Source: Promethearchaeota archaeon
GTDB lineage: Archaea > Asgardarchaeota > Lokiarchaeia > Sigyniarchaeales > SOKP01
DNA length: 55,505 nt
Direction of reading: 5' to 3'
Assembly (NCBI GenBank): GCA_019894715.1
Contig: JAGXOA010000072.1
Span: 1-55,505, forward strand
Positions 1 through 55,505 of the stretch are shown here, piece after piece. The position numbers and the translations under genes are program-made. The notes under the pieces are model-generated. The model saw only the letters and a list, made by a program, of their open reading frames with translations. It ran no database searches and was not told where the DNA came from. The number at the start of each line of letters is the position of its first letter. Within the stretch, counting starts at the first letter, position 1.

Positions 1-2708
1 ACTTTAGTATGAGTATTGGATTCGATAATACCATCAGACATATCATTCATTAGATCAAAAACACTGAGGGATTGTTTTGTTGCATTATTTATTAATTCTA
101 GATCATCAACTTTTAGGTTATTTATAACTGTTTTTTTTTTCTCATAGTTTTGAACTATGGAATCATCAACATCACGTATGTTTTGATAGTCTTCAATAAA
201 ATCTAAGAATCTTAAATCATCATTAAATTCACTATTTTCAATAAATTCTAATTTTTCTTCATCAAAATGTGTAATATCCGTTTCTAGCTTATCATTTGTC
301 ATATCAATAATACTTATATAGTTATTTTCAATTTGTGTTGATAATTCTTTATTTTTTATTGAAAATTCATTTATATATTCCGTTTGTTGTTCAGAAGCAC
401 TGAATTCTTCATCCAAATAAGAAGTATTGAATTTATTTATAGAACTAAGCAGATTTACACTAGTTTGCTCATATTCCAACATATTATCGATCATTTCTTT
501 CCCTTCTAGAGCAATGGGATTATTTTCATTAATTGCTAAATCCAGCTCTGGAAAATTCTCATAGGGAAATATCACTAATTCTTCATCAGGTTTCTCATAG
601 TAATTAAAATCTGGTGGATCCTGACCATTAGCTATTGGAAGAAGATTTATATTTTTTACTATATCTAAGACACATCCAATGATAAAATACAAGGCTGAAA
701 GTATTAAGACCTCAGCAAAACTTAGATAATCACCCAAATAGGATGTAATTAGACCTCCTGTAAGATAACAACCATCACTTAGTACTTCAGCAAGGATATA
801 TGCTTGGAAAGCGTATAACTGATCTCTTCCAGGTATAAATCCTATTCCACAATATTTAGCACCTGGTTGGTTTGGATGGTCCTTAAAATAGGTGGAATCA
901 TACTCAACTAAATTGTCGAGCTTTAATCTCTCATCTTCATAATATCTGGTATAATGATATCTATCATTTTCATCATTATTATTGATTCTCCAAATCCATT
1001 TATCTCCATAATTTATCCATTCTTTATGGGCAATATATGCTTCCTCAGCTACAATACCAAATATAAAACTCCCTCCTGCATCAGAATTTAAAATATTTTG
1101 ATATTGGCTCCAAATTTCTAACCAATTAATTATATCTGATTGTAGATCTCCATCTGAAACTTTTTGATCAATCAATCCAAGATTATGGGAGATTTCTTCT
1201 AGCTTCTCAAATTTTGATTTTAAACCTTTTATATCAGGTATAATTCCATATAAACCATATCCAAGATCTTTAAGGTCCTCAGTAAGTATATTTTCATCAT
1301 CTATTAATTTAAGACTATCTACTTCGACTTCTAGAAGGTTAATTGTTTTTGAACTCGATTCTGTACCTGAAGCATTAAGTTCCACCCAAAAATGCATGGT
1401 CTCATCGTTATTTTGAAGATCAATTGTTGCATCATAATTAAAATAATTAGAAAGATTATTTATCTGATTACCTCCATCATATATATAATTTTCACCAACA
1501 CTATATCTGTAGAAATCATCTGTATTAATTTTATAATTAACATTTTGAATTCCATATACTTTTATACCGAATTTTACTCTTACAGGATAGGGATCATTAT
1601 TTTGAAGATTAAGCGATACACTTACTTTGTTCTTTTGACCATTTGTTTTATATCGTGTAATCATAGTTGTTGACAATCCCGAATTTGTTAAATAAAGTCC
1701 TTTTTCTGGTTCGAAAGGTTCTACTTTTACTTTTGTAAATTCTTCTAATTCGGGCCCATTTCCATAAGTATCCCTAAAATTAATTCTCGCAATTAAAGGA
1801 TCCGCTGTTAATCCATCATTTGGACGATCATTATCCAGATCTCTAAAATGTAGTTTTATTTCAATAAGTTCATTTCCAGGGTTATCATTCCTAATTTTCA
1901 AAAGTGTTTGGGAATCAGAACCATCAAAATCAAACCATACCCATCTTTTAATCCCTTGACCATCTGTGATCAATACCTCTCGTTGTAATCGAGAATACTC
2001 ACTTACTTCTACAATAACTCGCCAATTATCATAATCTTCTTCTTTTATAGCAGAAAGGTCATATTCTGTATTATGTTTTAAATCTATAGGACTACCAACA
2101 TCAGGCATAAGAATTGCTTTAGTAATAACAGGTGCTTGTGCATCATCATCTCTAATATAAGTAAGCAATAATTTTGATTTATAATGCCATAAACCACCAT
2201 AATCATATATAAGTCTTACTTCTAAAGATAATGCAGTCTCAACGGTATTAGTTTCATAGAATTCAAAAGGCCCTGATAGATAATACCAAGGATTATCATC
2301 ACCAGGAACTTGATCACCGAGTATACCCGTAGCTACTTCAAATACTTTTGTTTTAACTGGCCATTTCCCGGAGGAAGAGGTTGAATAAAACCATACTTCA
2401 ATACCAATAACATTATAAACTTCAAAAATCCATGGAAAAAGATTTATTCTACTTTTTACATAAAAGTCCACAGAAAAACTCATTTTTGCATCAGAAAGTT
2501 CATGAATATACAACCAACTAAAATCGACACCCATGATACCTGCACTTGTATCTATATTTTTTTCTGTATCTTCATCAGTAATGTCATAATTTATTTCATT
2601 TTTGATATTAGATGTGTTTTTAAAATTAAATAAAAATACAGAAGGTATACTTGTGAAAAATAGAACAAATAAAAAAATACAGATCTTTACTTTTTTTGTA
2701 GATTTCAT
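1..2708 (-). CDS. Large secreted/surface protein, 3'-truncated by window edge (about 902 codons visible)
   Basis: Own minus-strand translation from ATG at 2708: MKSTKKVKICIFLFVLFFTSIPSVFLFNFKNTS... (signal-peptide-like N-terminus), then ...AGIMGVDFSWLYIHELSDAKMSFSVDFYV... Frame checked at both ends and in the middle, running off at position 1. Absent from the ORF track because it is incomplete. Confidence 0.8.
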   Translation of the reverse strand, partial: MKSTKKVKICIFLFVLFFTSIPSVFLFNFKNTSNIKNEINYDITDEDTEKNIDTSAGIMGVDFSWLYIHELSDAKMSFSVDFYVKSRINLFPWIFEVYNVIGIEVWFYSTSSSGKWPVKTKVFEVATGILGDQVPGDDNPWYYLSGPFEFYETNTVETALSLEVRLIYDYGGLWHYKSKLLLTYIRDDDAQAPVITKAILMPDVGSPIDLKHNTEYDLSAIKEEDYDNWRVIVEVSEYSRLQREVLITDGQGIKRWVWFDFDGSDSQTLLKIRNDNPGNELIEIKLHFRDLDNDRPNDGLTADPLIARINFRDTYGNGPELEEFTKVKVEPFEPEKGLYLTNSGLSTTMITRYKTNGQKNKVSVSLNLQNNDPYPVRVKFGIKVYGIQNVNYKINTDDFYRYSVGENYIYDGGNQINNLSNYFNYDATIDLQNNDETMHFWVELNASGTESSSKTINLLEVEVDSLKLIDDENILTEDLKDLGYGLYGIIPDIKGLKSKFEKLEEISHNLGLIDQKVSDGDLQSDIINWLEIWSQYQNILNSDAGGSFIFGIVAEEAYIAHKEWINYGDKWIWRINNNDENDRYHYTRYYEDERLKLDNLVEYDSTYFKDHPNQPGAKYCGIGFIPGRDQLYAFQAYILAEVLSDGCYLTGGLITSYLGDYLSFAEVLILSALYFIIGCVLDIVKNINLLPIANGQDPPDFNYYEKPDEELVIFPYENFPELDLAINENNPIALEGKEMIDNMLEYEQTSVNLLSSINKFNTSYLDEEFSASEQQTEYINEFSIKNKELSTQIENNYISIIDMTNDKLETDITHFDEEKLEFIENSEFNDDLRFLDFIEDYQNIRDVDDSIVQNYEKKKTVINNLKVDDLELINNATKQSLSVFDLMNDMSDGIIESNTHTK

Positions 2709-3085
2709 TTTTTTTAAAACATTGTTATTTTTTAGATTTATATATTAACAATAAAATTATATATATTAATTTTCAATTTTATTTAAGTGTGATAAGGACT
2801 AAACTTAGACAAAATAATAATTAAAAGTATCATTTTACACAAAAATATGATTTTTAGTCAAAAAAATCTGTTTTAATAAAATTTTGTGTATATTTCACCA
2901 AGATTTAACCTACTAAATTTTTTATTATTATAAAGTTAAAAAATAAGAGAATCATATCTTAAAAAATGAAGATGATTGTAAATTTTAAAAAAAATAAAAT
3001 AAACTAATTAAAGAATTACAATAATTTCTTTTATTCTATAATGGATTGTATCGAATAAAATTCCATAATTATAAAAAAAAGGAAT

Positions 3086-3943
3086 TTATTCTATTGACAC
3101 ATTAATAACTTCTTTTATACCTAATTTATTGGCTATTTTTATTAGGTACTTTTTTCTAACTTCTTTGGTCTTATTCAATAAAACAAACAAAGGAGATATC
3201 AATAAACTAAGGCCTAAGGGGAAGAGGGCCCATGTAGGGGGATTAATAAGAAGTCCATAATCTTGAGAAGATATTGCAGCGAATAAAATCTCTAATAGTA
3301 ATTGTCCAAATACAATAATCGTGCTTATTCCAGTAAAACCTTTTAGTAAATTCATATAGTAATTAGACGAACTATCAATTTTAATTAAATCTCCAGGAGT
3401 AATAGTTTCTGAATTAGTAAAAATAATACGTGAATTGTCTAAAAACCACACAGAAGTAAATAGTGGAATACAAAGAATTAACATAAGAGGTAATAGGAAT
3501 ATGAATGTGATCATTTGCGTATTGAGATCCTCTATTGGTGTTAGGTTTGTTATAAAGGCTCGAACATCCAAATTTTCACTGACCTTAATAGCAAGGTTTG
3601 TAGCCATTAATGCAGGAAAGATTCCTTTAAAAAAGATATTTTTATGATCTTTTGAATCTCCTTGTTTATAAAAACCAAATTTATATTTTCTACCTATTAT
3701 TTTTTTATGAAGGATTAACATCATTGGAGAAATAATATATCCTAAACAAAAACCTGAAATAATTACCATTATACTTAAAAATAAGAAATTATATACCATT
3801 TCTAAAAAAAAATTATTAATTGGAAGATATTTCATTCCAACACTATTATTTCCAATAAAAAACGGAGGAATAGTAAAAGAAATAATCGAAATGATTATAA
3901 TTGATAAATATAATATAAAAAATCTTTTATTTTTCTTTTCCAT
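3086..3943 (-). CDS. Polytopic membrane protein of unknown function
   Basis: 285 aa ORF with several long hydrophobic segments; no recognised motif. Confidence 0.7.
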   Translation of the reverse strand: MEKKNKRFFILYLSIIIISIISFTIPPFFIGNNSVGMKYLPINNFFLEMVYNFLFLSIMVIISGFCLGYIISPMMLILHKKIIGRKYKFGFYKQGDSKDHKNIFFKGIFPALMATNLAIKVSENLDVRAFITNLTPIEDLNTQMITFIFLLPLMLILCIPLFTSVWFLDNSRIIFTNSETITPGDLIKIDSSSNYYMNLLKGFTGISTIIVFGQLLLEILFAAISSQDYGLLINPPTWALFPLGLSLLISPLFVLLNKTKEVRKKYLIKIANKLGIKEVINVSIE

Positions 3944-4034
3944 TTAAATTTCCCAGTTTTTTTTCTACAATTTTAAAATTTTATAAAATTTAGATAAATT
4001 CATTTATAAATTTTTGCTAATATTTGGTTCAATA

Positions 4035-4088
4035 ATTTGAACTACCACGCCCTAAAGGCCGTGGCTTTCTGATGGAAGACGGGTAAAA
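4035..4088 (-). repeat. IS200/IS605 (IS1341)-type end hairpin, copy 1 of a 54-nt block
   Basis: atttgaactaccacgccctaaaggccgtggctttctgatggaagacgggtaaaa; hairpin CCACGCCC-TAAA-GGCCGTGG with one internal mismatch; 52/54 identical to 14265-14318. Confidence 0.75.
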
Positions 4089-4279
4089 CTACTAGTTCAG
4101 TAGATATTCATTCTTTTTTTTCAATCATAAATATTCCTCATATCGTTCTAAGTGTTATAAAAAAACTATAAATTAATAAATATAAAGAGAATTGGTGATT
4201 TTTATAAAAATTACTATATTTTTATAAATAGTAGTAATTCATTTAATTTCTAATATATAATATTAAGGGTAATCAGATA

Positions 4280-6529
4280 TTGGATAGTAAATTCAATCTA
4301 TATGGAGAAAAAAAAAGAAAAATAAACCAATTGTGTGTTGGTATAGATATTTTTAAAGAAATATTAAAAAAAAATCAGATTGAGAGAAATCAATATTATA
4401 AATTATGGCAAAAAAAGTTCATTGAAATATATAATAAAAATAATCTCATAATTGAATTGTATCTATATTTCTCTTTAATTTATTATTTAGGTTTTCTCAT
4501 AATTTCTAAATTCTTTTTAGGTGATAAATTAATAAAAAAAGATGAAATTTTTTCTCAAAATTATTTTCTAAAAATACAGGATGATTTCTCACAAAATAAT
4601 GCCAAGATTAATCTATTTAATTTAAATTATTTTAATCCTATATTAAAATTAGATTCCAAAGCTTTTAATAAATTTATATACATTTTATTGGATATTATAC
4701 AATTATTTGATGATCTAGATATTAATCCAGAATATTATTTTGATTTTTTAGTTCAGAATATTATTCCAAAAGAAATCCGACATGATTCTGGTGAATTCTA
4801 TACACCCCCTTTTCTTGTTCAAAAAATGGCAGATTTTTCTTATGAATTGGGTGAAAAAGTTTTAGATCCTTGCTGTGGTTCTGGAAATTTCTTAATAATA
4901 ATTCTTAAGAAGATTCTAAATTCAAATCTTCCTGAAAATCGAAAAATACATGCAATTGATAATCTTTATGGATTTGATATCAACCCTATTTCAATTTACA
5001 TGGCTAAAATCAATTTTCTATTATTACTTGGTAAAAAATTTAGAATACAAAAAATAAATATCTTTAATATAAATTCATTATGTCCTGATTCTAATTTTAA
5101 AAATGTTGTTTTTGATTTAATAATAGGAAATCCCCCATGGTATACATTTAGAGATATTGATAGTATTAAACAACGAGAATTTATAAAATACACGGCCGAA
5201 AAATTTAAAATAAAACCAACTCCTAAGAATCTTTTAAATACTGAAATTTCTACTGTTTTTTTTTATTCTTCTTATGAAAATTATATGAAACTTAATTCAA
5301 AGATATTTTTTGTAATAACTAAAGGTGTTATTACAGGCTCTCATACTTCTAGATTTAGAAATTTTAGAGGATTTGATTTAATCAAGATTTGGAATTTCAA
5401 TAATTCTTTAAAAAAAGTATTTCCTGTTGATTTTATTTGTCTATTTGCAAAAAAAAGCAACAATACTAATCCAAAAATAAAAATTGAGATTCCTTGTTAT
5501 AATTTCTCCCTTGTAGAAAAATATAATAAAATCAATTACTTTAAAGATCTTCAACTTAAACTGGAATCAAAAGAGATTTTAGTACCCTATAATAGAATAA
5601 AAAAAGGAGAAAAAACATTTACAAAAAAGTTAATCTCTAAAAGAGAAAAAAAAGCTTTATTGGAAATTAGAGAAAGTATTTATAAACCATTGTTTCGGAA
5701 AGGAGCGGATCTAAATCCTAGGAATCTAATTTTTGTTAATATAAATCCTATTGGAAATTCATTAGTAAAAATTAATCCAGATGAAAGAATATTTAAACGG
5801 GCAAAACATCCTTGGAAAAATAAAGAATTTAAAGATGAAATTGTTGATGAGAATAATATTTTCAAGGTAGTTAAAAGTACGGAACTTTTAAAATTTTTCA
5901 TTTACGATTTCTATAATGTATTCCTTCCAATTATGTATAATGATCTAAAATTTAATTATAATAATCTGAATAGATATTCTAAAACATTCTACAATAAAAT
6001 CAATCAGATTTATTTAAAACTAAAAAAATCAACTACTAATAATCAATCTATAATGGACAATCTCAATAGGTGGGGAAAACTTCAAAATAATCAACAATTA
6101 GAAAAAATTAAAATTGTATATAATAATTCAGGAGCTATTCTTAAATCTGCAGTTATTCAAGGAGATTATATTATCTCTGGGGATTTAAGTTATTATTCTA
6201 CCAAAGATTTAGACGAAGCTTATTATTTATCCGCAGTTTTAAACTCTAAACTCTTCACTAATCAAATACGAATTATTAAAAGTTCACGACATATCTTTAA
6301 AAAACCTTTTAGTTTTCCAATTAAAAAATTCATTCCTCAAAACATAAATCATCAAAAATTAGCTAATCTTGGCAAAAAAGGTGAAAAAGAGGCAAAAATT
6401 ATTTTTAATAATTTTGGGAAAAATAATAGAAAATTTTCTTATTTTTCATTTAAAGAAATTTTGAATATCAAAATTAACCAAATATTAGATGAAATAGATA
6501 ATATTGTTAAGGTTGAATTTTCTTCATAA
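4280..6529 (+). CDS. N6-adenine DNA methyltransferase (Eco57I / type IIG-like)
   Basis: 749 aa; SAM-binding motif VLDPCCGSGNFLI and catalytic NPPW, preceded by GEFYTPPFLVQKM as in type I/IIG methylases. Confidence 0.85.
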   Translation: MDSKFNLYGEKKRKINQLCVGIDIFKEILKKNQIERNQYYKLWQKKFIEIYNKNNLIIELYLYFSLIYYLGFLIISKFFLGDKLIKKDEIFSQNYFLKIQDDFSQNNAKINLFNLNYFNPILKLDSKAFNKFIYILLDIIQLFDDLDINPEYYFDFLVQNIIPKEIRHDSGEFYTPPFLVQKMADFSYELGEKVLDPCCGSGNFLIIILKKILNSNLPENRKIHAIDNLYGFDINPISIYMAKINFLLLLGKKFRIQKINIFNINSLCPDSNFKNVVFDLIIGNPPWYTFRDIDSIKQREFIKYTAEKFKIKPTPKNLLNTEISTVFFYSSYENYMKLNSKIFFVITKGVITGSHTSRFRNFRGFDLIKIWNFNNSLKKVFPVDFICLFAKKSNNTNPKIKIEIPCYNFSLVEKYNKINYFKDLQLKLESKEILVPYNRIKKGEKTFTKKLISKREKKALLEIRESIYKPLFRKGADLNPRNLIFVNINPIGNSLVKINPDERIFKRAKHPWKNKEFKDEIVDENNIFKVVKSTELLKFFIYDFYNVFLPIMYNDLKFNYNNLNRYSKTFYNKINQIYLKLKKSTTNNQSIMDNLNRWGKLQNNQQLEKIKIVYNNSGAILKSAVIQGDYIISGDLSYYSTKDLDEAYYLSAVLNSKLFTNQIRIIKSSRHIFKKPFSFPIKKFIPQNINHQKLANLGKKGEKEAKIIFNNFGKNNRKFSYFSFKEILNIKINQILDEIDNIVKVEFSS

Positions 6530-6911
6530 CCTATTATTATTTATAAAAATATAGATATCTATTTCAATATGAATGGAAGAATAAGTTATGTGATCATGAA
6601 TTCTATCCAATAGTAATACTTTAAGATATATTACGATATAATTTATCAATAGAAATAATTGTTCTTCTAAGATTTATTTCCAATTTTTTTCATTTTCTCA
6701 AGTATCTATTTACTAAACACTAGCATTCTTTTTTATTATAAATAATAAATTGATAAGAATGCTATAAGAGATATTTAAAATAAGAGAGTGAATATCTTTT
6801 TTGAATTTAACAAAAATTTATAGATTTTTATAAATAATTATCTTACTATTGAAATAATACAAGAAAAAAAAATATTACAAGAATAGACATATTATTTAGG
6901 AATTATTTATA

Positions 6912-7469
6912 TTGATCTATAGAGAAGTAGGTTATAATAGCGTGGAAAAAAAAAAGTTCTTATTTAAAACTTTAACAATAGGGGAAGGAGGTGCAGGGAA
7001 AACATCTTTACTTCGTAGATATGTAGAGGGTAAATTCAATGACTCAACAGTTTTAACTGTAGGAGTGGATTTCTATATAAAAGAACTTGATTTTGAATCT
7101 AAGGCAGAATGTACTCTACAACTATGGGATTTTAGTGGTCAAATAAGATTCAGACATCTTCTCGGAAATTATGTTATGGGTGCTCGTGCTGCGCTTTTAT
7201 TAGTCGATCTCACACGAATGCCTGAAATGGAAGAATTAGTAGAATGGGTAAATATTGTAAGAACCCATGATCCAGTTCTCCCTATACTATTGATTGGTAC
7301 AAAAGCAGATTTAAAAGATTTAATTGCTGTTGATGATGGATTTATGCTAAATGTTATGAATACTTTTAATATGGCAGGTTATATAAAAGTGTCAGCAAAA
7401 ACAGGACATAATGTAAATAAAGTCTTTAAAGTAATTGCAAAAAAATTGATGAATCAAAACAAATATTAA
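6912..7469 (+). CDS. Ras/Rab-like small GTPase
   Basis: G1 GEGGAGKTS, G3 WDFSGQ, G4 GTKADL, G5 SAKTG. TTG start in the track; GTG at about 6942 is an alternative start. Confidence 0.92.
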   Translation: MIYREVGYNSVEKKKFLFKTLTIGEGGAGKTSLLRRYVEGKFNDSTVLTVGVDFYIKELDFESKAECTLQLWDFSGQIRFRHLLGNYVMGARAALLLVDLTRMPEMEELVEWVNIVRTHDPVLPILLIGTKADLKDLIAVDDGFMLNVMNTFNMAGYIKVSAKTGHNVNKVFKVIAKKLMNQNKY

Positions 7470-7492
7470 ATTAATAGATCATACATACCAAT

Positions 7493-7511
7493 ACGTGTTT
7501 TTTTAACACGT
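7493..7511. terminator. Possible hairpin terminator downstream of the GTPase gene
   Basis: Perfect inverted repeat ACGTGTT-ttttt-AACACGT, 24 nt after the stop codon. Confidence 0.35.
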
Positions 7512-7574
7512 TATTGTCTAATACTAATAGAAAAGATATATTTTATCTAAAAAATTAAAATTATCCTCTTAAAA

Positions 7575-8384
7575 ATGCATAAAAAAGATGAACTTATAAT
7601 TCTCGGTTCCGGTGGAGGACGTCATCATGTTAGAACACAATATAGGGCAACAGGGGGATTGTTATTTAAATTTAACAATACTCAAGCTCACATTGATCCT
7701 GGTCCTGGAGCAATTGTACGATTAAACCAATATAATGAAGATCCTACAAAAACAGAATTATTCATAGCCACTCATCTGCACTTAGATCATACAGGGGATA
7801 TGGGGGCAATTATTGAATCATCTAGAGAATCTCTATATGATAAGAACAAAAAATTTTTCAAGAAAGGAACATTAATCACAACTTCAGACACTCTACCAGT
7901 TATATCTAAATATCATCTTAATATGTTAGAAAATATAATCGAATTTAAAGCTGGTAATTGTCTAAGATTTAAAAATGCTAAAATAATAGGTACGAAAGTT
8001 ATGCATTCTAATAATGAAGGTTTTGGTATTAGATTTAATTTTGATTCATATTCTATAGCATATTCAAGTGACACAACCATTTTTGATGGATTTGCCAAAC
8101 AATTTAATGGAGTAAATATATTAATCTTAAATCTTCTTAGACCTGATTCGGTATCATGTAAACGGCATTTAGCAACAGATCAAGTTCTCCCATATTTAAA
8201 AAAAATAGATCCAATTCCAAATGCAATTATTTTAAATCACTTTGGAGTATATATGGATAGTCCTTTATCTAAAAAAAATTATATTCCAAGTCAAGTAGAA
8301 AAAATAAAAAAATTTACAAACATTGAAAAAATAATTGCTGCAGAGGATGGCTTAAGACTTAAAATAGACGATATATTGGATTAA
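7575..8384 (+). CDS. MBL-fold metallohydrolase (RNase Z-like)
   Basis: 269 aa; HLHLDHTGD metal motif, glycine-rich N-terminus LGSGGGRHHVRTQYRATGG. Confidence 0.85.
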   Translation: MHKKDELIILGSGGGRHHVRTQYRATGGLLFKFNNTQAHIDPGPGAIVRLNQYNEDPTKTELFIATHLHLDHTGDMGAIIESSRESLYDKNKKFFKKGTLITTSDTLPVISKYHLNMLENIIEFKAGNCLRFKNAKIIGTKVMHSNNEGFGIRFNFDSYSIAYSSDTTIFDGFAKQFNGVNILILNLLRPDSVSCKRHLATDQVLPYLKKIDPIPNAIILNHFGVYMDSPLSKKNYIPSQVEKIKKFTNIEKIIAAEDGLRLKIDDILD

Positions 8385-8417
8385 TTTTTACCTTATTTTA
8401 GGAAAAAGAAGGAAGGG

Positions 8418-8505
8418 CCAACATCATTTAGACAAAAAATAAAAATGAGGGAGAGAATTAAACTCTTATTTTTAGAGTTTAATAGAGGGCGAAATCCAAT
8501 GTTAG
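8418..8505. ncRNA. Candidate structured RNA between convergent genes
   Basis: Perfect 10-bp stem ATTAAACTCT (8457-8466) / AGAGTTTAAT (8474-8483), with flanking partly complementary arms (ccaacat / atgttag). Confidence 0.25.
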
Positions 8506-8653
8506 TCTTGATATAATGTTTATTCTTAAAAACCTTCAAGAACAAATAAAATATTATATTTTATAAAATCTTTAAATTTGATAAAGAAAGAGTCTATAAT
8601 AATAAAAGAAATAATTTTTAAGGTTTTAATTATAAATTTAATTAATAAATATA

Positions 8654-8812
8654 TCAATCTAATGAATACCAATGTCTACATATAGAACATTGTCGAATTC
8701 TTATATATTTAACAGCACCATGGTTATTTATAGATAGTTTTCTATCAATCATCCCAAATCCACATTTATTACATGTGTATGCTTCTTGTATTTTTGTTTT
8801 CGAGGCAGTCAT
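8654..8812 (-). CDS. Small zinc-ribbon protein (52 aa), missed by ORF track
   Basis: Own translation: MTASKTKIQEAYTCNKCGFGMIDRKLSINNHGAVKYIRIRQCSICRHWYSLD; two CxxC knuckles. Confidence 0.7.
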   Translation of the reverse strand: MTASKTKIQEAYTCNKCGFGMIDRKLSINNHGAVKYIRIRQCSICRHWYSLD

Positions 8813-9183
8813 TATTTTTTTCTTATTATCTTATCTTAATTTGATAGTTTCAAAGCAGTAAATTTCAGAATTATTTATAAATAACCTTAGTATATTTATA
8901 AACTCAATTTATTTAAATGTATGTTTGAATAAAAATTTTGTTATTAAAATCAATAATCTGCTATTCTTTTTTATTTTTTCTTCTATATGTTCTCATTTAA
9001 TCCATATTTAGTGGAAATAAAATATTTTTATTCCATTTTAATCTTTTATATCGAAAAATTACAATGATAAAATCCTTCTGACTATATAATTTACTGGATT
9101 ATGCAAAGAAAGCCTTTTCCTAATTGAATCTGATTTCTAATTTTTAGAAAATATAGATAATAAAAATTTGGTGATTATTTGGT

Positions 9184-9777
9184 TTAATATTGTGATATTT
9201 TTAAAAAATCAGCATCAGTAACTATACCTAAATATTTATCATATTTTTTTACTAAAACAGCAGAATATTTTAGTAAAATATTTGAAACATCTTTCAGACT
9301 CCAATCATATTTTACTTCTGGAAATGGAAGTTCCTTTAAATTCATTATATTTACATTTAAAATATCAGTATTATCTATTATAAGTTTCTGAACTTTTTTT
9401 GAAGTAATACTTCCTAAATTACGATTATTTTCTATAATAGGTAATTGAGAAATATTATATTTATTCATAAGTGAAATTGCTTCTTTTAATTTAGCATTAG
9501 AATCAATTGATACTAATTGCTTTGTTGTAATATCTTCTATTTTTTTTGATATCTTTTTTTTTTTCTTTTTTTCATTTTCTAAATATTCGAAAATAATTTT
9601 CACTCTAGAATAAGGAGGGTCTTCTCCACCATTTTCAATTCTAGATATTGATGATTGTGAGATATTACACTTTTGACTGAGTTCTTTTTGACTTAAATTA
9701 AGTTTCTTGCGTAAATCTTTTATTTTTGCTAAATTTGGTAATAAAATAAACATGCACCTAATGCATATAATATGCAT
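9184..9777 (-). CDS. XRE-type HTH plus CBS-pair transcription regulator
   Basis: LAKIKDLRKKLNLSQKELSQKCNISQSSISRIENG HTH followed by CBS domains. The true start is likely the internal Met at 9753 or further downstream. Confidence 0.88.
   Translation of the reverse strand: MHIICIRCMFILLPNLAKIKDLRKKLNLSQKELSQKCNISQSSISRIENGGEDPPYSRVKIIFEYLENEKKKKKKISKKIEDITTKQLVSIDSNAKLKEAISLMNKYNISQLPIIENNRNLGSITSKKVQKLIIDNTDILNVNIMNLKELPFPEVKYDWSLKDVSNILLKYSAVLVKKYDKYLGIVTDADFLKISQY
9761..9777. promoter_or_regulatory. Candidate operator palindrome in the divergent regulator/DUF39 intergenic region
   Basis: ATGCATAT-A-ATATGCAT, 17-nt perfect inverted repeat. Confidence 0.5.
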
Positions 9778-9861
9778 AGTATGGATAAAACAAATTTAAA
9801 TCTTTATAAATCAGTCAATTTTTCCTATGTTAAGTATGATTAAAATTATAAAAAACCACAA

Positions 9862-11349
9862 TTGATAGGTGGTAATATGGCTAAAACTTACAAAGAAATT
9901 AATGATAAAATAAAAAATGGTAATGCAGTTGTTATCACAGCAGAAGAAATGGTAAAATATGTTGAAGAAAATGGTCCAAAAGTAGCTGCTAAAGAGATAG
10001 ATGTAGTTACAACAGGAACTTTTGGTCCAATGTGCTCAAGCGGTGCATTTCTTAACTTTGGTCATTCTGATCCACCAATAAAGTTTGAACACCTATGGCT
10101 AAATGATGTTCATGCATATCATGGAAATGCCGCTGTGGATTGCTATATTGGAGTCACTCGGATGGTAGATATAAGACCTTTTGAATATGGTGGGGGTCAT
10201 GTTATAGAAGATCTTGTTGCTAGAAAGAAAATAAGACTAAAGGGAAATTCATATACAACAGATTGCTATCCTTTGGCAGAGATAGATACAGAATTTACTA
10301 TTGATGATCTTAATCAAGCTATACTATGTAATCCACGAAATGCTTATCAAAGATATGTATGTGCGGTAAATAGCTCTGATAGAACATTATATACGTATAT
10401 GGGTAAATTACTACCAAATTTTGGGAATGCACATTTTGCTGGGGCTGGAGCTCTCAGTCCATTAAGCAATGATCCTAATTATGAAACTATCGGTATTGGA
10501 ACAAGGATCTTTCTTGGTGGCGGAATTGGATATGTACTAGGAGAAGGTACTCAACATAATCCAAAAGGCAGATTTGGAACTCTTTTTCTAAAGGGAGATT
10601 TAAAACAAATGACTTCAGAATATCTCAGAGGAGCTACTTATCCAGAATATGGTACGTCTATGTTTGTTGGTGTAGGGGTTCCAATTCCTATTTTAAATGA
10701 AGATTTAGCGTTAAAAACAGCAGTAAGTAATTCAGAAATCTTAACAGATATAATTGATTATGGTATTCCAAGAAGAAATCGACCAAATATTCGACAAATT
10801 AGTTATGAAGAATTATTTAGTGGTGAAATAGATATAAATGGGAAAAAAGTAAAATGTTCTTCTTTATCATCTCAATATCACGCAAGAAAGATAGCTAATG
10901 AGCTGAAAGAATGGATTGAAAAAGGAGACTTTCTTTTGAATCCTCCAGCTGAAACTCTACCTACAGATAGTATTTATAAACCCATGAGACAATCATTAGA
11001 GCTCAAATTTGTAAAAGATCTAAAAAGGAAAGCTGTTACATGTTATGAAGATTGTGAAATTAAAATAGTTGCAGAAAGAATTATCAACAAAAATACAAAC
11101 CATATCATTATAACAACTCATGAGAATAAATTAAGAGGTATAGTTACTAGTTTTGATATTACTAAAGCCGTTGCTCAAGATAAGCACGAAATAAAAGAAA
11201 TAATAACTAAAAAAGTAATTACAACTACAGATAATGAGCCAATTGATGTGGCTGCTCGAAAAATGAAACAACATGAAATCTCGGCCTTACCTGTAATTGA
11301 TGAGCAAAATCATGTAGTTGGGATAATTACTTCAGAGGAGTTGATGTAA
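9862..11349 (+). CDS. Homocysteine biosynthesis protein (DUF39 plus C-terminal CBS pair)
   Basis: 495 aa; AKEIDVVTTGTFGPMCSSGAFLNFGHSDPPIKF signature and C-terminal CBS repeats. Confidence 0.92.
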   Translation: MIGGNMAKTYKEINDKIKNGNAVVITAEEMVKYVEENGPKVAAKEIDVVTTGTFGPMCSSGAFLNFGHSDPPIKFEHLWLNDVHAYHGNAAVDCYIGVTRMVDIRPFEYGGGHVIEDLVARKKIRLKGNSYTTDCYPLAEIDTEFTIDDLNQAILCNPRNAYQRYVCAVNSSDRTLYTYMGKLLPNFGNAHFAGAGALSPLSNDPNYETIGIGTRIFLGGGIGYVLGEGTQHNPKGRFGTLFLKGDLKQMTSEYLRGATYPEYGTSMFVGVGVPIPILNEDLALKTAVSNSEILTDIIDYGIPRRNRPNIRQISYEELFSGEIDINGKKVKCSSLSSQYHARKIANELKEWIEKGDFLLNPPAETLPTDSIYKPMRQSLELKFVKDLKRKAVTCYEDCEIKIVAERIINKNTNHIIITTHENKLRGIVTSFDITKAVAQDKHEIKEIITKKVITTTDNEPIDVAARKMKQHEISALPVIDEQNHVVGIITSEELM

Positions 11350-11352
11350 GAA

Positions 11353-11751
11353 ATGACAATAATTAACGCAACTGTACCTTTAGGATTAATAAAAAATATT
11401 GATGATTATTCAAGGATTATTAATGAAATTCTGAAACATAACGTCTCATTTAATATTCTTAAATTTTCAACGACACCTGAAGGAATAAATCTATTATTGG
11501 ATGTACCTGAAGAAAAAATAAAAACCATAACAGAATCTCTCACTAAAAATAACATCCTTGTTAATAAAAAAGGAAGAGTTGTTATTGATGAGGATATATG
11601 TATCGATTGTGGCGCTTGCATAAGTCTTTGTCCTACAGATGCCTTAAATTTTAAGGATGATTTATCTGTAAATTTTTCTGAGGAAAAGTGTATAGGATGT
11701 CTATTATGTATTGATTCTTGTCCTCGTTTCGCAATTCAGGAGAGCAGATAA
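11353..11751 (+). CDS. NIL domain plus 2x[4Fe-4S] ferredoxin protein (partner of DUF39)
   Basis: CIDCGACISLCP and CIGCLLCIDSCP motifs; starts 4 nt after the DUF39 stop codon. Confidence 0.9.
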   Translation: MTIINATVPLGLIKNIDDYSRIINEILKHNVSFNILKFSTTPEGINLLLDVPEEKIKTITESLTKNNILVNKKGRVVIDEDICIDCGACISLCPTDALNFKDDLSVNFSEEKCIGCLLCIDSCPRFAIQESR

Positions 11752-12083
11752 TGGCATTTCCTTCTCTTATTTATGATTAACGAGACATAAAAAAAGATTA
11801 TGGTTCTTAAATTATTCTTTTTTTTTTTTTTATTTCTTATATGCAAAACTTAACATTAGGAAAAAGGAAAATATAGATCAATTTCAGATTTGACTAGATC
11901 ATTCTTTACTCGTTACTGTATTATAAATCAAGTCTATTATAGTAGATTTTCTTATTTAAACACTTGTTCTATGAATTCCATATCTCTTTGAGTGAAGAGA
12001 TAAGAGAAATCAAAATCACTATGAAGTATTAAAAATCCCCTAATTATTCCTCTCATCTGCCATCAATATCTTTTTAAGATTGG

Positions 12084-13139
12084 TCATTCATTATTTGTAA
12101 TTATATTATAAATCAAATTTATCCTTGTAGATTGTCTTCTTAATGATACACATTGTTCTGCTTCACAACCTCTTAGGATGGCAATTAATTCGTTAAGATG
12201 AATGGTAGCCACTTCTAATTTGTCATTAAATAATTCTTCTATTTTCATCCTAAATTCTGGTTTACTTAATGTATATAAACAAGTAGGACATGGCATTAAT
12301 ATAAAGCTTGCTTTAACATTTTCAGCGCTTTTTAGCTTTCGATATGTAATCTTTAGGGCTTCTAATGGGTGAATTACTAATTGAGAAGCACCCCAACCAC
12401 AACAAAGTTCCTTTTCAGAATAATCAACAAGTTTTCCATTAAAAAGAGCAACCAATTCCTCTAATTTTGTTTTATTTTTGAGATATGTTTCCATATCCTT
12501 ATCCCTATCTAAATTTAGATAATGACAACCATAATGAACAGCTACATCTAATCCTTTAAGATCAAATTTAAGGTTTTTAGCAACCTCATTTCTAATCAAA
12601 TATATAAAATCTAGATCATGAACAATTTTAAGATCTATATTGTCAAAATTTTTAAATTGCTCTGTATATTTATTTTCTTCCATGTGATTATCTAAATCTT
12701 TTAGAATCTCTTCTGTTTTATCTTTCACTTCAGGAATCTTTAAAAAATCTCTTCCTCTTAAAAGTGAATTATAACATCCATTACAACTTACTAATAGGAT
12801 ATCTGCTATCTCATCTATTTCATTAAGATTCCTTTCATTAATGGCACTAAATTGAGCACGCGTTATTAAATTTCTCTGAAAAAATGGCCCAGAACAACAA
12901 GATTGGTTTTCACATATTACAACTTCAAGACCTAAAGCTTCTAAAAGATTTTCAATTCCAAATCGTACTCCTGGAAAATATTTCTCTAAACAAGCTTTGA
13001 ACAGACATAATTTTTTTCCTTTAAAAAACTCTAATGGATTGTTTGGAAAATTTTCTTCAATCTTTTTAATATCCAATGCTAATTTATTTTTCTCCATTTT
13101 TATCTCTATATTCTTTATTCTTTTTTTTCTTATGTTCAA
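12084..13139 (-). CDS. HdrB-like CCG-domain protein (heterodisulfide reductase subunit B family)
   Basis: CLFKAC...CENQSCCSGPF...CNGCY and HYGCHYLN...LCCGWGA...PCPTC. Likely start is Met15 (about 13097). Confidence 0.85.
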   Translation of the reverse strand: MNIRKKRIKNIEIKMEKNKLALDIKKIEENFPNNPLEFFKGKKLCLFKACLEKYFPGVRFGIENLLEALGLEVVICENQSCCSGPFFQRNLITRAQFSAINERNLNEIDEIADILLVSCNGCYNSLLRGRDFLKIPEVKDKTEEILKDLDNHMEENKYTEQFKNFDNIDLKIVHDLDFIYLIRNEVAKNLKFDLKGLDVAVHYGCHYLNLDRDKDMETYLKNKTKLEELVALFNGKLVDYSEKELCCGWGASQLVIHPLEALKITYRKLKSAENVKASFILMPCPTCLYTLSKPEFRMKIEELFNDKLEVATIHLNELIAILRGCEAEQCVSLRRQSTRINLIYNIITNNE

Positions 13140-13656
13140 AAATTTCTCTTAATTTAATGGGATGATGATATTTTGCATCAAAAATATATTTAATTCGAGC
13201 AAAATTACAAATTCTATCAAGTTCTTTTACTCTTTTTTCTGGTAATATTCCATCTAAAGGATTATTCACAACAAATCCACTGGTTAGAAATCTTTCAGCC
13301 ATTTCAAAATATTTAGTTAGGTCATCATATCTTGGACCGTATCCTTTTTTAAACGATTCATTTCTAAGATTCAATATAAGAATCGGTATATTAATTCCTG
13401 TTCTTGGACATACTCTTTTACAACGTTCGCATAAAAAACAATACCATATATCTGATTCCTTTAGAACTGTTTTATCTCCTCTTAAAATCTGTCTTATAAT
13501 TTTTCTTATATTAAACTTTGAAATTTTTGTAGCAGGACATTCACCAACGCAACGACCACAATCAATACATTGAAGTAAATTCCTATTTTCATCTACATCA
13601 TCTACTAATCTTTTGAGAAAATTATAATTCCAATTCTCATCTGAGGATTCATGCAT
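13084..13656 (-). CDS. HdrC-like iron-sulfur protein
   Basis: CIDCGRCVGECP and CFLCERCKRVCP motifs; overlaps the hdrB-like gene. Confidence 0.87.
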   Translation of the reverse strand: MHESSDENWNYNFLKRLVDDVDENRNLLQCIDCGRCVGECPATKISKFNIRKIIRQILRGDKTVLKESDIWYCFLCERCKRVCPRTGINIPILILNLRNESFKKGYGPRYDDLTKYFEMAERFLTSGFVVNNPLDGILPEKRVKELDRICNFARIKYIFDAKYHHPIKLREIFEHKKKKNKEYRDKNGEK

Positions 13657-14264
13657 TTTTTTAAAAAAAAGTTTTTAAAATATTTGTTTTCTAGTAGAAG
13701 ACATTGTTCATTATAGAAAAATTATTAGATTTTAAATAAGAAACCATCCTATAATTAGACCTTAGGAATATAATTGAATCTTATAAAAATAAATCAGAAT
13801 TAGCTAAAAATAAGAGAATTATTTATTCATATCTATTGATCACCAATTATTTACTCAAAAAAAGGATTTTGAATAAATTATGAAAGATGTTTCTGTTATA
13901 ATATAAGCAAATATTACATAAATAACAGTTAGAATAATATTAATCAATGGAATTAGAACTAAATTTAATCTAGAATAAGATAACTACATTAGAAGAGTAT
14001 AATTTTGGAGAAAAAGGAAGAATATGATGATAATTAAAGAAGATAACAAGAAGGAGAATTAATACTTCTAAAAATCTCATTGTCTGTATTTTCATAATTT
14101 ATTTCTAATTGGATTATATTCTTATTGGGAACAATTTTTAATGATTGGATTTTTAAGAGAAATCCTCTCTTCTTCTATTCTAAGTTAAAGTTAAATTATT
14201 TTTACATTATGTCGACATTGGCACGATGGAAAAGTGCCTCCATGAAACTTTCATGCTTGACATG

Positions 14265-14467
14265 ATTTGAACTACCACGCCCTAAAGGACGTGGCTTTCT
14301 GGTGGAAGACGGGTAAAATTCAAAAATCATCAATTGATATAACACTCTATTCTTAAATAGAGGAAAATATTAATAATATTAGGGTAGAGAACTATCCTGT
14401 AGTGTCTAAGATTCTCATTGAAGTTTAGGGACTATAAATCCACTTCCTTTAGGTAGTGGTAGTTCAA
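14265..14467. mobile_element. About 200-bp non-autonomous element bounded by inverted IS200/IS605-type hairpins
   Basis: Left end atttgaactaccacgccctaaaggacgtgg, right end ccacttcctttaggtagtggtagttcaa in inverse orientation. Left block is repeated at 4035; right block (14387-14467) matches the reverse complement of about 43149-43228. Confidence 0.65.
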
Positions 14468-14691
14468 TTAAATAAACCTGGATAATCTCTTTTTTTTTAT
14501 TCTTGATCATGTTTACTAAAGAAATGATTATAATTCATAATAATGATTTTTAAATTTGATCAAAATCGTAATATATTTTAAGGAAAATAAAAATTATATA
14601 TAATATTGAACTCCATAAAAAATCTTAATATTTTCAAGATTTAAGCTAGTTCTTATTTAAGATAAAATATCACCCAAAGAGCTGTTATTAG

Positions 14692-15372
14692 ATGGTTATA
14701 ATTAAATCCGGAAAAACTTATATTAAAATTCTTTATTGGGGGATGTATGCCTCAGGGAAAACAACTATTTTAGATACATTATATATGCTAACAAAAAAGA
14801 ATGGAAAACATATAACTCCAGTTGGAGAAATCACTAAAATAGAAAGAGCAAGTGGCTCAACATTATACTTTGATAGAGGTCTGTTTCAATCAATTTCACC
14901 AAAAAAAGTATTTTATATGACTTATACGGTCTCAGGTCAAAGAAGTTTCTCAGCACTTAGAAAAAAAGTATTTGAAGGAACAGATGGTATTATTTTTGTT
15001 GCTGATTCTCAATCTCATCTTTTAGATGAAAATATTGAATACTTAAAAGAATTGAAAAGCCTTTCTCAAAATAAATTAATCAATAAAATTCCTCTCATTA
15101 TTATGCTAAATAAGCAAGATCTGGGAAATACTATAAAAACTAATACTTTTATAGAAGTTTTAAAACGAGAAAGGTTGTGGATAAATTCTGGAAGCCATTT
15201 TTCTATTTGGAATCCTAAAATATATGAAACTTGTGCTCTATTTGATAGAGAGAAAAATATATATCAAAGCTTTCATGAATGTGCAAAAAGAACACTACTA
15301 TATAAAGTTGGAAGAGGGGGAGAAACATCTCCTAATAATCTAGAATTAAATATAAAAATTAATAATATCTAG
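14692..15372 (+). CDS. MglA-like small GTPase
   Basis: G1 GMYASGKTT, G3-like TYTVSGQRSFSALRKKVFEGTDGIIFVADSQ (MglA-type TVxGQ), G4 NKQDL. Confidence 0.87.
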   Translation: MVIIKSGKTYIKILYWGMYASGKTTILDTLYMLTKKNGKHITPVGEITKIERASGSTLYFDRGLFQSISPKKVFYMTYTVSGQRSFSALRKKVFEGTDGIIFVADSQSHLLDENIEYLKELKSLSQNKLINKIPLIIMLNKQDLGNTIKTNTFIEVLKRERLWINSGSHFSIWNPKIYETCALFDREKNIYQSFHECAKRTLLYKVGRGGETSPNNLELNIKINNI

Positions 15373-15398
15373 TGAATTTCTGCTAATTCATTAGAAAA

Positions 15399-16499
15399 TC
15401 AAACAATATAATAACTTAAATCAGAGGATTCTCTTAATTTGTTTGATAATAATCGTAAATGAGTTAAAAATTCATTTAAAGATATGTCTTTTTCTTTATA
15501 TCTTATTAAAAGAAATTTTATAATATAATGTGGAAAACATTTCATAAATCTTAGATCCGTAAACAGTAATACTATTCCCCTGGCCTCAAATATGAATTTA
15601 TTCTCTAATAAGTCATTAAATAAAACCTCATTATTATTTAAAATATTCACACAATCATGCACTGTTAAAGCTTTTTTTCTCAGCATTTTAAATAATAAAT
15701 ATACTTGTTTATCAAAAACAAAATTAAGAATTATAATATTACTACTTTCTTGAATACAATTATATTTTCTATAGAATTCTGTAAGAGCTTCCAAGTATTT
15801 ATTATAAATCATATCTTTATCTTCTATTTCTACAAAACTTAAAGATTTATAACTGTTTTGAGGGGGTAATCGCATATGGATTAAATCATTTATTAAAAGA
15901 TAACAATCATTACTTCCTGAAATGTTTTCCTTAATTATAAGGTTTTCTCTTATATATGGCATTAAAATTAAATCAAGATTTATAGTTGAAAATCCATATT
16001 CATTTTTCAAAATAGACTTTAATTTATTCTTTGATATAACTCCATTTCTCATTATTTTTAAAATAGTAAATTTTATTTTGTCTTTAAAGAAATTCAATAA
16101 GTTTTCTTCTTTATCTAGCTTAGAGTAATTTTTAATTGTATTAAATGCTTCAGAGATCGCTCTTGTGATTTTATTAGTACTTATAAGATTAATTAAATTC
16201 TTACCAATATTAGCCAGTATATCTGGATAATCATTGATTATGTCTTCAATATTATCTTTTTTATTATAAGCTAAAATTAAGAAATAAATTTCTCCTTCAT
16301 ATTTATGTATTATTGAAATAAATTGTGTGTCCATGACATCTAAAGTAATTTGAATCATTTTATCTTCTTTATTTAACTCGTGAATTGTCCAAATTTTTAG
16401 AAAAAGATTTTTTGGTAAAGATTCTTTTTCTGGAGGATATTGTATTAAAGCTTGTGGGCCAGTACTTTTATTCCAATGCACTATTACAATTCTTTCCAT
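15399..16499 (-). CDS. Possible longin/roadblock-like N-terminal domain plus winged-helix protein
   Basis: IVIVHWNKSTGPQALIQYPPE... N-terminus followed by a wHTH-like segment FTILKIMRNGVISKNKLKSILKNEYGFS. Confidence 0.5.
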   Translation of the reverse strand: MERIVIVHWNKSTGPQALIQYPPEKESLPKNLFLKIWTIHELNKEDKMIQITLDVMDTQFISIIHKYEGEIYFLILAYNKKDNIEDIINDYPDILANIGKNLINLISTNKITRAISEAFNTIKNYSKLDKEENLLNFFKDKIKFTILKIMRNGVISKNKLKSILKNEYGFSTINLDLILMPYIRENLIIKENISGSNDCYLLINDLIHMRLPPQNSYKSLSFVEIEDKDMIYNKYLEALTEFYRKYNCIQESSNIIILNFVFDKQVYLLFKMLRKKALTVHDCVNILNNNEVLFNDLLENKFIFEARGIVLLFTDLRFMKCFPHYIIKFLLIRYKEKDISLNEFLTHLRLLSNKLRESSDLSYYIV

Positions 16500-16717
16500 T
16501 TTATTATGATTAAATAATTATTTGATTGATCTAGTTTACTAATTCTATCAATTATGTTAGATATTAATAAACATATTTATAAAAAATTGTTTATATAATA
16601 TCAATATCTTTTTTCTAGTTCAAAAGGAGTGTTGGTAATATAATATACTATGATACTACCAAATATTGATGATATAAGAATAAAAAGATATTTAGCTATT
16701 TTAAATACTGAAATAAA

Positions 16718-16972
16718 TTAGATAAATACTCCTGGAAATTCAGTATCTATTTTTCTTATTGTTTCGTCTAAAAGATCTAAAATCCTTTGATCATTTTTTA
16801 TACACATATTATCAACAAATACCTCTAAAATTCTTTTTGCTAGAAGATTTTCCCTAGAATTATTTTCTGAATCATGTTCTTGAAAAAGAATTTTAAATTC
16901 CTCTTCTAACCATTTTAAATCCCATTTTACTGAATTTTCTAAATTTTCCTTAAAATTTTCTAAGAAGTCCAT
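16718..16972 (-). CDS. Small helical hypothetical protein
   Basis: 84 aa ORF, acidic and helical composition. Confidence 0.5.
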   Translation of the reverse strand: MDFLENFKENLENSVKWDLKWLEEEFKILFQEHDSENNSRENLLAKRILEVFVDNMCIKNDQRILDLLDETIRKIDTEFPGVFI

Positions 16973-17140
16973 GATTTAATACATTACCCCTAACTCTGTT
17001 AATTATTATTATACCAAAATAATTATAACAGAAAATATATTAAAAATTCGACATTATTACCTTAGTTCTTTTTAATGAAACGAACAAAGAATTTTTAAAT
17101 TCGTATTTAAAAATACTCCTCGATTTTGATTACTTCTTAA

Positions 17141-18091
17141 TTATTTAAAGAAGTTTGAAAATTCTTCTTTATGACTATCCGTATTTTTATTAATTAAAAA
17201 AATCGAAATTATAATTATTGCAATTGAAATAATTAAAATGGGAGAAGGGATTTCTGATAAAATAAAAAATGATAGAATAGAGGCAAAAATGGGTTTTAAA
17301 AACGCAAAAGACATCCCTTTTGATACCTCAAGACGAGAGATTCCTTCGAACAAAAGCCAAATTCCAAATCCAGTACAAATTATTCCCAAAAAAAAAATCC
17401 AAAACCATTCATAAAGTTGGTAATTGAAAAAATACTTTATATCAGAAGAATAAATAAGAAAAAATATTATTGGAATACAAGCAAATAATGATGTTAGCAT
17501 GCCATATTTAAGAGCATAATTTGTTATATTATGCTCTACTAACTGAATTTTTTTACCCAAAACAGAATATAAACTCCAAATTATAGAACCTGATAAAACT
17601 AAAAAATTTCCCCATAAATATTCTAAAGAAACAAATCCTGCGAAATTAAATTGAGTTATTAATATAGTGGCACCTATTATTCCGAAAATAATTCCAATAA
17701 ATTTGAATTTTAGATTCTCTCTTTCATTAAGAATAAATATAGAATAAATGGTTATCCAAATTGGATAAGTTGTATATATAGCAGCAGCTATATTTGCCTC
17801 TGTATATGTAACTCCTATAAAATAAATAATATTGGAAAATCCAAGCACAAAGCAACTAGAAATAAGAAAAATAGGAAGATTGTTTCTAATTATTTTTCTA
17901 ATTCCTTTAAGATCATTTCTTATTAAGAGAATTAAAAATAAAAAAAGACCTCCAATAAAAAATCTAAAAAATGATAATGATAATACTCCCACATTGCTTT
18001 GTAGAAGTTTTACAATTATTTCACTAAAAGACCAAGAAAAAACAGCTGTTAATAATATAATATATCCATGATTTTTATTTCCTATCTTCAT
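17141..18091 (-). CDS. EamA/DMT family transporter
   Basis: 316 aa with about 10 hydrophobic segments; EamA-like repeats (FIGVTYTEANIAAAIYTTYPIWITI). Confidence 0.88.
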   Translation of the reverse strand: MKIGNKNHGYIILLTAVFSWSFSEIIVKLLQSNVGVLSLSFFRFFIGGLFLFLILLIRNDLKGIRKIIRNNLPIFLISSCFVLGFSNIIYFIGVTYTEANIAAAIYTTYPIWITIYSIFILNERENLKFKFIGIIFGIIGATILITQFNFAGFVSLEYLWGNFLVLSGSIIWSLYSVLGKKIQLVEHNITNYALKYGMLTSLFACIPIIFFLIYSSDIKYFFNYQLYEWFWIFFLGIICTGFGIWLLFEGISRLEVSKGMSFAFLKPIFASILSFFILSEIPSPILIISIAIIIISIFLINKNTDSHKEEFSNFFK

Positions 18092-18151
18092 TTAGATTTT
18101 CTCTTTCTTTCTATTCTTAGGTTTTAATTATAATAAAAAATAAAAGATTAA

Positions 18152-19951
18152 TTATCTATTTAAAAATAGAAATCTTTCTAAATAGTATAACCAAATTTGA
18201 GCAAAATTATTATTTGTTATCATATCGTTACAATGTGTAGCAAAATAAAAAATTAATCTAATACAATCATTTCCTATACCTTCAATCGCTTTTTCGATTT
18301 GTTCTGAGTTTATTGGTGGGACTAATCTATCTTGAGTACCTTGAAATATTAATGCAGGAGGATCATTTAGAGAAACTAAATTACTGGGTGTAAATTTTTT
18401 AAAAGCAAGTGGGTTTGTTGTTGGGTCGCCAGGTATCAAATCCTTAAACTCAAATCTATTGAAATAATGCTCAGCAGAATTTGGGGGATAAAGTGGTATT
18501 ATTCCCTTTAATTTAATCGCATTTGAAAAATTTCCTGAAAAATAGGGATCATTATACCCAAGACCAATAACACTAGTAAGATGTCCTCCTGCTGATCCTC
18601 CCATAATGAAAACGGAGTCTAAATTTCCATTATATTCTGACGCATATGTTGTCTCAAGTTGTTTTGTAAAATTACCAATTTGATAAACCATATCATGAAG
18701 TGTAAAATTACCTTGAACATATTCCGGAGTCAAGTCTAATCCTCCATTTTGAAATTCCATTAATCCATATTGAATATCAAAAACAACATATCCTTGATTA
18801 GCTAAATATTTACTGATTATTGGAGTATTTCCTGTCCCTTTATCTCCAACTTTCCAAGCACCTCCATGAATTTTAATAATAATAGAATTATTTCCTGGAA
18901 GGCTTTCTCCTGATACCTTTGGATAATAAACATCTAAATATAGTTTAGTATCATTCTTTTCATAATATAATATATCCAATTCTATATTACAATCTTTATG
19001 AGGGATTCCCATAAAATAATTATAAATATTGAATTGAGATTCTAAAAAAAACCTACTTATATTTGAAGGAATAAAATTTCTCCAATTATCACCATATACA
19101 TCTCTAAACTCATTTTCTGCATGTATTATTGAAAATGGAGTGGAAAGAATTGGTAGTGAAAAAATAAATGATAATAAAATTCCCATTACTAAGATACCTT
19201 GTCTAAAATGTTTTCTTTTTGCTATTGATTTTATTCTCAAAAAAGAAAATTTAGATTTTTTGGTGTCATCATAACTTCTTGGAGTTAATTTAAGTATAAT
19301 TAGAGTGTTTAGAATAAATATAAAAATTAAAAATAAAGAAATTTGGGGTATGACGATTGCTAGTTCAGGGGAAAAAAATTCAATTGGTACTAGGAGAACT
19401 ATAACTGAATATATACCAATTCCATTGATAAAATAACAAATAGATTTTACTATTTTCTTTCTGATTGAATTAATATTTATAGGATTAATTGTTTCTTTAC
19501 TTTTTTTTTTATTGCAAGTAAATATTATAACCTCATAAGATAATTTTATACCTGAAATAGATATTATTAAAAATCCAATTATTTGGAATAAATAAGAGAT
19601 TGTAATTCCAATTATAAAGGAAGTTCCGGTAACTATAAGATTTGATAGGATTAAACTTGCTATTATTAAGAAAATACAAGAGGAAAAACTAAGAAGAAAT
19701 CTGTAAGATGTTTTATTTAGTTTTGTTTTATTATTTCTACCTTTAATTAAGAATCTATCAACTAGATATAAGAGAACTATATTCGAAAACCAAGCAAATA
19801 AGATAATGAATCCAATGAAACTAGATAAAATATTATTCAAATTATAGAAAATATGAGGAAAAATAAAGCAAAATATTATAAAATTGAGAACTAAATTTAT
19901 TTTACTATGGTATCGAATTATCTGAAAAATTGAAATCCTCATATTCTTCAT
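18152..19951 (-). CDS. Membrane-anchored alpha/beta-hydrolase (esterase/lipase family)
   Basis: N-terminal TM segments, then IIIKIHGGAWKVGDKG oxyanion motif and GGSAGGHLTS nucleophile elbow. Confidence 0.85.
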   Translation of the reverse strand: MKNMRISIFQIIRYHSKINLVLNFIIFCFIFPHIFYNLNNILSSFIGFIILFAWFSNIVLLYLVDRFLIKGRNNKTKLNKTSYRFLLSFSSCIFLIIASLILSNLIVTGTSFIIGITISYLFQIIGFLIISISGIKLSYEVIIFTCNKKKSKETINPININSIRKKIVKSICYFINGIGIYSVIVLLVPIEFFSPELAIVIPQISLFLIFIFILNTLIILKLTPRSYDDTKKSKFSFLRIKSIAKRKHFRQGILVMGILLSFIFSLPILSTPFSIIHAENEFRDVYGDNWRNFIPSNISRFFLESQFNIYNYFMGIPHKDCNIELDILYYEKNDTKLYLDVYYPKVSGESLPGNNSIIIKIHGGAWKVGDKGTGNTPIISKYLANQGYVVFDIQYGLMEFQNGGLDLTPEYVQGNFTLHDMVYQIGNFTKQLETTYASEYNGNLDSVFIMGGSAGGHLTSVIGLGYNDPYFSGNFSNAIKLKGIIPLYPPNSAEHYFNRFEFKDLIPGDPTTNPLAFKKFTPSNLVSLNDPPALIFQGTQDRLVPPINSEQIEKAIEGIGNDCIRLIFYFATHCNDMITNNNFAQIWLYYLERFLFLNR

Positions 19952-20043
19952 GATTCTTTCTTACTAGTTCCTTTAATTTAGTTATAATAGTAATATTGAA
20001 AAAAAAAATATAATAATTTGCTTATGATAATTCAATTTTAATC

Positions 20044-20886
20044 TTAGGTTTTCTTTTTAAGATACTGTCCTATAAGATAATAAATAACGAAAATTGCAAT
20101 AAAGACGATAGCAATAATCAAAAGAATAATATTAAATGCATTTGCTTGTTGTTCAATGACCTCAAGAGACATTGTGCTAAAATCAATAGGTAAAGAAATT
20201 GAACCTTCATTTATTAAAATACTTCCAACCCATGAATAAAAGAAAGCACGAGGAATAGAACCAATAAATGTTCCTAAGGTATATTTTTTTGCATCTATAT
20301 CAACCAAACCTCCTGTATAGCTTATCAAATCAAAGGGTATAACGGGTAATACTCTACTAATTATAATAGCACTTGTCCCATACTTATGTATAAATTTATC
20401 AGCTATATCTATAGCATTTTTTCCTACAAACTTTTCTGCCAAAGGTCTTCCTCCCTTTCTTGTTAAATAAAAGCATAATAAACCTGCTGCCATTGAACCT
20501 ATTATTCCCATTAGGCCTCCAACCCAGAATCCCCATATCATTCCTGCGGCAGATAATACTATTTCAGAAGGAAGTGGAATAATTAATCCTTGAAGTCCCA
20601 TAATTCCAATAAAAAGAAATGCACCACCAATGCTAAGTCTATAAATTGGATTTACAAACCATTCAACAACTATTCTATATAGGATTTGGTTATCTACAAA
20701 GATTAAAATATAGAGTAAATATAGCGAAATTCCTAAGATTATGACCATTATTATGATGAAAATAATTGTTTTCCTACTATACGATGAAAAATCTATTAGG
20801 TTCTTGAAATATTTCTTTATTTTTACTGAAAAAGGTATTTTCTTAGAATTCTCAACTGTGTTCTTAGAATCTTCCATTATTATCAA
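20044..20886 (-). CDS. VTT/DedA (SNARE-associated, TVP38-like) membrane protein
   Basis: LIIPLPSEIVLSAAGMIWGFWVGGLMGIIGSMAAGLLCFYLTRKGGR...SRVLPVIPFDLISYTGG. Confidence 0.88.
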   Translation of the reverse strand: MIIMEDSKNTVENSKKIPFSVKIKKYFKNLIDFSSYSRKTIIFIIIMVIILGISLYLLYILIFVDNQILYRIVVEWFVNPIYRLSIGGAFLFIGIMGLQGLIIPLPSEIVLSAAGMIWGFWVGGLMGIIGSMAAGLLCFYLTRKGGRPLAEKFVGKNAIDIADKFIHKYGTSAIIISRVLPVIPFDLISYTGGLVDIDAKKYTLGTFIGSIPRAFFYSWVGSILINEGSISLPIDFSTMSLEVIEQQANAFNIILLIIAIVFIAIFVIYYLIGQYLKKKT

Positions 20887-20988
20887 AAATATTTTAAAAT
20901 TAAGTAATTTATTATAGTGTTTTTTGATTATAAAATTTAGTTATTATAAAAATCTTTCTCAACAAGAAAATCTAAAGTAGTTTGGATT

Positions 20989-21651
20989 ATGGAAGAAATT
21001 ATTGAAAATGTTTATTATATTGGAAGTTCTGGATGTGATATTTACGTTATTAATACAAAAAGCGAAGATGGTTTAATATTAATTGATTGTGGTATGGATA
21101 TAGAATTAATTAAATCAATCTCAGAAAAAAACCTAGATCCTTTAGAAATTAGGCATTGTATAATAACACATTGTCATATTGATCATATTGAAGCCTGCCA
21201 TAAATTAAAGTTACTCAATCCTATGATAAAATTCTATGCTCATGAGCTAGATTCAAAAGCTATAGAGGAAAAAGGATATAATAAGAAAACAGCAGCTTCT
21301 TGGTATGGAATAACATATAATCCAATAAAATTGTATAAGAAGCTCACTGGTGCAATTAATATTCTAAATTTAGGAGATCTTAAAATAAAATGTATTCACA
21401 CCCCCGGTCATACTCCAGGATCTATATCTTTATTCTTAGAAATAAATAATAAAAAGATTTTATTTGGTCAAGATATACATGGACCTTTTTCAAAAGAATT
21501 TGATTCAAATATAAAAGATTATAAAATGTCCATGGAAAAACTTCTCGATTTAAAAGTAGATATTTTATGTGAAGGCCATTACGGAATAATCAAACCAGAA
21601 TATGAAGTGGAAAAATTTATTAGATCCCACTTGGAAAGAAATGTAAAATAG
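20989..21651 (+). CDS. MBL-fold metallohydrolase (glyoxalase II-like)
   Basis: THCHIDHIEAC, HTPGHTPGSISLF, GQDIHG, EGHYG. Confidence 0.9.
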   Translation: MEEIIENVYYIGSSGCDIYVINTKSEDGLILIDCGMDIELIKSISEKNLDPLEIRHCIITHCHIDHIEACHKLKLLNPMIKFYAHELDSKAIEEKGYNKKTAASWYGITYNPIKLYKKLTGAINILNLGDLKIKCIHTPGHTPGSISLFLEINNKKILFGQDIHGPFSKEFDSNIKDYKMSMEKLLDLKVDILCEGHYGIIKPEYEVEKFIRSHLERNVK

Positions 21652-21733
21652 CTGTCTAATTTTTTTCAATAATGTGAGATATATAAATGTTAAATATAAA
21701 AAAAAATGGTTAAAAAAAAAAATTATCCTCGAT

Positions 21734-22051
21734 TTATTGTTGAATTCTTATTCGATCCTCATCATAACCCATATCGATAAGAAATTTTTTAATTTTAAAT
21801 CGATGGTCACCCATAAGTTCAATACTTTTACCCCTTAAAGTACCACCTGCTCCAATCTTTTTCTTAGCTTTCGTAAGAAGATCTTTCAAATCCGCATCAG
21901 TATTTCCTTTAAAAGAAATAAGAGTTACTACTTTTCTCCATTTCCTTCTATCGTTGGAAATTATAATCTCCTGCTCGTCAGCACTTAGATCTGTACATAC
22001 ACACAGAGTTTTAGGGAGTCCGCATAATGGACAAATTTCATCTTCGCTAAT
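21734..22051 (-). CDS. sui1: Translation initiation factor aIF1 (SUI1/eIF1 family), no canonical start codon
   Basis: Own translation: (I/M)SEDEICPLCGLPKTLCVCTDLSADEQEIIISNDRRKWRKVVTLISFKGNTDADLKDLLTKAKKKIGAGGTLRGKSIELMGDHRFKIKKFLIDMGYDEDRIRIQQ*. Archaeal zinc N-terminus plus SUI1 core (GAGGTLRG..IELMGDHR). Confidence 0.88.
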   Translation of the reverse strand: MSEDEICPLCGLPKTLCVCTDLSADEQEIIISNDRRKWRKVVTLISFKGNTDADLKDLLTKAKKKIGAGGTLRGKSIELMGDHRFKIKKFLIDMGYDEDRIRIQQ

Positions 22052-22233
22052 TTTTTTTTGTCACGGTATTTTTTAATTATCTTATAAATTTTTTAACACT
22101 TAAAGAATAGAATATATTAAATTAAAACCTTTATGATATTTTTTCATAAAAATTTTAAAAATTTTTTAAATTTAATTTAAATAAAGAAAAAGGATAATAA
22201 ATAAAATAATTCTATCTTGTTTACTTTATATAT

Positions 22234-22386
22234 TTAGTCATCATCATCAAAATTATCGTCATCTAAATCCTCCCAGTCACCATCATTATTTTCATCAATA
22301 TCTTCATCCCAATACTCCTCCTCCTCCCCCTCCTCCTCCTCCTCATCATTCTCCGGACCATATAATAAAGTTTCTTTCATTATCAT
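22234..22386 (-). CDS. Highly acidic mini-protein (50 aa)
   Basis: Own translation: MIMKETLLYGPENDEEEEEGEEEEYWDEDIDENNDGDWEDLDDDNFDDDD*. Confidence 0.55.
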   Translation of the reverse strand: MIMKETLLYGPENDEEEEEGEEEEYWDEDIDENNDGDWEDLDDDNFDDDD

Positions 22387-22688
22387 GACCACCCTTATCG
22401 TTCTTATTGTGTATTTTAGTTTAATATCAATACTTCTTTTTGAATTTTAGTATCAAATTTCATATTTAAATCTTATCATTTAGACCAATTAGAAACCACC
22501 TTCTTGATAAATGAAATATATAATGATTTTCCACAATTAAAAAAAAAACTGGTATCTTTTTTATATTATTTAGAAAATTCTATAGGTTAATATAATGAAG
22601 TTAGTATTGAAATATATCATATTAATAATTCAATTTTATTATGAATAACAGATAATTTTAATTTCTCTTTAGAATTTTTAAAATTATA

Positions 22689-23543
22689 ATGAAATTTGAA
22701 GATTGGCATACTCATAATAGTTTATGTGGTCATGCTGAAGGTCATATTGAAGAATATGTTAGATATGCTATAAAGATGAATATGGGTACTTTAGGGATAA
22801 GTGATCATTTTCCCTATGAATTTTATAGTAATTTCGAGCAAATTCCGTATCAAGGTTATTCAATGACTTTGGAACAAGTTGAAGAATATTTAAATACCAT
22901 AGAAAATCTAAAGGAAAAATACAAAAAAGAAATAGATATTAAATTAGCCTTTGAAATTGATTATATAATTAATCAACACTCTAAATTTAATCAATATATT
23001 GAAAAATTTAATAATAATATTGATTATTTCTTAGGTTCAATTCATATATTATCTTCAGATAAGGGTTTTTGGACAATTGATGATCCATCATTTAGAGAAG
23101 AATATGAAACTTCCTACGACACTATTGATGATGTTTATCTCCAGTATTATAATACTCAAATTGAAATGATTAATAAAAATGAATTTAGTTATGATATAGT
23201 TTCTCACTTAGATCTAGTAAAAAAATTTAATTATTTTCCTGAAAATCCAAACGTAATAATGAATAAAGTAATTGAAGTTTTGGAAAACATAAAGAAACGA
23301 GATCTTGCTATTGAAATTAATACAGGTGGATTAAGGAAAGAAGTAGGAGAACAATATCCAAGTCTTGATATTATTCAGAAAATATATGAACTCGATATAC
23401 CTATTGTTTTAGGATCTGATGCACATAAACCTAGCGAAATCGCATATAACTTTAAAGAAATGTTAGAAAATCTTAAAAAGGTTGGATTTACACAACTTGC
23501 CCATTTTGAGCAAAGAAAAAGATCTATTATTGATATTAAATAG
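22689..23543 (+). CDS. PHP-domain histidinol-phosphatase-like phosphoesterase
   Basis: DWHTHNSLCGHAEG, GISDHFPYE, LGSIHIL, GSDAHKP metal motifs. Confidence 0.88.
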   Translation: MKFEDWHTHNSLCGHAEGHIEEYVRYAIKMNMGTLGISDHFPYEFYSNFEQIPYQGYSMTLEQVEEYLNTIENLKEKYKKEIDIKLAFEIDYIINQHSKFNQYIEKFNNNIDYFLGSIHILSSDKGFWTIDDPSFREEYETSYDTIDDVYLQYYNTQIEMINKNEFSYDIVSHLDLVKKFNYFPENPNVIMNKVIEVLENIKKRDLAIEINTGGLRKEVGEQYPSLDIIQKIYELDIPIVLGSDAHKPSEIAYNFKEMLENLKKVGFTQLAHFEQRKRSIIDIK

Positions 23544-23560
23544 ATGAAATAGGGATTTAA

Positions 23561-23902
23561 TTGTCAAAAAGAGATAACTGTGAAATTTGTGGAATAGAAT
23601 TACATTATCCTACTAATTAAAATGATTATAAAAGTATTTCATGTAATTTATGTAAAAAAGAATTCAATACAAACATATATTGCCTTGACGGACATTATAT
23701 CTGTAATAAATGTCACTCTAAGGAACCAAGTAAAATAATAGAAGAATTTTGTGAGATGACAAAATTAAAAAATCCGTTTAAAATTGTTGAAATAATAATG
23801 AATCACCTTATGACTATAAAAAATGTAATTTTTCTGAAAGAAATGATAAATGTTCTAAAGAAAAATGTCTTTTCTTCTAATATATTAAACTTTTTCAATT
23901 AA
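23561..23902 (+). pseudogene. DUF5714-like zinc protein remnant
   Basis: One frame gives LSKRDNCEICGIELHYPTN*NDYKSISCNLCKKEFNTNIYCLDGHYICNKCHSKEPSKIIEEFCEMTKLKNPFKIVEIIMNHLM...; in-frame TAA at 23618-23620 and apparent loss of the C-terminal region. Confidence 0.7.
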
Positions 23903-24787
23903 AAATTTGATATGTTCTTTAATCCTATCCCAAGAATCGAATTCTAATCCTAAGTCTGTTTTTATAGGAGACACGTCAAATATGGGGGGTACTGGACTAT
24001 ATCCTTCATCTACTAATTTAATATTACTTGAAGAATTTATTTGATCTATTGCTTCTTTTGCTATTTGTTTCCAAGTTATAAAATTAGAACCTAATCCAAA
24101 ATAATACCCTCTATTAAAATTAGTTTCTACTAATTTAAGATAGACCTTTGCAAGATCTCCTGCCCAAATAAATTGTGTTCCATCATATTTAGCAAGAATT
24201 ATATCCTCATTATTTTTTGCTTTTTCAATTATATTTTTGAATCGATCGTCCGATTCTATATCTGCTCCTTCAATCACAGGATTCCCAAAAGTATATCCTG
24301 GTCTAATAATATTACATCGCATAGGATATTGATATGATAAAGCATGCAAAAAAGTCTCACTTGATGCTTTTGTAGCCCCATAATAATCTTTTGGAGTTGT
24401 TTTAGTTGTAGAATTTATATCTATATCATATCTTCCTATAGCTGCTGTTGAGGATGTATAAATCAAATGCTTAATTTCCAATTCTGCTGAAGTTTCAAAT
24501 ATAGATATTGATGGAAATGTATCGTTAATTAGCATTGCAATTGCATCATCCCCCCAACCAAGAGCTATATGAATACAAATATCTTTATCTTTCAAATTTT
24601 CCTTTATAACGTTTTTACTAGATAATTCTCCTTTAACTATTGAAACCCCTTTTAAACTCCTTAGATTTGGAACCTTATTTGTATTTCTAGCGAGTATTGT
24701 AATTTCATGGTTACTATCAGAAAGTTCTTTTACAACATAAGAACCAATAAATCCAGTACCACCAGTTAAAAAAATCTTCATTTGCAT
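23885..24787 (-). CDS. NAD-dependent epimerase/dehydratase (extended SDR)
   Basis: FLTGGTGFIGSYVVKEL and YGATK active site. Confidence 0.93.
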   Translation of the reverse strand: MQMKIFLTGGTGFIGSYVVKELSDSNHEITILARNTNKVPNLRSLKGVSIVKGELSSKNVIKENLKDKDICIHIALGWGDDAIAMLINDTFPSISIFETSAELEIKHLIYTSSTAAIGRYDIDINSTTKTTPKDYYGATKASSETFLHALSYQYPMRCNIIRPGYTFGNPVIEGADIESDDRFKNIIEKAKNNEDIILAKYDGTQFIWAGDLAKVYLKLVETNFNRGYYFGLGSNFITWKQIAKEAIDQINSSSNIKLVDEGYSPVPPIFDVSPIKTDLGLEFDSWDRIKEHIKFLIEKV

Positions 24788-24942
24788 TTGATTTAGTTCT
24801 CAATATAATATATTAGTTTTCTATTTGTATCCTTATTTTTTGAAAAACATCTATTGACAAGAAAATGTATATATTCACATCCATATAGTAGATTTCAATA
24901 ATATACTGAAAAAATATCTTTAATGATATAATGTGATATTCT

Positions 24943-25143
24943 ATGCTGTTAATTGTAAGTATAAAATATATAAAAGATTTTTATTATTCTTTATTACTCG
25001 TAATATTGGGACTTATTCTTCTAAAAATAGGCTAAGCTTTTAAAATAACGATTCTTATGTTTTTATGTGGTTTTTTAGTCGTGATTTTTAGATTAATAGT
25101 TCTTTTATGGGATAATTCTAACACAAAATGTGCAAGAATTTAA
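24943..25143 (+). other. Possible small two-TM gene interrupted by in-frame stop (pseudogene candidate)
   Basis: MLLIVSIKYIKDFYYSLLLVILGLILLKIG*AFKITILMFLCGFLVVIFRLIVLLWDNSNTKCARI*. Confidence 0.25.
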
Positions 25144-25151
25144 CGTTTTTT

Positions 25152-25970
25152 TTATATTTTCTTACTTCTTAACCAAGTTTCCATCACAAGTGCATTAAAA
25201 AGTGAGATATGATTGGCATCTTGAGTATGAAAAGCTAAAAAATTATTTGTCTTCTCTCCAATCACAGCAAATAATAATTCTTCTCCATCCTTTAGAATAA
25301 TAAAACGATCTTGTCCTTCATATAACCTAATGGAGATATTATCTAAACTCTCAAATTCTTCTAATAATTGAGTATGTTCATCTATTCCGGGATTAATTAA
25401 GGTTGATATTTTTAAACTAACAGATGATCTCACATCATATAAATGTAGATACTGTAGGTCTAATATACTTGGAGCAACAATCATAACATTATGGTTTGAA
25501 CTACCTAAAATATCTTTCATTTTATTTAGGATGTCATCTCTTGCAATATCAATATATGTAAAATCCATTATTTTTTTATCTATTGATTCTAAAGAAGAAT
25601 TTTTAATATTCTCAATCTCTGTTTCAAGTTTTTCAAATTCATCATCAGATTTACTTAACTCATCATTCAGGAGTTCTAATTGCTTTTCTAATTCTTTTAT
25701 TTTCTTTTCTTTTTCTTGTAAAATACTTTTATCAATTAGAGAATTTTCGATTGCGACCATTTGTTTTTCTTTAATTTCAATTGATTTTTGCATAATTTCT
25801 ACTTTTTGATCTTTTATATCTATAGAACTTTCCAAATTTCTCATTTGTTCATCTTTCAGTCTTAAGGATTCTTTTACTGTGTTAATCTGTTCATCCTTTA
25901 ATTTTAATGAGTCTTGGAGTGTAAGGATTACCTTTTCTTTTATAAGTAATTGCTCTTTTAATTCTTCCAT
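25152..25970 (-). CDS. Coiled-coil protein with TrmB/PLD-like C-terminal sensor domain
   Basis: N-terminal tandem 14-residue repeats (VKESLRLKDEQMRN / LESSIDIKDQKVEI / MQKSIEIKEKQMVA), C-terminal ...VMIVAPSILDLQYLHLYDVRSSVSLKISTLI... Confidence 0.6.
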   Translation of the reverse strand: MEELKEQLLIKEKVILTLQDSLKLKDEQINTVKESLRLKDEQMRNLESSIDIKDQKVEIMQKSIEIKEKQMVAIENSLIDKSILQEKEKKIKELEKQLELLNDELSKSDDEFEKLETEIENIKNSSLESIDKKIMDFTYIDIARDDILNKMKDILGSSNHNVMIVAPSILDLQYLHLYDVRSSVSLKISTLINPGIDEHTQLLEEFESLDNISIRLYEGQDRFIILKDGEELLFAVIGEKTNNFLAFHTQDANHISLFNALVMETWLRSKKI

Positions 25971-26276
25971 AATATTTTTCTCTAAATTTTTTAAATCAGT
26001 CTTGATAGTAATTAATTTCTTTTTATTAAAATATATTTCTGAACATCTAGAATTTAAAATTAATAAAAAGATAATACTTAGAGTTTAAAAATCTTTTTTT
26101 TTTACGATTTGATAATAAAGTACTAAAAATCATTTGCTTTATATTGGCATAGTACATTTATCTCAATATAATATTTGAATAAAATTACTATTGGATTTAA
26201 AATCTAAATATCTTTGAGTAATAATAATAAAAAAAAATTCGATAGAGTTAAAAAGATTTTTTTTTATTAGGTATTT

Positions 26277-27038
26277 ATGAGTGATAATTTAGAGGATAAA
26301 ATAAAAAATATAAGTAAGGATCTTACAAACCTTATTGAAAAACAATTAGAAGAATATCATGCATTACTTGGTATTGCAATTGGAACTCATGGAGGTACTT
26401 TTATATCAAGTAAGTTTAAAAAACAAATAAAAATGAAGGATCATGAAATTGCAGCAGCGAATAGTAGTATATTATTCTTGTCATCTAAATTATTAAAAAA
26501 CTCTTTAAATCAAGAAATTTCATATGATCTAATAACAGGAAAAATTAGAATTGTTCTTTCAATAATAACAAAAAATATTACCCTAATAGCTTTTCTCAAT
26601 AGAGAATTGGCTGAATTGGAAGGTGTGAACAAATACATTTTGAATTTAAAAGAATTTTCACTTAAAATTTCTGCAATCGTCGAAACTTCTGAGATTATAA
26701 AAGAAGAGATCTTTGTAGGATTAAAACGAGCTATACCAAATGCTTTAGTTACAGCTATTATAACTAAAGATGGGCTTCCAGTAAAAGTTCAATCCACAAT
26801 GGCAGAACCTATGCTTTCTGCTATATTAGCAGCGATTTATAAATTATCTGGAATTATATTAGAAAATAGTGATTTAGAATATTCTATTATATGTGGAGAG
26901 AATGGTTCGATTATCGTTCATGAGCTTGATGATACAAGAATACTATGTGTTGCCGTACCTGAATCTGATGATAAAAAGCTTGGCAGTTATATCGCTGAAA
27001 TAAAAACTATTTTGGACGAAGAATTAACTAAAAAATAA
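26277..27038 (+). CDS. Tandem roadblock/LC7-domain protein
   Basis: Two successive roadblock-like segments (LLGIAIGTHGGTFISSKF..., ALVTAIITKDGLPVKVQSTM...). Confidence 0.7.
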   Translation: MSDNLEDKIKNISKDLTNLIEKQLEEYHALLGIAIGTHGGTFISSKFKKQIKMKDHEIAAANSSILFLSSKLLKNSLNQEISYDLITGKIRIVLSIITKNITLIAFLNRELAELEGVNKYILNLKEFSLKISAIVETSEIIKEEIFVGLKRAIPNALVTAIITKDGLPVKVQSTMAEPMLSAILAAIYKLSGIILENSDLEYSIICGENGSIIVHELDDTRILCVAVPESDDKKLGSYIAEIKTILDEELTKK

Positions 27039-28272
27039 TTTTGTTGATTCGATTTACTATTTTTAACGCCCCAAAATAAGAATTTATGAATGTGTTATCT
27101 TTAAATAAAATAGTACAAACGGGTTCATATTTTAATATTTTTTTAAGAGGTTCTGTTTTATCATGAATATGTTTTAGTTTATTGATCTTATTTATATTAT
27201 CTATGCTTAGATCTTTAGGAGCAAAAAAGATTAATTTAGTGCAAAATCTCTTTTTTTTAATGGAAGTTAAAGATTTTTTTATTGAATTCCATCTATTTAG
27301 AAAAAAAGAATCTATATGTAGTTTTAAAAGATTTGTGGTTAGATATTCTTCAGATACCCGAATAGAACCTGGAATTCTAGGATTTATTTCCATTAAATAG
27401 GGTATATTGTTCCTTATAACAAAATCAAATCCGTTTATTCCTGTTAAACCTAGAGTATTACTTAAAAATATAGACAAATTCTTTATTGTATCCATTTCTT
27501 TCTTTATTATATTTGTTGGAACAATATTTCCACAATACGTATATTCTTCAGGAGCATTTAAAAAACCGAACCCAATAATCTGTTGATTAATTGATATTAC
27601 ATTTGTTTCAATCCCATTAGCTATAACAGTGCAACTTATATTTGATCCTTCTATATATTCTTGAACTAACCATTCTTGTTCTTGTTTTTGATTTTTTATA
27701 ATTCTCAATCTTAAATAAAATTGTTCCTGGTTATTAATTTTATAAATATTTATTCCACCTGAACTTTGTTTTTTTTTTAGGATAAAAGGAAAATTTGATT
27801 TATTGTCATTTAAATCTGATTCATTTAAAAGTTTAGTTAACGGGATGTTATAACCGTTCTCTCTTAATAATTGATAAATCTCTAAAATATCTCTTGATTT
27901 TTGGAGAATCTCAAATTTATTATTTAGTTCTTTCAATGGATTTTTTAATGAATTTATTTTTTCTGATATCAATTTTCTTTTAATGAAAGAATCATCTAAT
28001 CCACTTCCAATCAATAAGTAATTAATATTAGGGTATTTTTCCAACAAATCAAAGGTAAAATCAATTAAATAGCTCTTATAGTTGTCTTTTAAATTATTAT
28101 AATCTATTTGTGTTCTTTTTGTTATGATTATGTAATCTTCTACATAGGGATAGAGATCTAAGTCTCCAAAAAAATCAACAGTATACACTTTAAATCCTGC
28201 TCGATACAAGGAATAAACTAATGGTCTTGTATTAAATCCAACTACTAAAATTGATTTCTTATTTTTAAACAT
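27028..28272 (-). CDS. ATP-grasp domain protein
   Basis: FPFILKKKQSSGGINIYKI, EWLVQEYIEGSNISC, PYLMEINPRIPGS. Confidence 0.88.
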   Translation of the reverse strand: MFKNKKSILVVGFNTRPLVYSLYRAGFKVYTVDFFGDLDLYPYVEDYIIITKRTQIDYNNLKDNYKSYLIDFTFDLLEKYPNINYLLIGSGLDDSFIKRKLISEKINSLKNPLKELNNKFEILQKSRDILEIYQLLRENGYNIPLTKLLNESDLNDNKSNFPFILKKKQSSGGINIYKINNQEQFYLRLRIIKNQKQEQEWLVQEYIEGSNISCTVIANGIETNVISINQQIIGFGFLNAPEEYTYCGNIVPTNIIKKEMDTIKNLSIFLSNTLGLTGINGFDFVIRNNIPYLMEINPRIPGSIRVSEEYLTTNLLKLHIDSFFLNRWNSIKKSLTSIKKKRFCTKLIFFAPKDLSIDNINKINKLKHIHDKTEPLKKILKYEPVCTILFKDNTFINSYFGALKIVNRINKIIF

Positions 28273-28534
28273 TTTCTTTTAATTAGAAATATGTATATCT
28301 TCTATGATTCAATATCATTTATTTAATTTAGTCTTAGAATACTTAAAGAAAAATAATAGTATTTTCCTAAAAGATAATTTTCATCTTAATCTTATTATGA
28401 GATTTTCCTGTAATTTTTATAAGAATCAAACTTAAAAAAAAAAAAATTAGACCTAAAATAAAATTTGTTCTTTATCGTTTTGGATAAAATTAAAAAAGAA
28501 GTCTGCAATAATTTATTCAATTATCATATGAAAA

Positions 28535-29332
28535 ATGAAGAAAATGAAAAAGGAATATATCTGTCCTCCAGGAAAAAAAAGTAAAGTTGTTATAAAAGAT
28601 ATATCAGTGAAATTTAAAGAAAACCCTATATTAATATTAGGGTTTGCAGGAGTTGGTTTATTAGGTCCCATTATTGGAAATACTTTAGTAGAGCAAATAG
28701 AAGATTTAGAAGAAATTGGATTTATTACTTCTGAAATGTTGCCTCCTATTTCAACCTTTTATGATGGTGTTCTTAAGCATCCTTTTCGACTTTATTATAG
28801 TCAAAAAAAAAATTTTATTTTAGGAATAGCTGAAGTTCCTTTTCAAATACCTTCCGCCTATAGCGATTTGGCAAAGACCATTTGTAATTGGGCATTATCT
28901 GATGATGTTAATGTTAATGAAATCATTCTTTTCCAAGGTATTCCAGCACGAGGAATGATAGATGATTTTCCTGTATTTTATGCATCTGAATATGATTCAA
29001 TTGAAGAATTTGAAAAAGAAGGGATCAAAAAAGTTGAAAAGGGAATTATTATTGGTCCCGAAGCAACTATTATCAATGAAGCATTGACAAATAAGTTAGA
29101 AATTCTCATACTATTCACTCCAGTTTATCAAATTCCAACACCTGAAGGCGCTGCTTCTCTTATTGAATTCTTAAATAAAAAATTAAAAATGAATATAGAT
29201 ACAATAACATTACTAGAAGAAGGTAAAGAAATTAAAAAAACAATGCTAGAATTAGCAGAAAAAACTCAAGAATTTCAGAGCAAGCAACTTTCTGATGAAG
29301 GAAAGGATGGGTATAGTCAATATTACCAATAG
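28535..29332 (+). CDS. PAC2-family proteasome assembly chaperone, paralog 1
   Basis: ILILGFAGVGLLGPIIGNTLVEQI...EIGFITSEMLPPIS; C-terminus ...YSQYYQ. Confidence 0.88.
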   Translation: MKKMKKEYICPPGKKSKVVIKDISVKFKENPILILGFAGVGLLGPIIGNTLVEQIEDLEEIGFITSEMLPPISTFYDGVLKHPFRLYYSQKKNFILGIAEVPFQIPSAYSDLAKTICNWALSDDVNVNEIILFQGIPARGMIDDFPVFYASEYDSIEEFEKEGIKKVEKGIIIGPEATIINEALTNKLEILILFTPVYQIPTPEGAASLIEFLNKKLKMNIDTITLLEEGKEIKKTMLELAEKTQEFQSKQLSDEGKDGYSQYYQ

Positions 29333-29415
29333 AAGAATACACAAGTAGTTTTTATTCTAAATTTAAAATATTAATACATTCTGAATTATAATTATCAATT
29401 AAAAAATGACATCTT

Positions 29416-30210
29416 ATGGTTGTTAAAGAATATATATGTGAATCTGGCAAGAAAAGTAAAGTAGTTATTGAAGATTTTTCAACTAATATAAAAGAGGATG
29501 TTACAATTCTATTATGCTTTGCGGGAATTGGACTTATTGGACCTATAATTGCAAATACATTAATAAAGCAAATACCTGATATTAAAGAAATAGGATTTAT
29601 TACGAGTGAATATTTACCTCCTATATCTGTTTTTTATTCAGGTGTACTTAAGAATCCATTTAGAGTATATTATTCTCCAAAAAATAATATTATTGTAGGA
29701 ATATGTGAAGTTCCTTTTGATATTTCCTCCGCTTACAATGATTTAGCAAGAACTATTAGTAATTGGGCTTTAAATGATGATGTACAAGCTAAACAGATTG
29801 TTATTTTTCAAGGTATTCCTCAAGCGGGCGTGATTGATGATTTCTCAGTATATTATGCTGCTGAAGCGGAGTTAGTAGACTTTCTTGAGCAATATGGAAT
29901 TAAAAAATTCGATAGAGGTATAATTATTGGACCAGAATCTACTATACTCAATGAAACATTGTCAAATAAATTGCAAGGTTATGCTTTGTTTGCTCCAGTA
30001 TATCAAATTCCAACTCCCGAAGCCGCAGCTTCGATTATAACTGTATTAAACGATATCTATGGTTTAGACATTGAGATCTCCAAACTAATGGAAGAAGGAA
30101 AAGAAATAAAACAAAAAATGCTTGAATTAGCAGAAAAAACACAAGAATTTAGTAGGAAACAATTATCTAAACAAGGATCAGAAGGAGCCTATACACAATA
30201 TTATCGATGA
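29416..30210 (+). CDS. PAC2-family proteasome assembly chaperone, paralog 2
   Basis: ILLCFAGIGLIGPIIANTLIKQI...; tandem paralog of the upstream gene; C-terminus ...YTQYYR. Confidence 0.88.
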   Translation: MVVKEYICESGKKSKVVIEDFSTNIKEDVTILLCFAGIGLIGPIIANTLIKQIPDIKEIGFITSEYLPPISVFYSGVLKNPFRVYYSPKNNIIVGICEVPFDISSAYNDLARTISNWALNDDVQAKQIVIFQGIPQAGVIDDFSVYYAAEAELVDFLEQYGIKKFDRGIIIGPESTILNETLSNKLQGYALFAPVYQIPTPEAAASIITVLNDIYGLDIEISKLMEEGKEIKQKMLELAEKTQEFSRKQLSKQGSEGAYTQYYR

Positions 30211-30450
30211 TTATTTCTTTTTAATAATTTATCTAATTTTGTTTAAATATCCTAGATATAGCAGAAATGTGACCTGGATTAAATTCAGAGATACATAACA
30301 TAGAAACCACCAGAAAGATTACTATTAATTTAGTTCTTATTTTTTTTTCTTTTTTCCACATATCAAATTGATTAAAAATCAAGTAATGATGTCTGAGAGA
30401 TTTATAATGATTTGAGAAACATTTCAGAACAATTTTTATCATATAAACAA

Positions 30451-30478
30451 AAGAAAACCAATTCCTTTAGGGAGGTGT
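30451..30478 (+). repeat. IS200/IS605-type right-end hairpin remnant
   Basis: aagaaaaccaattcctttagggaggtgt, closely similar to 39321-39348 aagaaagcccattcctttagggatggga. Confidence 0.5.
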
Positions 30479-30493
30479 TTTTTTGAGCAATTA

Positions 30494-30745
30494 TTATAAA
30501 ATCTCATCCTTGCTTTTATCAAGAGACTTCTTTTTAAAATCATCTACATAATTCTTCAAGCTAAAATTATAATATATAAGGAAAAATAAAGTATATTCTG
30601 ATATTTCTTGTTCTAAATATGGTGATACTGGAGGACATGCCCAAGAATGTTCATAGTTTGGACATTTATAACTTTCTTTATTGCAATAAGATTGAACTTC
30701 ATGTTCAAAAATAATTTGATTTTTTTTAATTTCTCTATATGGCAA
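30494..30745 (-). pseudogene. Truncated DUF2284-like metal-binding protein
   Basis: Only N-terminal part present: ...VQSYCNKESYKCPNYEHSWACPPVSPYLEQEI...; ends beside the IS-end hairpin at 30451. Confidence 0.55.
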
Positions 30746-30770
30746 TTTTAATATCCATTTGTTTAGTTAA

Positions 30771-31334
30771 TTACAGAATAATATTCTTATTGCTATTAAT
30801 AAGGAAATTCTTTAATTCTGTAAAATCTGAAAATACCGTGATACCATTCATTTTTCTTAATTTTTTTACATTTTCAATTTCTATATCTCTGATTTTTAGA
30901 ATAAGAGGGCTTCCATCTGTTCTAGAAGTAACTATTGGGGTGTCATGTTGATCAGAAGGTAATAAATAAACAGGAATTCCTCCCTTTATCGTTTGGGCAA
31001 TACAGTTTGTAACTAATGTATCTGCAATTCCATTAACTATCTTACCCACTGAGTTTGCAGATAATGGACAAACAAGTAAAAAATCATATTTTCCAATTTG
31101 AAGAGGCCCAGCTAGAAAAGGATTATTTGGACTTACTTCCACTTTAATTTTCTTCACAACTTCATTTAAATAATCCCAATGTTTATACCATTTTACAACA
31201 ACAGCTCCTTCTTTCGATAACATAACAGTTAGATCTACATTATGTATCTTTTGCATTTGCTCCATAAGATCTATAGATTCTTTAATTATATACCCTGATC
31301 CAGTTATTCCCCATACAAAATGTAATGGACTCAT
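30771..31334 (-). CDS. Flavoprotein, archaeoflavoprotein AfpA / DmrB-like
   Basis: LHFVWGITGSGYIIKESIDLM...LLVCPLSANSVGKIVNGIADTLVTNCIAQ. Confidence 0.85.
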   Translation of the reverse strand: MSPLHFVWGITGSGYIIKESIDLMEQMQKIHNVDLTVMLSKEGAVVVKWYKHWDYLNEVVKKIKVEVSPNNPFLAGPLQIGKYDFLLVCPLSANSVGKIVNGIADTLVTNCIAQTIKGGIPVYLLPSDQHDTPIVTSRTDGSPLILKIRDIEIENVKKLRKMNGITVFSDFTELKNFLINSNKNIIL

Positions 31335-31460
31335 AATCTTTAAGAAATTGTAATTTTCTCTATGTATAATAATGAACTTTTTTTCTTATGGTTTTTCTAA
31401 AACTTACCTAAAATATTTATTTTTAGTTTTCTAGTTATTAAAATAATAACAATAAATCAA

Positions 31461-31661
31461 TTGATTATTATGATCCCTAAAAGTATTTTTGAAAGAATAA
31501 TTGGTGTTGATGTTTATATTCATATAAAAGATTTGAGTGAAAAATTTAGTGGAAAATTGTTAGAAATAACCGATGATGATTTAATATCACTTGAAGATAA
31601 GTATAACAATATCACATATATATCCAGAAAAGATATTTGCGTTATTACTGAAAGAAGATAA
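31461..31661 (+). CDS. Putative Sm-like small beta-barrel protein
   Basis: 66 aa: GVDVYIHIKDLSEKFSGKLLEITDDDLISLEDKYNNITYISRKDICVI resembles an Sm1/Sm2 pattern. Confidence 0.5.
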   Translation: MIIMIPKSIFERIIGVDVYIHIKDLSEKFSGKLLEITDDDLISLEDKYNNITYISRKDICVITERR

Positions 31662-31819
31662 CTAAAGAAACAAGAATCGTTTATTTTTTTTATAATATTT
31701 TTTTTTATAGAAATTTATTGCTTTCTATCCATAATGAGAAAAATAACTATAATTAAATTTTATTATAATAATTCTTATTAAAAGATAATCTATATTTAAT
31801 AAATTTAATAAAATCTATC

Positions 31820-34309
31820 ATGGAAAAGAAATCTTATAAATACAATAGTCAAGAAATAGAAATTATAAAAGAAGATAACTTGAAGATCTCTTTTAAAATC
31901 AATTCCTATATCCAGAAAATAAAATATATGGAAGAAAAGAATATCAAACAACTCCCTTTTGAACAAATTTTAGAAGATTTCTTTTCAGAAAAAAATAATT
32001 TAATCTCTGATTCTACTAAAAATTCAATAACTAAAATAATCTACAAAATAGCTGAAAAAATAATTATAATTGTTTCTTCCCAAGGAAAAGATATTATTTG
32101 GAATAGAAGCAAACTCATAAATAGATATGGTTGGTTTTTTTTCTTAGTAAAATCTTATGGTGATAAAAAAAAAGTAGAAAAAAAGCTTAAGAAACAGGAA
32201 ATTATTGTTAAGACAGAATATTTTAAAGAAAATGGTTTTGAAATTCCAGTAACTGAAAAAAAAAATATGCGTCCATTGTACAAGACAAAAGAATATCGTA
32301 AATATCTAAATATCATCAAGACAAAAAAAATCAAACAGACATCTATTGAAGATACATTGAAGGATTTCTTTATTAGTTCTAAATTAATTCCTGAAAAGGA
32401 AAAAGAATCTATAAAGAAAATAAACTATTATATGAATGAAAGAGTCATAGTCATTAAATCATTAATCGGCGATAAGATGTATGAAAATCTAAGTGAGCTT
32501 GTAAGGAAATACGGGTGGTATTTTTACATCACAGGTGTTTCAGTAGGAAAAAGTGAGGTATCAATAGCTATTGATAAAATAGAGAAGAGATTTGACCTAA
32601 ATTATTTTCATGAAATCTCTGTAATATCTAATTTAAAAGGTTCAAATAAAAGTCGTTTAACACTATACCCTATAGCATTAAGGCCCAATCATAATTGTAT
32701 TATTCTGGGATTAGGTCAATTAAATATTCTTTTAGACTGTGGAATAACAGAGGAATTTTTGGAAGAAATTGATATTTATCTAGAAAATCTAAATGAATTC
32801 TTGAAAAATGATGAAGAAAGTAAAATAATTCTATCCAAAAGTGAGGAAGAAGAGGTTACTGAACTGGAAGATATAAATGAATTACGTAAATTTGAAGAAA
32901 ACGATAATATAGATAATAATATTAATAATAATAAAACAGATATCAATATAAACAATAATGAAAATAATACAGAAAATATCCTTATTCAAAAAGAAGAGCA
33001 TAAGAAAGATGACATTGAGAAAGTAATCACATCTACCCATGAAATTAAGGAGAAATTTTTAGTCTTAAATGAAGAAGATTTTGAACCTAAAATTGATGCT
33101 ATTTTTCTTTCACATAGTCATTTTGATCATGTGTCTGGATTAAAAGATTTAGTAAAAAAATTTCCAAACGTACCAATATTATGTTCTAGAATTACTTTAG
33201 ATCTTTTTTTACTTAGAGATTCAGAATTCTTAAAGCAAGAACTGAAAGAAGAAATAATAGATGAAGAATATATAAATATAATAAAAAATGTGATTTATGT
33301 TGAAAATGGTGATAAAATTAAATTCAAAGAAAAAAATTATTACTTCTCATTTTTTCATGCAGGACATATGCCAGGGGCATTAATGCTGTTAGTAAAAGCT
33401 AGAAATTATCGTTTTCTTTACTCTGGAGATTATACTTATTATGATATTACTCCTTTTGCTGGGACTCATAGATTTCTAAAACAAATATCTCGTCCGATAG
33501 ACTTTCTTTTAATAGATGGGTCTAGTGCATATGAGGAATATGGCAATCCCTCCCAGTATTTTCATAGTTTAATTTTATTCTTAGAACAAAAAGCAGAATA
33601 TGGTGATAATTCTCTAATTGGTGCAGATCCTTCGAGTTTGGCAATCAGTCTTATGTTAACATTTTGGAGACATTTCAGAAAAAAACAATTAAAACGTGCT
33701 TATGATAAAAGGCCTAATATTTATGTAGATATGATGGTTAGAAAGAATATTCAAGTCATAAATCATCGATATGAATACATTTATGGACCAATTTCAAGAT
33801 TGATCAGAGATAAGGCAAATCCCTTTAATAGTATAAAATTTCGATGGTTTGATCGCGATAATTTAGACTTCCTTAAAAAAAAAAACAATATCATAATTTC
33901 TCACCCTCCTGATTTATCTTATGGAATAATTAGAAATATAATAAATATAATTGGACGTAATCCTCATAATATGATTTTCTTAGCTGGAGCAATTCATGAA
34001 GAACCTGGATATAGCCTGCTGAATCCTCCTGAAGATAGTGACCCAAAAGAAAGATCAATTGAGTTGTCTGAAACATGGAAAGTTCCTATAAGAGCTTTGC
34101 TAATCAATAAATTTGCACCTCAAATAAAAATTAAATTACATGGAGATAAAATTCAACTGACTGAAATGATTAAAAATTTAGAACCTAAAGAGGTCTGCTT
34201 TTTTCATGAAAATCCTAAAAAATTACTAAATGTAGCAGAATATGTTACTACTTTAGGTGTAGAAAAAGTATCAACTCCTCAAGAAAGAAAAATTATAATT
34301 CTAAATTAA
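31820..34309 (+). CDS. Beta-CASP-type MBL nuclease-like protein (CPSF/RNase J-like) with duplicated N-terminal domain
   Basis: SHSHFDHVSGL, HAGHMPGALM, YSGDYTYYD, IDGSSAYEE, LEPKEVCFFHE; duplicated module before the MBL part. Confidence 0.75.
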   Translation: MEKKSYKYNSQEIEIIKEDNLKISFKINSYIQKIKYMEEKNIKQLPFEQILEDFFSEKNNLISDSTKNSITKIIYKIAEKIIIIVSSQGKDIIWNRSKLINRYGWFFFLVKSYGDKKKVEKKLKKQEIIVKTEYFKENGFEIPVTEKKNMRPLYKTKEYRKYLNIIKTKKIKQTSIEDTLKDFFISSKLIPEKEKESIKKINYYMNERVIVIKSLIGDKMYENLSELVRKYGWYFYITGVSVGKSEVSIAIDKIEKRFDLNYFHEISVISNLKGSNKSRLTLYPIALRPNHNCIILGLGQLNILLDCGITEEFLEEIDIYLENLNEFLKNDEESKIILSKSEEEEVTELEDINELRKFEENDNIDNNINNNKTDININNNENNTENILIQKEEHKKDDIEKVITSTHEIKEKFLVLNEEDFEPKIDAIFLSHSHFDHVSGLKDLVKKFPNVPILCSRITLDLFLLRDSEFLKQELKEEIIDEEYINIIKNVIYVENGDKIKFKEKNYYFSFFHAGHMPGALMLLVKARNYRFLYSGDYTYYDITPFAGTHRFLKQISRPIDFLLIDGSSAYEEYGNPSQYFHSLILFLEQKAEYGDNSLIGADPSSLAISLMLTFWRHFRKKQLKRAYDKRPNIYVDMMVRKNIQVINHRYEYIYGPISRLIRDKANPFNSIKFRWFDRDNLDFLKKKNNIIISHPPDLSYGIIRNIINIIGRNPHNMIFLAGAIHEEPGYSLLNPPEDSDPKERSIELSETWKVPIRALLINKFAPQIKIKLHGDKIQLTEMIKNLEPKEVCFFHENPKKLLNVAEYVTTLGVEKVSTPQERKIIILN

Positions 34310-34338
34310 TTAATTCAGTGAATTAATCTAAGTATCTA

Positions 34339-35487
34339 TTACTTAAGATTATTTTTAACATAATTTTTTATTTCTGTTGGTGTCTCTTCGATATAATTTT
34401 CGGTTATAAAATCTTCTACTAATTTATAAGCTTCCTCATCTGTTAGTTGCAATGGTGGATGTTTCATGAAGAATGCTGATGGTGTGTATAAAACACCTCC
34501 TTGATTTCTATCCAACGCTAATTTCATACATCTTATAGCATCAATAACAACACCTGCAGAATTGGGAGAATCTTGAACAGAAAGTCTTAATTCAAGGTCT
34601 ATGGGGATATCACCAAAAATATTACCCTCCATTCTTATAAAACATATCTTATTATCTTTTTGCCAAGGTACCCAATCACTCGGTCCTATGTGAATATTTT
34701 CATCTTTTAGTCTATTTGCCATTTGAGATTGAACTGCTTCTGTTTTAGATGTCTTTTTAGAAATTAATCTAGTTCTATCAAGCATATTTAAAAAATCTGT
34801 GTTTCCTCCAGTATTCAATTGATAAGTTTTATTAAGTTTTACACCCCGTTTTTTAAACAAGTTAGTAAGCACTCTATGTGTAATAGTAGCTCCCATTTGA
34901 GATTTAATATCATCTCCTATTATTGGAATTTTTAAAGCTTCAAATTTTTTTGCCCACTCTGGATCACTTGCAATAAACACAGGAATACAATTTATTAATC
35001 CTACGTTGGCTTCAAGAGCACATTCAGTATAAAATTTAGCAGCATTTTCAGACCCTACTGGAAGAAAATTAATCAAGATTTCACATTTAGTATTTTTCAG
35101 TTCTTCCATAATTTCATTCTTAGATGCTTCTTTCTCCTCAGATACAACAAAAGATAATTTTTCATCATGATATTTCATATGAGGAGCAATGCTATCTAAG
35201 ATTTTTCCCATTTTTACTATAACATTTTTATAAGGGATATTTTGGCAAAAAATATGACAACAGTTTGGAGATTCAAAAATCGCTTCAGATATATCTTTAC
35301 CTACTTTTCTGCTATCAACATCAAATCCACATACTACTTCTATATCTAAAGGGATATACCCACCAATATTCCAATGCATTAAACCAATCGCATTGTCTAT
35401 ATCCTTATTTTTATAATATTCAATCCCTTGTATTAAAGAACTAGCACAATTTCCTATACCAACTATTCCAATTCTAATTTTATCCAT
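34339..35487 (-). CDS. Inositol-1-phosphate synthase
   Basis: IGIVGIGNCASSLIQGIEYY...; LNTGGNTDFLNML; IRMEGNIFGDIPIDLELRLSVQDSPNSAGVVIDAIR. Confidence 0.92.
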   Translation of the reverse strand: MDKIRIGIVGIGNCASSLIQGIEYYKNKDIDNAIGLMHWNIGGYIPLDIEVVCGFDVDSRKVGKDISEAIFESPNCCHIFCQNIPYKNVIVKMGKILDSIAPHMKYHDEKLSFVVSEEKEASKNEIMEELKNTKCEILINFLPVGSENAAKFYTECALEANVGLINCIPVFIASDPEWAKKFEALKIPIIGDDIKSQMGATITHRVLTNLFKKRGVKLNKTYQLNTGGNTDFLNMLDRTRLISKKTSKTEAVQSQMANRLKDENIHIGPSDWVPWQKDNKICFIRMEGNIFGDIPIDLELRLSVQDSPNSAGVVIDAIRCMKLALDRNQGGVLYTPSAFFMKHPPLQLTDEEAYKLVEDFITENYIEETPTEIKNYVKNNLK

Positions 35488-35767
35488 AGGAACAAAATCC
35501 TAAAATGTTATTAATATTCAAATATAATATAAAAATTCTGAATAATATAGGAATATAGTTTATTAATCTTAAATAGCTTTTATTTTTTATACTTTCAATT
35601 TATTATATTGTTTTTTTATTTTTAATAAAATAATGTAATAAATCCTAATCATTCTTGTTTCTATCCTTTCAAAGATAAACACAAATTGAAAAATAAAATT
35701 TAATTTTCCAAAATATATACAAGTAAATAAACGAGAAAAATATTTTAAAAATCAAAAAATAATTGAT

Positions 35768-36217
35768 CTAGTTGGAATTATATGAATCTTTATATGCTTT
35801 AGCACAATGTTTACAACAAAAATTCATTTCTTTCTTATTAGTTATTTCATTATGGTAATTTTCATACAATTTAACTCCACAACTTGCGCAAATCGCTAAT
35901 TTCGATTGTATTGCGACTTCTATTAAATTATTAAACCGAATAAATATTCTATCAACAAAAGATTTTCCTAAAGATGTTAATCTATATCCTTTTTTACGTT
36001 TTGATTTTAGAATGGGAACATCTTCAATATATCTTTCAGACTTGAGAGATTTTAAAAAACCGTATACATATGTTGGACTAGCAGTTTTATTTAGATCTTC
36101 ATCTAATTTTTTTAAGATATAATAACCAGTTACTTCCTTATTTGATTTTAATAATACTAATATATAGAATTTTGTTAGATTTTGTATTTTAATTTCCTTT
36201 TTCTCATTCAATTTCAT
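35768..36217 (-). CDS. PadR-like winged-helix regulator with C-terminal TRASH-type metal domain
   Basis: wHTH followed by CASCGVKLYENYHNEITNKKEMNFCCKHCAKAYK; divergent from copA. Confidence 0.8.
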   Translation of the reverse strand: MKLNEKKEIKIQNLTKFYILVLLKSNKEVTGYYILKKLDEDLNKTASPTYVYGFLKSLKSERYIEDVPILKSKRKKGYRLTSLGKSFVDRIFIRFNNLIEVAIQSKLAICASCGVKLYENYHNEITNKKEMNFCCKHCAKAYKDSYNSN

Positions 36218-36320
36218 CGTTACTCTCTTTTAGTAAATATTCTTATAATTTGAAAATAATCTAATTTATCAGTATTTATTTTATAATAGCTATACTTAAA
36301 TATATACTTTTATGTATGTA

Positions 36321-36328
36321 TTTATAAG
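36321..36328 (+). promoter_or_regulatory. TATA-box-like element for copA
   Basis: TTTATAAG, about 65 nt before the copA ATG; GAGGTG ribosome-binding site at about 36380. Confidence 0.5.
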
Positions 36329-36392
36329 GAATAAAAAATATTGACTTACAATTTCATGAGTTAAAACTAGCTTATTATCGAGGTGAATTTAA

Positions 36393-39263
36393 ATGAGCGA
36401 AGATAAGAATGATGATATAAATATAAAACTTGGTGGTATGACTTGTGCTAATTGTGCATTAAAGATTGAAAACAAACTAAAGAATCTTGATGGTGTACAA
36501 AGTGCTACAGTTAATTTTGCTATTGAAGAAGCAAATGTAAAATTTAACCCTAAAAAAACAGGATACAACAATTTTAATAGGGCAATACAGGATTTAGGAT
36601 ATAAAGCTTCATTAGCAAAAATAGAGTTAAAAATTAATGAAAATTTATTAGAGGAAGAATTTAAACAAAAAATACAAGAGATCCAATCAATCAATGGAAT
36701 TTTTAAAGTAAGAGGCAATTATAATGCATTGAAATTATTTATCGAGTTTAATAATTCGGCTTTAGATGAAAACCAAGTATATATAAAAATTAAGAATTTA
36801 GGAATAAAAATTGACAAAGTTGCTGGAACTACTGATACGGAAATTAAAATTCACAAAAAAGAGATGAGATATAGATTTCGAATTTTATTAATTTCTGTGA
36901 TCTTCTCCTTTATTATAGCCCCTATTGCATGGTTTGTAATAGATTCATATGAAAAGAATTTAATCCTTTTCTTTTTTGGAATTGCAAATTATGCTATATG
37001 CAGTTCTTTTTTCATTAAAGGTTCTTATAAATCTCTAAAAAATAAATCTACAAATATGGATGTTCTAGTAACGCTAGGAACTTCTACTGCTTTGATTTAC
37101 TCAATTTTGACAACATTTTTCATATCAGGTAAAACTTTCTATGAAGCTATGAGTATGATTACTTCTTTTTTACTTATTGGGAAATATCTTGAACATAAAA
37201 CAAAGGGTCAAACTTCAGAAGCGATAAAAAAATTAATTGGATTGCAACCCAAAACAGCTACACTACTAAAAGAGGGAAAAGAAATTGAAATTCCAATCGA
37301 GGAAATAGAGGTTGGAGATATACTCATAGTAAGACCTGGAGAAAAGGTTCCTGTCGATGGAAAGGTGATTAGAGGTAAAACTAAAGTTGATGAATCGTTG
37401 ATAACTGGAGAGAGTAATTATGTTAAAAAAAAAATAGAAAGTAAAGTTATTGGTGCTACTGTCAATCAAACTGGTTTAATTCATATTGAAACAGAAAAGA
37501 TTGGGAAGGATACTCTTCTTTTTCAAATAATAGATTTTGTGAAACAAGCCCAGAGCAGAAAAGCAGCTAAACAACAACTCGCTGATAAAGTTAGCAATTA
37601 TTTTGTTCCTATGGTGATCATTATTGCGTTAATTTCTCTTATTTATTGGTATTTCTGGGGTACTCTCGTATTTCCAATTCTTTCAACTTCCAGATTAGAG
37701 ATTTCTCTCCAAATTTTTACTTCTGTTGTAGTTATTGCTTGCCCTTGTGCTTTAGGTTTGGCTATTCCTACAGCCGTTATGGTGGGGACAGGAAAAGGTG
37801 CTGAGAATGGGTTGCTTATTAAAGGTGGTGATTCTTTAGAGTCTATCAATAAGGTAAATACCATTGTATTTGATAAAACTGGAACGTTAACAATTGGAAA
37901 ACCTAAAGTATCCATAATTGTTTCTGAGAAAAATCTCAAAGGTGTAGGTTATGATGATAAAGATATTCTATATTACACAGGAAGTGCAGAACTCGGATCT
38001 GAACATCCTCTTGGTAGAGCAATAATTGAGGAGGCAAATCAAAGAAATTTAAATCTTGAATCACCAAATAATTTTGAAGCTATTCCTGGAAAAGGTCTTA
38101 AAACGGTAATCAAAGAAAAGTCAATAATCATAGGAACTAAAAATCTTATGCTTGAATCTAACGTAAATATAGAAAAAATATATGAAAACAAATTTTCTGA
38201 ATTGCAACAAAAAGGAATAACTACTATTTTAATCAGTATTGATAATCAAATAAGAGGAATCATTGGAATTTCAGATAAAATTAAGGATCAAGCACTTTAT
38301 GCTTTAGATAAACTACGAGATAAAAATATTGAAATTTTTATGATAACAGGAGATAATTTACAAACAGCATTAAGTATAGGAGAACAACTCAATATTGATC
38401 AAAATCATATTCTAGCTGAAGTATTACCAAATGAAAAAGCTTTAAATATTCAAAAACTTCAAAAATCAGAAAAAAAGCGTATAGTTGCAATGGTTGGAGA
38501 TGGTATTAATGATGCTCCTGCATTAGCTCAAGCAGATGTAGGTATTGCAATAGGCTCAGGCACAGATATAGCTATTGAGACTGCTGATATTGTTTTAATG
38601 AGAGGTGATTTGAGAAATGTTGTCTCTGCAATAAATTTGTCCAAGAAAACTTATAAAAAAATGATTACTAATCTTTTTTGGGCTTTTATATATAATGTTA
38701 TAGGCATACCTCTAGCAGCAGGTGTATTTTATGGAATTACTAGATTTTTCCTCCCTCCCTACTTAGCAGCTGTATTTATGGCTACGAGTTCAGTCTCAGT
38801 TGTAATAAATGCTTTATTTTTAAAACGGTTTGAACCAAAAACAGAAAAACAAATAGAAGAAACTAATTTACTTCTTGAGGAAAAAGTATTTGATCCTATT
38901 TGTGGTATGCAAATTATTCCAAGCCAATCTATTGAATATAAATATAATGATAAACAATTTTACTTCTGTAACTCCACTTGTGAAAAAGAATTTAAGCTTA
39001 ATCCCAAGTTATATAAAGATTTTAAAAATATGAACCCAAAATTAATGTATAAAGAGAATCAAATTAGAAAAATAGAAGAGGTGGATAAAAAAATTCAAAA
39101 ATTAAAATGTCAGGATTGTGAATATGAGATTGATATTCCAATGCATTGTGGAAAACCAATGCATATAGAAGGAGATCAATTAGTATGTTGGATGGGTTCT
39201 GAATGTGGAAAACAATCCATACCTAAACATCATGAAAAAAATATGATTAATCCTAAATCTTAA
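36393..39263 (+). CDS. copA: Cu(I) P1B-type ATPase with N-terminal HMA and C-terminal YHS/TRASH plus Cys-rich tail
   Basis: GMTCANC HMA; ACPCALGLAIP; DKTGTLT; MVGDGINDAPAL; C-terminal DPICGMQI...FYFCNSTCEKEF. Confidence 0.96.
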   Translation: MSEDKNDDINIKLGGMTCANCALKIENKLKNLDGVQSATVNFAIEEANVKFNPKKTGYNNFNRAIQDLGYKASLAKIELKINENLLEEEFKQKIQEIQSINGIFKVRGNYNALKLFIEFNNSALDENQVYIKIKNLGIKIDKVAGTTDTEIKIHKKEMRYRFRILLISVIFSFIIAPIAWFVIDSYEKNLILFFFGIANYAICSSFFIKGSYKSLKNKSTNMDVLVTLGTSTALIYSILTTFFISGKTFYEAMSMITSFLLIGKYLEHKTKGQTSEAIKKLIGLQPKTATLLKEGKEIEIPIEEIEVGDILIVRPGEKVPVDGKVIRGKTKVDESLITGESNYVKKKIESKVIGATVNQTGLIHIETEKIGKDTLLFQIIDFVKQAQSRKAAKQQLADKVSNYFVPMVIIIALISLIYWYFWGTLVFPILSTSRLEISLQIFTSVVVIACPCALGLAIPTAVMVGTGKGAENGLLIKGGDSLESINKVNTIVFDKTGTLTIGKPKVSIIVSEKNLKGVGYDDKDILYYTGSAELGSEHPLGRAIIEEANQRNLNLESPNNFEAIPGKGLKTVIKEKSIIIGTKNLMLESNVNIEKIYENKFSELQQKGITTILISIDNQIRGIIGISDKIKDQALYALDKLRDKNIEIFMITGDNLQTALSIGEQLNIDQNHILAEVLPNEKALNIQKLQKSEKKRIVAMVGDGINDAPALAQADVGIAIGSGTDIAIETADIVLMRGDLRNVVSAINLSKKTYKKMITNLFWAFIYNVIGIPLAAGVFYGITRFFLPPYLAAVFMATSSVSVVINALFLKRFEPKTEKQIEETNLLLEEKVFDPICGMQIIPSQSIEYKYNDKQFYFCNSTCEKEFKLNPKLYKDFKNMNPKLMYKENQIRKIEEVDKKIQKLKCQDCEYEIDIPMHCGKPMHIEGDQLVCWMGSECGKQSIPKHHEKNMINPKS

Positions 39264-39320
39264 TTAATTTGAGTAGAAATACTTTTTATTTTTTTTTTAT
39301 CTTTTTTACCATGATAATAA

Positions 39321-39348
39321 AAGAAAGCCCATTCCTTTAGGGATGGGA
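39321..39348 (+). repeat. IS200/IS605-type right-end hairpin (or intergenic terminator)
   Basis: aagaaagcccattcctttagggatggga; hairpin CCCATTCC-TTTA-GGGATGGG. Confidence 0.55.
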
Positions 39349-39371
39349 TGAATTTTGTTAAAAAAAAAAAT

Positions 39372-41615
39372 CTAAAGTATCTTTTTCAATTCTAGGATAA
39401 GTGAAGAAGGACTATATCTATCAAATTGATATATCTCAGCATTACCAAAATCTTTAAAATTTTTTTTAATTTGTTCTGCTGAATAAGGATGCACTCCGAG
39501 ATTTTGAGTAGCATAACTCTTTTTTGGCTCTAAAACAACCATATGTATATTTTGATGTGATAATGATTTTGTAATGTTTTTTAATTCTTGCACAACTGAT
39601 ATATAATCACTTTCAACTTGAGCGATTAGATCTGGATATTTTACTGAAATATTAGCTCCACAGTCAGAGCAAATAAAAATAACAGGTATAATATTTCTAT
39701 TTTTTAATTTCTCAATTTTTATCAATTCAAGACATTTTTTTAATCCTGCAGCCATAGGTGTATAGGATTTTCCTTCAAGATTTTTAAGTTTTTTAATTGC
39801 GTTTTGAAAAGATACTGTTGGTTTTTGCAATACAACTGCTTCTTTACCTCTAAAAACAATTAGACTAAGTTTATCTTTTTTTCTATATCCTTCCTTTTGG
39901 AGTGATAAAATTACATCTGTCATTTGCCTAATAACATAGTACATAGATGCAGAACTATCCAAAACAAAAAACAAGGCTAATGGAGCTCTGTATTCAAAAA
40001 TCTTATCCATAATATCATATTTATCAAATCTGATAGGAAATTCTATTCTAGTAGTGTTGTATATTGTATTTTTTAAATAATTTCTAATTGTTGCATCAAG
40101 AGCAATACTTTTAGGTTGGAGATTTACTGGTGCTCTGTATGATATATATCTTCCTTTTTGACTTGAGGAAATCTTAATTCTTCTCCCAATACCTCTACCA
40201 CCATAATTAGAGATTTTTCTTTCTTTACGTATATTATCTAAAATTGATGACATTTTCTTTTCCATATTAAAAATTAAGGGAATTGAATTATCTATTGTAA
40301 TATTGAATTTTTCATCTGAAGGTAATTCTTTTACTTTCCATCCTCCAGCAGGACTTGAATCTCTATTTTTTCCATCGGGATATTTAGGTGGAGGTAATTT
40401 TTGTTCTTTTGATTCAGGAAGGTCTAATTTGTTTGGGTCTATAGAATGTCTTTCAAATTCTTTTTGTGATTTATCAGAATGTTTTAAAGGTCCTTCCGTG
40501 TCTTTATTTGGTTTATAAATATCTGGATCTTCATATGCTTTTTTAATTTTTCCATATACTTCAGAAATTTTTCCCTTTATTTCTTCTGGAGTCATCTCAT
40601 AATGTAGAGATTTAATTCTGTGTTCAAAAACTAAATCCATTGCTGTATTAATATCCGTCTCACTAATTATCATTCTTTCTTTAAAAGCAGCATGGGCTCG
40701 AGCACATCTTATGAACGTTAAATCAGCTCTTTGAGAAAAAATTTCAAGTTCATTAACTATTTTTGAAACAATTTCATATATTGAATCGGGGATTTCTACA
40801 TTTTTAACTATATTTCGGGCTTTAACTAATTTATTTTTTAATTCTTCTTGATATTTTTCAAAATTTTTAATAAATTCTCTTGGATTATCATTATACCTTA
40901 TTACTCGCTTGGAAATTTCAGTTCTTAGTTTAAGATCTTGAGGTGCTAAGATTTTTACTTCTAAACCCAATCGATCTGCTATCTGAGGTCTTAATTCACC
41001 CTCCTCTGGATTCATAGAACCTACTAATACAAATCGAGAGGGATGCATAACCGATATACCTTCACGTTCGACAATATTAATTCCTGAGGCAGAAGCATCT
41101 AAAAGCGTGTCAACAATATGATCTTGCAGAAGATTAATCTCATCTATGTATAGTATACCTCTATTGGCTTTTGCTAAGAGTCCTGGATGTAATTCAGAAA
41201 TACCTTCTGTAAGAACTTTATCAATTGATAGGGACCCACAAACCATATCCTCTGTAACACCCAAGGGTAAGTTAACTAAATGCATATCTTTTTTTTCGAT
41301 TTCAATTGCTTTTTTTTCTTTTTTAATTTGACAATCTGAACATAAATCTTCAAAATTTGATTTTGGATCACATGAAAAGATGCATCCTTTTGCAATATCA
41401 ATTTGAGGCATGACTTCTACTAATGAACGGACTGCTGTAGATTTACCTGTCCCTTGATGACCTGATAATAACACACCTCCTATTTGAGGATCAATAACAT
41501 TTAAAATTAAAGCCATTTTCATTTTATCTTGACCAAGTATAGCTGTAAATGGGAAATTAAGTTTTTTCATTAAAAAGACTTTTAGTATTAATTTATTGAT
41601 AACTAAAATATTCAA
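39372..41615 (-). CDS. Magnesium chelatase-like AAA+ ATPase fused to VWA domain (ChlI/ChlD-type)
   Basis: LLSGHQGTGKSTAVRSL, GILYIDEINLL; VWA MIDAS-like LFFVLDSSASMYY. Likely start MKKLNF at about 41570. Confidence 0.9.
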   Translation of the reverse strand: MNILVINKLILKVFLMKKLNFPFTAILGQDKMKMALILNVIDPQIGGVLLSGHQGTGKSTAVRSLVEVMPQIDIAKGCIFSCDPKSNFEDLCSDCQIKKEKKAIEIEKKDMHLVNLPLGVTEDMVCGSLSIDKVLTEGISELHPGLLAKANRGILYIDEINLLQDHIVDTLLDASASGINIVEREGISVMHPSRFVLVGSMNPEEGELRPQIADRLGLEVKILAPQDLKLRTEISKRVIRYNDNPREFIKNFEKYQEELKNKLVKARNIVKNVEIPDSIYEIVSKIVNELEIFSQRADLTFIRCARAHAAFKERMIISETDINTAMDLVFEHRIKSLHYEMTPEEIKGKISEVYGKIKKAYEDPDIYKPNKDTEGPLKHSDKSQKEFERHSIDPNKLDLPESKEQKLPPPKYPDGKNRDSSPAGGWKVKELPSDEKFNITIDNSIPLIFNMEKKMSSILDNIRKERKISNYGGRGIGRRIKISSSQKGRYISYRAPVNLQPKSIALDATIRNYLKNTIYNTTRIEFPIRFDKYDIMDKIFEYRAPLALFFVLDSSASMYYVIRQMTDVILSLQKEGYRKKDKLSLIVFRGKEAVVLQKPTVSFQNAIKKLKNLEGKSYTPMAAGLKKCLELIKIEKLKNRNIIPVIFICSDCGANISVKYPDLIAQVESDYISVVQELKNITKSLSHQNIHMVVLEPKKSYATQNLGVHPYSAEQIKKNFKDFGNAEIYQFDRYSPSSLILELKKIL

Positions 41616-41906
41616 AAGAAATTAAAATTGCTGTCATTAATGATATAAATCTATTGGATAAAATTTGAAATAATCTTTTCACTCGTTTTAAGTATATAAA
41701 ATTATAAAAAATAACATCAGTATAATCATTGAATCCATCACTATAACAATCATCATCATGTGGATTAGTACTATTGTAATCCTTTTCTAAATTTCTTTTT
41801 TTTCTAAAAAAAATTACTAGTTTTAATTATTAAATTGAAAATAACAATATTTTAATTTAGGAAATAATGATTTTCCAATAATCTAAACAAATATTTAAAC
41901 AAAAAA

Positions 41907-42074
41907 ATGACAAAAGAATATAAGTTATGTAATAATTGTGGAGAAAATGAAGAATCTGATGAAATCTATTCATGTGAGACTTGCGGAAACATGATTTGTG
42001 ATGTCTGTGTTATAGCATGTGATAAATGCAATATAAACTTCTGCGATGCCTGTTTTTCTGAGCATGAATGTTAG
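41907..42074 (+). CDS. Cys-rich zinc-finger mini-protein (55 aa), missed by ORF track
   Basis: Own translation: MTKEYKLCNNCGENEESDEIYSCETCGNMICDVCVIACDKCNINFCDACFSEHEC*; about 12 Cys plus His in B-box/RING-like spacing. Confidence 0.7.
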   Translation: MTKEYKLCNNCGENEESDEIYSCETCGNMICDVCVIACDKCNINFCDACFSEHEC

Positions 42075-42097
42075 GAAAATAATTCTTTTAAATTATA

Positions 42098-43048
42098 TTA
42101 AAATTTATTTTCTAATTCTTGGAATTTGTTTTCCAGATTAATTGTTAGATCATCCCATTTTGACAAAATTTCTTTTACTTTTGGAATAACTATATCTCTT
42201 TCTTTATACTCCAAATAATCCAAAAATTCTTTTATCATTTCTATCTTCATATAGGTTGTTGCAGCAAATTTTCGTATTTCTTTAGTTTGTGTTTCAAGAA
42301 CTTCTTGAGTTCTCTGTTTTTCACCTTTTCGAACAAGTGTGATTAGATATTCCTCAGTACCTATTAATCGAGAGTTCAAATCATTTACTTTCTCATTGAT
42401 ATATTTTTCATAAATTTTATAAATATCTTTGTTTGGAAATAAATTCGTTATCTCAATAACAAATTTTTGTGTCAGTTTTATACATTGTTCCATATTTTCA
42501 TATCCTTGAATTATGTAATCATTTTCATGATATGATGCTTCAATCCCTCGATTTACATCATCCAATCTATAAATCTTAAATCCAGGATCGCTTTTTAATT
42601 GAATAACTGGATTTCCTTTTTTATCAGGGAGTTCAATTTGTCTAATTAAACGATCGGGATTAAAAACCAAAGATATCGCTTGAGGATTAAATTGTTGATA
42701 TGAAAGTGTTGTTTTTACATCGAGTTGTGACATCATAACTTTAAAACCTGGATGAGAATGCCACCAACCAACAGTAAATTCCCCTCTTGAGAATGCAGCA
42801 TCATCTATAATACTAAATGATTCGTAATCTTCATTTGACCAATAAACCTTATCAATAACATCTTCTGGATTTTTAACTTGGTGAGTTATTGGATAGGCTT
42901 GAGAAATAATTACATTATTACCCTCATTTTTTCCAATAAAAACGCCGTATACTTCTAACCAATCATCATCTGAAATTCTTTTATTAGCATATCTCACTGC
43001 TGCTGCTACAATTGTTAAATATACTTTTTTAGGAATAATAATAGTCAT
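42098..43048 (-). CDS. JAMM/MPN+ metalloprotease-like protein with C-terminal helical region
   Basis: E..GVFIGK...VGWWHSHPGFKVMMSQLD (complete JAMM). The track ORF extends to 43225, but its N-terminus translates the repeat at 43149; MTIIIPKKV at 43048 is the better start. Confidence 0.87.
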   Translation of the reverse strand: MTIIIPKKVYLTIVAAAVRYANKRISDDDWLEVYGVFIGKNEGNNVIISQAYPITHQVKNPEDVIDKVYWSNEDYESFSIIDDAAFSRGEFTVGWWHSHPGFKVMMSQLDVKTTLSYQQFNPQAISLVFNPDRLIRQIELPDKKGNPVIQLKSDPGFKIYRLDDVNRGIEASYHENDYIIQGYENMEQCIKLTQKFVIEITNLFPNKDIYKIYEKYINEKVNDLNSRLIGTEEYLITLVRKGEKQRTQEVLETQTKEIRKFAATTYMKIEMIKEFLDYLEYKERDIVIPKVKEILSKWDDLTINLENKFQELENKF

Positions 43049-43148
43049 TTTTACAAAAACGAGAAAAATTTTTAAATGAATAATAAAGAATTCTTTATTT
43101 ATACTTTGTTCTTTCCTAAAAAAAAAGAATTTGATAATAAATAATAGA

Positions 43149-43335
43149 GTTGAACTACCACTACCTAAAGGTAGTGGATTTGTACTCACTAATATGATTT
43201 TAGACAATACAGGATGGTTCTCCAAGTTTTGTATTTATTGGAATTATAGAGATATAAATGATAGGAGGATGTTAATTCATAGAATAGCTATGTGAGAAGG
43301 TCACACCCAAAAGGAAGTAGCCTTCTCGCAAATAA
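43149..43335. mobile_element. IS200/IS605-related non-autonomous element / end remnant
   Basis: gaactaccactacctaaaggtagtgg (perfect 8-bp stem, TAAA loop), about 80-nt homology to the reverse complement of 14387-14467; downstream hairpin gagaagg...ccttctc at about 43294-43330. Confidence 0.55.
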
Positions 43336-43741
43336 ATTGTAAAAATAAATTATCCAAAAGGATTTAGTACACACTATTATAAAAATTATATTTTTTTATT
43401 TTAAATAGCTAAAGATATATTATAATCATATTTTTTTGATGAAAATCTTATTTTTTGCTATGAATTTCTATTTTTTTCTTTTTAAAATTCTTAAAATAAT
43501 ATATCATTATAAAATATTGTATCAGCTGGGTTTTATTGTATAATTAATGAATAATTGCTATTAATTTGATGATACAATCTAAAAAATCCTTTTTCTAATT
43601 CTTTTTCAATTTTCTTATTTATCTTATAAAGACAAAAATTAGGTTTTATGAGTTATTTTCTTTGGTTATTTTTTGCAAAATCTATTTATATCCAGTAATT
43701 CTTTATCACTATAAAAAAAATTATTATTTAGGTGAAATTAT

Positions 43742-44410
43742 TTGACTGAAAAAGGTTTTACACCCTTAACAAGCCAATTAGGAATTCCTGGTACCTCATA
43801 TCGGCTTCAATTAGGACTTATTAATGAAAAATGGGCAAGTAGGCTTTTAAAAGGAAAAAACGCAATTGATTCCTATATATACAAAGATGATGATTCAATG
43901 GGGGGATTTCCTAATCAAAATCTTATAGTTGGATGGGTATTACGAACAGTAGCAATTCCAAATATAAATCCACATCAGGTTATGAAAACTACTCAAGCTT
44001 TAGTGAAACAAGCAATGCAAAATAAGGATAAACAAAAGTTCATAACACCTCTCTCAGAAACAAAAGATGTTGAATTAGAGAAGGTTCCTGAGAATGAATT
44101 AAAACGTCCTAAGGCAAGTGGATGGATTGAAAATGAAGCTCCTAATGTTGTTACTGAAGAAAGTAAGCGAAAAGCATTTCAAGAGAGGTTTTCTTCATTG
44201 CAAGGAGGCGAAACAGCAACCCAAACCCATTCAAGAAGAAATTTACCAACAATTCCTAGTACAAACTCAAATACATCTAACCTCCAAACAAATTCTGAGA
44301 GCTCTGGAGGATCAAGAGGCATTATAGAGACGCAATATTGCCCACATTGTGGAAAAGATCTAAATTGGAAATTCTGTCCACATTGTGGAAAACAAATACC
44401 ACATTCATAA
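43742..44410 (+). CDS. Unknown N-terminal domain plus C-terminal double zinc ribbon
   Basis: 222 aa; Ser/Thr/Asn-rich linker and YCPHCGKDLNWKFCPHCGKQIP; TTG start with upstream AGGTGA. Confidence 0.75.
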   Translation: MTEKGFTPLTSQLGIPGTSYRLQLGLINEKWASRLLKGKNAIDSYIYKDDDSMGGFPNQNLIVGWVLRTVAIPNINPHQVMKTTQALVKQAMQNKDKQKFITPLSETKDVELEKVPENELKRPKASGWIENEAPNVVTEESKRKAFQERFSSLQGGETATQTHSRRNLPTIPSTNSNTSNLQTNSESSGGSRGIIETQYCPHCGKDLNWKFCPHCGKQIPHS

Positions 44411-44663
44411 ATAAATAATTTAGATATTATTTTTCATTTATTTTAACGATATTTTACAAAATAAATCTTTTTTAAAATACTCATATTGAAATATAACTGA
44501 TAAAATCTTATCAAAATGATTTATATAACTGTGTAATTTTATTAACGATATTGTCTTAATAAAAATTCATAATAATCATATTTTTTTTTTATAAATTTAA
44601 AAGATATAGATAAGTAAAGAGAATATAATAATTACCTAATGATTAAGTAAAAGTGATTCAATA

Positions 44664-46106
44664 TTGAAAGAACGAATGTCGAATTATAGGGACAATACAA
44701 TAGTAAAGATAAAACCAATAGCATATTACAAAATGCTAGTGCATATATTGAGATATGGTTCAAAGACACGACCACACCATAAATTTAAAGAAGTTATGGG
44801 GATGATTATTGGTCATTTGGAGGGAGATGGCAAAATAAAAGATGTTATCATAGAGGATGCTGTACCTGTATCGCACGGCGGGTCAATAGAAGTTGATTTT
44901 TCATCATCAGACTATGGAAAATTTGAAGCAATCAATGTAGAGGCAGGTGAGAGAAATATGTTTACTCTTGGGTGGTACCATAGTCATCCTGGTCTTAGCA
45001 TCTTTTTTTCAGGTACAGATATTAGAAATCAACAAGGTTGGCAAGTACCAAATCCTAGTGCAGTAGGAATTGTATTTGATCATACATATTTAGAGTCTCC
45101 TGGAGATCTAGGATTTAGAACATTTAGACTGGATGATCCTAGTAAAAATAATATGTTAAGATATCATGAAGTAGAGACAATTGTTGAAATTCCAGATTCA
45201 CTTGATTTCTATGATTACATTATTGATTTAATTGGCAAAATTCATTCTAAAGAACCTCCTATATTGGAATTAAATGAAAAATTTAATATTTTTGATGATA
45301 TAAGCATTCCTGATGATAATCAATTCAAACATGAAATATCTCAATTAGACTCGAATAAAATTATTGATACGATAAAGACAAATATTTCTGGAATGATTGA
45401 ATCATTATTGAATCCATTGATTTTAATGATTAATAATTGGAGTCAAAATTTAGGACAAGGAATGTTTAATAATAATTTATCAACGAAAGAAGCTCTAAAA
45501 AATTTAAAAAATATTCTCATTACAGAAATTGATCAATTACAAAATACTATACTTTTTACTTTGCAATATAATTTAACAAACTTAGATATGTATATTGATG
45601 ATAGGTTTGATGTCATAACTAAAATCTTTAAGAAAATTGGCGATTCTATTAATAATTTAGAGGAAAACATAATCAATCAAATTAAGGATTCATTTAAAGA
45701 AATAAATCCAGAATTAGAAAAAAAATTAATCTCGTTATTTAAAACTGAAATCGAAAGTATTGAAAATATAATTGATAATAATAAAGATTTAGAAAAGGAA
45801 GTAGATAAACAAAATGAAATAGTAGGAAATTTAGAAAATATTAATTCTCTTATACAAGATAAGATAACAAAAGAGTTTAATGAATATTATAAAAATGTAG
45901 AATTTGAATATGATAAAATCCATAAAAATACTCAAGAATCTCTGGATCAGTTTGAAAAGAATTTAGAAAAAATCACTTTTAGCATCAATAATCTAAAATC
46001 AGAATATGAGAATTCAACAACTAGATTGAATAAGAAAATTGAAGCTTTAAAGGATGAGAATAATAAATTAAAAAAACAATTAAATGAAAAAAAAGTAGGA
46101 GAATAA
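44664..46106 (+). CDS. Rpn11-like JAMM/MPN+ protein with C-terminal coiled coil
   Basis: KEVMGMIIGHLEGD...LGWYHSHPGLSIFFSGTDIRNQQGWQVPNPSAVGIVFD; resembles Rpn11 GWYHSHPG-x5-SGxDI. Confidence 0.9.
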   Translation: MKERMSNYRDNTIVKIKPIAYYKMLVHILRYGSKTRPHHKFKEVMGMIIGHLEGDGKIKDVIIEDAVPVSHGGSIEVDFSSSDYGKFEAINVEAGERNMFTLGWYHSHPGLSIFFSGTDIRNQQGWQVPNPSAVGIVFDHTYLESPGDLGFRTFRLDDPSKNNMLRYHEVETIVEIPDSLDFYDYIIDLIGKIHSKEPPILELNEKFNIFDDISIPDDNQFKHEISQLDSNKIIDTIKTNISGMIESLLNPLILMINNWSQNLGQGMFNNNLSTKEALKNLKNILITEIDQLQNTILFTLQYNLTNLDMYIDDRFDVITKIFKKIGDSINNLEENIINQIKDSFKEINPELEKKLISLFKTEIESIENIIDNNKDLEKEVDKQNEIVGNLENINSLIQDKITKEFNEYYKNVEFEYDKIHKNTQESLDQFEKNLEKITFSINNLKSEYENSTTRLNKKIEALKDENNKLKKQLNEKKVGE

Positions 46107-46109
46107 ATC

Positions 46110-47453
46110 ATGAATGATGTGAAATTAGATGATGAACAGATTTATATTACCAAAGAAGCATTCAGGAATATGATCACTCATGTACTTAGATTTGGACATG
46201 ACTCTTTAGAGACAAATTATGAAGTTATTGGATTTTGCTTGGGTAGACAAGATGAGGATGGAAAAACACAATTAATAAATGCTATTCCAGTATCTCATGG
46301 TAAAGGTATTCAAATTAGTATTTCCCAAAGTTATATAGATTTAATAATAAAAATTGAAGAAAGTTATAAAGAACAAGATATTAAAGTAATTGGTTGGTAT
46401 ATCTCTCATCCTTCCAATGGTGTAGAATGGAATGAACAAGATAGAAAAAATCACCTATCTATTCAAAACAATAAAAAACCAAAAGCCTTTTCGATTGTTT
46501 TTGATCATAAATTGCTAAAGAAGGAAAATAATTTTGGATTTAAAATATATAGACTTTTAGACTATAAAAAAGGAGATTTAAATAGGTTCAAATTAATAGA
46601 TTTTAAGATTGAAGAACCAAAAACTATGGATTATTTTAAATGGGTTAAAAAATTTGCTGAAGATTTTCATAAAAGTAATCCAATTTTAATTAACGAGATA
46701 AGAGAAGTCTCAGAAACTATACCTAATGATCTGCAAGAAATACCTGCACCGATTGAAGACTTTGAAGAAAAAGAATCACTCCCATTAGAAAGGCTTAAAT
46801 CATCCAATACTGAGTTCATAAACAAAATTAATACTTTTATTTATGGTGATATTAAAAACTGGATGCAAAATATAGATCAAATAACTCTGGATGGAAGTGA
46901 TAAATTATTGAAGTTAATATTAGAAATAAATGGAAGCATATCATCAGGTATGAATAATTTGAGAAATTGGAGCAAACAAGAGATTATAAGTCTGACTGAT
47001 CGTGTTAAAGAAACAGCAAAAGATCTTATTAATAAAAATATTGATGATCAAAAAGATTTTATATCTCAAATTAAAAAAAAGCAAGAAAAATTAGAAGAAG
47101 AAGCCATTAGAATAATAAATGAGCAATCAAAGAATAATACAGAATTTATTAAAGCAAAAATTGGATCTTTTCATGAAAAAATAGATGATCTAAAGACAAA
47201 CCAAATCAAAGTTAAAGCAGATATTAATAATATTGGTGCAAGAATATTAAAAACAAAAAATAAAATGGATATTATAACTAAAACCATTTCAAATAAGTTA
47301 AAAGAGATTATAGACAATAAAAGAAATGAGAATATAAATAAATTAAATTCAATGAATACTAAGATTAATAAATTCGACAAAGAGGTTTTAGAAATTAATG
47401 AAAAAGTAAAAGATTTAGAAAATAGTATCAGTAGTTCTTTGAAAAAAATTTAA
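46110..47453 (+). CDS. Degenerate JAMM (MPN-) paralog with C-terminal coiled coil
   Basis: Paralogous to the preceding ORF, but the motif reads GWYISHPSNGVEWNEQD: first His is Ile and the JAMM Ser is Asn. Starts 3 nt after the upstream stop codon. Confidence 0.85.
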   Translation: MNDVKLDDEQIYITKEAFRNMITHVLRFGHDSLETNYEVIGFCLGRQDEDGKTQLINAIPVSHGKGIQISISQSYIDLIIKIEESYKEQDIKVIGWYISHPSNGVEWNEQDRKNHLSIQNNKKPKAFSIVFDHKLLKKENNFGFKIYRLLDYKKGDLNRFKLIDFKIEEPKTMDYFKWVKKFAEDFHKSNPILINEIREVSETIPNDLQEIPAPIEDFEEKESLPLERLKSSNTEFINKINTFIYGDIKNWMQNIDQITLDGSDKLLKLILEINGSISSGMNNLRNWSKQEIISLTDRVKETAKDLINKNIDDQKDFISQIKKKQEKLEEEAIRIINEQSKNNTEFIKAKIGSFHEKIDDLKTNQIKVKADINNIGARILKTKNKMDIITKTISNKLKEIIDNKRNENINKLNSMNTKINKFDKEVLEINEKVKDLENSISSSLKKI

Positions 47454-47536
47454 GTTATGAAATAGCTATTTAAATTCATTATTTCTTATGATACAATAAA
47501 AAAATTTAATTTCTGGTTTTCGATTAGTTACCAAAA

Positions 47537-47815
47537 TTAGAAAAATTTAAGATTTGTAAGATGAGATATATGGAGTTTATATTTTGGAATATTTGTATTT
47601 AACCTTTTTAGGTCATTTCTTTTGGCTAAATTACTCAGAAATCTTCCAATCTTATCTGCTTTTATATTTATTCCAAAATTATCATTTAAAATAGAGGATA
47701 TTTTATAGGATGATAAAACTACTACTTCAGAGAAGTTTTTCTCACAAAGTAATTCAATAGCTCTTTTAATTAGTTTTGCTAAACCAATCTTGGAGTTATA
47801 TTTTTCTTTCTCCAT
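47537..47815 (-). CDS. Small hypothetical protein (possible DNA-binding)
   Basis: 92 aa; helical, lysine-rich. Confidence 0.45.
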   Translation of the reverse strand: MEKEKYNSKIGLAKLIKRAIELLCEKNFSEVVVLSSYKISSILNDNFGINIKADKIGRFLSNLAKRNDLKRLNTNIPKYKLHISHLTNLKFF

Positions 47816-48034
47816 TATAGTATAATCTTAATTTAAAAGTATAATACTTATTTGTGTTTTTTGAAGTTTTTAAAATTTTCCAATAAAAATATCCTTGAAT
47901 CTTTAAAGATAATTAAGTATTTATAGAAATAAAATACGAAAATTAAATTGTGTTAACTAAAAAAAATATTAGTTAACATTTTTATAAGAAGAATTCGATG
48001 TATTAAAATAGTGATAAAGAGGAATGGAAAATAA

Positions 48035-50473
48035 ATGAGAAAGAAATACAAAAATTATTCTTCAAAAGGATTAAAGCATAAGACAAAAGGATTAAAAAAT
48101 ACATTAAAAACAGGATTTATAAATTTAAAAAATAAAATTATCAATCGGAAAGTATATTTAAAAGGCCAAGAACCTCCTAAATCGTATGCATTTAGTAAAA
48201 GGTTTTTTGTTTTTTATTTCTTATTTGGATTCTATTCATTTGTGTTTTTATGGGGTATTAATGATCCATATAATATTTTTATTAAATATCTTGCCTTTGG
48301 AAATGCTTTTAATTTTGGAACTGCATTATTAACATTCTTTATTACCTTATCTTTAATTTTGAATTATGATAAACTCAGAAATTTTATTTTTGGTAAATTT
48401 ACATATATTAAACAATTATTAGTTTTTGGATTATTATTTGCTGGTTATGTTCTTTTATTCAATTTAATTTCTACAAACATCAATTTTATCAGTTATTTTT
48501 TAGCTTTATCTTTTATTTGGATTTTACTTTTAAGCAGTAGATTTTATATTTATTCTAGAAAATTTTCGACTCGAATTGAATCTATTTTTCTTGAAAAATA
48601 TTCAAAACTAAGATATTTTATTGTCCTCATAGTACCAAGCATTATTGCTATTATTTTAGTAATCATCGCTTTATTATATCGAACTTTATTAGTATATGTT
48701 TCTTTGGATCTTTTTGGTCTTGCAAATCCCCAAGCTGCTGTTTTAATGTATAGCTTAGAAATGACAGTAATAATGCCTTTAATCTACTTTAATTTAGTAA
48801 TGGTAATTATTTTTTTAATCTTAGAATTTATATCGACACGAAGGAAAGCTGAAACAAAAAGGATTGGTATCTTTGATAATTTTACATTCGCACTTATTAT
48901 CTTCTTTATATTCTTTTTTCAATTATTCCAGATAACTGTTTACCTATTATTACAACCTGAAACTCTTTCAGCTATAAAATCTACCTTGGGTGCGAACAGT
49001 GGGGCACTTGCTTCGATTTTTATATTTGAATTCTTTATATCTATGTTATTCCTTTATCGTGTAATAGTTAAATTGGGTAGATCATATGGATGGCAAGTCC
49101 TATTTTTTAAAAGAGATGGTCTAATTTTATTCTTCTTAGGATGTGTATTGGCACAAACATTAGCAAGATTTACTTTAGCTAATGATATACCCAATCAACA
49201 AATTACGGTAATAGGAGAAATATTTCTAGCAGATAAATATGTAATATCTGTTTTAATGATTATCTTTTTGGGTCTAACTTTATTAATCTATTATATAAAA
49301 CCTCATCAAACATCAATGTTTATGAGAATGCAGAAAGAGACGGTAAATAAGGAAGAAGAAAGTATGGAAATAGTATACAAACTCCTAAAAGGAGAGTATA
49401 TAAGGAGAGGAAAATCCTTTCCAATAGAGATTTTAGACAGAGAATTAATTAAATCTACAAAATTATCAAAAGCAGTTATATATTCTTTAATAAAAAGACT
49501 ATCAGAAAAAGATATAAATATTTTTATCTCTGAATTAAAGGATGAATTTGGAAAGATAGTACAATGGATTAATTTTGTTTCAGTAACAGAACAGTTTGAA
49601 AAGAAAGGAATAGCACAAAAAAAAGTTAAAAAATTTTTATCAGAAGAATTAGTAAAATCTACAACTAAAATAGAAAGTGGTTTTGATAAGCTTGGAAAGG
49701 ATCTTAAATCAGATAAAGCTTCTGATCAATTTATTGCTTCTTTAACATCAACCTTTGGTAAGAGACAACAACATAAAATCGAAAGAAAAGAAAAATTAAA
49801 AGAATTAAAGAACTTTCCGTTTAAAGCAAAACAAATTACGGTTGAAATGAAAGAGATTGTTATTGATATCATTAAAAAAGAATATAAAATGCGCATCCAA
49901 GAAGTGTCAAAATATCCTAATTTTTATATTCCAATTTCTGAAATTGGTGAAAAAATACGGCTAAAAACTAAAATTCCTTTGGGATTTCTATATCTTCTAT
50001 TAGACCATATATCAAAAGAGGATTTAGAATTGAAATTATTGGACAATCCAGAGAATGAAAAAAATAAAACTATAAGATTTGTACCAAGCTACGATAATAA
50101 ACTCTTTAAAATGCTCGTAGAATTTAGACCTATTGAATATCAAGAATTAAAAACACTTTTTATGGTCAATTTTTTAATTTCTTTTAAAAAGCATGATCCC
50201 AAGAAAATTTTTAAAAACCTTTATAAAAAAATTGATAAAAAATCAGAATGGAGAAAAAGATTTAGGTTTTTGAAGGAAAAGTACGAAACAAATTTAGTTG
50301 AGAAAAAGAAAATATTTACTTTAGAGGAATTAGCAGAAGTGTTTGCTACTGTTAGAAAAATAAAGAAACAAAAGATACTTCTTTCAAGGATTCCAAAATC
50401 AAAAATTGAAATCGTTAACGATATTAAAGTTGATGATAATAAAATATTAGATGATCCAGAGAAATCAGATTAA
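48035..50473 (+). CDS. Polytopic membrane protein with C-terminal cytoplasmic winged-helix-like region
   Basis: Many hydrophobic segments to about residue 430, then soluble MEIVYKLLKGEYIRRGKSFPIEILDRELIKSTKLSKAVIYSLIKRLSEKD... Confidence 0.65.
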   Translation: MRKKYKNYSSKGLKHKTKGLKNTLKTGFINLKNKIINRKVYLKGQEPPKSYAFSKRFFVFYFLFGFYSFVFLWGINDPYNIFIKYLAFGNAFNFGTALLTFFITLSLILNYDKLRNFIFGKFTYIKQLLVFGLLFAGYVLLFNLISTNINFISYFLALSFIWILLLSSRFYIYSRKFSTRIESIFLEKYSKLRYFIVLIVPSIIAIILVIIALLYRTLLVYVSLDLFGLANPQAAVLMYSLEMTVIMPLIYFNLVMVIIFLILEFISTRRKAETKRIGIFDNFTFALIIFFIFFFQLFQITVYLLLQPETLSAIKSTLGANSGALASIFIFEFFISMLFLYRVIVKLGRSYGWQVLFFKRDGLILFFLGCVLAQTLARFTLANDIPNQQITVIGEIFLADKYVISVLMIIFLGLTLLIYYIKPHQTSMFMRMQKETVNKEEESMEIVYKLLKGEYIRRGKSFPIEILDRELIKSTKLSKAVIYSLIKRLSEKDINIFISELKDEFGKIVQWINFVSVTEQFEKKGIAQKKVKKFLSEELVKSTTKIESGFDKLGKDLKSDKASDQFIASLTSTFGKRQQHKIERKEKLKELKNFPFKAKQITVEMKEIVIDIIKKEYKMRIQEVSKYPNFYIPISEIGEKIRLKTKIPLGFLYLLLDHISKEDLELKLLDNPENEKNKTIRFVPSYDNKLFKMLVEFRPIEYQELKTLFMVNFLISFKKHDPKKIFKNLYKKIDKKSEWRKRFRFLKEKYETNLVEKKKIFTLEELAEVFATVRKIKKQKILLSRIPKSKIEIVNDIKVDDNKILDDPEKSD

Positions 50474-50776
50474 TAATAATGTTAAAATATAAAAAATAAG
50501 TGAAAATATCGTAGAGAATATGGTGAATAATAAGGATTTTTAACTCATTTTTTTTCCCCAAAATTAATTTATAAAATGCTATTTATTGTTATAATTTTAA
50601 ATAAGTTGCTTAATCCCGTTTATGTTCATTTATCATCGTTTATTTTCACTATGGAACAAATCTATAATCCTATAAAAAAAAAAGAAATATATTTGGATTT
50701 AAATTGATTTTTCCCTAAAAAGTACCAATCTATATATTGATTGAATCAATAGAGGAACTTAAAAAATTCTATTATT

Positions 50777-53700
50777 TTGAAAAAACATATGCCCAATAAG
50801 AATTTATTTATAGGAAATGCTAAAGTACAACTTGAAGAAAAAATAGTAAGTGGTCAATTTATAGATATTAACGGTGAAGAATTTTATCAGATTAAGAATT
50901 ATGATTGCATGCCTCCTTTTTTTATGAGTTTAGCAAGCGATTCGGATCATTGGATGTATATTTCAAGTACAGGAGGTTTGACTGCTGGTAGAAAAAATCC
51001 AAATAGTGCTTTATTTCCTTATTATACTGATGATAAGATTCATGAATCTGCAGAAACCACTGGAAGTGTTACAATACTTCAAATTTGTAAGGAAGGAAGA
51101 AATTATTTATGGGAACCTTTTTCCATTCGGCATGAAGGAATTTATAAGATAGAAAGAAATATCTATAAAAATATAGTCGGAAACAAAATTATTTTTGAAG
51201 AAAAAAACCTTGATCTTGAATTTACATTCCGTTATTGTTGGATGAATGCAGAATTATTTGGATGGATCAAAAAAAGTGCATTAATAAATCATTCTATAGT
51301 AGAAAGAGATGTTAAAATATTAGATGGATTACAAAATATACTTCCCTATGGTGTTGAATATAATATTCAAAATAGATTTTCTACTTTATTGGATGCCTAT
51401 AAGAAAACAGAGTTACTTAGAGATTCAAGTATAGTATTATTTCGTTTGGAATCTATTCCTATTGACAAGGCGGAACCTAATGAAGCATTAAAAGTAACAA
51501 CTGTATGGAATTTTGGTCTGGATAACCCCTTATATCTTGTTAGTTCCAATCAATTGGATAATTTTAGAAAGGGAAAAAAGATTTTAGAAGAAAAAGAAGC
51601 AAAAGGTATAAAAGGAGCTATTTTTGCAGTTTCTGAACTTTTAATAAATAATAATGAGCATAAGGAATGGTATTTTATAGCTGAATTAAATCAGGATTCT
51701 ACTAAAGTAATTAATCTAATTAATTATATTTCTAATTCTAAGAATCTTGAAAAGCTTATAGAAGATAATTGTTATTTAGGCACAAAAAGTTTAATCTCTC
51801 TTGTAGGAAAGGCAGATGGTATTCAATATTCTGCAGATAAATACATTAAATCACGTCATTTATCAAATGTTTTATTTAATATAATGCGGGGAGGAATATT
51901 TGATGAAGGATATAATATTGATATTAATGATTTTAACAAACATATAAAACATTTTAACGTAAAAATTTGGCAAAAATTTAAAGTTTTTCTGAAGAATTTA
52001 CCAACATGTCTAAATTATTCAAATTTGAATGTTTTAATTATAAATCAGAATAATAATGATCTATACCGATTATTTCTTGAATACCTCCCTCTATCATTCA
52101 GTAGAAGACATGGAGATCCCAGCCGACCTTGGAATCTTTTCGCAATCAATCTTAAAGATAATAATGGGGATAAAAGATTATACTATCAAGGTAATTGGAG
52201 AGATATATTTCAAAACTGGGAAGCATTATCTCTCTCTTTTCCAATATACATTAATGGATTGATTGCTAAATTTCTAAATGCTACCACCGCGGATGGATAT
52301 AATCCTTATTATATCTCTCGAGATGGAATCAAATGGGAAATCCCCGATAAAGATAATCCATGGTCTAATATAGGATATTGGGGTGATCATCAGATTATAT
52401 ACTTATTGAAACTAATGGAAATATCACATAAATACTTTCCAAAACAATTAATTTCTTGGTTAGAGAAAGATTTATTTTCTTTTGCTAATGTTCCATATAG
52501 GATTAAATCATATGAGGAAATTATTAAAGATCCTCACAATACTATTGAATTGGACGAAGAATTAGATAAAATTATTGAAGATCTAGTAAAGACTTTTGGA
52601 GCAGATGCAAAACTTTTACTTGATGAAAGTGGAGATGTGATAAAAGTTAATTTTACAGAGAAAATTTTGGTATCCTTATTAGCTAAACTTAGTAATTTCA
52701 TTCCTGAAGCAGGGATTTGGATGAATACTCTTAGACCTGAATGGAATGATGCTAATAATGCTTTAGTTGGCTATGGAACCTCTATGGTTACCGTATATTA
52801 TATGTACCGTTATCTAAATTTTATAGAAAAATTATTTAAATCCTCTGGAACTGATAATTTTATTATTTCAGTTGAAATAAATGAATTCTTCTCGGAGATT
52901 TTTAATATTTTTAAAAAAAGTTTTTTACTTCTTTCTCAAGGATTTAACGATTATCAACGTAAAGAAATAACTGATCAACTTGGAACTTCAGGAAGTAAAT
53001 ATCGAGAAAAAATATATATAGGATTCTCAGGTAAGAAAAATCAAGTAAATAAAAAAAATATTCTTGATTTTCTCAAGCTTACAAAATCTTATGTATATCA
53101 GAGTATTTCTATTAACAAACGAAAAGACGGATTGTATAATTCATATAATTTGATTGACATTTCAAATGATTGCATAGGCATTCGTTATTTATATAATATG
53201 TTGGAGGGTCAAGTAGCATTAATATCTTCAAATACATTTTCAGCAGACGAAATATTAGAATTACTGGATATTCTAAAAAAAAGCGCGTTATATAGACCAG
53301 ATCAAGAAAGTTATTTCCTCTATCCTAATAAAGAATTACCTGTTTTCTTAGAAAAAAATATAATTCCTTCGAAATATGTTGAAGAATCGAAAATTTTAAA
53401 AAAATTAATTGAAATAGAAGATAAAACTATAATTAGCAAAGATATTATTTATCAATATCATTTTAATGGTTCTTTTAATAATGTTAACTATTTAAAGAAG
53501 GCACTTAACAAGATTAAAGATGAAAAGATATTAGACTATACAAAAGAAGACTATAAAATGGTGCTTGATATTTATGAAAAGATATTCAATCATAAATCCT
53601 ATACAGGGAGATCTGGAACATTTTACAAATATGAAGGACTAGGGAGTACTTATTGGCATATGGTCTCCAAGTTACTTCTAGCTATTGGAGAAAATATTCA

Positions 53701-54223
53701 ATGGAATTATGAGAATGGAACTAAAAATGATGTTTTAAAAAACTTGATTCAACATTATTTTGATATAAAAAGAGGTATTGGGGCTCATAAATCACCAAAA
53801 GAATATGGATCGTTTCCATTTATTCCTTATTCACACACACCATTAATGGGGGGTGTTCAGCAACCAGGAATGACGGGTCAAGTAAAAGAAGATATAATTA
53901 GTCGGTTTCTTGAATTAGGTGTTTTTGTAAGGGAAGGACAAATATCTTTTCATCCTATAATTCTTAAAAAATCAGAATTCAATGAACCTGGTATGTTTAT
54001 CTCTGAGAAATATAATATACCATATTTAGGTTTTACTCTTTGTAATATTTTAGTTCTTTATCTTATTGATGATCTTCAAGGATTAGAATTAGAAATAGAT
54101 AACGGAAATACTATCAAATTTGATGGATATACTTTGAGTAAAGAATCTAGTCTAATGATATTCAACCGTGATAAGAAAATTAATAAAGTGATTGTACATC
54201 TAAATAATACAGATTTATTATAG
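50777..54223 (+). CDS. Large six-hairpin-glycosidase / cellobiose-phosphorylase-like protein (tentative)
   Basis: 1148 aa; HWMYISSTGGLTAGRKNPNSALFPYYTDDK, SRRHGDPSRPWN, WSNIGYWGDHQIIYLLKLMEI. Confidence 0.5.
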   Translation: MKKHMPNKNLFIGNAKVQLEEKIVSGQFIDINGEEFYQIKNYDCMPPFFMSLASDSDHWMYISSTGGLTAGRKNPNSALFPYYTDDKIHESAETTGSVTILQICKEGRNYLWEPFSIRHEGIYKIERNIYKNIVGNKIIFEEKNLDLEFTFRYCWMNAELFGWIKKSALINHSIVERDVKILDGLQNILPYGVEYNIQNRFSTLLDAYKKTELLRDSSIVLFRLESIPIDKAEPNEALKVTTVWNFGLDNPLYLVSSNQLDNFRKGKKILEEKEAKGIKGAIFAVSELLINNNEHKEWYFIAELNQDSTKVINLINYISNSKNLEKLIEDNCYLGTKSLISLVGKADGIQYSADKYIKSRHLSNVLFNIMRGGIFDEGYNIDINDFNKHIKHFNVKIWQKFKVFLKNLPTCLNYSNLNVLIINQNNNDLYRLFLEYLPLSFSRRHGDPSRPWNLFAINLKDNNGDKRLYYQGNWRDIFQNWEALSLSFPIYINGLIAKFLNATTADGYNPYYISRDGIKWEIPDKDNPWSNIGYWGDHQIIYLLKLMEISHKYFPKQLISWLEKDLFSFANVPYRIKSYEEIIKDPHNTIELDEELDKIIEDLVKTFGADAKLLLDESGDVIKVNFTEKILVSLLAKLSNFIPEAGIWMNTLRPEWNDANNALVGYGTSMVTVYYMYRYLNFIEKLFKSSGTDNFIISVEINEFFSEIFNIFKKSFLLLSQGFNDYQRKEITDQLGTSGSKYREKIYIGFSGKKNQVNKKNILDFLKLTKSYVYQSISINKRKDGLYNSYNLIDISNDCIGIRYLYNMLEGQVALISSNTFSADEILELLDILKKSALYRPDQESYFLYPNKELPVFLEKNIIPSKYVEESKILKKLIEIEDKTIISKDIIYQYHFNGSFNNVNYLKKALNKIKDEKILDYTKEDYKMVLDIYEKIFNHKSYTGRSGTFYKYEGLGSTYWHMVSKLLLAIGENIQWNYENGTKNDVLKNLIQHYFDIKRGIGAHKSPKEYGSFPFIPYSHTPLMGGVQQPGMTGQVKEDIISRFLELGVFVREGQISFHPIILKKSEFNEPGMFISEKYNIPYLGFTLCNILVLYLIDDLQGLELEIDNGNTIKFDGYTLSKESSLMIFNRDKKINKVIVHLNNTDLL

Positions 54224-54281
54224 TAATATTAACAAAAGAAAATTATAATTATTAGAATTTTAAGGTGAGTTAGTATACATT

Positions 54282-54848
54282 ATGAAGACGGAAAAAGAAA
54301 AAATGTTAGCTGGTGTTTATTATAATCCATCAGATCCTGAATTATCAAATGATAGGGAGAAGGCAAAAATTATTCTCAGAAGATTTAATACAACCCCTGT
54401 TGAAGAAGCTGATAAAAAAATTGAAATTATAAATAAATTCTTTGGTTCTGTAGGTCAAAATTGTTGGATTGAACCTCCTTTTCAATGTGATTATGGATAT
54501 AATATTAATTTAGATGAACACGTTTATTTTAATGTAAACTGCGTTGTATTAGATGGGAATAAAGTAAATATCGGAAAGAATGTTATGTTTGGACCAGCAG
54601 TTCAAATATATACTGTTACTCATCCATTAGATCCTAATGAAAGACTAACAGGAAAAGAAATTACATCAGGTATAAATATAGGAGATAATGCATGGATTGG
54701 AGGAAGTAGTGTTATTTTACCTGGGATAATCATTGGAGAAAATTCAATCATTGGTGCTGGGAGTATTGTTACAAAACCGATTCCTGATAATGTTATAGCT
54801 AGAGGAAATCCTTGTCGAGTTATAAAGAAAATTGAAAAGAAGAAATAG
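54282..54848 (+). CDS. Maltose/galactoside O-acetyltransferase family (left-handed beta-helix)
   Basis: PPFQCDYGYNINLDEHVYFNVNCVVLD... and hexapeptide repeats IGDNAWIGGSSVILPGIIIGENSIIGAGSIVT. Confidence 0.94.
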   Translation: MKTEKEKMLAGVYYNPSDPELSNDREKAKIILRRFNTTPVEEADKKIEIINKFFGSVGQNCWIEPPFQCDYGYNINLDEHVYFNVNCVVLDGNKVNIGKNVMFGPAVQIYTVTHPLDPNERLTGKEITSGINIGDNAWIGGSSVILPGIIIGENSIIGAGSIVTKPIPDNVIARGNPCRVIKKIEKKK

Positions 54849-54952
54849 ATTTAAACCTTAAGTGAATTAAGATATTCTAATATTGTGTTTTTATTTTTAA
54901 AAACAGTTTTAGAAAATGGTATTTTTTTAGCTTGTTTTTTTATTTGATTATA

Positions 54953-55426
54953 TCATTTATTTAACCATTTAAGAGCTTCTGGTTCTAAAAAAACAAGACA
55001 TTGTTTATAGTCCATTGAATTATCTAGATTCGGTAAACATAACATTCCAAATTTCTCGGTTATTCCAATGAAATAATTACAATTATCTATGAGAAAAATA
55101 CCTAGGTTTTCACCACTTATCATTTTAAAAAAGTATTCGAAATTTTCATAAGAAACAAGAGCAATGAAATTATCAATATTCATAATAAGTTCCGTATCGT
55201 CTATTTCAATTTCTCTATTTTTATAATTTACCAATTTAATTAATTTTTCCTCAAGTTCGAGATTATATAATCCTATCATATGCAATTTTGATAAGTTCTC
55301 TAAATTCAAGGAATTTAATAACGAAAGTAATGAAATTGAATCAGGAATATATTCTATTTTAATACTTGCTAATTCAACCAGTGAACTACCACGCCCTGAA
55401 GGACGTGGTTTCCTACGAGTGCACAA
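54953..55426 (-). CDS. Hypothetical protein whose annotated start lies in an IS-end repeat
   Basis: MCTRRKPRPSGRGSSLVEL is the repeat translated; native sequence likely begins near ASIKIEYIPDSISL. Confidence 0.5.
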   Translation of the reverse strand: MCTRRKPRPSGRGSSLVELASIKIEYIPDSISLLSLLNSLNLENLSKLHMIGLYNLELEEKLIKLVNYKNREIEIDDTELIMNIDNFIALVSYENFEYFFKMISGENLGIFLIDNCNYFIGITEKFGMLCLPNLDNSMDYKQCLVFLEPEALKWLNK

Positions 55427-55505
55427 TCGCTTCTACTACGGATTGGCCTGTATATCGTAGAAAACCCTTCCATTGGTTTTTGAAGGATTCCTCGTTCACA
55501 GAGGG
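55383..55505 (-). mobile_element. IS200/IS605-type end entering from the right edge
   Basis: gaactaccacgccctgaaggacgtgg hairpin (55389-55408) like 4035 and 14265, followed by ctacga...tcgtag inverted repeat. Confidence 0.5.

What the first reader, a model, noticed from the sequence alone, without database searches (positions are those of the whole stretch)
44664..47453. Adjacent MPN+/MPN- pair: an Rpn11-like JAMM protein followed by a catalytically degenerate paralog
Seen directly: two paralogs 3 nt apart. The first has the complete JAMM set (E; HSHP-x6-SGTD). The second keeps the surrounding fold sequence (EVIGFCLG, GWYxSHP, SIVFDH) but has Ile for the first zinc His and Asn for the Ser. Both continue into long helical/coiled-coil C-termini. 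Eukaryotic JAMM enzymes are known to work as MPN+/MPN- heterodimers (Rpn11-Rpn8, CSN5-CSN6, BRCC36-KIAA0157). Inference: this may be an archaeal obligate MPN+/MPN- heterodimer scaffolded by the helical tails.
Basis: partly seen in the sequence, partly recalled or inferred. Interest (0 to 1): 0.88.

Follow-up and report, generated by a model that had tools for sequence, protein, structure and literature searches.

The report
Archaeal enzyme with inactivated twin partner
Nearly all close relatives of this Lokiarchaeal (Asgard) microbe carry, side by side, a gene for an intact ubiquitin-removing-type zinc enzyme and a gene for its full-length twin; the twin's active site has been destroyed about a dozen separate times while the gene stayed under selection, which suggests that the twin matters as a binding partner rather than as an enzyme.

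Summary
Confirmed: 44664-46106 (P) encodes an intact JAMM/MPN+ protein and 46110-47453 (M) a whole-length paralogue with a broken active site (E-I-H-N-D for E-H-H-S-D), 3 nt apart on one strand. The genome is Lokiarchaeal. The pair is conserved in order: across the class M was found in 59 genomes, with P adjacent in 56; in the other 3, M lies at a contig edge. Among 50 non-redundant pairs, P is intact wherever readable, but M is intact in 15 and broken in 35, in many different ways. P and M are sister clades and every related single JAMM examined is intact, so the pair began as MPN+/MPN+. M then lost catalysis about 12 times (10-14 over bootstrap trees) under purifying selection (dN/dS about 0.1-0.35), without rate acceleration. 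Best explanation: P and M form one assembly in which P is the isopeptidase and M a structural or allosteric partner, functionally like BRCC36-KIAA0157 or Rpn11-Rpn8 but of independent origin. A direct interface was not shown: AlphaFold on the read-through fusion did not fix the domains' arrangement. The pair is Lokiarchaeal, not Asgard-wide.

The parts
44664..46106 (+). P: MPN+ JAMM protein, 480 aa (TTG start; ATG at 44676 possible). Catalytic set E43, H106, H108, S116, D119; residues 244-445 predicted as one long helix
   Evidence: motif intact in all 47 fully readable orthologues
46110..47453 (+). M: paralogue of P, 447 aa, catalytic set degenerate (E38, I98, H100, N108, D111); residues 233-444 predicted as one long helix
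   Evidence: purifying selection
46097..46102 (+). AGGAGA, likely ribosome-binding site of M inside the end of P (translational coupling)
   Evidence: direct reading of the sequence
42098..43048 (-). JAB3: third JAMM protein, 316 aa, intact motif, divergently transcribed; conserved neighbour, never seen broken at the catalytic residues
   Evidence: ORF call extends to 43225 but orthologues start at 43048
43742..44410 (+). conserved 222-aa protein upstream of P: ~100-aa N-terminal domain with no PDB fold match plus a C-terminal zinc ribbon; found at 43 of 50 pair loci

Best explanation
P and M are the two halves of one obligate isopeptidase assembly of Lokiarchaeia. A tandem duplication of an intact long-tailed JAMM protein gave MPN+/MPN+ twins, co-transcribed and probably translationally coupled (inferred from spacing). 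P alone supplies zinc-dependent cleavage of ubiquitin-like conjugates. M contributes its MPN fold, the helix after it and the ~200-residue helix as the partner that holds P in an active or correctly targeted shape. Because M's contribution is structural or allosteric, its own active site was dispensable, and lineages lost it repeatedly (about 12 times) without losing the gene. Shown: anatomy, conserved pairing, sister-clade origin, ancestral intact state, parallel loss, purifying selection. Inferred: the physical heterodimer, that P is the active subunit, and that the substrate is a ubiquitin-like modifier.
For: Adjacent in 56 of 59 genomes with M (rest at contig edges), intergenic distance -26 to +17 nt in 50 pairs; no family genome listed has one without the other away from a contig break, and seven show neither full-length gene, two of them 97-99% complete. 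P intact in 47 of 47 readable orthologues against 15 of 50 for M. P and M are sister clades; all 13 related single JAMMs, JAB3 and the other own JAMMs tested carry E-H-H-S-D. Irreversible-loss count 12 (10-14 over 300 bootstrap trees); zinc-ligand losses 10 (8-11). dN/dS in close broken pairs ~0.10-0.35; M/P distance ratio 1.36 for broken against 1.27 for intact sister pairs, i.e. no relaxation after loss. Conservation of helix 1, the post-MPN helix and an LQEIP motif persists in zinc-less M. Precedent: pseudo-DUB KIAA0157 is required for BRCC36 activity (PMC4579573).
Against: No interface was seen or computed: the AlphaFold fusion gave pTM 0.36 and no coordinates. Effective depth (~25 sequences) is too small for inter-protein coevolution analysis. 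Adjacency could reflect co-regulation only. JAB3 next door is a possible alternative partner. No ubiquitin or E1/E2 gene was identified at the locus; the canonical ubiquitin operon with its own JAMM lies elsewhere. P-M tail lengths do not covary positively. All data are metagenome assemblies.
Confidence: 0.62

Rival explanations
1. P and M are separate proteins kept in one operon for co-expression. Intact M is a second isopeptidase with its own substrates; broken M became a ubiquitin-like-binding decoy or reader that does not dimerise with P.
For: M is catalytically intact in 15 of 50 pairs; no interface shown; operon proximity alone does not prove binding.
Against: Strict one-to-one co-presence and co-absence; whole-length paralogy including the tails; MPN dimers are usual in known pairs (literature); no rate change on loss of catalysis.
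Confidence: 0.17
2. The unit is larger: P, M and JAB3 (perhaps with the 222-aa zinc-ribbon protein and the AAA+-VWA ATPase) form one complex, and M's role is to bridge to these rather than to pair with P alone.
For: JAB3, the zinc-ribbon protein, a ~94-aa and a ~780-aa protein and an AAA+-VWA gene recur around the pair; no CobN/ChlH chelatase subunit in this genome, so the AAA+-VWA protein probably does something else.
Against: JAB3 is divergently transcribed and is absent from the sampled neighbourhood in some lineages that keep the pair (L097, L099, L100, L115).
Confidence: 0.15
3. Broken M is a pseudogene in decay, or the first reader's pattern is an artefact of assembly.
For: M diverges somewhat faster than P (median ratio 1.36) and some M sequences are on long branches (L061, L062).
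Against: Open full-length frames in the 50 pairs, dN/dS ~0.10-0.35 in close broken pairs, the same broken motif in independent genomes (window and L072).
Confidence: 0.02

Closest known systems
BRCC36-KIAA0157/Abraxas (BRISC, BRCA1-A)
   Same: MPN+ enzyme with MPN- pseudo-DUB partner, each an MPN domain followed by coiled-coil helices; in BRISC the dead partner is needed for activity (PMC4579573)
   Different: Tails here are ~200-residue single helices; M's best PDB relatives shown are MPN+ enzymes, KIAA0157 not among the 60 best; M is still intact in a third of the pairs; dimer not shown
Rpn11-Rpn8 of the proteasome lid / CSN5-CSN6 of the COP9 signalosome
   Same: P's and M's MPN domains are closest to Rpn11 and CSN5 in sequence and fold; active plus dead paralogue
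   Different: No lid or signalosome context at the locus; PCI hits in the genome are weak and unspecific; the dead partner arose independently within Lokiarchaeia
CsRpn11 of Caldiarchaeum (PDB 6fju/6fjv)
   Same: Best PDB sequence hit of P (E 4.8e-11); archaeal Rpn11-like JAMM
   Different: Single protein encoded in the ubiquitin operon, with no MPN- partner; its authors state the Rpn11-Rpn8 type organisation is not known in archaea (PMC6043591). The equivalent in this genome is the separate JAMM on contig C7 beside E1 and E2

Membership tests
JAMM/MPN+ metalloprotease (P) | E and HxHPx6SxxD motif in a JAB/MPN domain | tested here: met
JAMM/MPN+ metalloprotease (P) | zinc binding and isopeptidase activity | not testable with these tools
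   needs purified protein
JAMM/MPN+ metalloprotease (M of the window) | complete E-H-H-S/T-D set | tested here: not met
   E-I-H-N-D
MPN- pseudoenzyme (M of the window) | MPN fold with zinc ligands lost, gene retained under selection | tested here: met
   JAB 37.2 bits, I98 for His, dN/dS 0.24 against L072, dS near saturation
MPN+/MPN- heterodimer (functional class) | physical MPN-MPN interface | tested here: inconclusive
   fusion model pTM 0.36, no PAE or coordinates
Rpn11-Rpn8 / CSN5-CSN6 (orthology) | M groups with Rpn8/CSN6/eIF3F-type MPN- proteins | tested here: not met
   M is sister to P (no eukaryotic sequences in that tree); the 60 best PDB hits of the M profile hold Rpn11, CSN5, BRCC36 and AMSH but no Rpn8, CSN6 or KIAA0157
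Rpn11-Rpn8 / CSN5-CSN6 (complex) | PCI scaffold subunits | tested here: inconclusive
   only weak PCI hits genome-wide, and control genomes also ring
BRCC36-KIAA0157-type pair | MPN domain plus C-terminal coiled coil on both subunits | tested here: met
   long helices predicted in both; hydrophobic periodicity ~3.6 in both tails, about 5 times shuffled; coiled-coil pairing itself not shown
BRCC36-KIAA0157-type pair | dimer of heterodimers, K63 specificity | not testable with these tools
   needs biochemistry

The most novel reading that the evidence does not exclude
Lokiarchaeia hold a non-eukaryotic MPN+/MPN- isopeptidase pair in which the partner's scaffolding or allosteric job was established before it lost catalysis. 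The loss then happened about a dozen times in parallel, so the archaeal family preserves every intermediate (active/active, general-base-only loss, zinc-site loss) of the route by which Rpn8, CSN6 and KIAA0157 may have arisen.
Probability: 0.5. Interest if true: 0.87.

Novelty: new variant of a known kind. Interest (0 to 1): 0.72.

Why it matters
Eukaryotic JAMM deubiquitinases work with catalytically dead twins, but why a dead twin is kept, and how it comes to be dead, is hard to study because the eukaryotic pairs are few and old. Here one pair family in an Asgard lineage shows active/active, half-dead and fully dead partners side by side in living genomes. Testing the P-M pair from each class would show whether dimerisation came before pseudo-enzyme status and what the partner contributes. 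A published account states that the MPN+/MPN- organisation was not known in archaea (PMC6043591).

Tried and rejected
1) Decay of M: rejected. 2) M as an orthologue of Rpn8/CSN6: rejected. 3) A fixed MPN- state: rejected. 4) Interface by AlphaFold on the natural read-through fusion (P and M are in one frame; TAA read as Gly; 22 fused rows plus 30 single rows): domains fold, arrangement unresolved, no coordinates returned. 5) Tail-length covariation of P and M as a sign of pairing: r = -0.37, no support. 6) Function of the 222-aa zinc-ribbon neighbour by fold: no PDB match. 7) The AAA+-VWA neighbour as a metal chelatase: the CobN/ChlH partner family is absent from this genome. 8) An unordered parsimony count gives a minimum of 5 changes, but that needs whole active sites to be regained, so irreversible loss was used. 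9) One of the 12 losses (L094) may be gene conversion: residues ~60-120, holding the active-site loop, match another clade better (0.61-0.65 against 0.39-0.53).

Full report
OBSERVATION. The window (G000:C56, 55,505 bases) belongs to a 3.36-Mb, 98% complete genome. Its nearest named relative is a Lokiarchaeota assembly (L072, Zod_Metabat.578). ORFs 44664-46106 and 46110-47453 are as described. P holds E43-H106-H108-S116-D119, M holds E38-I98-H100-N108-D111. Both pass Pfam's JAB cut-off. In the PDB, P matches archaeal Rpn11 (6fjv, E 4.8e-11), Rpn11, CSN5 and BRCC36. P and M align over nearly the whole length. AGGAGA at 46097-46102 sits before M's ATG, inside P.

SURROUNDINGS. A third JAMM gene (JAB3, 42098-43048, minus) lies 1.6 kb upstream and is intact. 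Across 50 pair loci the usual order is AAA+-VWA(<) JAB3(<) zinc-ribbon protein(>) P(>) M(>) ~94-aa protein(<) ~780-aa protein(>). The canonical ubiquitin operon of the same genome is on contig C7: ubiquitin-like protein, E1, E2 and its own 264-aa JAMM. So the window pair is an additional JAMM system, not the operon enzyme.

CONSERVATION OF THE PAIR. A class-wide search (83 genomes) finds M in 59, with P next to it in 56. In the other three M lies within 700 bases of a contig end (counted by hand from the listing). Seven family genomes show neither full-length gene, among them two of 97-99% completeness. Pairs also occur in three genomes of sister families (G038, G040, G048) but were not seen outside Lokiarchaeia.

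CATALYTIC STATE. In 50 non-redundant pairs P is complete in all 47 readable cases; the other three lack sequence or read X. M is complete in 15 and broken in 35: 22 lost a zinc ligand, 13 kept all three ligands but lost the catalytic Glu (mostly E to Q). The broken sets differ: EIHND (window), ESHSE, ELHSG, EIRTT, ECNAH, EHRSD, DIHSD, ETHND, NRSND, SSRNN, EVHTD, KLHTD and others.

HISTORY. P and M are sister clades (100/100 within the pair tree; joined at 100/88 with 13 single JAMMs added). All single JAMMs, JAB3 and the own-genome JAMMs tested are EHHSD, so the intact state is ancestral. With irreversible loss, M lost the set 12 times (10-14 over 300 bootstrap trees) and zinc ligands 10 times (8-11). 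Catalytic columns were left out of the tree. One case (L094) may be gene conversion.

SELECTION. Close pairs with broken M have dN/dS ~0.10-0.35 (YN00), no higher than the closest intact pairs (0.33-0.52); window/L072 is 0.24 by NG86 with dS near 1. The M/P distance ratio is 1.36 for broken and 1.27 for intact sister pairs. Loss of catalysis did not visibly relax M. In zinc-less M, helix 1 (0.70), the post-MPN helix (0.68) and the LQEIP motif (0.75) remain among the best-conserved elements, with the core strand.

STRUCTURE. P and M are in one frame, so reading TAA as Gly gives a natural fusion. Other loci whose genes are also in one frame served as paired rows, 22 fused rows in all. The model has both MPN domains at pLDDT ~75-92 and one helix of ~200 residues after each, pTM 0.36. 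Foldseek: Rpn11 of the Rpn8-Rpn11 dimer (E 1.6e-9), CSN5, BRCC36, CsRpn11. No coordinates are returned, so the interface is untested. Both tails show a hydrophobic period near 3.6, about five times shuffled.

MECHANISM. The simplest account is that M's essential job is not catalysis: M pairs with P and shapes or targets it, as KIAA0157 does for BRCC36 (PMC4579573), and P does the chemistry. Pairing is inferred, not shown.

COMPARISON AND NOVELTY. It works, on this reading, like BRCC36-KIAA0157 or Rpn11-Rpn8, but M is not an orthologue of the eukaryotic MPN- subunits: its sister is P, and its best PDB hits are MPN+ enzymes. A 2018 study says the organisation is not known in archaea (PMC6043591); searches of the open library found no later report, though subscription papers and preprints are not held. 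I rate it a new variant of a known kind. The unexpected part is the parallel loss.

Noticed in passing
JAB3 orthologues in L078 (=L057), L093, L094, L095; e.g. L057:12224-13210: A 30- or 31-nt insert lies at one exact place inside the catalytic loop (HSHPGF|KVMMS), bringing stops or a frameshift while both flanks stay conserved. It fits an archaeal bulge-helix-bulge mRNA intron: central helix GGCU/AGCU (GGUU/AACU in L095, a compensatory change), 3-nt bulges; cutting them by the usual rule restores the frame in all four. A pattern built on the insert hits once, only at this locus, in 58 genomes. The splice grammar is loose, so RNA evidence is needed. The window's own JAB3 has no insert.
   Followed up: partly
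39372-41615 (-): AAA+-VWA protein resembling fused cobalt/magnesium chelatase subunits (TIGR02442 567.8 bits, below its cut-off), found at 30 of 50 pair loci, in a genome with no CobN/ChlH hit: probably not a chelatase.
   Followed up: partly
43742-44410 (+): Very conserved 222-aa protein (59% mean column identity) with a well-predicted ~100-aa N-terminal domain without any PDB fold match and a C-terminal zinc ribbon: orphan Lokiarchaeal family tied to the pair.
   Followed up: partly
M residues 208-212 (window 46731-46745): Nearly invariant LQEIP motif after the MPN domain, kept in intact and broken M alike: possible docking motif.
   Followed up: no
L094 M gene: Probable gene conversion of the active-site segment from the EIRTT clade.
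   Followed up: partly
L116:8389-9216 and 9287-10471: Helarchaeal single long-tailed JAMM followed by a ThiF/E1-like ORF and a VWA-like ORF (by eye from the translations).
   Followed up: no
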